DNA of 34,971 bases from Natrinema hispanicum. GTDB taxonomy: Archaea > Halobacteriota > Halobacteria > Halobacteriales > Natrialbaceae. The stretch spans positions 1 through 34,971 of the forward strand of contig NZ_FOIC01000027.1 in the NCBI RefSeq assembly GCF_900111485.1. Direction: 5' to 3'. Below the pieces are notes generated by a model. The model was given only the letters and a program-made list of their open reading frames with translations. It was not told the origin of the DNA and searched no databases. A program made the position numbers and the translations under genes. Below, piece by piece: positions 1 through 34,971 of the stretch (positions within the stretch are counted from its first letter, which is position 1; each line of letters begins with the position of its first letter).

Positions 1-290
1 TTATCGTAGCCGACCCAGAGTGGTGCAGACGGTGTCTCGACACCTGCCTCGAACATCTCGCAGACAAATGGTCCTGCAACAGTGCCCTCCTGAGCCGTTT
101 CGGTGATAGCTTGCTTCCCTCCGATGGAACTGGTCTTCTGCTCATCGATATCGTATGTCTCGCCGAGTTGGGATTGGGGAGCCGGTGGTGAATCGAGCGG
201 AGAGTCACCGTCACCAGTAGCTTGTGTCGCTGGCTCGGTCTCCATACCCTCTTCGGATTTGCCGCGGTCAAAGAATCGATCAAACACCAT
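1..290 (-). CDS. N-terminus of T4SS gene, probably coupling ATPase (partial)
   Basis: An open frame runs off the left edge of the window; about 96 codons are visible. The ATG at 290 overlaps the stop of the upstream gene (280) by 11 bp, so it is translated in the same operon. The visible part starts MVFDRFFDRGK, has a low-complexity acidic linker rich in Pro, Ser and Gln (residues about 15-45), then a more ordered stretch containing GPFVCEMFEAG and PLWVGYD. No ATP-binding motif is reached. In archaeal and Gram-positive conjugation loci the gene after the upstream type of protein usually encodes the VirD4/TraD/HerA-like coupling ATPase, so that is the expected product. This is inference from position; the visible residues alone do not prove it. 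Confidence 0.5.
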   Translation of the reverse strand, partial: MVFDRFFDRGKSEEGMETEPATQATGDGDSPLDSPPAPQSQLGETYDIDEQKTSSIGGKQAITETAQEGTVAGPFVCEMFEAGVETPSAPLWVGYD

Positions 291-1428
291 CGTGTCCTCT
301 GTTAGTAACGTTGTGTTCGGTGGAAGCGCTGCTACTGGTGGACTGTTCGTATTGGCCGAGATCGGCAGGGGCGCGGTCACCACGTCGGGTATATCGCCAG
401 TCGATATTCGGCGTCTCAATCTCTGCATTGGGGATATGTGCGACGCCGGCGAGTTCGTCGACGGTCATAATCATGTGCCGGTCGATCCACTCACGGTCAC
501 ACATCCGCTGGACGAACTGCCGAAGCCGCGTTGCGCGTTTGCTCTCTCGGCGATGCCAGACAGGCTTGTCGTCGAGACCCTGCTCAGTAATCGCGTTGTA
601 GTACTTCCTGAACATCCCCGCGACGCCACGAGCACGGGCCTCAGCCTCGTCTTGCTCGCTCGAGGCAGCAAGCACGCGAATGTTCACGTGGAACGCCTGT
701 TGGCCACGTTGCTGTTCAATGGTTTTCGCAGCCTGTTTGTCCTTCTCGCTTGGCGGTCGCGTTCGGGGATTGAGCCAGCCGACGGATGTCCCTTGGCGAA
801 GCGCGTGCGCGAGTTCGTCGACGCTATTGTGCTTGAACCGGTCGCCGTCAGTCCACGACTGTTTCGCAGGTCGAAACACGACCTGCGTAACGACGGTACT
901 CTCATCGAGCGAGAGCATCTCGCTCGTAATCTCGCCGTAGGGATCCGTCTCGAAGCCCTCGCTGTTGTGATGACGAATCGGATAGTAGGGGATCTTCTCC
1001 ATCTCGAGCCACGCGCCGGCAACGTACTCGTCAGCGTCGATAACGGGGAACGCATAGCCCTCCTCGACCGGGAAAACCTCACTGTTGGCGTAGTTGTTCC
1101 CAACACGCCGTCTGAACTTGTCGGCTGCTGCCTCAGTGGCAGCGTGCATGTAGAACTTGATCTTCCCTTCATCAAACCAGACCTCAAACGAGTGGTGGTC
1201 ACTCGTATTCTTCCCACGGAAGTTCGTCGTCACATCGTGGACTGACTGGAGGACCCCGGCCCCGTCCGCGATACCGTTGTTCTCTTTGTATGGGCGGATC
1301 CGCAGCAGCGTTCCTGGCGTATCCGCTTGGTGTTGGACGAACGAATCGTGCTCTCCGAAGTTGAGTTGCGTCGCCTCGTACTGTGGCGACGAACCCAGGA
1401 TTGTCTTGATTTGATTGAACCTAGTCAT
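280..1428 (-). CDS. Conjugation protein resembling N-terminal half of VirD4-type coupling protein
   Basis: This 382-aa protein starts MTRFNQIK at 1428, where ATG overlaps the VirB4 stop (1421-1423) by 8 bp; an in-frame extension upstream is only an antisense-like shadow of VirB4. It has no clear membrane segment and no Walker motif. Mid-protein it carries a stretch like FHVNIRVLAAS followed by an Ala/Glu-rich helix, and towards the C-terminus the pattern VDELAGVAHIPNAEIETP. Patterns of this kind precede the ATPase core in archaeal and Firmicutes conjugative coupling proteins. Here the ATPase core would be in the next gene, so the coupling protein may be split in two. The C-terminal 30 residues are low complexity (Ser/Thr/Asn). 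Membership of the conjugation apparatus is well supported by the overlaps on both sides; the exact role is inferred. Confidence 0.72.
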   Translation of the reverse strand: MTRFNQIKTILGSSPQYEATQLNFGEHDSFVQHQADTPGTLLRIRPYKENNGIADGAGVLQSVHDVTTNFRGKNTSDHHSFEVWFDEGKIKFYMHAATEAAADKFRRRVGNNYANSEVFPVEEGYAFPVIDADEYVAGAWLEMEKIPYYPIRHHNSEGFETDPYGEITSEMLSLDESTVVTQVVFRPAKQSWTDGDRFKHNSVDELAHALRQGTSVGWLNPRTRPPSEKDKQAAKTIEQQRGQQAFHVNIRVLAASSEQDEAEARARGVAGMFRKYYNAITEQGLDDKPVWHRRESKRATRLRQFVQRMCDREWIDRHMIMTVDELAGVAHIPNAEIETPNIDWRYTRRGDRAPADLGQYEQSTSSSASTEHNVTNRGHDGV

Positions 1429-4400
1429 GGTCTTGGATGTCAGACTCAGTTTCAGTCGTGTCCTGTGCAGTAGCTGATTCCCCACCATCAGGTCGGACAG
1501 ACGATTTCTCACTGTCTGTCTCGAGGGAATGCTCGACGACCGCATCGAGAACCTCTTCTTTCGTGAGATCTGCCTCGAGAAGCCGACTGGCCGCATCTGC
1601 GCTGAGATCGAGACGCGTTGCAAGCGCGTTGCGCTGAGCTTCGTTCTCGACAAACTCTTCGAAGGCGAGCAACTCCGCTGGCTCGTCACGAATCGCCTGC
1701 TCGATGAAGGCCTGGTCCTCGGGCTCGTAGTCGATAATCCGTTTCTCGAAGTCGTCAGCCACGATATGCAGCGGGTACGTCCCGTGTTCTTCGACGCGAA
1801 CGAGTGCCTGACTATAGCCGAGATCTTCGTTCCCGGCATCGGCACCCCTGACGTACCGTCGCTGCTCTTCGGTCAAGCCGATCTTGTCGGCTGTCCGATC
1901 GTCTAGTTCGGGGAGTTTGTGGAGGACCTTGATCGGGCACATGCCGATGATTTTCTCCGCCTGCTCGGTCTCATAGAATTCCTGAGCAGTTTGGGAGAGC
2001 AGCACCATCCGAAGCCCTGCATGGCGTTGGTGCCGGAACGCTGTCTCGAGGAAGTCGAGATTCGCTTGATCCTCAAAGAGGTAGTGGGCTTCGTCGATCG
2101 CGAGTTCGACGTTTCGCTGGGTGTTTTTCGCTTGCTGGTAGATCGTCGACAGCAGCAGTTGCATCAAGAACGTCTGGCGATCGATTCCCGAGGCACTGCC
2201 CTCGATCTGACCGAGGTCGATATAGACGACCTTGTTGTCGCCCTCGAGGATATCGATCTCGGAGTGATGTGAGAGGTTTTCGTATGAGCCACCCTCGCGG
2301 AACGGCTGGAACGCAATCGCGAGTTCATCTGCATACTGTGCGGCACGCTCGCGAGCGGAGTCAGATTTCGCGATGTTGTGCTCATCTGGGTTCTCAGCGA
2401 TATCACAGAGGATCCGATGGACGTCCTGCATCGTCGGTGAATTCGCCGACGTGTGCGTCGAGACGTCGTCTTCAACGATCCCTGCTTGCCGGTAGGCTTC
2501 ATCGATGACGTACGAGAGGACGCCCGTCTCGGTTCCGAGTTCGATATCACGAGCGTTGAGGAAGTTCTCGAGGACGGCGTAGACCTCGTCTTTCTTCGCC
2601 GAAAGGGGAGAGATCCCGTCACCGGAATCAAGAACGTGCTGGGGCGTCTCGCGGATCTCGAGTGGGTTGAGCTTCGTATCGCCACCGACAGTGATCGTCT
2701 TTGCGTTCAGTGCATCCGCGATCCCACGGAAGCCACCAACTGGATCGACGAGAACGAGCATGGTGTCGTTGCGGCGTTTCATCATCCGAAGGTGGCGCAT
2801 GATATCGCCGAACGTCTTCCCAGCGCCCGGCATCCCGACGACGAGTTCACTGTGACCCGTCTCGAGCGCCCACGGGTTGATCCGGATTGGGGAACCGTTG
2901 TGGCCATGATAGCCGTACTCGATACCCTCGTTCATCATCAGGTAGTTCGACGAGAACGGGAACATCGCGCCGACAGCTTGGTTCGTCAGCGTCGACATGC
3001 GGTCACGGCCAAGTTCGTTCGCGCCAAGTGGCGACACTGTCGCGAGTCCACGTTCCTGCCAGCGACTCGCGACCTTGAGCGTGCAGTTCGCTGGCGCATC
3101 CTTGATGATCGACCGCAGGCGCGTCGTCTGATTATCGAGCTCCTGTTGATTATTAGCGGCGAGGCGAATGAACACCCCACCGCGATAGAACGACGCTTTG
3201 TTCGCACGGACGAGCGACCGCATGTACTTCGCCTGATCGATGTCTTCCTGGAGGTCCTCGGATTTGAGACTGTTCGAGTCGTGCTGGTTGATCTTCAAAT
3301 CCGAGATCCAGTCTGCCATCATATCCTGGGCCGACTGGCTGTCGAACGGATCGAGATGGATGCTGATGTCGGTCTGCAACTCCGTGTCGAGTAACAGTCG
3401 CTCGAGAAGGCCATCTGGCGGTTCCTCAGGGAATTGTTCAATCCAGAACGTGCGAACGTACGTCTCGTCGTTGATCACGGCGTAGGTCGTCTCCCAGTCG
3501 ACTGTCGACGGTGCGACCACCGACTGGTGCATCGTCGACGTGTCTGGTAACCGATCGTCAGTTCCGGTTGACGAGTCGTCAACAGCATCCTCGTCGATAG
3601 TGTCCTCCTCCCGATCGCTCGAGGCCGTGCCTGGCGGGCTATCACTGTCGTGCTCAGCCATTGCATCGAGGACGTCATCGGGATCAGGCGTTGCTGGGAC
3701 ACCGTCGCTTATCCCGTGCGAGACGACAGGGAACGTCCCAAGTGCGTTCGTAATATTGCCGTACTCTTCGGGATGGCACGTCCAGTACTCCTTCGTGATC
3801 CGAGCGAGATCGTAGGCATCGACGGGGCTGACCGAACACCGATAGAGCGACGACCCACCACGGCGGAGTTGTGTCAGTCGTGACTCGAGGTGTTCTTCTT
3901 TGAATTGCTCTCGCTCGGCGTCGGTCAGGTCATCAGTTTGGAATCGGCCGAAGAACCGTCCAATACCAGGAAGGTCAGCAAGATAGGCGAGGACACTGTC
4001 ATCAGTTGCGTCGAAGTGTTCAACATCCGCGTCGTTCACCGCAGTGATAAGGTAGTACTCGCGGATCGTGGTCGTCTCCGAGTCGATTTCGCCGTTGTCA
4101 GTCGTATTCGCGCCAACATATTCCTCAAGCAGCCGTTTCAACACAGGACGTGAGCGAACGTCGGCGTCAGCGAGTCGATCCTGGTGTGCACGGATGGTCT
4201 CGTCGTCATCGACCTCACGGCTAGTGACGTAGATCTTCACTGGAAAGTCGATAGTCGAGTTGGCGAACTCCGAGAGCGACTGGACAGCCTTCGCCCACGC
4301 ATCATCATCCTCGAGGGCCATGTTCGCGGGCTCGACTTTCATCGCCCCAACGAGTGCGCCATCCGTTCGTTCGATGGCATGCGGGTACACTCGCTGGAGG

Positions 4401-4744
4401 CGAGTCAGATACCGCACCTCGCTATTGTCCTCGCCACCATGCGTGTACTCCTTGTTTTTGATCGCCCAGCTAAGACGAGCAGCGAGCCACTCAGTCAGCC
4501 ACAGATATCGGGGCTTGACCTTGTGGAGCAAGAACAGCAACGTCACGAGCATGAGCCCGAATCCCAGCACCGGGATCGTCAGTGCTGCCGGGACGAACGT
4601 CGCTGCAACGACCGTGACGAACGCCACTGCGAGAAACAACATGAGCTCGCCAATCGTGTAGCCCCGGAAGAAGGCCGTTGTGCCACCCAGCGACTGATGG
4701 ATCTTTCGCGCGGTATAGTCGTGATCAGGGGTGTTCGTACTCAT
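1421..4744 (-). CDS. virB4: VirB4/TraC-like conjugation ATPase
   Basis: This is the motor ATPase of a type IV secretion system, acting at the cytoplasmic face of the membrane. The start is ATG 4744 (MSTNTPDHDYTARK), preceded at 6 nt by GGTGGTG, a good haloarchaeal Shine-Dalgarno sequence; GTG codons at 4753/4756 would overlap that site. The length is 1107 aa. Two hydrophobic segments near residues 30-75 follow a short soluble head, like the PrgI or VirB3-type domains found upstream of or fused to VirB4. The Walker A motif GMPGAGKTFGD lies near residue 640 and the Walker B motif LAIDEAHYLF near residue 880. An acidic Ser/Thr/Asp linker lies around residues 365-395. The C-terminus is acidic. 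It follows the VirB6-like gene by 5 bp and overlaps the next gene by 8 bp. Confidence 0.93.
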   Translation of the reverse strand: MSTNTPDHDYTARKIHQSLGGTTAFFRGYTIGELMLFLAVAFVTVVAATFVPAALTIPVLGFGLMLVTLLFLLHKVKPRYLWLTEWLAARLSWAIKNKEYTHGGEDNSEVRYLTRLQRVYPHAIERTDGALVGAMKVEPANMALEDDDAWAKAVQSLSEFANSTIDFPVKIYVTSREVDDDETIRAHQDRLADADVRSRPVLKRLLEEYVGANTTDNGEIDSETTTIREYYLITAVNDADVEHFDATDDSVLAYLADLPGIGRFFGRFQTDDLTDAEREQFKEEHLESRLTQLRRGGSSLYRCSVSPVDAYDLARITKEYWTCHPEEYGNITNALGTFPVVSHGISDGVPATPDPDDVLDAMAEHDSDSPPGTASSDREEDTIDEDAVDDSSTGTDDRLPDTSTMHQSVVAPSTVDWETTYAVINDETYVRTFWIEQFPEEPPDGLLERLLLDTELQTDISIHLDPFDSQSAQDMMADWISDLKINQHDSNSLKSEDLQEDIDQAKYMRSLVRANKASFYRGGVFIRLAANNQQELDNQTTRLRSIIKDAPANCTLKVASRWQERGLATVSPLGANELGRDRMSTLTNQAVGAMFPFSSNYLMMNEGIEYGYHGHNGSPIRINPWALETGHSELVVGMPGAGKTFGDIMRHLRMMKRRNDTMLVLVDPVGGFRGIADALNAKTITVGGDTKLNPLEIRETPQHVLDSGDGISPLSAKKDEVYAVLENFLNARDIELGTETGVLSYVIDEAYRQAGIVEDDVSTHTSANSPTMQDVHRILCDIAENPDEHNIAKSDSARERAAQYADELAIAFQPFREGGSYENLSHHSEIDILEGDNKVVYIDLGQIEGSASGIDRQTFLMQLLLSTIYQQAKNTQRNVELAIDEAHYLFEDQANLDFLETAFRHQRHAGLRMVLLSQTAQEFYETEQAEKIIGMCPIKVLHKLPELDDRTADKIGLTEEQRRYVRGADAGNEDLGYSQALVRVEEHGTYPLHIVADDFEKRIIDYEPEDQAFIEQAIRDEPAELLAFEEFVENEAQRNALATRLDLSADAASRLLEADLTKEEVLDAVVEHSLETDSEKSSVRPDGGESATAQDTTETESDIQDHD

Positions 4745-4749
4745 CGAAT

Positions 4750-5958
4750 TCACCACCGCGAAACCTTTTCTTTCGTGTTTTTGAGGCCACGCTTGGTTCG
4801 AGTCGATGCTTTCTGTGTGGCGTTGCGAGCGTCATCAGCGGCCTTATCGCGCATCCGCCCAGTCCTCGACTTCCGCAAGTTGTTGTAGCGGCCGGCGTGA
4901 TCCTTCGTCGAGCGGGCCGAAGAGCCGAGCTTGTATGCTCTCGAGTCGCCGCTCCCGAGTGTCGTCTGGCCGCTCTTTGTGACGGATCCAATCTGGTTAT
5001 CTGCGTATCCACGGTGGACGTTTCGAGCACCACGGACCGCTTTTCCAGAAGTGCGCTTTGCCTTTGCAGCGCCAGCTTTAGCCGCTGCAGGATTCGTTGC
5101 AGTAGCCCCTTTCTGGGCGATCGTCCGCATCGCTGGGCTACTCCAGTAGACCGTCATGATCATCGCGATAATCGCCGCAGGAATCAGCGTCAATCCAATA
5201 AACAGCGAGAAGAGCCCTTTCACAGAAGTCTCGAGACCACCAACCTCCCATCCAATCCGGAAGAGGATCGCTGGTGGGATCCCAGCAAGCACTAGTCCAG
5301 GATAAATTCCTGCGGCTCGACGTGCCATGTTTGCCGCTGGACTAAATGGCCACACCTCCATCGACCAGAGGACACCCAATAGCGGCATAATCGGTGTGAG
5401 TACACAGAGGGCGATCCAGCGGAAAGCGACGACAAACCCTGCAACAACCAAAAAGAAGTTCGATATGACGACCATTACCAGAATGGCGAACGTCCCACCA
5501 AGAGAGGATCGGATAAGGCCACCGAGTCCTGCCGACATTTCATCAGTTGGAGCGATCGTCATACCTACTGCGTCGAAGAACTGCAGCGGGATCGATACCA
5601 GTGGGAACCAGACGAAGGTACCCATAAATACAAGCCCAAGTCGTCGTAGGAGCTGTTTTCGCCGATATTCGCTTATCGATCCTGACCGGAGGCCAACGAA
5701 AGCAAAGGCGATAACTATCATCATGATGGAAAGTGGAAGAATATATGGAAGGTATACGTCCTGATACAGACTCTCCCATGGCGCGTTATCTGGGGATCCG
5801 ATGACCATATATCCAGAGTCCGATACTGGAGCTGGTACACCGACAATAGGTCCTAGAATTGCATCATAAATATCATTGATAAGACTGAGGAGAGCATCAG
5901 TAAAATCCTCAATGACGTTCTTGATTGCATTCTCGACTTCTTCCTGCAACCATGCCAT
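4750..5958 (-). CDS. VirB6/TrbL-like polytopic membrane protein
   Basis: This 402-aa protein has an amphipathic N-terminus, then about six to eight strongly hydrophobic segments between residues 20 and 290 (for example LPLSIMMIVIAFAFVGL, FAILVMVVISNFFLVVAGF, LIPAAIIAMIMTVYW). A basic, Ala/Lys/Arg-rich tail of about 110 residues contains no hydrophobic segment. That architecture, together with its place directly before VirB4, fits the inner-membrane channel protein VirB6/TrbL of type IV secretion systems. The ATG (5956-5958) directly abuts the stop of the upstream lipoprotein gene and is preceded by a GGGGGTGAG Shine-Dalgarno sequence lying inside that gene. The basic tail is unusual and could touch DNA or the acidic VirB4 surface (inference). 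Confidence 0.82.
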   Translation of the reverse strand: MAWLQEEVENAIKNVIEDFTDALLSLINDIYDAILGPIVGVPAPVSDSGYMVIGSPDNAPWESLYQDVYLPYILPLSIMMIVIAFAFVGLRSGSISEYRRKQLLRRLGLVFMGTFVWFPLVSIPLQFFDAVGMTIAPTDEMSAGLGGLIRSSLGGTFAILVMVVISNFFLVVAGFVVAFRWIALCVLTPIMPLLGVLWSMEVWPFSPAANMARRAAGIYPGLVLAGIPPAILFRIGWEVGGLETSVKGLFSLFIGLTLIPAAIIAMIMTVYWSSPAMRTIAQKGATATNPAAAKAGAAKAKRTSGKAVRGARNVHRGYADNQIGSVTKSGQTTLGSGDSRAYKLGSSARSTKDHAGRYNNLRKSRTGRMRDKAADDARNATQKASTRTKRGLKNTKEKVSRW

Positions 5959-6828
5959 CTAATTCTCACCCCCGCTAGATATGGATGTGCCAGTGCTACC
6001 ATCGACGATAGTGATTTCACATGACTGACTATCTCCATACTTGATTTCCTGAGTGTACGAGGGATTTGATCCGACTTGGACATGGGCTGTGACAGTCATC
6101 GGTTCCGTACCGAGTTCATCACAGTCTAGCGAGTGCACCGCACCATCTGTCGCATAGACAGATCCCTTAGAGTAGACTGTAGTCTTTCCCGGCGGCAAGT
6201 GTGCCTCGTGGTAGTATGACTGCGATTCCTTCGACAGTAGTCGGGCAACTGGTGAACTCCTCCACCGAAGTTCAGTAAGTAACGAAGGAATCGTGCCTGT
6301 ATTCTCAATAACGACTGCTGCGTACTCATCCCAGTCAGGCGAATTCTTGTCCCACTCCATGTCGGGATTCTCGGCTGCCCACAGCACGTCCGTGATCGTA
6401 CACTCCGCCTCGAGTGTGAGTGTCGTCGTATCAACCTGCTCGTCTCCATCGAGAGCAACCAATTCGTAGTCCCCAGTGGGCACACTGTCCTCATAGCGAC
6501 CGAGTATTTCGAATGATGTCGTGGTCTCACCGCTCGCGAGACGCTGTTGGTCGAACAACTCGCCGTTCGGATCGATGAGGTTGATGAGCTCAACTGACGC
6601 ATCATCGGCAACCTCGATCTCGAGGGTTGTGTCACCCATCTCGATAGAGGTGAAGACGTCACTCCCTTCTGCACTAATCCCGCCGCCATCCGTACTGTTA
6701 CTGGTGTTCGATGGGTCTGTGGACGTCCCCGACGTACAGCCGGCAAGGGCGGCGGTACTCACACCAAGGCTGGCAAGGACTGCTCGGCGAGCGATACCAC
6801 CGTCGTCTCGATTGGTATTTTCTGTCAT
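5959..6828 (-). CDS. Tat-exported lipoprotein of the T4SS operon
   Basis: This 289-aa protein has a twin-arginine signal (GGIARRAVLASLGVS) ending in the lipobox LAGC near residue 30, followed by a Ser/Thr/Asp/Gly-rich spacer. It is therefore expected to be exported folded by Tat and lipid-anchored on the outer face of the cell membrane. The mature part is beta-rich and acidic, with ELVALDGDEQ and TTLTLEAECTIT-type stretches. Its ATG overlaps the stop of the upstream 586-aa gene by 4 bp (ATGA), and VirB6 starts immediately after its stop. By position it could play the role that small lipoproteins (VirB7, TraV) play in bacterial systems, but I see no sequence similarity to support this; archaea have no outer membrane core complex. 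Confidence 0.85.
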   Translation of the reverse strand: MTENTNRDDGGIARRAVLASLGVSTAALAGCTSGTSTDPSNTSNSTDGGGISAEGSDVFTSIEMGDTTLEIEVADDASVELINLIDPNGELFDQQRLASGETTTSFEILGRYEDSVPTGDYELVALDGDEQVDTTTLTLEAECTITDVLWAAENPDMEWDKNSPDWDEYAAVVIENTGTIPSLLTELRWRSSPVARLLSKESQSYYHEAHLPPGKTTVYSKGSVYATDGAVHSLDCDELGTEPMTVTAHVQVGSNPSYTQEIKYGDSQSCEITIVDGSTGTSISSGGEN

Positions 6829-8585
6829 GGATTGTCTCGTAGTCCAAGGACCGCACCGCCAGTCAGGTAGTCAAAGCCGTAGACAGCCAGCGCAACCGGG
6901 AGGAACCAGAGCAGCGTCACGAGGAACAGCTGGACAAGCTTCTGGAACGTGGGGTAGTTCGGGGGAACCGTCGCCCGATCCTCCGCTGCGGAGTACAGCT
7001 GGTCTGCACGCCACCAGTCTGCGGGAACGTACTGGCCATCGATGAGCGACGACGGCTGCTTCTCGAGTTCGAAGACGGCCATTCCGCTCGCGTTCAGCGC
7101 AGCCGATTGGCTGCCGATTTCGACTTGCCCAGTTGTAACTGGGTTGCCGGTCGTCGTCTCCGTGACGGTTGCTTGAACGAGCGTCCCCGACGAGTTTGTC
7201 TCGAGAACCGTCAACTCGAGAGTGGTGTCACGAACGGTTCCGTTGTCGGTGACCGAAATCGTCTCTGACTGGCCACGAACGATCCCGTGGACGGTTACCT
7301 CGTCGAAGGTGGCTGCTGGAAGCGTCTCCGATCGGACGGCGATCGATGTCGCATTCGTATAGTTGTCAACCGTCGGAATGGCGATTGCACTCGAGAGGGA
7401 CGGGCCAGCGTGTTTGCTCCCCCACGCTTCTTCGATCACTAACGGCGGTTCGGCATCCTCTGTTGCCTTGCTCGGCATATCCGGCCGTTTCTGCGTGGGG
7501 ATGGCGTGGAGTTGTGCCGGACGAACGGACGAGTTCGTCCGAGTCGTCTCTGTTTCCGTCCGAGACACCATCGTCCGCCAGCCGTCGACTCCCGCCGAAT
7601 AAAACCGCCAGTTTCCACGCAAGCGCGCATCACTGCCAACATCGATTGCAGCCCACCGAGTTCCAGGGTGGATGACGACACCAGTGTGTGTTGGATCGTT
7701 TTCGAACGTAACGCGCTTCCCGCCTCTGTCGTTGATCTGTGCGACAACTGCGTGGCGGGAGTCAGTCGTTGTTACCTGTTCGGTTGGATAGTCGACCTCT
7801 GTCTCCCACGAGCCCTCACAGGATCCGATCGTGCTATTGTAATCAGTGCACGTCCGGGTTTCATGCCGAAGGCGAGCGGTAACTGTCGCTTCAACGGTCA
7901 AATTCTGCGCTCCCGACAGTCCCTGATACTCGAGCGTGGAGCGATGGCCACGATCAGCGTCAAGCACCCAACTATCTGTCTGTAGGACAACCGTGTCGAC
8001 AGCAGTGTCAGCAATCGACCAGTGATGGCGGACCGAGCCGCTTGTGTCATCGTCTGGGACACGGACCCGGTAATCGGCTATCGCAAGGACCTCGCCGTCT
8101 GGCGTGATGTACTGCGTCGAGGTGTTCCCCGAGTGCAGCACCGTCGACGGCTGGACTGCAGCGATGCTCGTGTACGCATCCCGGATGTAGAGCCCATTCT
8201 CAAGATGTGCTCTTTTGGGATGGATAGAGGTTTTTTCGCCACCAGGGTCAAAGTCCTGGAGATCACCGCTGTTCCACCTCTCGACATCGTCGATTGGCTT
8301 CTCGAACGGGACATCTGTCGACCCTGCAAGCCGGGTCGCAAACTCCGGTGCAGAGGAAACCGTCTCTTCGAACTCGTCACTCGAGCGGTTTTGCTGATCG
8401 AGGTCGTCCGACCACAACAGTGGGAACCGTGTCTCGTTCACACCGTAATCGGGCCCATCAGCAGGAATCGCTGTATCCGAACTCGGATTCGGCTGGGCAA
8501 CAGCAACACCGACAGCCAAGAACACAGCGCCTCCGCTCGCGATGAGAAGCATGAGGGCGGCGTTGATTGCACGTGGTGTGGTCAT
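6825..8585 (-). CDS. Large exported membrane-anchored protein of the T4SS operon
   Basis: This 586-aa protein has a Sec-type signal or membrane segment (residues about 7-30, ALMLLIASGGAVFLAVGVAV, cleavable after AQ), a long extracellular beta-rich domain and one or two C-terminal hydrophobic segments (about 550-580, LVQLFLVTLLWFLPVALAVYG). The ectodomain has Cys pairs (CTDYNSTIGSC) and a late Ig-like or carboxypeptidase-regulatory-like segment (NSSGTLVQATVTETTTGNPVT). It sits between the pilin candidate and the lipoprotein. I recognise it only as a component typical of haloarchaeal conjugation operons, with no bacterial VirB counterpart evident. A surface or adhesin role, or a scaffold around the channel, would fit its topology (inference). 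Confidence 0.85.
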   Translation of the reverse strand: MTTPRAINAALMLLIASGGAVFLAVGVAVAQPNPSSDTAIPADGPDYGVNETRFPLLWSDDLDQQNRSSDEFEETVSSAPEFATRLAGSTDVPFEKPIDDVERWNSGDLQDFDPGGEKTSIHPKRAHLENGLYIRDAYTSIAAVQPSTVLHSGNTSTQYITPDGEVLAIADYRVRVPDDDTSGSVRHHWSIADTAVDTVVLQTDSWVLDADRGHRSTLEYQGLSGAQNLTVEATVTARLRHETRTCTDYNSTIGSCEGSWETEVDYPTEQVTTTDSRHAVVAQINDRGGKRVTFENDPTHTGVVIHPGTRWAAIDVGSDARLRGNWRFYSAGVDGWRTMVSRTETETTRTNSSVRPAQLHAIPTQKRPDMPSKATEDAEPPLVIEEAWGSKHAGPSLSSAIAIPTVDNYTNATSIAVRSETLPAATFDEVTVHGIVRGQSETISVTDNGTVRDTTLELTVLETNSSGTLVQATVTETTTGNPVTTGQVEIGSQSAALNASGMAVFELEKQPSSLIDGQYVPADWWRADQLYSAAEDRATVPPNYPTFQKLVQLFLVTLLWFLPVALAVYGFDYLTGGAVLGLRDNP

Positions 8586-8621
8586 TGAGCTTCAGGCAAC
8601 CGCAAGCTCTGCTCTGGTGGG

Positions 8622-9077
8622 TCAGAATGGTCGGACACAATCTGAGAAGCCGAATCCCATCTGACTGCCAACCTTGTCAATCAGTTCGGGTGAGATCAGC
8701 GCAAGGACGATGATCACAAACCCGACACACGACATCACGAGTTTCTCTTTGGCCTGATTCTTCTTCTCAGGGTTTCCACCGGCACGCATGTACGAGAGGC
8801 CAGCTCGACCGACGTAGAATCCCGTTGCAGGAAGACCGAGACCAGCAACAGCACCGAAGACGATGCCAATGCCAGTCTCGACACCGGTACCACAGTAGAC
8901 ATCACCCACATTTGACTGGGCAGCTACTGATCCAGAAGCGAGGGCGAAGAAGGCCAGCCACACAGCAAGCGTGATTGCTACTGGCACGACTCGTCTCCAC
9001 GCTTGTCGGATCCTAGTCACCGAATCAGGGCATTCCGGCGATGATTCTGTCGACTGATGTGATGTATCCGTGTTCAT
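8622..9077 (-). CDS. VirB2/TrbC-like pilin candidate
   Basis: This 151-aa protein has a basic region (RIRQAWRRVV) followed by a first hydrophobic segment with a likely cleavage after ASGSVAAQ (residues about 30-53), then two further hydrophobic helices separated by a short basic loop with ARAGGNPEKKNQAKEK. The hydrophobic, basic-loop, hydrophobic arrangement with a long leader is the topology of VirB2/TrbC-type conjugative pilins and of the equivalent small subunit in archaeal conjugation loci. Two Cys remain in the predicted mature protein near its ends (VYCGTG and FSDCVRPF) and one in the second helix (VMSCVGF). The start overlaps the upstream gene stop by 4 bp (ATGA at 9074-9077). Family assignment rests on topology and context rather than a motif. 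Confidence 0.72.
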   Translation of the reverse strand: MNTDTSHQSTESSPECPDSVTRIRQAWRRVVPVAITLAVWLAFFALASGSVAAQSNVGDVYCGTGVETGIGIVFGAVAGLGLPATGFYVGRAGLSYMRAGGNPEKKNQAKEKLVMSCVGFVIIVLALISPELIDKVGSQMGFGFSDCVRPF

Positions 9078-9301
9078 TGGTACAGATATCTGTCCGCAGT
9101 GATTCGAACAGCACCTCGAAGCTCACACCCATAGTGGCTCGCTCCGATCCAGTCATTGAACTCTATTCCAAGACGACGAAAGACAGTCTCAGCGGAGGGC
9201 AACTGTTCGCCCAGTGCGTCTTGCGATCTAATGGAGGCCGCAGTTGGTCCGATGTGCGAAAGGCGTGGTACTGCGTCGATTTGTGGGATGATAGTGTCCA
9301 T
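9074..9301 (-). CDS. Small protein, first gene of the T4SS operon
   Basis: A 75-aa frame (MDTIIPQIDAVPRLS) whose stop overlaps the ATG of the pilin gene by 4 bp, the signature of translational coupling. It has no membrane segment and no motif I recognise; composition is mixed with Cys near the C-terminus. A purine-rich AAGAAGG lies about 16 nt upstream of the start. It may be a leader gene that couples translation of the pilin, or a small regulator. The overlap is the main reason for calling it real. A 66-aa frame overlapping it in another phase (9163-9363) lacks such support. Confidence 0.55.
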   Translation of the reverse strand: MDTIIPQIDAVPRLSHIGPTAASIRSQDALGEQLPSAETVFRRLGIEFNDWIGASHYGCELRGAVRITADRYLYQ

Positions 9302-9365
9302 AGGAATGCGACCCCTTCTTTATTGTTTTGGGATCCTATTAGCATAGAACTCTTATTAGCCATCC

Positions 9366-9375
9366 TATATAAAAT
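9366..9375 (-). promoter_or_regulatory. Putative TATA box of the T4SS operon
   Basis: On the minus strand the sequence reads TTTTATATAG, a good haloarchaeal TATA box. A transcription start about 25 nt downstream would fall near 9345 and give a leader of roughly 45 nt before the first operon gene at 9301. It is the best AT-rich core promoter candidate upstream of the operon. Confidence 0.45.
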
Positions 9376-9478
9376 TTCCCATGGCCCTTACTAATAGTAT
9401 TTATCCGGCTCGAGACGCCGCTGTCTTCTCGAAAGGAGAACCACTTACGAAGAGCCATATACAATGAATGCAGCTAAA

Positions 9479-9661
9479 TTAGTTGTCAACCAGTCGCAGA
9501 ACAGTAAAAATGATCAAAGTAAGTGGGAGAATATACACAAGAAGGATAGCAACTGCACCTAGAATCATATTAACTGCGCCACTACCTCCAGAACCCGTTT
9601 GTATGTAAATAAGGACAACAAACCAGAGAGTTACTAACTGAATGACTGGCGTATCTTCCAT
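9479..9661 (-). CDS. Small two-helix membrane protein
   Basis: A 60-aa frame made almost entirely of two hydrophobic helices (VIQLVTLWFVVLIYIQ and MILGAVAILLVYILPLTLIIF) joined by a Gly/Ser loop. The family is not recognised. It lies upstream of the T4SS operon on the same strand with a gap of about 180 bp, so it may be an accessory of that system or independent. AT content is higher than in the operon. A 32-codon plus-strand frame starting near 9464 overlaps it and looks less protein-like. Confidence 0.5.
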   Translation of the reverse strand: MEDTPVIQLVTLWFVVLIYIQTGSGGSGAVNMILGAVAILLVYILPLTLIIFTVLRLVDN

Positions 9662-9796
9662 ATCCCATCAATGAATATTGATTTATTCAACAAGGTGTTT
9701 TCGATAAGTGCTCAAATCACCTTACGGTCAATGCACCATAGAAGGCTGTAAGCAAGGCTCTGGACGGCCCTATGAATTCTCTGACAGCGTCTATCC

Positions 9797-10051
9797 TCAC
9801 TGGTGAGATGCTTCTACCGCAATAGTTCCGGTTGCATTGACCCTGATCGTGTAGCCACAATATTGGAAGATCAGCTTGAGTTCCTGAGTCTCACTCTGTC
9901 TGAACAGGCGTTCAACTGCTTCGGGATCTATTGAATCGTACAAGGGCGGGAGTTCTTCTACCTCTTGCTCTGCAAGATTAGATACAGTTTCAACGATTCT
10001 GGATACTATCGTCTGCTCTGAATGTGGATCGTATTGGGTTGTAACCACCAT
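9797..10051 (-). CDS. HalOD1 output domain protein
   Basis: An 84-aa protein made of a single HalOD1 domain, the small halobacterial output domain otherwise found alone or in signalling proteins. The hallmark is ELPPLYDSIDPEAVERLF in the middle, after a helix (IVSRIVETVSNLAEQE) and before two beta strands ending in GYTIRV. The molecular function of HalOD1 is unknown; an output or regulatory role has been proposed for the family. It is divergent from the winged-helix gene at 10197. A second HalOD1 gene lies at 13368. Confidence 0.82.
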   Translation of the reverse strand: MVVTTQYDPHSEQTIVSRIVETVSNLAEQEVEELPPLYDSIDPEAVERLFRQSETQELKLIFQYCGYTIRVNATGTIAVEASHQ

Positions 10052-10196
10052 CTATTCTCTCACTATGAGTTTCGTGTTCGATGAACATAAAATGTAGCTC
10101 TAGAATGTATGTTGTAGCACGTACTTTGAAGACGTTATTTTTGAAGGCATAAAATCTGTATAAGAGTGGGTAGCAGCCATGTAGGATTGTTCCTAT

Positions 10197-10424
10197 ATGG
10201 TAGACGACGGTGGAAGAAGTGGTCCGTTCACGAAGCAGGTTTCAGACGATGAATTACTCGAGTATGTGAAAGAAGAGGAAGTTGTGACTACCAAAGAGGT
10301 CGCCGACCATTTTGACTATCACTTGCAGACTGCCCGGCGACGTCTGAAACAACTCCATCAACAAGGTCGGTTGAACCAGAAAGATGTCGGCAAGCGCTTC
10401 GTCTGGTGGCTACCGCGCGACTAA
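10197..10424 (+). CDS. Small winged-helix DNA-binding protein
   Basis: A 75-aa protein with a helix-turn-helix pattern (VVTTKEVADHFDYHLQTARRRLKQLHQQG) followed by a wing-like strand (RLNQKDVGKRFVWWL). This is the common haloarchaeal small transcription regulator layout, probably dimeric and DNA-binding. A TATA-like TATAAG at about 10157 would place transcription start about 14 nt before the ATG. It is divergent from the HalOD1 gene, so it could control that promoter (inference). Confidence 0.75.
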   Translation: MVDDGGRSGPFTKQVSDDELLEYVKEEEVVTTKEVADHFDYHLQTARRRLKQLHQQGRLNQKDVGKRFVWWLPRD

Positions 10425-10991
10425 TCCGCCAAAAAGTGATTTTAAACTCCCTCAACGAAGATCAACTGTTTTACTCTTCTTACACGTCAATTCAACCAAC
10501 TCTCGCCGCTGACTGTGACGGTTTAGACACCACCATAGCTACGATCGACCGAGTCAAACGTTCGATAGCGGAACATCTGCCGAAGAGGCACTGAACTAGA
10601 CAATAGTTCTCAAGACATTTCATATCGAGAGTGAGTAGCTATACACTCTCGAGTTCACAGAAAAGCCGGCCAAAGGCCAGCATGAGGTTCTCGAAGGCCG
10701 GATGGCACTCGAAACCAGAGATCGGAGGACGAAACCAGTTGTGGATCTTGTGGAACGTACCGATCTCGGCCGGCGTGGACAAGTGTTCCCTGACTTGTGA
10801 TCGAGGAAGGGTCAACGATACAGGGGTGTAGGTTGACCCACCTTGTCCGCGCCAACCCGTCATATGCCCCATAGAAGTATCAATTTGTTCCCCAACTGTG
10901 AGGGCGTCATAGAATAGCTCGCAAGGTGGCAGATTCCAGAACTATTGGTAGTGAATTGGCTGATCAGTAGGTCTGCGAATACACCGATTGA
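10425..10991. other. Gene-poor stretch with a possible 77-codon remnant and IS-end-like sequence
   Basis: No convincing intact gene. A minus-strand frame at 10639-10872 (containing FHKIHNWFRPPISGFE) reads like a protein tail but has no recognisable family, and its surroundings are GC-rich and interrupted. At about 10905-10985 a sequence beginning gcgtcatagaatagctcgca resembles the left end of the element at 10992 (gtgtcatagaaagatccgca), and both continue to a similar gctga.cag...gcgaa block. This suggests that a decayed copy of the same type of terminus lies immediately to the left. Confidence 0.35.
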
Positions 10992-11610
10992 GAGCGTGTC
11001 ATAGAAAGATCCGCAGAGAGTTTGTTTCATCTCCCTTTGGCTGAATCAGCCGGTAAGTAGATGTGCGAACTTCTCGGGTTGAACAATCGTTAAGAAAACT
11101 TATGCAGTCTGAATATCAACTCATTCGATAAATGGATGGTACAGCAGAACTTGTATTAATAGCTACGATTTTTGTCCAATTTCTGCTTTCTGGGATTGTA
11201 TATGTAGATATGCGCCAATTTGATCTTGATGAATTTCAACGATATGATCTAGCCATTCTTGTTCCTCTTGGTGGCTTCTTAGTTCTCCCATATTATACGC
11301 TGAAAAGAGATGAGTTTGCAAAAAGTAAACAAGATTCATCTTCATATATTCATATTACTAAATCAGAATTAGCATCTGTTAGAACAAAATTGTTCGTCCT
11401 CGCTTTCATGACTGGAGTCCCTTTTAAGATGGCTGGGTCTCAAGCACCCAGCTCGGCATCTCAACTCATCCTTCTCATAATCAGTGGGATCAGCGCACTC
11501 CTTCTTTTTAGAGAGTTACGGCAGTATCAATCTGAATAGCGATTGAAAGACCTGTACTGACCGCACACTACGGAGTCGAATAGGCCTGTGACCGATTCTA
11601 TGACACGCTC
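10992..11610 (+). mobile_element. TIR-flanked passenger element without transposase
   Basis: Perfect 15-bp terminal inverted repeats gagcgtgtcatagaa (10992-11006) and its complement (11596-11610) bound 619 bp. Directly outside them lies the same heptamer cgattga (10985-10991 and 11611-11617); the next base g also matches, so the target duplication is 7-8 bp. Inside is one gene, a small membrane protein at 11132-11539, and no transposase. The structure is that of a non-autonomous element or mobile insertion cassette that would be moved in trans by an IS with the same ends. A shorter sequence with nearly the same ends lies at 17518-17666. Confidence 0.8.
11132..11539 (+). CDS. Membrane protein carried as passenger of a TIR element
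   Basis: A 135-aa protein with four likely transmembrane helices: residues about 5-24 (LVLIATIFVQFLLSGIVYV), 40-57, 88-103 and 110-126 (LILLIISGISALLLF). A charged loop (LKRDEFAKSKQDSSS) separates the two pairs. The family is not recognised; small four-helix haloarchaeal proteins of this kind are common and uncharacterised. It is AT-rich compared with the T4SS genes and lies wholly within the terminal repeats of the element at 10992-11610, so it probably moves with it. Confidence 0.72.
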   Translation: MDGTAELVLIATIFVQFLLSGIVYVDMRQFDLDEFQRYDLAILVPLGGFLVLPYYTLKRDEFAKSKQDSSSYIHITKSELASVRTKLFVLAFMTGVPFKMAGSQAPSSASQLILLIISGISALLLFRELRQYQSE

Positions 11611-11660
11611 CGATTGAGTGTAGCTCCCAAAAACACTTACTAACATAGGCAAACATATAG

Positions 11661-12038
11661 ATGATGACACCTAATAGGCGAGATTTCATTAGTAGTTTCT
11701 CGCTTGCAGTACTCGGTCTGTCTGGGTGTTTAGGCGTAAATGCTAGTGGGACAACAGATATCACTATTTCAAATGAGGCATCAAATACAGTAACCGTACA
11801 TATTCAGGTCACTCAACTCTCCAACGAGGAGCTATTGCTTGACGAAACAGCCACTATTGATGTTGATAGCACTGAGGAGTACGAGGAAGTTGTTAGTGGC
11901 TCCCAAGTCGAGGTAATCCTTAGTACAGAAGACGGCCTAGAGAACACGTATGAATGGTCTGATGGAGAGAGCGATGCAGAAGGACTTCACATCACCGTCA
12001 ATGATGAATCGATAACGTTCTCATCATTCGTTGACTAG
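11661..12038 (+). CDS. Small Tat lipoprotein
   Basis: A 125-aa protein with twin-arginine signal NRRDFISSFSLAVLG and lipobox LSGC near residue 22. The mature domain of about 100 residues is acidic and beta-rich (DITISNEASNTVTVHIQV), resembling small Ig-like haloarchaeal lipoproteins of unknown function. Two consecutive ATG codons (11661, 11664) are possible starts. It lies 50 bp beyond the right end of the TIR element, in the same AT-richer context as the other small exported proteins of the window. Confidence 0.8.
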   Translation: MMTPNRRDFISSFSLAVLGLSGCLGVNASGTTDITISNEASNTVTVHIQVTQLSNEELLLDETATIDVDSTEEYEEVVSGSQVEVILSTEDGLENTYEWSDGESDAEGLHITVNDESITFSSFVD

Positions 12039-12121
12039 AGTATCCGTACTGACCGGTAACTACGTATGCAAACTGAACGATAACCCGAAAACATATGTCT
12101 CCTCGATAAGGTATTCGCTGT

Positions 12122-12370
12122 ATGCCTGGATTCGGAATTGGTACCCCCATCTACCTTGTCATCCAAGCGTTCATTGCACGCTTCGTGTATCGTGAGGCTT
12201 CAACTCAAAACCGCCGCTCGCCGCTTGTTTTAGCCGGTAGCATCTTTATCCTGAGTATCGTTGCTGTGTTTATCGTGGGTAGTATTCTACCTGTTCTCCT
12301 TGTCGAAGCAGTGGCTATTATAATGTACCTCGCTGTTACATCTAGAAATAAACCACCTACTACACAATAA
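12122..12370 (+). CDS. Small membrane protein
   Basis: An 82-aa protein with three hydrophobic segments: an N-terminal one (IGTPIYLVIQAFIARFVY), a central one (PLVLAGSIFILSIVAVFIVGSI) and LLVEAVAIIMYLAV, with a short basic tail. No known domain is recognised. It lies 83 bp after the lipoprotein gene on the same strand, so co-transcription is possible. Confidence 0.6.
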   Translation: MPGFGIGTPIYLVIQAFIARFVYREASTQNRRSPLVLAGSIFILSIVAVFIVGSILPVLLVEAVAIIMYLAVTSRNKPPTTQ

Positions 12371-12569
12371 TCAAACACCCTCCTGTTTAACTGAGAATCA
12401 AACAGTTCTTTACCTATATTAAGCGAACAAAGGGGACGAGAATGAGGTGTGAGAATTGTTGTATGACGCCCTCCCCCAACTGTACCAAGGCGAGTGAATA
12501 TTTGCCTCGGATCAGTATGAAATGGATACTGCTCCACCTGCTGTCTTCTGAACCTCCAACCACCCTCAA

Positions 12570-12738
12570 CGACGTCGACAATTGCGGCAGACTCAACAGC
12601 ATGCTTGAGGAGACGATCGACGGCCAGCTGCTAAGCGTATTCGGCGAGTTCGGGATCAGCTTGTTCGTAGTGAATTGAGAACTCGGCCAATTCGACTGCG
12701 ACTAGGAGACCATCTTGTCAATCAGTCAGTGCCATCAT
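12570..12738 (-). pseudogene. Broken paralogue of the small gene at 17695-17910
   Basis: Reading from 12738 the minus strand gives M-M-A-L-T-D-stop-Q-D-G-L-L-V-A-V-E-L-A-E-F-S-I-H-Y-E, then A-D-P-E-L-A-E-Y-A-stop-Q-L-A. Line by line this matches the intact protein at 17695-17910 (LTDRREDLVLAVALAEFSV and ADPVLAEHAWQLA). Two in-frame stops replace Arg and Trp codons, and the match fades near 12590. This is a decayed copy of that gene family. Confidence 0.8.
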
Positions 12739-13047
12739 CGCTGTCGGCTGTGGCTTCGAATATAAACTTTAGCATCTTGTAGAAACGCCGGCCAGAGGCC
12801 GACGCCAGCGCACTCATGAACCAGATGGTGTGTCACTGGAGAGTGATCTGAGATTACGATGGCACCAAGTAGTGGTGGAGCAATCCCAGTTGCGGCGAGG
12901 AGCGATGTGTCTCGAAACGATTGCATTCCCTGTAGGAAGCCGTTTGGAGCCACACTGTCCTCCCCATCCGTGTCTTTAGGATAGGTATCGTATGAATCTA
13001 TTGTCTAAATGACCAGAAGAGGAATCATTAATAGTGATCGCCAATAA

Positions 13048-13275
13048 CAATCAGTTGCCTCCCACAGTGATTCACGGAGGCACTACCTCCCCCACCCCCA
13101 TCACCGACACTACTCTTCCTGGGAGAGGTCCAAGCTCGAGCACAAATTAAGAGCGCAGATCGATCTCTATCTCTTGGAATTTCAGATTGGAAATTCTGCT
13201 ACTGTTGTGCGATACTTCGGCAGAAGCAGCGCTGCTCAAACACAGCTCACAACGCTACTCTCGAAACACAAGTAG
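13048..13275 (+). pseudogene. Open fragment without start codon
   Basis: The frame is open for 75 codons to TAG at 13273-13275, with no ATG, GTG or TTG near its beginning. Its second half has protein-like composition (KLRAQIDLYLLEF followed by VVRYFGRSSAAQTQLTTLL). The family is not recognised. It may be the C-terminal remnant of a truncated gene. Confidence 0.3.
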
Positions 13276-13367
13276 TCTAGCCATAGCTTATAATAATTCC
13301 TAATAAGAGTACAGAAATTAGCATATTTGGCAACATATATTTGTGCTCTCGAGATCTACCTACTACT

Positions 13368-13637
13368 ATGAAAAAGAATCCTAGGAATGAAGATAATATT
13401 TCTTCGAAGATAGTGGATTGTGTTGCTAAGAGAGAACAGACAGACCCACTGAAGCTGCCTCCATTGTACGATTCGGTTGACCCAGATGCACTCGACGATC
13501 TCTTTGCGTCGGGGTTCCAGACCGGGACGGATCGATCTGGCCGAGTCGAGTTCCAATACAATGGCTACACAGTTGTTGTAGAATTCGGTAACGATCCAGA
13601 ACTCACAGTCAAAGAACAGTCAGAACTCGTTGAGTAA
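13368..13637 (+). CDS. HalOD1 output domain protein (second copy)
   Basis: An 89-aa protein starting at ATG 13368 (MKKNPRNED); an in-frame TTG at 13341 is less likely because a TATA-like catatattt at 13333-13341 would put transcription start near 13362. The HalOD1 hallmark KLPPLYDSVDPDALDDLF is followed by two strands (VEFQYNGYTVVVEF). It differs in sequence from the copy at 9797 and is on the opposite strand, so the two are not a recent duplication. Confidence 0.82.
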   Translation: MKKNPRNEDNISSKIVDCVAKREQTDPLKLPPLYDSVDPDALDDLFASGFQTGTDRSGRVEFQYNGYTVVVEFGNDPELTVKEQSELVE

Positions 13638-14189
13638 CACACTCTGACCAGAAATCACTTCCCGGACAGGGTGCCACCGGAGTTACCGAACGCCACTCCC
13701 ACCCTCCACGTTGTACTGTCTGTCCCAGACGACTCGTGCGGAGACGAGTATTCGACACGGACCGTGTGTCTGAGATGTACCTCTGACTGAGCGTGAGGAC
13801 GGTTGTCCCCTGACTCTCCCCACGCCCAAGTCGCCGTTTTGATTGAAGTCATATCAGACTTTCTTAATTACCACAATATTACCCAGTGATTCATGGCGTT
13901 CTATTGGACAGGATCTCACCATGTCGATCTCACGACGATCCTCTCCTGTGAAAGAGCGATCGTGCAGATCATAACTAATCGGTCATGATCACACCCGTTG
14001 TGAGTGGGCCCAAAGCCGAAACTCCAGAACGAGCGTTAGAGGAACAAACACAGTCTCTGAAAGGGAGGGTCTTCTCTTACACCTGCAGCTATTGGTAGCG
14101 ACGACGTCGTCGGACCACGACGACGACCAGATCCGTTCGGTGTGCTCGTTAGAGAGATGCTCCCTCTCGGGATGGGTTCAACCGCTTTC
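13638..14189. other. Intergenic region, no clear gene
   Basis: No supported gene. A 65-codon minus frame at 13655-13852 and an overlapping plus frame (fragment ATPTLHVVLSVPDD) both look partly protein-like, so one may be a remnant. A short palindrome gacacg-gac-cgtgtgtc lies near 13755. No tRNA, array or long repeat is seen. Confidence 0.4.
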
Positions 14190-15089
14190 TCACACCTTTG
14201 CCCTGTCGTTCTGGGTCACAACGGGTGTGACACCACCAGTGACCTGTCCATCCGAGTCAAGCAACTCGAGGTGGTGATAACGAGACTCAAACAGTCCCTC
14301 GGCAGTCTCGATATCCATCGCAATGATCTCTTTTGGCGTCTGTTTCGCAGAGACACGCCGTTCAGTGACATCGATGTCCGAACTTCCGATCGCGATCATC
14401 TCGTTCCACACGCGCTTGAGTGTCTGTGCGTGGGGACGCTTTCCAAGGATTGCAGTAAGCGCATCCCGAACATCGTCTCGCGTCCAGAAAATGCCGCTCC
14501 CGTTCGTACGCTTGGTTGCGAACTCGTCCCAGCGCTTCATCACAAGGAGTGCCCGGAATCGGTTCTTCCGCGGTGTCCCCTGGTCGACGAGATGTTTTTT
14601 GACACGGTGCTGGCGGCAGTTCGCAAGGAAATCCAATGGACTGCTCGAGGGTTCGATGCCGCCGGGCAGTTCCTCTGGATCCTCGCGGTCGAACGCAGTC
14701 TCACCGGTCTCGGCGATTGATTTGGCCTGCTCAGCGTTCGCGTTTGCAGTCTTCGCGATTTCCTTTGCTTGGTCAGCCGTCTCGTCGGTTTCGGCAACCG
14801 ACTCGGTGATCTCGTGGAGTTGACTGGCGATCTCCTTTCGGTTGCGATCAGCGCGATTCTGTTCTTGCTGGAGTTCGTCGACACGCTCCTCGAGGCAGTC
14901 GATCGTCTGCACCAGTTCTTGGATGATGGCCCACATCTCTACGCGACTCGGGAGTTCATCATCACCGTCGTCGGCCGTTGGATCAGTGCTGGTGTGCGTA
15001 TCGACGCTGTCGAAGCCAAGAGCGGCGGCAACGTCGTGATTAGTGGGCGTTTCTGCGTCAACTGCGTCCGGATCTTTTCCAATTGTCAT
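14190..15089 (-). CDS. Coiled-coil protein with C-terminal helical domain, plasmid-type
   Basis: A 299-aa protein starting at ATG 15089 (MTIGKDPDAVDAE); longer in-frame starts upstream would read through an Arg/Ser/Thr-rich leader typical of non-coding GC-rich DNA. Residues about 1-50 are acidic and disordered. Residues about 55-135 form a coiled coil (IIQELVQTIDCLEERVDELQQEQN) continuing into Ala/Glu/Lys heptads. Residues about 160-240 look like a helical, possibly winged-helix domain (FRALLVMKRWDEFATKRT, VRDALTAILGKRPHAQTLKRVWNEM), then beta strands to the end. It could be a DNA-binding structural or segregation protein, but I do not recognise the family. Confidence 0.7.
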   Translation of the reverse strand: MTIGKDPDAVDAETPTNHDVAAALGFDSVDTHTSTDPTADDGDDELPSRVEMWAIIQELVQTIDCLEERVDELQQEQNRADRNRKEIASQLHEITESVAETDETADQAKEIAKTANANAEQAKSIAETGETAFDREDPEELPGGIEPSSSPLDFLANCRQHRVKKHLVDQGTPRKNRFRALLVMKRWDEFATKRTNGSGIFWTRDDVRDALTAILGKRPHAQTLKRVWNEMIAIGSSDIDVTERRVSAKQTPKEIIAMDIETAEGLFESRYHHLELLDSDGQVTGGVTPVVTQNDRAKV

Positions 15090-15235
15090 GGAGGGTCGTT
15101 GTGGTCGTGGTCGTGTGCTGCTGGTTGTTGGTCGAGTCGCGATGCTACTGGGGAGAGAGACGACTCTCAAAGGAGACGAGACACCGTGCTGGACAGAGCC
15201 ATGGCTCCTCGAGAGGCAAACTTTTATGTCGATCC

Positions 15236-15296
15236 GGGTCGCAGGATTGAGTAGCCAACTCTGGGGGCGAATTGACGCCCCCTTCTCCTGCGACCC
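15236..15296. promoter_or_regulatory. Nested stem-loop upstream of the coiled-coil gene
   Basis: The outer arms gggtcgcagga (15236-15246) and tcctgcgaccc (15286-15296) pair perfectly over 11 bp. Inside, gggggcg (15263-15269) and cgccccc (15276-15282) pair over 7 bp around aattga. On the minus strand this would lie just upstream of a TATA-like cataaaag (about 15221-15228) and the gene at 15089. It may be a terminator for upstream transcription, an operator or a small structured RNA; the sequence does not decide. Confidence 0.5.
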
Positions 15297-15468
15297 ACAT
15301 CGATGAGCGGTGGGTATATTCTCCTATCTTCTTGCCTCACTGATAGTCATGGATGTCACTTAAAACTAGGAGTCCTCACTGGCGGCTTTTCCTCAGTATC
15401 GGACTGCAGTAATCGCAAGCAGGCCCACGTATCAACCGTGATGAAATCAGTTCTAGAGCGTCGTCAGC

Positions 15469-15579
15469 ATGCATCGAGAGTCTATGACTGTCACTGAGAA
15501 CGATGGACGAGTACCAGCTGGGACTGTCCGAGATGTCTGGGTCCGTATTCAGGACGATATTGCTATGTGGTCCGCGTAG
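15469..15579 (+). CDS. Very small ORF, possible peptide or remnant
   Basis: A 36-codon frame from ATG 15469 (or ATG 15484, MTVTENDGRVPAGTVRDVW) to TAG 15577. Composition is like a real haloarchaeal protein, acidic and without Arg/Ser runs. It may be the remnant of a longer gene. It lies 21 bp before the DUF2238-like gene on the same strand. The interval 15297-15468 shows nothing else. Confidence 0.3.
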   Translation: MHRESMTVTENDGRVPAGTVRDVWVRIQDDIAMWSA

Positions 15580-15600
15580 TCAGTCTATTATATACAGAAA

Positions 15601-16155
15601 ATGTCGACAGCTGAACAGGGAGTGGGCCGTGAGACAAGATATACGTTACTCACGGTGTTCCTCGTCGGACTCCGTCGTCGGGATCCAGGCGCGGTTGTCA
15701 ATGCCGTCGTCGCAGCGCTCGGCACATACCTTCCCACGGTCGTCACGCGTGCGTATGGTGTTAAACTCCAGCCGTGGCAGCGAGCCTACGTGAACACCGC
15801 GATGGTTACTCATGCTGTCGGCATGCTCGGTCCCTATGACGACGTCTGGTGGTGGGATCACCTTACACACGCACATTCCTCGTCGATTCTGGCCGGAATC
15901 GTCTATGTGGTCAGTCGCAGGAAGGGGCGCGATCCTGGCCCACGAGTCGTTGCCGCCGTCATTAGTTTCGGGCTTGTCTGGGAAACCATCGAGTATGCTA
16001 TTCACGCAACGGCGAAACGCCTGGATCTCGAGCCGATACTCGTCACGTACGGCCGGAAAGACACGTTCTTGGACATTGTCTTCGACCTGGTCGGCGCAGT
16101 ACTCGTGCTTGCGTTCGGTGACCGTGTTCTCGACGAGCTCGCGGCCAACGAGTAG
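15601..16155 (+). CDS. YjdF/DUF2238-like integral membrane protein
   Basis: A 184-aa membrane protein with four or five hydrophobic segments. The family pattern is clear: WWWDHLTHAHSSSILAG (Asp-His-Leu-x-His-x-x-Ser/His), then ISFGLVWETIEYAIHA and the C-terminal TFLDIVFDLVGAVLVL, in which conserved Asp, His and Glu lie within or next to membrane helices. The function of the family is unknown; the polar intramembrane residues suggest metal binding or transport. A TATA-like tattatata lies only 5-15 bp before ATG 15601. If it is the core promoter, the true start could be the in-frame GTG at 15655. Confidence 0.8.
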   Translation: MSTAEQGVGRETRYTLLTVFLVGLRRRDPGAVVNAVVAALGTYLPTVVTRAYGVKLQPWQRAYVNTAMVTHAVGMLGPYDDVWWWDHLTHAHSSSILAGIVYVVSRRKGRDPGPRVVAAVISFGLVWETIEYAIHATAKRLDLEPILVTYGRKDTFLDIVFDLVGAVLVLAFGDRVLDELAANE

Positions 16156-16215
16156 CCGGTCTGGCAGCAGTCAGTCGTTTCGTAGCAGTGGTGTATTTCT
16201 TCCTCAGCCTCAGTG

Positions 16216-17193
16216 TCAGTTGAGACCCATCGCTTCGATCTGTTCTTGATACCGATTCCGAATGGTAACCTCAGTCACCTGCGCAACCTCAGCAACTTCC
16301 CTTTGGGTCTTTTTCTCGTTACAGAGGAGTGATGCCGCATAAATGGCTGCTGCCGCAAATCCCGTTGGCGACTTCCCTGAAAGCAAACCCTGTTCAGCAG
16401 ACTCATCGATAATTTCGATCGCCTTCATCTTCACTTCTTCACTCACCTCGAGGTCAGAACAAAATCGTGGGACGTACTCTTTGGGGTCGGCTGGTTTCAT
16501 CTCGAGGGAGAGTTCCTTGGCGATATAGCGATATGTGCGCCCGATTTCTTTCTTCCCAACGCGAGAGACCTCAGTCACTTCTTCAAGACTCCGCGGGATC
16601 CCCTCTTGACGACAGCCAGCGTAGAGGCAGCTCGTGGCGACGCCCTCGATAGACCGTCCACGAATCAAGTCATTGCTGAGCGCTTGTCGGTAGATTACGG
16701 AGGCAACCTCTCGAACAGAACGGGGGACACCGAGTGCCGACGCCATGCGATCAATTTCCGAAAGCGCAAACTGGAGGTTTCGTTCACCTGCATCCTTGGT
16801 TCGAATCCGTTCTTGCCACTTGCGCAGTCGATGCAACTGATTCCGCTTCTTTGAGGAGATCGATCTTCCGTGTGCGTCCTTATTTTTCCAGTCAATCTGG
16901 GTGGTCAACCCTTTGTCGTGCATCGTTTGGGTTGTAGGTGCACCAACCCGGCTTTTGTTCTGCCGTTCGGCATGATTAAACGCGCGCCATTCTGGACCGT
17001 GGTCGATATTTTGTTCTTCGATAACGAGACCGCACTCCTCACAAATAATTTCGTTACTATCGTTGCTAGCAACGAGAGCGCCTGAATCGCATTCAGGACA
17101 CGTCTGCTCTTCACTCTCATTTTCATTTTCATGTTCGTCGGCTTCCGTTACCGACATCTGGTCGCGTTCGCGCTGCTGCATTGGCCGCACCAT
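16216..17193 (-). CDS. tfb: Transcription initiation factor TFB
   Basis: A 325-aa TFIIB homologue that would recruit RNA polymerase to TBP-bound promoters. The N-terminal zinc ribbon has Cys32, Cys35, Cys51 and Cys54 (TCPEC and ICEEC). The B-finger/linker region ([20 protein letters not shown]) and two cyclin repeats follow (about 125-215 and 220-310, with [16 protein letters not shown] and [16 protein letters not shown]). The C-terminal helix-turn-helix ([20 protein letters not shown]) recognises the BRE. ATG 17193 fits a leaderless transcript from an AT-rich element near 17225; internal ATG codons are at 17181 and 17157. Haloarchaea carry several TFBs, and extra copies on plasmids are known. 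Confidence 0.96.
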
Positions 17194-17517
17194 GAATGGA
17201 CATTCTGACTACTTGTCTGGAACACCAATAATGATTTTGACCCATACTCAGACTCATTCAACTAACCATCCGTCTCAACGTCATCTGGAAATCGTCTCTG
17301 TAGGCATCAGTCAACTCACTCTGACATCAAGAGGTGGAACCGAACGAGGAGTCGTAAGATCGGTAGGCGACCCGAAGAAACCCTGTTGTTTTCGAGTGAG
17401 AGAGCCACCGTTGCTGGAGTGACTGATCGACGACGCTCAAAAAGACATCAACAACGATCGATACTCCAAGAGAGGCCCGCTACCGCTACACAGCTGAGGA
17501 TTGAGGTTTAGCTAAAG
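17194..17517. other. Intergenic region, nothing recognised
   Basis: Apart from the putative core promoter of tfb next to 17193, I see no gene, repeat or RNA. Short open frames on the plus strand have Ser/Thr/Arg-rich composition and no start signal. Confidence 0.5.
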
Positions 17518-17666
17518 GAGCGTGTCATACAATGGTTCTCAACAGCTATTATTCACTGCATATGTATTGAACAAATCGGGTGAATGGCGAAACTACAGGC
17601 TCATACGCAAATTGAGAGCTGTATAATCGTCAGGTAGAGGGTGTGAGTTGTATTCTATGACACGCT
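17518..17666. mobile_element. Short MITE-like sequence with the same ends as the 10992 element
   Basis: The left end gagcgtgtcatacaa (17518-17532) matches the terminus of the element at 10992-11610 in 14 of 15 positions. The right end ttctatgacacgct (17653-17666) is the inverted complement of the same terminus. The interior (about 120 bp) has no gene and is unrelated at sight to the larger element. I could not see a target-site duplication, so it is old or one end has been altered. Confidence 0.6.
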
Positions 17667-17694
17667 GGTATATTCGAGTTATCAAACTGATAGT

Positions 17695-17910
17695 CTATAA
17701 CGTTGTTGCCAGCTCAATATTCAATTGACGGACAGCCCCGTGCAGCTCGACATCATGCTCAAGAAGATGATCGGCGGCCAGCTGCCAAGCATGCTCGGCG
17801 AGCACAGGATCAGCTGCTTCGTAGTGGACTGAGAACTCGGCCAGTGCGACAGCGAGCACGAGGTCTTCTCGTCGGTCGGTAAGCATCGCCGGCATTGGCC
17901 GCGGCTTCAC
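17695..17910 (-). CDS. Small conserved-looking haloarchaeal protein
   Basis: A 71-aa protein (alternative starts give about 66 aa, MPAMLTDRRED) consisting of helices: DLVLAVALAEFSVHYEAADP and LAEHAWQLAADHLLEHDVEL. It is acidic with several His, and has no membrane segment. I recognise it as a recurrent small haloarchaeal ORF without known function. A broken paralogue with two stop codons lies at 12570-12738, and DNA upstream of both copies is also similar, so the unit was duplicated as a block of at least 250 bp. Confidence 0.65.
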   Translation of the reverse strand: MKPRPMPAMLTDRREDLVLAVALAEFSVHYEAADPVLAEHAWQLAADHLLEHDVELHGAVRQLNIELATTL

Positions 17911-18142
17911 TGATAAACAATCGGGTAAAGAACACGGTCATTCTACTGTGTATTACCGCGCAAATGCACAGCGGACAACCAACTGACTGTGCTCGAACGC
18001 AGAACGAAGAAGTTAGTCTGGTCGAGATACATGACAATTGGCAGCTAGTTAACTTGAAAACCTAATTTATGAGTATATGGAAATGTATTGGTTAAAGAAG
18101 TATTGATAAATTATTTATATGGCAGGATCTATTAGCATGAGT

Positions 18143-18559
18143 ATGAGCAATTATTCCCGCCGAGATATAATTCGATTTTCCTCAGTTGGTATTTCTATAA
18201 TTGCTAGTGGATGTCTTGAAAGGTTAGATACCTCTGTTGAATTATGTAAAATAGATATATATTCAACCACTAATAAAATGGCAGACATCCATTTGAAAGT
18301 GATAAATGGAGAAGATACAATATACAATAAAATATACGAGATGAAAACATCAGAGGAATATATGGACGGTATTACTATACAAGGATCAGAAATTCCATCA
18401 AGCACAGGCAAACTTACAGTTAAAAGTAAACTCGATAGTGGAGAATGGAATGAATGGTATCTTCCAGAATATTCCAATGATTCTATATCAGTTTACCTTA
18501 AAATACAGGGAGATCCGCCCGAAGTCAATTTTTCATACTTTGTCAGCGAAAATTGTTAA
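18143..18559 (+). CDS. AT-rich Tat lipoprotein
   Basis: The protein is about 138 aa from ATG 18143 (MSNYSRRDIIRF), with twin-arginine signal and lipobox IASGC. An in-frame ATG at 18119 lies inside the TATA-like ttatttatat (18111-18120), so transcription must start after it; ATG 18137 or 18143 fits a leaderless message. The mature part has strands and one Cys at each end. It is strikingly AT-rich (many Asn, Lys, Ile, Tyr) compared with the T4SS genes, suggesting separate origin. It converges with the exported protein gene at 18574, 14 bp away. A role as an immunity-type or sensor lipoprotein is possible but unproven. Confidence 0.78.
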   Translation: MSNYSRRDIIRFSSVGISIIASGCLERLDTSVELCKIDIYSTTNKMADIHLKVINGEDTIYNKIYEMKTSEEYMDGITIQGSEIPSSTGKLTVKSKLDSGEWNEWYLPEYSNDSISVYLKIQGDPPEVNFSYFVSENC

Positions 18560-18573
18560 TATTAGGTTTGGTC

Positions 18574-19779
18574 CTACCTATTATCCCCAACAACCACAGT
18601 TCTGATGACTTTGGCCGGCAGATATTCAAGTTTGATATCAGCATCAGGACCTATTTTATTATTTACAAGTTCGGCCTGTCTTTTCGTCGGTAATTCAGAT
18701 TCCAAATTGTCTGATGAAATACGTTTAGATCGGTGGTCAGAATAAACCGATCTATCTTTACTAACTCTTTCAACTTCTATAGTCTTCCCACTGGGTAATT
18801 CTATAACATCACCCTTTTCTGTAGTTTTCCCACTAGGTAATTCTATAACATCACCCTTTGACTGGTTAATGCCCGAATCCGTACTGGTATTATCTAAAGT
18901 AGATGTGGAATCTAAAGTAGATGTAGAAGTGCTTGACTTAGTTGCAGGGTCATCTATTTCAATTTCCCACCAAACAGCAATAGTTTGGGTACCGACCGTT
19001 TTCGATCCAGCTATCTCTTGAGTATGTGTAGCCCGGACCCGACCATCCCCTCCAGACTCGCTCCGTATTACGTGATGGACGCTGGCAGTTGCACAAGCGT
19101 GATCAGTGGTGATATCATAATCAAAAGGAAAGTTGTATTCTACTAATTCATTAGTCTGACTTTCAGAGTAATCGCTCTTCAAAAGAGCCCCTGCAATACT
19201 AACTGCAAGACCTATTGGCCACGCTACTTCATCAACGACAGCTGCCATGGCGGTAGCAGCAGCTTGATAACCGCTATCGGTGGGTTCGTCGTTTGACTCG
19301 ATTGTTGGTGTCGCTAAAACGTCACTTCCTGTAGAAACGGCCTGATTTGTATTACTGGTCAGGTTATTTTCAAAGCCCATACGTATTCTTTCAACACGAG
19401 AAGTAGAAGTACCCCACTCATCACAATTAGTGTTACCTCCCAAGCTTTGACTATGATTCACAGCTTGGAACTGGTGATACCATTGATCCGAGAAACTATC
19501 TTCTGGACGTATACTTCCCAAGTATGCAAGGTTCATAGTAGATCGAAGCCAGTCATCATAGTTAGGGCCACCACAATCGTATGATTCTGTCGCATATGGC
19601 TTTTCCCAACCGTTTATCTCTCCTTCTGTGATGTCTTTGTAGTTCGTGCAGTCATTGTCAGCTGCCATGGTAGTGCCAGCGAGTCCTATACTTCCTGCCC
19701 CAGCAATAGCGGCCTGTGAAGCGTATTTAAGGACTTTTCTTCGATTGTAACCATTGTCCGGTTGATTACCGTTCTTCAT
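18574..19779 (-). CDS. Tat-exported protein with hydrophobic segment and C-terminal repeat
   Basis: The protein is about 401 aa from ATG 19779 (MKNGNQPDNGYNRRKV). The ATG codons at 19809 and 19803 lie upstream of the transcription start expected from the TATA box at 19818-19825. The Tat signal (NRRKVLKYASQAAIAGAG) has a cleavage site near TTMAAD and no lipobox. The mature protein has Cys in two early positions (DNDCTNY, YDCGGPNYDDW) and later NCDE and HACATA. A single hydrophobic stretch in mid-protein (AAATAMAAVVDEVAWPIGL followed by AVSIAGALL), a Thr/Ser-rich linker and a tandem 14-residue repeat containing KGDVIELPSGK follow. No enzyme family is recognised. It lies downstream of, and on the same strand as, a secreted protease. 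The hydrophobic segment would suit a membrane-active peptide or toxin (inference). Confidence 0.75.
   Translation of the reverse strand: MKNGNQPDNGYNRRKVLKYASQAAIAGAGSIGLAGTTMAADNDCTNYKDITEGEINGWEKPYATESYDCGGPNYDDWLRSTMNLAYLGSIRPEDSFSDQWYHQFQAVNHSQSLGGNTNCDEWGTSTSRVERIRMGFENNLTSNTNQAVSTGSDVLATPTIESNDEPTDSGYQAAATAMAAVVDEVAWPIGLAVSIAGALLKSDYSESQTNELVEYNFPFDYDITTDHACATASVHHVIRSESGGDGRVRATHTQEIAGSKTVGTQTIAVWWEIEIDDPATKSSTSTSTLDSTSTLDNTSTDSGINQSKGDVIELPSGKTTEKGDVIELPSGKTIEVERVSKDRSVYSDHRSKRISSDNLESELPTKRQAELVNNKIGPDADIKLEYLPAKVIRTVVVGDNR
18782..18859 (-). repeat. Tandem 42-bp in-frame repeat
   Basis: Two copies of a 36-bp conserved block (18782-18817 and 18824-18859) are spaced exactly 42 bp apart and encode the 14-residue unit containing KGDVIELPSGKT twice in the exported protein. 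The DNA copies differ at a few positions, so it is a recent but not brand-new duplication. Confidence 0.85.
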
Positions 19780-20131
19780 CTTATTTAACACTCCACTAGA
19801 CATTCTCATAACATAATTATATAAATCTTATTAATTGTTTTCGCCTTTTATAATACAATTAGTGGTTGGACTATTAGAAGAGTAACGACTAGTCCACTCG
19901 TATATCGATCGCACAGAAGTCATGGGATCGGATGGCACCTCTGCGCTAGATGGCTAAAGCTTCGTACTTGAAGTCCAAGTACTCTCTCGGCGATGCCGTA
20001 CGAGCGCTGGGCTAGTATTGACAGTCCCCTAAACAAATTCCTTATTTTACATCTATAACAGCGAACCGTTCTGTGATCCACTCTAAATGTGACTTGGCAT
20101 CTGTTCAACACGGCAATTTGAAGCATGGTAA
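19780..20131. other. Intergenic region between exported protein and protease
   Basis: This holds the TATA box of the downstream gene (tttatata on the minus strand, 19818-19825) and AT-rich DNA. It also has a GC-richer block with the hairpin gtacttg-aagt-caagtac type near 19970-19985, which could be a terminator for the protease transcript. A 68-codon minus frame at 19920-20126 has no recognisable features and I do not call it. Confidence 0.45.
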
Positions 20132-21415
20132 TTAATTTAACCGTGTTACTGCTTCGTCAACAGCCGCTGCAGCATTGACAAGACCAGCACCTTCTTCACA
20201 AGTACCGAGGACAGTCTCTGCACTAGTGAGGAGAATATCTTGAATTTTATCGTTTGGCTCTGCAGTGGTCGAATCACCGTCTTCATCAGTCAGCGACGCA
20301 CCCATTGTCTCCCAGACAAGGCTAGCAACACCTGTCACATGTGGTGCAGCCATCGATGTTCCTGTCATCTGTCGATAATCGTTTCCAATGTAGGTTGAGA
20401 GAACGTTCGTTCCAGGGGCTAGAAGATCGACTGCAGTACCGAGGCTACTGTATTCTCCAAGGAACGTATCGGACTGATTGTCTTCGTCCATTCCCGCAAC
20501 AGCAATCGTACTCGAGTGCGTTGCCGGGAATACCATATTTTCTTCTTCGCAACTCCCATCTTCGTTGTTACCTCCGTTCCCCGCCGAACAAACAACGAGA
20601 TGTCCGGCATCGTCTGCTTCAGAAATGGCAGTGGCTACTGAATCGTTATATGAACCACCAATGCTCATCGAGATTATTTCAATACCGCTGGACATACACC
20701 AGTCAAGACCAGCGGTAATATCACTCCAGTAACCGCTACCGGTCTGGTCAAGAACTCGGACAGACCACAGTGTTGAATCTGGTGCAATACCAACCGTTCC
20801 GTGCGTGTTGTCTGTGGCAGCGACAATTCCAGCAACGTGAGTCCCATGTCCGTTGTCATCGGAGTAGTCGTTTTGATTTTCTGTCGTGAAATTCGTCCCA
20901 TGATCAACAGTCAGGTCACAGTGATCTAACTGGATACCCGTGTCGAGGATACCAACATTAACGCCTGTGCCCGTTGCTTCCGTGACGAGGTCGGCATCAA
21001 TACGGTCGTATCCCCACGGCGTACGCTGGTCAGGATGCGACGGACATCCCCCGCTTCCACCACTATTTCCGCTGTTTCCTTTTCGATTGTTTTTCCCCAC
21101 CTGCCCAATTTCAGTGGGTGTTGCGAGAGATACGACTGAATCCTGTTCAATATGGCTAACACGTTTATCAACACGGACATCTTCAATGGCTTTATTTGGA
21201 ACTCGCGCAGCCACGAAGTCAAAGTTCTCGTAGTTGTAAACGACCGCTCCACCGTGATCGTGTGCAGCGGCTGCTGCATGAGACTGGGAATTATTAGCTC
21301 CGTGTATGAAAACAGGTTGCTTAGCTGCTCCAGAGACGGTTGTCGCTCCTACAAGACTAGCGAGTAGTCCACTACCACTATACTTCAACACATTGCGGCG
21401 AGTAGTTTGAACCAT
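20132..21415 (-). CDS. Halolysin-type subtilisin-like serine protease (S8)
   Basis: A 427-aa secreted protease. The Tat signal (TTRRNVLKYSGSGLLASLVGA) is followed by an inhibitor-like propeptide (to about residue 100) with a Gly/Ser/Asn linker. The S8 catalytic domain has Asp158 (GILDTG), His190 (NGHGTHVAG), oxyanion Asn280 (SAGN) and Ser354 (GTSMAAPH), all present. It ends soon after the catalytic core, without the C-terminal extension of classical halolysins. ATG 21415 is preceded by AT-rich DNA. It would act outside the cell, in peptide nutrition or in maturing other exported proteins such as the one encoded downstream (inference). Confidence 0.95.
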   Translation of the reverse strand: MVQTTRRNVLKYSGSGLLASLVGATTVSGAAKQPVFIHGANNSQSHAAAAAHDHGGAVVYNYENFDFVAARVPNKAIEDVRVDKRVSHIEQDSVVSLATPTEIGQVGKNNRKGNSGNSGGSGGCPSHPDQRTPWGYDRIDADLVTEATGTGVNVGILDTGIQLDHCDLTVDHGTNFTTENQNDYSDDNGHGTHVAGIVAATDNTHGTVGIAPDSTLWSVRVLDQTGSGYWSDITAGLDWCMSSGIEIISMSIGGSYNDSVATAISEADDAGHLVVCSAGNGGNNEDGSCEEENMVFPATHSSTIAVAGMDEDNQSDTFLGEYSSLGTAVDLLAPGTNVLSTYIGNDYRQMTGTSMAAPHVTGVASLVWETMGASLTDEDGDSTTAEPNDKIQDILLTSAETVLGTCEEGAGLVNAAAAVDEAVTRLN

Positions 21416-21581
21416 TGGTAATAGCCGTATGACTCTAATAGAATCTATTCAATACGCTGGTTAAAAATCTTTGTATATTATAGTAATAAATACTATATAG
21501 GTAATTGAAAGATATCTCTATAAGATACTCGAAAAAGTCGGGCAGACAGCCAACGGTGTATTAGGCTGAGTTCCCCCTATC

Positions 21582-21876
21582 GTGCGTGAGACCGATGTCG
21601 ACGACAGTCTTGAGGACCTGGAAGCGTGGCTAACCGAGTTCAACAGGCGTATGCGGAGGTAGCCGACGCGTTCGCGCGCCTACGCGGGATGATGGACGAC
21701 GACTCGGCAATCGGCGAGTGGGGTCGTTGGCTCGGGACGTGCTCGCAGCGACCGATCTGCCGGTCGCAACGGTGCCCGACAGTGAGGCCCCGCTGCCCGA
21801 TGATCCGTTCTACGACTTGAGCCGATCCTATGCGGAGAACAAAGCGCGAATCGATCGGTATCGGGCGTCTGAATGA
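21582..21876 (+). pseudogene. Broken accessory gene with two frameshifts
   Basis: Three successive reading frames give one continuous protein-like sequence: VRETDVDDSLEDLEAWLTEF, then AYAEVADAFARLRGMMDDD and GEWG, then LAATDLPVATVPDSEAPLP continuing to ARIDRYRASE and a stop at 21874. Two frameshifts, near 21645 and 21725, break it. The GC content and acidic composition differ sharply from the AT-rich genes on both sides. The family is a haloarchaeal accessory protein of unknown function. Confidence 0.8.
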
Positions 21877-22037
21877 CCATGCTCGAGACTGTCGAAACCC
21901 TCACCGTCTTCGTTTTCCTCACAGCCGTCGCCGTCTCCGCTGCCCGCGACCGACTATCCAGCGACGCTGATCCTGTTGCCGAAGTCAAACGCCTCTACGT
22001 GGAGGCAAGATTGACAAACCGGAACTTGAACTCTTGA
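21873..22037 (+). pseudogene. Small membrane/SHOCT-like protein, frameshifted end
   Basis: ATG at 21873 overlaps the stop of the preceding broken gene by 4 bp (ATGA), an operon pair. The product starts MTMLETVETLTVFVFLTA with one hydrophobic segment and continues DPVAEVKRLYVEA. One base later another frame reads KIDKPELELLI, which is the expected continuation of a short SHOCT-like C-terminal helix pair (RLYVEG.ID.PELE). The gene has therefore lost one base near 22010 and ends prematurely. Confidence 0.65.
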
Positions 22038-22106
22038 TTGCTTGCACTCGTGTGTCGTGCATAAGCGTGATAGTCATTTTTAGCGTACAGGTGTTAGCTC
22101 ACCATC

Positions 22107-22712
22107 ATGGAGCGTCGTAGAATGCTCGTTATTGGAACTGTGAGTCTATCAGTGCTGGCGACCGGTTGTCTGCAAAGGCAGAAAACAACCAAAGAGGACA
22201 TTGTGACAAAGCGTCGTAAAAAAGCATGTTCTGGAACGACCGATGGAAAAAATACGCTTCCATTTAACTCAAAAACATATCAGAGCGACACAGGACTTAT
22301 CTCCGACAAGTACTGGAATCCACAACCTGAAAAAGTAGGAAACCGTTTTGTTCTTGTTTCCTCGTTGGATAGCGCCAAGACAAAACTGAAATTTAATCAA
22401 TTTAATACCAATGATCATACCGAAGCACAAACCTTTATAAAGAATACCGAATTTGATGACCAAGCTCTTCTCGTCTGGAATATAATTTTACCTGTTGGAT
22501 ACAAATTGGAAGTGTCCGGTGTCACTCTTCCTGAAAAAGATTCACTCCATGCCTATATTTGCAGTTATGACGGGACTGATCCAAACGAAACAAGAGCAAC
22601 CGCATCTTATCTTTACAACACCTTACTTCGAGTTGACGTTCCGACACCTCCTAAGGAGGCGAAATTAACATACAGTACAGAGAATGCAGACTATAAACAT
22701 AATGCGAAGTAA
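22107..22712 (+). CDS. Lipoprotein of unknown function
   Basis: A 201-aa protein with an Arg-rich signal (MERRRMLVIGTVSLSVLATGC) ending in a lipobox at Cys21. A TATA-like tttttagc about 28 bp before ATG 22107 supports a leaderless start. The mature protein is Lys/Asn/Thr-rich with beta strands (RFVLVSSLDSAKTKLKF, ALLVWNIILPVGYKLEV) and two Cys (KKACSG, AYICSY). It is AT-rich. No family is recognised. Confidence 0.78.
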   Translation: MERRRMLVIGTVSLSVLATGCLQRQKTTKEDIVTKRRKKACSGTTDGKNTLPFNSKTYQSDTGLISDKYWNPQPEKVGNRFVLVSSLDSAKTKLKFNQFNTNDHTEAQTFIKNTEFDDQALLVWNIILPVGYKLEVSGVTLPEKDSLHAYICSYDGTDPNETRATASYLYNTLLRVDVPTPPKEAKLTYSTENADYKHNAK

Positions 22713-22837
22713 ACACCTGCAGGACATGTCCGAAGAATTAGCTCTACGCTCTTTCGTAGGAGATTGTTGATACTGCTGAACTGTCGCTGTAGAGTCGAAA
22801 AAACAAGGGCACCGCGTTAATGATCAAGATAACTTTT

Positions 22838-22970
22838 GGATCGTGTTGCAAAGTCGTCTAAAGTTTGATCCCGTTCTAAAGTTGTCTATGCTCGCATCTG
22901 GTAAGCTAACGAACATCAGCAGTGTGATGGCTGTTTTGGCTGACTGTTTGATACTGTCAGACAAAAATAC
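22838..22970 (+). other. Remnant of an IS5-type 5' region
   Basis: The block starting gcaaagtcgtctaaagtttg (22849-22868) and a later gtgtgatggctgttttggct (22922-22941) match, in order, cacaaagtcgtctagagttt and gtgttatgactgttttggcc in 25425-25500. There the sequence is the beginning of an IS5-like transposase gene. It appears to be an older decayed copy that the IS630-type element now adjoins. Confidence 0.5.
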
Positions 22971-22996
22971 TTCAAAGAAGAGTACATTGCTCCGAT

Positions 22997-23542
22997 ATGA
23001 TCTCTCTCGACAACATCTCTACCGAAGACCTCCGCCAGGTCTTGGCGGAGGTCGAGGGAAAAAAGCCGTCACAACGGCTCATGGCGGCGATCAACTATCT
23101 TGAAGAAGACGGTGCGACGCTACAAGAGGTCGCTGAACGCTATGGATACACTGCTGGCTGGCTCTCGCGGTGGCTTGATCGACTCGAACGGCTCGCCGAT
23201 GAGCCGTTCGAGGAGGTCGTCTACGACGAACACCGTTCAGGAAGGTCCTCAAAACTCTCCGACAAAGAGCATGAACAGTTCGTTGAAGCGCTTCACAAGT
23301 CTCCGGAGGAAGTTGGACTTGACGCGCCTGCGTGGTCCGTTCCACTAGCTCGTCACTATCTCACCGAGGAATTCGACGTTGAGTACTGTGAGCGTCACGT
23401 TCGACGATTAATGACCGAGGCCGGGCTGTCCTGGAAGACAGCCCGGCCGGAGTTTCACAAATCCGATGAGAGAGCACAGGAAGCATGGCAAGACGGGTTC
23501 AAAAAAAGCGCGACAACCTGGACGACGAATACACGATCTTAG
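22997..23542 (+). CDS. IS630 transposase, upstream frame (DNA-binding part)
   Basis: A 181-codon frame starting MISLDNISTEDLRQ. Residues about 28-60 form a helix-turn-helix (LEEDGATLQEVAERYGYTAG, then WLSRWLDRLE). A second helical HTH_32-like domain follows (LSDKEHEQFVEALHK to HYLTEEFDVEYCERHV), then RRLMTEAGLSWKTARPEFHK, the usual lead-in to the IS630 catalytic domain. The frame leaves the family sequence after DGFKK, where seven adenines (23501-23507) occur; the catalytic part continues in the -1 frame. This frame alone would give a DNA-binding protein without catalytic residues. Confidence 0.9.
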   Translation: MISLDNISTEDLRQVLAEVEGKKPSQRLMAAINYLEEDGATLQEVAERYGYTAGWLSRWLDRLERLADEPFEEVVYDEHRSGRSSKLSDKEHEQFVEALHKSPEEVGLDAPAWSVPLARHYLTEEFDVEYCERHVRRLMTEAGLSWKTARPEFHKSDERAQEAWQDGFKKSATTWTTNTRS

Positions 23543-24111
23543 CCATTGATCAGACGCGACAGGTTCTCTCGACACTGATTCACGCATGGTTTCCCAAGGG
23601 GGAGCGCCCGTCACTTCCGGTGACGGGCGCGTGGGACAGCATCAAACTTCTCGGTGCAGTTAGCGATACTGATGAGACGTTCTTTCTCCCCTGCGAGGAG
23701 AACTTCAACAGCGACACGACGATTCGTCTTCTGGACGCACTCCAGACAGAGTTCGGCGAGAAGATCTGTGTTGTCCTCGACAACGCCTCGTATTTCACGG
23801 CAAACAGAGTCCGAGGGTTCGTTGAAGAGACTCCGATCGAACTGTGTTACCTTCCGCGGGGTTCACCAGAGCTGAACCCCGCGGAAGAGTGCTGGCGACA
23901 ACTCGATCAATCACTCGGCAACCGCCTGTTCGAAACGCTTGACGAACTTCGTGATGCTGCTCTCTGTGCACTTGACGATATCAACGTACCAGATGTCTTC
24001 ACGTACTTATGTCTGTGAGTATCATGGCCGCCTACAGTCTCGTTCGTCTTGATCCCGATTCGAGCGCCTTGGGGACGGTTCGCTCGAAAGCGTCATCGCT
24101 TCGAGCGAACC
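23027..24111 (+). repeat. Six intragenic stem-loops in the IS630-type element
   Basis: Perfect inverted repeats with short loops: 23027-23037/23043-23053 (11 bp, loop 5); 23183-23194/23201-23212 (12 bp, loop 6); 23419-23430/23437-23448 (12 bp, loop 6); 23604-23614/23620-23630 (11 bp, loop 5); 23851-23865/23873-23887 (15 bp, loop 7); 24077-24088/24100-24111 (12 bp, loop 11). Centres are about 160-250 bp apart. All lie inside coding sequence. Each pair was checked base by base. Confidence 0.93.
23485..24018 (+). CDS. IS630 transposase, catalytic frame (DDE)
   Basis: This is the continuation of the IS630 transposase in the -1 frame. The DDE residues are Asp22 in ILAIDQTR, Asp99 in VVLDNASYF and Glu134 in SPELNPAEECW; the protein ends VFTYLCL. 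The frame overlaps the upstream one by 58 bp around the A7 run, so full transposase would need a -1 ribosomal frameshift, transcriptional slippage, or is lost through a real mutation. The catalytic motif region coincides with a 15-bp perfect stem-loop (23851-23887), so the codons for LPRGS and NPAEE are mutually complementary. Confidence 0.9.
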   Translation: MARRVQKKRDNLDDEYTILAIDQTRQVLSTLIHAWFPKGERPSLPVTGAWDSIKLLGAVSDTDETFFLPCEENFNSDTTIRLLDALQTEFGEKICVVLDNASYFTANRVRGFVEETPIELCYLPRGSPELNPAEECWRQLDQSLGNRLFETLDELRDAALCALDDINVPDVFTYLCL

Positions 24112-24251
24112 TTGAACATTTTCTGAAAGAAGCCGTGTACAACCTCCTCTCGTGGGTTCGAGACAACGATGACCGAGGCGTTGATGACCTCATGGAAGAG
24201 ATCAACCACCTCTTTGTTCACTCAACAGCTGACGCTAATGTGCAAAGCTGA
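24009..24251 (+). CDS. Small helical protein overlapping the IS630 transposase end
   Basis: An 80-aa frame from ATG 24009, or about 75 aa from ATG 24024 (MAAYSLVRLDPDSS). It is helical and acidic, with LRANLEHFLKEAVYNLLSW and a C-terminal DDRGVDDLMEEINHLF. It overlaps the transposase stop by 10 bp on the same strand, and contains a 12-bp stem-loop like those in the transposase. I do not recognise it. It may be an accessory gene of the element or the host sequence next to it. Confidence 0.5.
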   Translation: MSVSIMAAYSLVRLDPDSSALGTVRSKASSLRANLEHFLKEAVYNLLSWVRDNDDRGVDDLMEEINHLFVHSTADANVQS

Positions 24252-24296
24252 GATACTAATTCAGTATGTGTCACCGATTTTCAGATTCTACTCGGC

Positions 24297-25118
24297 TCAG
24301 ATCGTTTTAGATACGCTGCATACCCTATGTGTTGTTAATTCGTCTGGGTTATTCCCGGATTCGATTTGGCTACCATCAAGTCGGAATGAAAACGTGTATG
24401 TTGCAATCCCACCAGAGGCGTGAACGATCGCGATTGTAGCGTTTCTCTCGGTACCATCACAATTCACATTTGAGGCTTCGAACGGAGCGAAAACTGTCTC
24501 AAACGGTACTGTTTCACCTGGCGATATAACGAGATCTGTTCTAGACGATGGTTCGGCGCGATTCTCTTCAATACCGACGATCCCTGGACCGAGGTCGGAA
24601 GCTTCCGTGTCAAAGGACTCACTCTGAGGGTCAATCGTTGGGTTAGGAACATCACCGTAAACCCCGACAAATCGCATGAGAAGTGAAGCATTGCCGAGAT
24701 TTTCGACTTCGAATCTGATACTTCCGTCCTGTAAGATTTCTATATTTCTCGTCGCCCCGTGAACGGGTTCCCACACTGATTTCTCTATCCAGTTATTTTC
24801 TATCTTAGCTTTTACGCGGAGGGGAGGCCGCCGAGAGAGATAGGTATCCAACTTGTTCGGATGAATGACGGTGAAATTGGTATTTGTTGGAGGATTTTTA
24901 ACAGTCTCGTATTCGTCTTTCCGACTGAACAGAATCGCTTCTTGAACATCTACATCATCCCGAAACACGATGAATAACTTGGTTCCTTCATAGTAATAGT
25001 CTTTAAACACGTCAGATTTTTCAAGAGTACTGTTAGAGGAAGAAAGTTCTGTTGTACAGCCAGAAGTCAACAAAGTGCAGCCACCGACGAGGCCCTGAAG
25101 GAATTTTCGACGGTCCAT
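24297..25118 (-). CDS. Tat lipoprotein
   Basis: A 273-aa protein with twin-arginine signal DRRKFLQGLVGGCTLLTSGC; the lipobox Cys is at about residue 21. Two beta-rich halves follow: LFIVFRDDVDVQEAILFSR and a second with GSIRFEVENLGNASLLMRFVG, the Ig-like pattern of haloarchaeal surface lipoproteins, plus VISPGETVPFETVFAPFE. It ends in a short Cys-containing tail. A GGGAGAGGG sequence and TATA-like tataaatata lie just upstream of ATG 25118. The stop is 45 bp from the end of the small gene at 24251, which converges on it. Confidence 0.8.
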   Translation of the reverse strand: MDRRKFLQGLVGGCTLLTSGCTTELSSSNSTLEKSDVFKDYYYEGTKLFIVFRDDVDVQEAILFSRKDEYETVKNPPTNTNFTVIHPNKLDTYLSRRPPLRVKAKIENNWIEKSVWEPVHGATRNIEILQDGSIRFEVENLGNASLLMRFVGVYGDVPNPTIDPQSESFDTEASDLGPGIVGIEENRAEPSSRTDLVISPGETVPFETVFAPFEASNVNCDGTERNATIAIVHASGGIATYTFSFRLDGSQIESGNNPDELTTHRVCSVSKTI

Positions 25119-25362
25119 ATATTTATACCCTCTCCCTTAGTTTATCGCCCTTTTGGAAAATAATTTATGGTTCGACGCTTCCTTTACAAGTGATTGGCCA
25201 GCTAGCGATTAATACGACAGACTGCGGTATCTGTACGCAGAGTTTGTGGGTGAGAAGCCGTTGACCCTCGGTAGTTTGTTTATTAGGCTGCATTGAATCA
25301 CTAGACGGCGTCGGGGAAGGTCAATAAATCGAAGGAGTTGAAACGGGAAAATTTGGTTGTCC
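25119..25362. other. Intergenic region with IS5 left-end-like sequence
   Basis: The left part carries the promoter of the lipoprotein gene (minus strand). From about 25300 the sequence leads into an IS5-like transposase start with the purine-rich gaaggagttgaaacgggaaa before it. No gene is seen. Confidence 0.4.
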
Positions 25363-25455
25363 ATGACGCAAATCTCCCGCTTCACCGAGCGTTGTGTCTC
25401 GATTGCACAAAGAGTTGGTCCCGTCACAAAGTCGTCTAGAGTTTGCCTATGGTAG
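25363..25455 (+). pseudogene. Remnant 5' end of an IS5-type transposase
   Basis: ATG 25363 opens MTQISRFTERCVSIAQRV, the usual beginning of haloarchaeal IS5-type transposases, and continues for 30 codons through TKSSRV to a stop at 25453. The rest of the transposase is missing. The same 3' portion is found at 22849 onward. From 25456 to 25579 nothing else is recognised. Confidence 0.6.
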
Positions 25456-25579
25456 CCCCAACTGACACCACCAGTGTTATGACTGTTTTGGCCGAGTACT
25501 CAAGTAGTTCGTCGGCGAACGCCGCGGAATCATTCTGGAGATCAAAAAGTGGCGAGTGACTCAAAACCACGAACTTACC

Positions 25580-26722
25580 TCAGCCACGAACGTCGTCAAT
25601 CGAATCGGAGACGTCCTTCATCTTGACGTCGGCGTAGGCCTCGTGAGTAGTCTCGATCGAGTTGTGTCGTAACGCTTCCTGAGCCTTTTCCGACATCCCG
25701 CTGGTATAGAGGTCGCGCCCGAGTGCCCGCCGAGCGCCATGCAGCGTCAGATAGTCGTACTCGCCGTCCGGATCGATTCCGGCTTCGTCGGTGAGCCGTT
25801 TCAGCAGTCGGCGAACGCCCTCTTTCGATATCGACGGCGGCGGAACCTCGTGCTCGCGGTGTAGACAGTCAAGCACCTCGGTCTTCCTGGCGTCACCCCT
25901 ATCCTCGAGCGCCCGAGAGACTGCCTTCTCGCCGAGTGCATCCTCGAGTGTGCTCTTTTTCGAGCCGTAGTGACCGGTCGGAAAGACGGGCCACGCTTCG
26001 GTCGTCGGCTCTTGCACCCGGTACCATCGCTTGAGGACGTCGTGGACACTCGCAGGAAACGGAGCCTGTTCGTACTCACGTGATTTGCCGTAGACTTCGA
26101 TCAGCCGTTCGTCGAAATCGACGTCCTTCCACCGGAGGCCGTTACGCTTGTCGTCTTTCGGATCAGCGAACAACTCAGCACCACGCGCCCCTGTCCCGTC
26201 GAGCATGACGACGGTCGCCCGGTCACGGAAGGCCGCCTCTACATCGGTCCGGATGGTTCCCTCGAGAGCCATGTCCACGCGCTTGGTGGCGTACTCGAGC
26301 AACGTCTCGCGGTCCTCGGCGCTCCAGTACTGGCGCTTGCGTTTCCCATCGTCCTCTGGCAGCGGGTCCATCGCGGTGTTCGTATTTGCCGGGTTCGACT
26401 CGAGGTGTTGTTCTCGCACCGACCAGGAGAGAAAAGCTCGGACGTAGGCGAAGTAGTTGTGGGCGGTTGAAGCCGCCAGGTTCTCGTCGATTACGACGCG
26501 GTCGTAGAGGTGCTCGCTGTAACTGCGGACATCGTGGGGTGTGAGGTCGTCGACGAACTCGAGATCACGCTCGTCTCGACAGTGGTCGGCGAACTCGAGT
26601 AGTGGTGAGCGCATGGTCGTCTTCGAACCGTCGGCGTTGATCTTATAGCGCAGGTAGCTCTCAATGGCCTCGTGGACGGTTGTGCCCCCACGTGTAGCCC
26701 GTCGATCCGTTGATCCAGACAT
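25580..26722 (-). CDS. Tyrosine recombinase/integrase
   Basis: A 380-aa XerC/D-like site-specific recombinase. An N-terminal SAM-like core-binding domain (about 15-115, with AIESYLRYK and STAHNYFAYVRAFLSWSV) precedes the catalytic domain. Catalytic residues visible are Arg180 (DGTGARGAELF), a likely Lys in the beta hairpin near 213, His328 and Arg331 (TLHGARRAL), His353 (LRHNSIETTH) and nucleophile Tyr363 (EAYADV). The first motif has Ala where many relatives have Leu, but the core set is complete. The start at 26722 lies 39 bp downstream of a 9-bp palindrome that overlaps a TATA-like element. It may resolve replicon multimers or integrate an element; no att site is evident. Confidence 0.93.
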   Translation of the reverse strand: MSGSTDRRATRGGTTVHEAIESYLRYKINADGSKTTMRSPLLEFADHCRDERDLEFVDDLTPHDVRSYSEHLYDRVVIDENLAASTAHNYFAYVRAFLSWSVREQHLESNPANTNTAMDPLPEDDGKRKRQYWSAEDRETLLEYATKRVDMALEGTIRTDVEAAFRDRATVVMLDGTGARGAELFADPKDDKRNGLRWKDVDFDERLIEVYGKSREYEQAPFPASVHDVLKRWYRVQEPTTEAWPVFPTGHYGSKKSTLEDALGEKAVSRALEDRGDARKTEVLDCLHREHEVPPPSISKEGVRRLLKRLTDEAGIDPDGEYDYLTLHGARRALGRDLYTSGMSEKAQEALRHNSIETTHEAYADVKMKDVSDSIDDVRG

Positions 26723-26760
26723 TCGTATGTGGGGTACAGTGTCGCCCCTCGTAAAGTCCC

Positions 26761-26784
26761 TTGGTTAAACTCTTATTTAACCAA
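26761..26784. promoter_or_regulatory. Palindromic operator at the integrase promoter
   Basis: Perfect inverted repeat ttggttaaa / tttaaccaa with a 6-nt spacer. On the minus strand its centre reads TTAAATAAGA, a credible TATA box about 45-55 bp before the integrase ATG. A dimeric repressor bound here would cover the core promoter. Confidence 0.65.
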
Positions 26785-27082
26785 GTAAAAGTGAAAACAG
26801 CTCTCGCGGTTGATTTCGGCAGTCTCGGGTACTCGAGCGTGCAAAACCACATCTCATAAACCAAATACAGCTGTATAGATTTTTCTCGGTGCTGCTGCGA
26901 ATACCCCGAAATCCGTGCACGAGATTCGCGTCTGTCGGTTGGAATCGGTCCAGAATACAGGCCGACCAAGGAATCACGACCGCCACTCACCACCCGTGAG
27001 TGGCGGTCTGGTGGGCGAGAACGGTATAATCAGTCGATTTAGACAGTGATACCTCTTGGGAAGGGCAAGCACAGAGCGGGAT
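26785..27082. other. Intergenic region between integrase and IS4-type transposase
   Basis: This holds a candidate left end of the IS4-type element (from about 26909), a 13-bp stem-loop at 26978-27008 and no gene. Confidence 0.45.
26978..27008 (-). terminator. Stem-loop after the IS4-type transposase
   Basis: The arms gaccgccactcac (26978-26990) and gtgagtggcggtc (26996-27008) pair perfectly over 13 bp around a 5-nt loop, about 75 bp beyond the transposase stop. It could end the transposase transcript or block transcription entering the element from the integrase side. It belongs to the same series of stem-loops found inside the gene. Confidence 0.6.
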
Positions 27083-28879
27083 CTACAGCAATGCGCTCAC
27101 CTCCCTCCGGAGGAACGCACGAAACCGCGGGGCGGTCACCCGCGGTTTCGTGCGAAACTCGATGACATCAATCAACGTCTGGACGAGGAAGTCCACGAGC
27201 AGCCACAGATCGTACAACAGGACTGCAAAGCCGAAGTGGAACAACCGGACAGAGAAGTTCGTCGACGTCGTCCACGGTGCGAACTCCTTGATCTTGTTAT
27301 AAGCCGTTTCAATCCCGCCTCGGCGTCTGTAGCGATTGATCTGCTTTTTCGTCAAGCGCCGGTCAAGACCAATCTCGTCGTTTACGTCGAGATTGGTCGC
27401 AAATACCTGCACCTCGTCGCGGTCCTCGTCTGGCGGGAGTCCGACCAGCGTTGTCTCGGCTCTGGTGTTGGGGACACAGTGTTTTACCGGCCCGTACACC
27501 GCGTGCTCGGATTTGACTGTCACTTGCTTTTGTCCCTCCACATCTTCGTCCATGCGCGCGATGAACCGCTTGACGCGGTCATCGCGCGGTGCCGGGATCA
27601 CGTAGAAAAGGTCTCGCTGTTCGAGCACCGAAAATACGTCCGTGGCGTAGAATTCCCGATCAGCGTAGAGGCGCCGCGTATGAACCCGACAGACGTCGCT
27701 GACGTGGTCGACGAGTCGGCGAACAACGTCGCCGACTCGGTAACTCTTGTCCTCGCCAGGATAGCTCTCTGGATCGTGATAATCGGCGTGCCCAACTGGA
27801 AGCATCGCAGCTGCAAAGTGAACGTTGTCTCCAACAACATTCGCGGTTGCGAACTTGTAGCACCAGTCGTAGGACTTGTCCTTTGGCGCACCCTGGACAC
27901 GTACGAGTTCCTCACGCTCCCCGTAGAAAGCGACGTAGGTTATGTCGATCGACAGCATGACAGGTGTCTCGAACTCCAAGCGAGGCTTGGCCCGCGTCAA
28001 GACGCGGGCCGCGCCCCGGTTGACCATCTCCGCGATTTGTGTCGGTGAAAGGTCCTTGATCGCCTCCAGAAGCGTCTCTCCACTCGGTCCGTCCTCGTAG
28101 AAGGGATCGTCAAGATCCGGGTCGGGATTGACGAAATCGCCGTAGGTTTCGGCACCGCCGTTGGCGGCGGTGCCTGTCACCCCGAGACAGGACTCCAGCA
28201 TCAGGAGTTCTTCGTCGTCGTAGACCGGGTTATCAGATCGGTCAAACTCGAAGGCAGGTAACACGACTGTCTGGAGTTCGTCGAGGAGGTCACGTGTTTT
28301 CCCCCGAATGAGACGGTTGACTGTGCGCTTCGAGGAGCCTGTTGGCTCCTCCGAAGCGCTGTCTTCGTACGGTGTCCCGATCGGACTACCGCGTTCGGCG
28401 GCCAACGCTTGGATCTGACGAGTAGTGGTCTCGATTGTCGATTGGAGGTCCGCAAACCGGTTAGTCTGTGCCCGAGAGATCGTGCTTCGTGAAGGTGTGT
28501 CGTCGGGATTGAAGCCAAGAGCATCCGCAAGTTGAGGGTCACTGTCGAGCGTCCGATGGAGCCAGCCATCGGACGCGTCTTCGAGTTCCTTCAGGAGGAT
28601 CGCCCGGAGCATCGGTTCGAACGGTTTAGAGTCGTGCCAGTGGGGAATGGGATCAGCACGGCAGTATTGGCTGACGTCGAGGTGAGTGACCAACCCGGCC
28701 GCAGAGGTCGTCTTGTCGACGACCTCGGCGGCCTGCTTGGTTAGGGGCAGCCACCCGCCCGAGAGCGGACCGATATCTTGTAGGCGCTCGTCAACTGATC
28801 GTTGAGTGCGGCTGTCATCAGCAGCCGCAACACGATCTGACCAGTTGTTTGTCACAGTGGGGGACGAATCGTCCCCCAC
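27083..28879 (-). CDS. IS4-family transposase
   Basis: A 598-aa DDE transposase. Catalytic residues are Asp near 311 (MLSIDITYVAF), Asp near 406 (RRLYADREFY) and Glu near 523 (GGIETAYNKIKEF). The last lies in a perfect IS4 YREK signature, Y-x2-R-x3-E-x6-K. The N-terminal 270 residues carry helical DNA-binding segments (FEPMLRAILLKEL, SRSTISRAQTNRF). The start is a GTG at 28879 that lies inside a perfect stem-loop; no better start is seen nearby downstream. The frame is intact throughout, so the element may be active. It contains about ten internal stem-loops, described separately. Confidence 0.9.
   Translation of the reverse strand: MGDDSSPTVTNNWSDRVAAADDSRTQRSVDERLQDIGPLSGGWLPLTKQAAEVVDKTTSAAGLVTHLDVSQYCRADPIPHWHDSKPFEPMLRAILLKELEDASDGWLHRTLDSDPQLADALGFNPDDTPSRSTISRAQTNRFADLQSTIETTTRQIQALAAERGSPIGTPYEDSASEEPTGSSKRTVNRLIRGKTRDLLDELQTVVLPAFEFDRSDNPVYDDEELLMLESCLGVTGTAANGGAETYGDFVNPDPDLDDPFYEDGPSGETLLEAIKDLSPTQIAEMVNRGAARVLTRAKPRLEFETPVMLSIDITYVAFYGEREELVRVQGAPKDKSYDWCYKFATANVVGDNVHFAAAMLPVGHADYHDPESYPGEDKSYRVGDVVRRLVDHVSDVCRVHTRRLYADREFYATDVFSVLEQRDLFYVIPAPRDDRVKRFIARMDEDVEGQKQVTVKSEHAVYGPVKHCVPNTRAETTLVGLPPDEDRDEVQVFATNLDVNDEIGLDRRLTKKQINRYRRRGGIETAYNKIKEFAPWTTSTNFSVRLFHFGFAVLLYDLWLLVDFLVQTLIDVIEFRTKPRVTAPRFRAFLRREVSALL
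27116..28879 (-). repeat. Stem-loop series within the IS4-type transposase gene
   Basis: Checked pairs: 27116-27131/27139-27154 (16 bp, loop 7); 27367-27377/27388-27398 (11 bp); 27555-27569/27575-27588 (14 bp, one bulge); 27712-27722/27729-27739 (11 bp); 27989-27998/28001-28010 (10 bp, tight loop); 28151-28160/28165-28174 (10 bp, loop 4); 28324-28338/28343-28358 (15 bp, one bulge, loop 4); 28549-28559/28566-28576 (11 bp); 28704-28712/28718-28726 (9 bp); 28807-28814/28822-28829 (8 bp); 28857-28866/28870-28879 (10 bp, including the start codon). All others are perfect. Confidence 0.93.
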
Positions 28880-29290
28880 CGGTCAGTTAATCGATGTTGA
28901 GATTCCGTGCACGGATTCTGTCATTCGTAGCTACAGTTCTCGGCGGCGACACAACCTCGGAATCTCAAATACCACTAGAATCACGCGAGCGCGTTTGCGT
29001 TTAATGTTTGTTTTACGCGCACGCGCGCGGGTACGAGAGCAAATTCTCAATCTCACAGTCCAACTGGTGCTTCAAGGCCTGGATCGGCGTCAATAATGGC
29101 TGAAAGCTGGGGTTGTAACTGATCGAACTGGGGGGTTGGTTCCACCAGTTGACGTTCCTGATCGTACTCGATGAGCGACAGGTCTTCTAACGCAATAGGA
29201 TAGCGGCGACGTTGTGTGCCAACGCATATATTGTGGAGAGACCGACGACCGGCCATCGAAAAGTGAGATCGACACGGACGGTGAGCGACC
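28880..29290. other. Region between IS4-type element and the parA module
   Basis: This holds the provisional right end of the IS4-type element (28901-28918), a low-complexity stretch with cgtttgcgt at 28992-29000 (similar to the centromere-like motif at 30902) and alternating cgcgcacgcgcgcg at about 29016-29030. On the minus strand (29053 to about 29240) a frame containing YPIALEDLSLIEYDQERQLV looks like the end of a small winged-helix-type protein whose beginning is not convincing. Confidence 0.4.
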
Positions 29291-29486
29291 ATGATGAGTG
29301 ACACAGACAAGCCGACTGTCTACGAGACCAACCTTGACTTTCGTGCCGCCCAGTGACGACCCATCCCGTCGAACTACGTCGCCAACGCCCAGATTATCAC
29401 CCGCCGCGCCCGGGTGGGAACTCGACAGTGTGACCTTCAAGCGTGAGCGCCTCGAGTTCGTCCCGCGGGGTGAGACCGATGAGTGA
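29291..29486 (+). pseudogene. Broken small gene upstream of parA
   Basis: The frame from ATG 29291 reads MMSDTDKPTVYETNLDFRAA and meets TGA at 29354; beyond the stop the same frame gives PSNYVANAQIITRRA. A shift of frame near 29415 leads into GWELDSVTFKRERLEFVPRG, ending at 29486. Together they look like one small haloarchaeal protein damaged by a stop and a frameshift. A short frame starting at ATG 29479 (MSDETSIYRLEDDSRLK) follows and runs into the parA promoter. Confidence 0.5.
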
Positions 29487-29547
29487 CGAAACATCGATCT
29501 ACCGACTTGAGGACGACTCTCGCCTCAAGAGAACTGTCACGAAAGCG

Positions 29548-29591
29548 TTTATATCCGATGCAAACATTTGCGCAAACGGTTACGCAAATGT
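29548..29591 (+). promoter_or_regulatory. parA promoter and operator
   Basis: The TATA box tttatat (29548-29554) is followed by an imperfectly nested palindrome: acatttgcg (29564-29572) and cgcaaatgt (29583-29591) pair over 9 bp, and the right arm includes the ATG of parA. Between them lies gcgcaaacg (29570-29578), the exact reverse complement of the 9-mer repeated downstream of the operon. This is the expected layout for autoregulation by ParA or its partner. Confidence 0.7.
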
Positions 29592-30448
29592 CTACAACAA
29601 CAAAACGTGCCGCTACGTTCCTCGATAAGGGCGGTACCGGGAAGACGACCTCCGCGGCCCATCTCGGCGTTGCACTCGCCGAAGCCGGCGAAGACGTGTT
29701 GCTGATCGACCTTGCTGGAAAACAGGGCGACCTCGCGAAACACTTCGGCGTGTGGGAAGAAGTGCAAGAGCAGATCGACGAGGGTGACGACTGGCCGAAC
29801 ATTTCGACGGTTTTCGCTGAGGAGTGGGATCAAATCGCTACGAAACTCGGTGACGCGGCCGTCGAGAGTCTGATTATCGAGACCGACGAGGGCGTCGATC
29901 TGATTCCAGCCCATCCAGGGCTCGACTCGCTTGATGCCGACCTCGGGAACATCGACGACGCCCGCGAGCGATACTCAAGACTCGAGCAGTTCCTCAATGA
30001 GTATATCGACGATCGCTACGACACCGTAATTATCGACCTACCGGGTTTGACGAACAACGTCTCGTACAACGGTCTGTGGGCAACCAAACACGTCATCGCG
30101 CCCGTCGAGATGGGGCCGTTTGAGAGCGAACAGGCGGCGGCACTCCGAAGCGACCTCAAGAAGATTCACGATCGCTTCGACGTCGCTGTCGAGCTGGCGA
30201 TGGTCTTGCCGAACAAGGTCGACCGCCGGACCAACCTCGCGAATGAATATCTAGAAGCCTTCGGCGAAGACTATGCCGACGCGATCGCGCCTGCACACGT
30301 CCCCGTCAGCCAGGACATTCGCAACGCCGCCGACGACGGCCAGACGGTCTTCGCACTTGAGGAACCGTCCACGACCGCCGAACGCGCACGCGAGGCGTTC
30401 CTCGAGAACGCAACCGCACTCCAGCGTCGCCTGGATGGTTCGGCATGA
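29588..30448 (+). CDS. parA: ParA/Soj-type partition ATPase
   Basis: A 286-aa P-loop ATPase of the ParA/MinD class, for segregating the replicon. The start is ATG 29588 (MSTTTKRAATFLDKGGTGKTT): longer frames upstream cross the TATA box. The deviant Walker A motif KGGTGKTT is at residues 14-21 with both signature Lys (14 and 19), then LLIDLAGKQGDL. The switch or Walker B strand is YDTVIIDLPG and the later VLPNKVDRRT fits the family. The C-terminal Glu/Ala-rich helix includes VPVSQDIRNAADDGQTVF, the usual ParA end with a conserved Arg. Its stop overlaps the next start (ATGA at 30445). Confidence 0.93.
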   Translation: MSTTTKRAATFLDKGGTGKTTSAAHLGVALAEAGEDVLLIDLAGKQGDLAKHFGVWEEVQEQIDEGDDWPNISTVFAEEWDQIATKLGDAAVESLIIETDEGVDLIPAHPGLDSLDADLGNIDDARERYSRLEQFLNEYIDDRYDTVIIDLPGLTNNVSYNGLWATKHVIAPVEMGPFESEQAAALRSDLKKIHDRFDVAVELAMVLPNKVDRRTNLANEYLEAFGEDYADAIAPAHVPVSQDIRNAADDGQTVFALEEPSTTAERAREAFLENATALQRRLDGSA

Positions 30449-30837
30449 CCGACGATGCCGAACTCGAGGAACTCAAAGCGGCGACCCAACGCGGCGACCG
30501 CAACGACGAAGTCGACACCGAGGGGCCGACGACGTTCACCGACGAGATCGTCGACGCGCTCGAGGCGATCGAACAGGGCGAGTTAGGGAAGACGATCGCT
30601 GTCCGTGACCAACCGATCGCCGCGTTACTGGCGACGCTCGATGCCGACGGGAACGAAGACAAAATGCAGTCGGTCGGACAGGCACTCGAGGACGAACTCG
30701 GACGCGAGCACTCCGAGGCGTTCGACCGAAGTGAAATCGTCCGGCTTGCCCTTCGTGTCGGGCTCCAAGCTGCCGCCGAGGAGACGATGGTCGACTTGAA
30801 CGACGCTGTTGGTGAACACGCCCGGCAGAACCTGTAA
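30445..30837 (+). CDS. Small ParA partner, putative centromere-binding protein
   Basis: A 130-aa acidic protein translationally coupled to parA by ATGA overlap. The N-terminal 55 residues are acidic and probably flexible. The C-terminal part (HSEAFDRSEIVRLALRVGLQAA) resembles the helical part of ribbon-helix-helix proteins. Small partners of this position and size replace ParB in many plasmids and bind the centromere and the operon promoter. A phased repeat begins 5 bp after its stop, which supports that role. The RHH assignment is tentative. Confidence 0.75.
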   Translation: MTDDAELEELKAATQRGDRNDEVDTEGPTTFTDEIVDALEAIEQGELGKTIAVRDQPIAALLATLDADGNEDKMQSVGQALEDELGREHSEAFDRSEIVRLALRVGLQAAAEETMVDLNDAVGEHARQNL

Positions 30838-30841
30838 CGCT

Positions 30842-30937
30842 CGTTTTCGGTATCGCACACGTTCACGTTATCGTTCGCGTTTTCGCCTCCGCATTCGTGT
30901 GCGTTTGCGCTTACGTTTGCGCTTTCGTTTGCGCATA
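30842..30937 (+). repeat. Phased hexamer array, candidate plasmid centromere
   Basis: CG recurs exactly every 6 bp for 16 units from 30842 to 30932, giving CGNNNN hexamers. The last third contains three exact copies of cgtttgcgc at 30902, 30914 and 30926, spaced 12 bp. The reverse complement of that 9-mer sits in the parA operator (29570-29578). Position straight after the parA operon and the shared motif point to the site bound by the ParA partner. The frame through it would encode an Arg-X dipeptide repeat, which I do not regard as a gene. Confidence 0.75.
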
Positions 30938-31016
30938 TGTTATAGATATTGTTTGCATGGGAGTCAGCCAGCAGAGAGAATGTACATGCAGCCGCCTCGA
31001 GAGAATTGGTACGTAA

Positions 31017-31361
31017 ACACGACCGTCCCAGATCGCACTAGGAATCGGGCAAGTCACAGTCAAAAACGACTACGACAAACTCGGGGAATACTCGGTATCC
31101 GCTGTTAGAAGGAAGTTCGGGAAATACACTGCTGATAGTGATCAGACCGGTGTGTCGGAAATCGATATGCGGGGCGGCCAGAACAAAATTCTTCGAGAGA
31201 AACTAATCACTGCACTGTACGAGTTGACTGACGAAGTCGGAGGATCACCCACTAGAGAACAAATGATCGAGTGTATCAGATACTCGGAGAGAGCATCTCG
31301 ATGTGAGTTTGGAAGGTGGAACAAGGTGCTACTGGAGTTAGGAAATGAACCGCCACGTTGA
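31017..31361 (+). pseudogene. Truncated homing-endonuclease-associated repeat protein
   Basis: A frame without a clear start encodes one partial and one complete HNH-associated repeat: LGEYSVSAVRRKFGKY, then ITALYELTDEVGGSPTREQM continuing to FGRWNKVLLELGNEP. These helical modules (pattern of L...G..P....E...YS...FG.WN.AL...G) occur in haloarchaeal DNA-binding and endonuclease proteins. A GTG at 31152 could start a 69-aa protein with only the second repeat; upstream of 31017 the frame is closed, and another frame holds a possible original start near 30980. No nuclease domain is present. Confidence 0.65.
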
Positions 31362-31998
31362 CGAGCTGACACTCGTCGCGAATTGGCCAGATTCATTCGT
31401 GGGATATCTCAAAGCCACTCCCTCCCCCCGTCATCGATGTGTAAAACTGTGCAGAAGGAGTGGAGGTAAGAACGAGAAAGTTCCTAAAACCATCAATACC
31501 CCCAGAAACTCGCCAGAGACAGGCCCAAGATCAAGAATTGCGTTTGAATAACGAATGCCTAATATCTAGGAAAGTTTTATGTGTGATACACGATAACCAG
31601 ATCCGTAGTAGAACTAAGAACAAGAGTTAGGAAGAATACACTTCGACTAACCGAACATCGACAACATCTATTGTAGCTCTTGTTCCATTCGCTTTCAGTG
31701 TCGTTTTCAGGACTCTCGTAGTCTCTTTTCCTCATCGAGCCTTCATCATCACCAGACAGAAACCCACCTTCCCGTGATTTACACATCGATGACGGGGGGA
31801 GGGGGTCACGAATTCTCCTGAACGTTTTCTCTCGCATATCTCCTGACCCTGACAAAGACTACGTGTTGCTCTTAATTCAGTCTGATCGACGATCGGTGTC
31901 TCCACTTCTCTTGAGTACCTTGCCTCCTAGCAGGTCGGGTTTACACATCGAACACGGGGGGAGGGGCACACAAAACAGTCTCTGAATGCCTAATTGTC
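31362..31998. repeat. Origin region downstream of orc1: three ORB-like boxes
   Basis: Boxes combining a pyrimidine/G-run with catcgatgtgtaaa occur at 31418-31446 (C-run then tcatcgatgtgtaaa), 31776-31806 (tttacacatcgatgac then two G-runs) and 31940-31966 (tttacacatcgaacac then G-run). The second and third are in the same orientation, opposite to the first. AT-rich DNA lies between 31540 and 31690, a possible unwinding region. No gene is supported here; a 92-codon minus frame runs through the boxes and is rejected. Confidence 0.75.
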
Positions 31999-33456
31999 CT
32001 ACTGCTTGTGGAACTCATTCAGTTGTGCGTTGACGACTGTCTGGAGGAGATTCTTTTGCTCAACGATCCTCTCTAACCGCGTGTCGTCGACGATCCGGTT
32101 CATTATCGCTTCCGGATCTCCCGTGAAAGTAAATTCCATGTACATTCCTCCTCCTCGTCCTCGACTCTTTCGCGATGTCGAAATCAATCCATAGGTAGAG
32201 AGTTCTTTGACGTATTTGACGTACGTTTCTCGCGTCATCTGGTCCGCATCGAGTTCATCAGTGACCCACTGATAGACTTTGAATCCAACCGGACTTGGGA
32301 CAGAACTCCCTATCTGTTTCGAGTAGCAGACGACAGCTGCGGTCGCGTACAGCGAGATTTTCTTTTGCGTGGTAAGTCCCTCCACGAGTTTCAGTGAGCG
32401 ATCTTTGTCAATCTCCTCTTGCGACTCACGAACGTGGTCCTCTGTGACTATCTCGTCTCCACGCTCATCAGCAAGGTCACCAGCACCTCGGAAGAGGTCG
32501 ATAGCCTTTCGTGCGTCACCGTGGCTTTGCGCTGCGAACGCTGCCACAAGCGGAATCACGTCATCCTCGAGGGCGTCTTGTCGGAAGGCGTCACGACGAT
32601 TTTCGAGGATTTCACGCAACTGGTTCGCATCGTAGTCAGGAAAGTAGATGTCTCGTGGGTTGAACGAACTCTCGGCCCGTCCGTCGATGTCCTCCATGAA
32701 CTTCGGGTCATTCGTCAATGCTGCGACCGAGACACGCCCTTCAATTTCGTTCGTATTACTCGCGCGCGACAGCTGATACAGTAGCTTCGAATAGGCGGGT
32801 TCTTCGTTTGCTCGGCGGCCGACAAGCAGGTCGATCTCGTCGAGGATAAAGATGACTGAGTCGTAGTATTCGTTGATGAGTTCGTACAGCCGTCTGTACT
32901 TGCGCTTCGTGGAGACACCCGTTTCAGGAACGCCGATGTCGACATCGACATCTTTCGCGACGGTCTGGACGAGTTCATAGACCGCTTGGTCCAGAGTATT
33001 AATCGGCTGGCAGTTGATATCGACGACTCCAAACCGTTCTCCCTTCGACTTACAGAGTTCGATGATCTGTTTTGTGACTGCCCCGATGATGAGTGATTTC
33101 CCCGTCCCGGCGGGCCCGTACAGTAGCATGTTCGGAGGGCGATTTCCTTGGAGGGTCGGCTTCAGAAACGAAACGACCGATTCGAGCTGATCGTCACGAC
33201 CAACTATCCGTTCTTCGTCGATTATCGTGTCTGGCTCAACGAGATCTCGATTGACGAAAACCGATGATTCCCCCTCATCGTCGAGCATTTCCCGAATCGA
33301 TCGCTGGGTACTATCTTTAGTAGATGCGTTCCTTTCGGATGCACCCTCGTCTGTGGACGCCCCACCAGACGTGTTTGTTTGCCCACCGCCATCTTCTGAC
33401 CGAGTTCCACCATCGAGAGTAGATTGATTCGCACCATCCTGATTACTACCGACCAT
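31999..33456 (-). CDS. orc: Orc1/Cdc6 replication initiator
   Basis: A protein of about 485 aa starting at ATG 33456 (MVGSNQDGANQ); the ATG at 33498 is upstream of a TATA-like ttttta (about 33480), which would give a leaderless start near 33456. After a disordered Gly/Ser/Thr/Asp-rich N-terminus (about 60 residues) comes the AAA+ domain: Walker A LLYGPAGTGKS near 115, Walker B FILDEIDLL near 205, sensor 1 AALTNDP, sensor 2 region HGDARKAIDLFRGAG. A C-terminal winged helix (about 380-470, with RETYVKYVKELSTYGLIS) follows and binds the origin boxes. Boxes lie on both sides of the gene, so this is probably the initiator of the replicon. Confidence 0.95.
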   Translation of the reverse strand: MVGSNQDGANQSTLDGGTRSEDGGGQTNTSGGASTDEGASERNASTKDSTQRSIREMLDDEGESSVFVNRDLVEPDTIIDEERIVGRDDQLESVVSFLKPTLQGNRPPNMLLYGPAGTGKSLIIGAVTKQIIELCKSKGERFGVVDINCQPINTLDQAVYELVQTVAKDVDVDIGVPETGVSTKRKYRRLYELINEYYDSVIFILDEIDLLVGRRANEEPAYSKLLYQLSRASNTNEIEGRVSVAALTNDPKFMEDIDGRAESSFNPRDIYFPDYDANQLREILENRRDAFRQDALEDDVIPLVAAFAAQSHGDARKAIDLFRGAGDLADERGDEIVTEDHVRESQEEIDKDRSLKLVEGLTTQKKISLYATAAVVCYSKQIGSSVPSPVGFKVYQWVTDELDADQMTRETYVKYVKELSTYGLISTSRKSRGRGGGMYMEFTFTGDPEAIMNRIVDDTRLERIVEQKNLLQTVVNAQLNEFHKQ

Positions 33457-33981
33457 ATACTTGCTGCTCAATCCAGCACTAAAAAGATTTACCCCCATCG
33501 ATGTTTATCCGGAGGATATAGAGTGTATAACGCGAGTATTCGCCTGTTTCAAGTCACAGGTGAGTAGACCTCTACCGAAGTATATCCGTCCGGAGGCCCC
33601 CCGTCGTCGATGTGTAAATCGAGCCCCCTCGATTTTCTATGAATCTGTACATTATGGTTCTGTCACTATGCTCTCCACTCCCCGCCATCGATGTGTAAGC
33701 CATGCGTCTGACACCCCGTCTTCGAAGTGTAAATATCATCCCACACCCCCCACCATCGATGTGAAAAACGGCTCTTTCTGACATTCTCTGTGATGCTTCC
33801 TGCTGATTTTTGATTCGTACACGGGAGCTAAGCCTGACTTCCAAGCTTACTACTCGAAAGCGGGGGAGGAATGTTAATATTCTTCTCAAACTACTCGTCC
33901 AGTCTGACGGGTCCTTTATATCGTGATTGTCTGGTATTCTGAGGTTCGATCAGTGGACGCCGGCTACCCTGCGCTGGGCGC
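33457..33981. repeat. Origin region upstream of orc1: five ORB-like boxes
   Basis: Boxes of the same type, all with the C-run first: 33488-33510 (cccccatcgatgtttat, weaker), 33595-33620 (ccccccgtcgtcgatgtgta), 33671-33700 (ccccgccatcgatgtgtaag), 33705-33735 (ccccgtcttcgaagtgtaaa) and 33740-33769 (ccccccaccatcgatgtgaa). The first overlaps the orc1 promoter, so Orc1 may autoregulate. The AT-rich piece 33620-33660 could be the unwinding element. From 33790 to 33981 nothing is recognised. Confidence 0.8.
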
Positions 33982-34212
33982 GACGACGACGAGCTCGTCA
34001 CATTCGTGAACGAGGTCCTGGTTGATCTTGAGAAGCGGTGCGGGGTGACCACACTGAGCGATGACCGTTTCCAAGAGCTGACGAACCGATACTACCGGGG
34101 ATTCGAAATCCGTTAGGAACTCGACGAACTAGCGAATGACCTCATCCTCGAAGTCACGGAGATCAGGATCGAGTCACGCAGCTTAAGAGTTCAGTCCGGT
34201 ATCACCGCCTGA
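33982..34212 (+). pseudogene. Helical protein with internal stop
   Basis: The frame DDDELVTFVNEVLVDLEKRC continues to RFQELTNRYYRGFEIR, then TAG at 34114-34116, then ELDELANDLILEVTEIRIES to TGA at 34210. Both sides of the stop have consistent acidic helical composition, so a single gene was interrupted. Its beginning is also missing: upstream codons lose protein character before 33976. Family unknown. Confidence 0.6.
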
Positions 34213-34402
34213 GTACCTCAACTCCGGAGTGTTTTCCAACTGGGCCGGCAACTGCCTTCGCACACTCGAGTTCACGGATCTCTCGCTGAGCCTGTCGTTC
34301 GAGCAGTTCGTCCCGCCGACACCGTTCACGAGCGACATCGTCGACACCGTCCTCGTCATCAATCGTGAAACGCTTACCACGGTGATCGATTTGCTCGAGC
34401 AT
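34202..34402 (-). CDS. Small charged protein, downstream partner of the Cys-rich gene
   Basis: A 66-aa protein starting MLEQIDHRGKRFTIDDEDGV, with a helical Arg/Glu-rich middle (RDELLERQAQREIRELE). Its ATG overlaps the stop of the preceding gene (TGATG), so the two form an operon. The last 20 residues have poorer composition and overlap the broken gene on the other strand, so the original 3' end may have been replaced. Family unknown. Confidence 0.55.
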   Translation of the reverse strand: MLEQIDHRGKRFTIDDEDGVDDVARERCRRDELLERQAQREIRELECAKAVAGPVGKHSGVEVLRR

Positions 34403-34566
34403 CAGTACCTATCCTCGGCTTCATCCACTGCGGCATCTCGAGCGTCTGCTTGGAGGTGCTCGTAGCGGACCTCACAGCTGTCCGAACAGAATCGACCAGC
34501 ATATCCTGCACGATCGCGAGCAGACTCCGAACACGTCGGCATCCGACACTCATCACGGTCAGTCAT
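34402..34566 (-). CDS. Small zinc-finger-like protein
   Basis: A 54-aa protein starting MTDRDECRMPTCSESARDRA with four Cys arranged C-x4-C ... C-x3-C (ECRMPTC and FCSDSC), the layout of a small treble-clef or zinc-ribbon finger, followed by an Ala/Glu/Asp helix (YEHLQADARDAAVDEAEDRY). Such mini-proteins are common on haloarchaeal mobile elements and probably bind nucleic acid or protein. The stop overlaps the ATG of the next gene. Confidence 0.65.
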   Translation of the reverse strand: MTDRDECRMPTCSESARDRAGYAGRFCSDSCEVRYEHLQADARDAAVDEAEDRY

Positions 34567-34656
34567 CTGGCGATCCCTCGTTTCAGGAGCTGAGTCGTTT
34601 CAGTGGCTGTCGACGTGATTTCTGTCTCTCTTTGTCTCATGGGCATGCGTCTTTAG

Positions 34657-34971
34657 CTAAGCCTCACCCCTCGGTTGTGTAGCGGTTGCGAGCGTCTCCT
34701 GTAGTATCGGTCGTTGGTCGTGGATTTTCTGTGCATCTTCGATAAGACGCTCCAACAGCGGTGGTGGCGAGTAGCCGAGGAAGTCACCCAGATCGTCGAG
34801 GATGAGCTGGGCGTGCGACCGGAAGGTCGCCGCCCAGCGCCCTGGTGGAAACACAGCGTCGTCATCGGCGCACTCTGTCACCAGTGCCAGCAACTCACGG
34901 CTTACTAACAGCGACAACAGCGCCGCATACACCAGAATCTTCACGATGTGCTCTTTCGTTGTATCGAACTC
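34657..34971 (-). CDS. C-terminal part of an IS4-type (ISH8-like) transposase, partial
   Basis: The open frame enters from the right edge (EFDTTKEHIVKILVYAALLS) and ends at TAG 34657. The visible part covers the last 104 residues: the region after the catalytic Glu with a hydrophobic helix (VYAALLSLLVSRELLALV) and a tail of helices (RSHAQLILDDLGDFLGYS, LLERLIEDAQKIHDQRP). The pattern FDTTKEHIVKIL...SLLVSR is that of haloarchaeal ISH8-type IS4 transposases. The element end should lie soon after, perhaps around catgggcatg (34638-34647). It contains a 14-bp stem-loop at 34806-34838. Confidence 0.75.
   Translation of the reverse strand, partial: EFDTTKEHIVKILVYAALLSLLVSRELLALVTECADDDAVFPPGRWAATFRSHAQLILDDLGDFLGYSPPPLLERLIEDAQKIHDQRPILQETLATATQPRGEA
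34806..34838 (-). repeat. Stem-loop in the terminal transposase fragment
   Basis: The arms 34806-34820 and 34825-34838 pair over 14 bp with one bulged base (34814) around the loop ggaa. It is of the same kind as the stem-loops in the IS630-type and IS4-type transposase genes, but in a third, different transposase. Confidence 0.9.

Follow-up and report, generated by a model that had tools for sequence, protein, structure and literature searches.

The 34,971-nucleotide stretch of Natrinema hispanicum DNA analysed here (the window) contains, at positions 10992 to 11610, a unit with the ends of an insertion sequence (IS) and no transposase. This raises the question of what kind of element it is, and how the gene it contains came to lie between such ends. 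The original prediction described it as a clean mobile insertion cassette, with perfect 15-bp terminal inverted repeats, a 7-8 bp direct duplication outside and one intact non-transposase gene inside. The repeats were confirmed both by reading and by script, the duplication is the heptamer CGATTGA on either side, and the single intact gene-sized open reading frame encodes a 135-residue membrane protein. The features of this inner element are:

10985..10991, no strand: target duplication CGATTGA, left copy
10992..11610, + strand: inner transposase-less element, 619 bp, with terminal repeats, duplication and an intact site in genome G008
10992..11006, + strand: inner left terminal inverted repeat, GAGCGTGTCATAGAA
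11132..11539, + strand: 135-aa membrane protein gene (the passenger), an open reading frame with 82-96% identical copies
11596..11610, - strand: inner right terminal inverted repeat, the exact reverse complement of GAGCGTGTCATAGAA
11611..11617, no strand: target duplication CGATTGA, right copy

The duplication measures 7 bp, or 9 bp if the terminal G/C is assigned to the target. A perfect 15-bp inverted repeat combined with a 7-bp duplication, at a spacing of 100-3000 bp, is found in the window at the inner element alone, and in none of 200 mononucleotide-shuffled versions of the window. The terminal motif, with up to two mismatches, occurs at 45 places in the 3.96-Mb genome, compared with 3 for its reversed control. 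In G008 the inner element is absent and the target is uninterrupted, with one heptamer, CGACTGA; an empty site with a single heptamer is what the original prediction had proposed to look for. The 619 bp are not confined to one fixed position with their flanks, which the prediction had named as the case against it: the passenger recurs elsewhere, though genome G007 contains the whole nested locus at 100% identity. The unit at 10992-11610 is a genuine mobile insertion cassette, to which it can be added that its ends are those of full-length IS copies in the same genome. Named plasmid records gave no DNA match to the window element, and one weak match to the passenger protein. The passenger matches no Pfam, NCBIfam or PADLOC family, which leaves the proposed selectable or addictive trait unsupported. 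Two other inverted repeats are present in the window. One, at 13989-14230, has perfect 15-bp repeats without a 7-bp duplication; the other, at 31420-31803, is perfect, with arms of about 26 bp and about 384 bp overall, and adjoins an Orc1/Cdc6 gene (31999-33498), possibly forming a replication origin.

The description as a clean, single-passenger cassette is incomplete, since the inner element is nested in a second, outer element, overlooked in the original prediction, and since its passenger is a separable module that occurs with other ends and in other places. The outer element carries two genes, for a lipoprotein-like protein of 125 aa and a membrane protein of 82 aa, and its boundaries are:

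10890-10899 and 12474-12483: outer 10-bp target duplication, CCCCAACTGT
10900..12473, + strand: outer transposase-less element, 1574 bp including the inner element, with terminal repeats and duplication; identical in G007
10900..10914, + strand: outer left terminal inverted repeat, GAGGGCGTCATAGAA
12459..12473, - strand: outer right terminal inverted repeat, TTGTATGACGCCCTC on the + strand

On contig C90 of G008 (locus L076, 1501-1609), the outer left end and its upstream flank are kept, followed, inside the START region described below, by sequence from further downstream in the window; this arrangement is a deletion ending at the junction.

Full-length partners for these ends are present in the source genome (G000). 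Its contig C37 contains a 1069-bp IS with the same 15-bp ends, the duplication CATTGGT and a 332-aa DDE transposase, and contig C73 a second full-length copy of 1068 bp with closely matching ends; both encode a DDE_Tnp_1 transposase (330-332 aa). Plasmid relatives are named IS5-like ISNpe2, ISHti7 and ISHla6. NCBIfam scores are below cut-off on the IS1182, IS982 and IS5 models, so that the group within IS5 is set by the named relatives and not by a model. The transposase-less elements (carriers) match the full-length IS over only about 17 bp, beyond which the subterminal DNA differs; they have conserved ends of their own, about 75 bp on the left and 59 bp on the right, which recur in dozens of elements across the genus. 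Since full-length IS copies with the same ends are present in the genome, the carriers are likely moved in trans by an ISNpe2-like transposase, a reading that follows from the shared ends and that the anatomy of the carriers supports well. The carriers hold one to three cassettes.

Several further arrangements of these ends were observed. A MITE of 150 bp at 17518-17667 of the window shares the terminal motif (GAGCGTGTCATACAA / TTCTATGACACGCTG), and pairs of 150-151 bp resembling it recur in G005 and G007; as an empty carrier frame this MITE was rejected, as it contains no START or END site. On contig C37 of the source genome, the full-length ISNpe2-like copy (L048, 288-539 and 527-1595) lies within an apparent CRISPR array, with a repeat like TAGAAACCCAGAACGGGATTGAAAC on both sides. 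On contig C6 of G007, a carrier of the 82-aa cassette has a left end on each side, the two being oppositely oriented (L073, 1443 and 1933), showing that mixed ends exist.

The genes inside the carriers recur independently of the carrier ends. In G021, the 135-aa passenger is found at another place with 513 bp, from START to END, 97% identical, and there the surrounding IS ends are merely 66% and 63% identical. Four further copies of the 82-aa module (in L065, L073, L074 and L075) are 94-95% identical and have the same edges, making five contexts in total; one copy is located elsewhere in the source genome, on contig C49, without an IS frame. A free copy of the lipoprotein module, 97% identical, is found on a G008 contig outside any IS frame, the homology starting inside the START of the lipoprotein cassette, and a 74-aa module is 98% identical between the source genome and G283, which belongs to a different genus. 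Recurrence with other ends and at other places makes the passenger a separable module.

Each passenger cassette has a START half-site, CGGTAACTACGTGTGC, at its beginning and an END half-site, CCTGTACTGAMCG, at its close. The conserved edge junction, cCTGTACTGAcCGGtAACTACGTgTGCgaAC, divides into an END half and a START half; the halves are fused between modules in arrays, and at the outer edges of an array one half is locus-specific. The cassettes in the window are delimited as follows:

10961..10985, + strand: START half-site of the lipoprotein cassette, score 19.2, with the inner element interrupting just downstream
11051..11075, + strand: START half-site of the 135-aa cassette, weight-matrix score 30.4
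11551..11563, + strand: END half-site of the 135-aa cassette, weight-matrix score 22.8
11661..12038, + strand: 125-aa lipoprotein-like gene, second cassette, with a free copy in G008
12043..12078, + strand: fused END-START junction between the lipoprotein and 82-aa cassettes
12122..12370, + strand: 82-aa membrane protein gene, third cassette, with copies in L065, L073, L074 and L075
12413..12425, + strand: degenerate END half-site, CCTATATTAAGCG, of the 82-aa cassette, read from the sequence; cassette edge

The scans for half-sites covered retrieved loci and pattern searches. The half-site matrices, which were trained on part of the scored loci, give a single match in 95 kb of control DNA. Neighbouring half-sites lie on the same strand in 140 cases and on opposite strands in 11. 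On the same strand, START and END alternate in 124 cases and fail to do so in 16 (in shuffled data, 45.5 alternating on average and 64 at most); as fused junctions were the reason for including many of the loci, this alternation is partly selection and the END-to-START count is inflated. The START-to-END count, 63 vs 8 and 8, is less touched by the choice of loci. A half-site lies within 20 bp of 24.6% of alignment ends, compared with 4.7% of random points.

At fixed places, different cassettes are found in different genomes. At one chromosomal locus, with flanks mostly 87-94% identical, no two of five genomes have the same insert. One contains the 82-aa gene, and the other four contain, respectively, a further small membrane protein, a lipoprotein, a DoxX-like membrane protein and a sequence without open reading frame, these labels being interpretations of the translations. 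About nine homologous plasmid backbones, 85-96% identical, were compared at four intergenic spots, A to D. At spots A to C, backbone conservation generally ends at START on one side and at END on the other, and the interiors between them measure 424-3424 bp; at spot D the edges are less regular. In several backbones the IS carrier at spot A is retained with its GGTTAGG duplication, and the cassettes inside differ. Spot C of contig C41 in the source genome contains a homologue of the window passenger, 82% identical. Neither the C49 locus nor the compared plasmid backbones showed an empty spot, and the genus candidates from the pattern search included no empty IS frame; homologous recombination between similar flanks could therefore explain the same-spot swaps.

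In all, 103 cassettes were counted, about 79 of them distinct, and arrays of four to six cassettes exist. Distinct cassettes of 200-900 bp number 55. A transmembrane protein is predicted in 49% of these, compared with 6% of random intervals from the same loci, and a transmembrane protein or lipobox in 56%, compared with 7%. This contrast is approximate, since prediction relied on a simple hydropathy window and the random intervals frequently cut through genes. HalOD1, DUF7511 and DUF7344 proteins are also among the cargo. None of nine cassette proteins gave a PADLOC match indicative of a defence role. We infer that the cargo is retained for a membrane-related advantage. Some cassettes are without open reading frames: a GC-rich one (CCAACCTTTTGCTCTGCGCTCCC...) is found in L054, L064, L164 and L188, in several genomes and two genera, and another of about 170 bp is common to L180 and L188. 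At the ends of two arrays (L259, 4500-4560, and L257, 4330-4400), a pair of END halves lie 25 bp from each other, which may represent a cassette without content. When two copies of one carrier in G007 (L120 and L121) are compared, an insertion of about 100 bp with palindromic ends (AGGGATCAG...CTGATCCCT) is seen to adjoin END.

Of the 392 genomes of the order, 31 contain fused junctions with up to two mismatches, and every one of these belongs to the same family as the window; the reversed control is found in none. A looser search of the family found junctions in 38 genomes out of 125 and in 11 of the 29 genera. Exact sites occur in Natrinema hispanicum, N. zhouii, Haloarchaeobius sp. FL176 and Natronorubrum thiooxidans, and in none of the viral contigs. 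Variant sites (CTGAACTAACCG...) were observed in other families: in G241 (L091, 409-860) there are two copies 426 bp apart, and in G248 (L113, 1707) one directly follows a homologue of the passenger. This suggests that an altered form of the cassette system is present in other families.

Our reading, which we consider probable, is that two layers are stacked at this locus, IS5-family carriers moved in trans and START/END cassettes exchanged as units. In the first layer, the inner and outer units would be non-autonomous carriers with IS5-family (ISNpe2-like) ends, which the full-length IS copies would move in trans, making duplications of 7-10 bp. In the second, cassettes would swap as units among IS frames, intergenic spots of plasmids and chromosomal spots, and tandem arrays joined by the fused END-START junction would be the result. 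This exchange would most likely be performed by a trans-acting recombinase at the short START/END sites; no recombinase was found, so the mechanism of cassette exchange is one that we infer. Recombination at short sites is favoured because unrelated contexts share just the ends of about 25-35 bp. Genes of the Phage_integrase family (PF00589) are present in all genomes searched and lie within about 5 kb of only a handful of sites. The integrase gene of the window (25580-26722) is located 13 kb from the element, and its presence there does not speak for a link.

The serious rival, for the same-spot swaps in particular, is ordinary homologous or microhomology-mediated recombination, for which the conserved ends would be hot-spots of shared sequence. 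The long homologous flanks at the swapped spots, the lack of empty spots at the compared loci and the failure to find a recombinase all agree with it. Against this, the 82-aa, 135-aa and lipoprotein cassettes have moved across IS frame, chromosome and plasmid with only the ends of 25-35 bp in common, and END and START are specifically conserved, in one orientation; as a general account we regard it as rather unlikely. The sites are imperfect direct-repeat palindromes of about 22 bp that resemble those of the Haloquadratum PATEs (PMC3119063), and one TnpA-TnpB element adjoins a site on contig C78 of the source genome, so that the cassettes might be IS200/IS605-derived PATEs, with the near-terminal palindromes as sites at which a Y1 transposase moves them. 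This origin is disfavoured, and seems very improbable to us, as no convincing site was found at 30 TnpB loci, a Y1 transposase is absent from G023 and G028, both rich in sites, and the sites fold no better than shuffled sequences. Lastly, haloarchaea commonly have MITEs inserted within other mobile elements (PMC3119063), and the inner unit could be a decayed IS with an accidental gene, the remainder being coincidental nested insertions; however, the subterminal DNA is unlike that of the full-length IS past about 17 bp and the same cassettes recur with the same edges outside IS ends, which makes this explanation hardly credible.

On the reading with two stacked layers, transposons would serve to carry a second system of exchange that is independent of them. 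We give even chances to the START/END cassettes of small membrane proteins, lipoproteins and regulators being a so far undescribed haloarchaeal system, worked by a site-specific recombinase and analogous, though unrelated, to integrons; the cassette layer is possibly a new class of modular cassette system. If true, it would explain the spread and diversification of many orphan genes for small membrane proteins and lipoproteins, and it would offer a new recombinase for discovery and perhaps a genetic tool. With the site sequence known, the cassette system can be tested now in cultured species.

Gene exchange is frequent among haloarchaea, but no haloarchaeal modular cassette system was found described in the literature covered, which mostly excluded subscription journals. 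Integron gene cassettes have been reported in archaeal MAGs (PMC9668308). Like these, the cassettes described here are small gene units in tandem, with one recombination-like site per junction and exchange at fixed loci; they differ in that the sites of about 36 bp have no single-strand fold, the genes are in either orientation and the arrays occur at many scattered spots. Identity with integron attC sites was rejected, the z-scores of eight folded junction sequences being -0.7 to +1.1, and a search with Phage_integrase, which is not an IntI-specific domain, identified no integron integrase next to the arrays. In the pdif modules of Acinetobacter plasmids, short sites likewise part gene modules from one another and from a conserved plasmid backbone, and modules are shuffled; however, the bounding sites of pdif modules are inversely oriented (PMC13141974), whereas ours are directly oriented. 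The Haloquadratum PATEs of IS605 type (PMC3119063) are also transposase-free, with short direct-repeat palindromes near both ends, but our cassettes have no link to TnpA or TnpB. IS5-family insertion sequences of the ISNpe2 type resemble the full-length copies here, which are 1068-1070 bp long with a DDE transposase and the same terminal repeats. For ISH11 itself (copies of 1074-1077 bp, duplications of 6-9 bp), length and duplication suggest a possible relation. The carriers differ from ISNpe2- and ISH11-type IS in lacking a transposase and in having left and right ends of their own. An archaeal precedent for a MITE mobilised in trans is ISH2, moved by ISH8 in Halobacterium (PMC10264941). With ISH2, and with the MICs of bacteria and MITEs generally, the carriers share the lack of a transposase, the IS ends, the target duplication and a full-length partner IS in the genome; they differ from MICs and MITEs in that their cargo, of one to three cassettes per carrier, is exchangeable between carriers with different ends.
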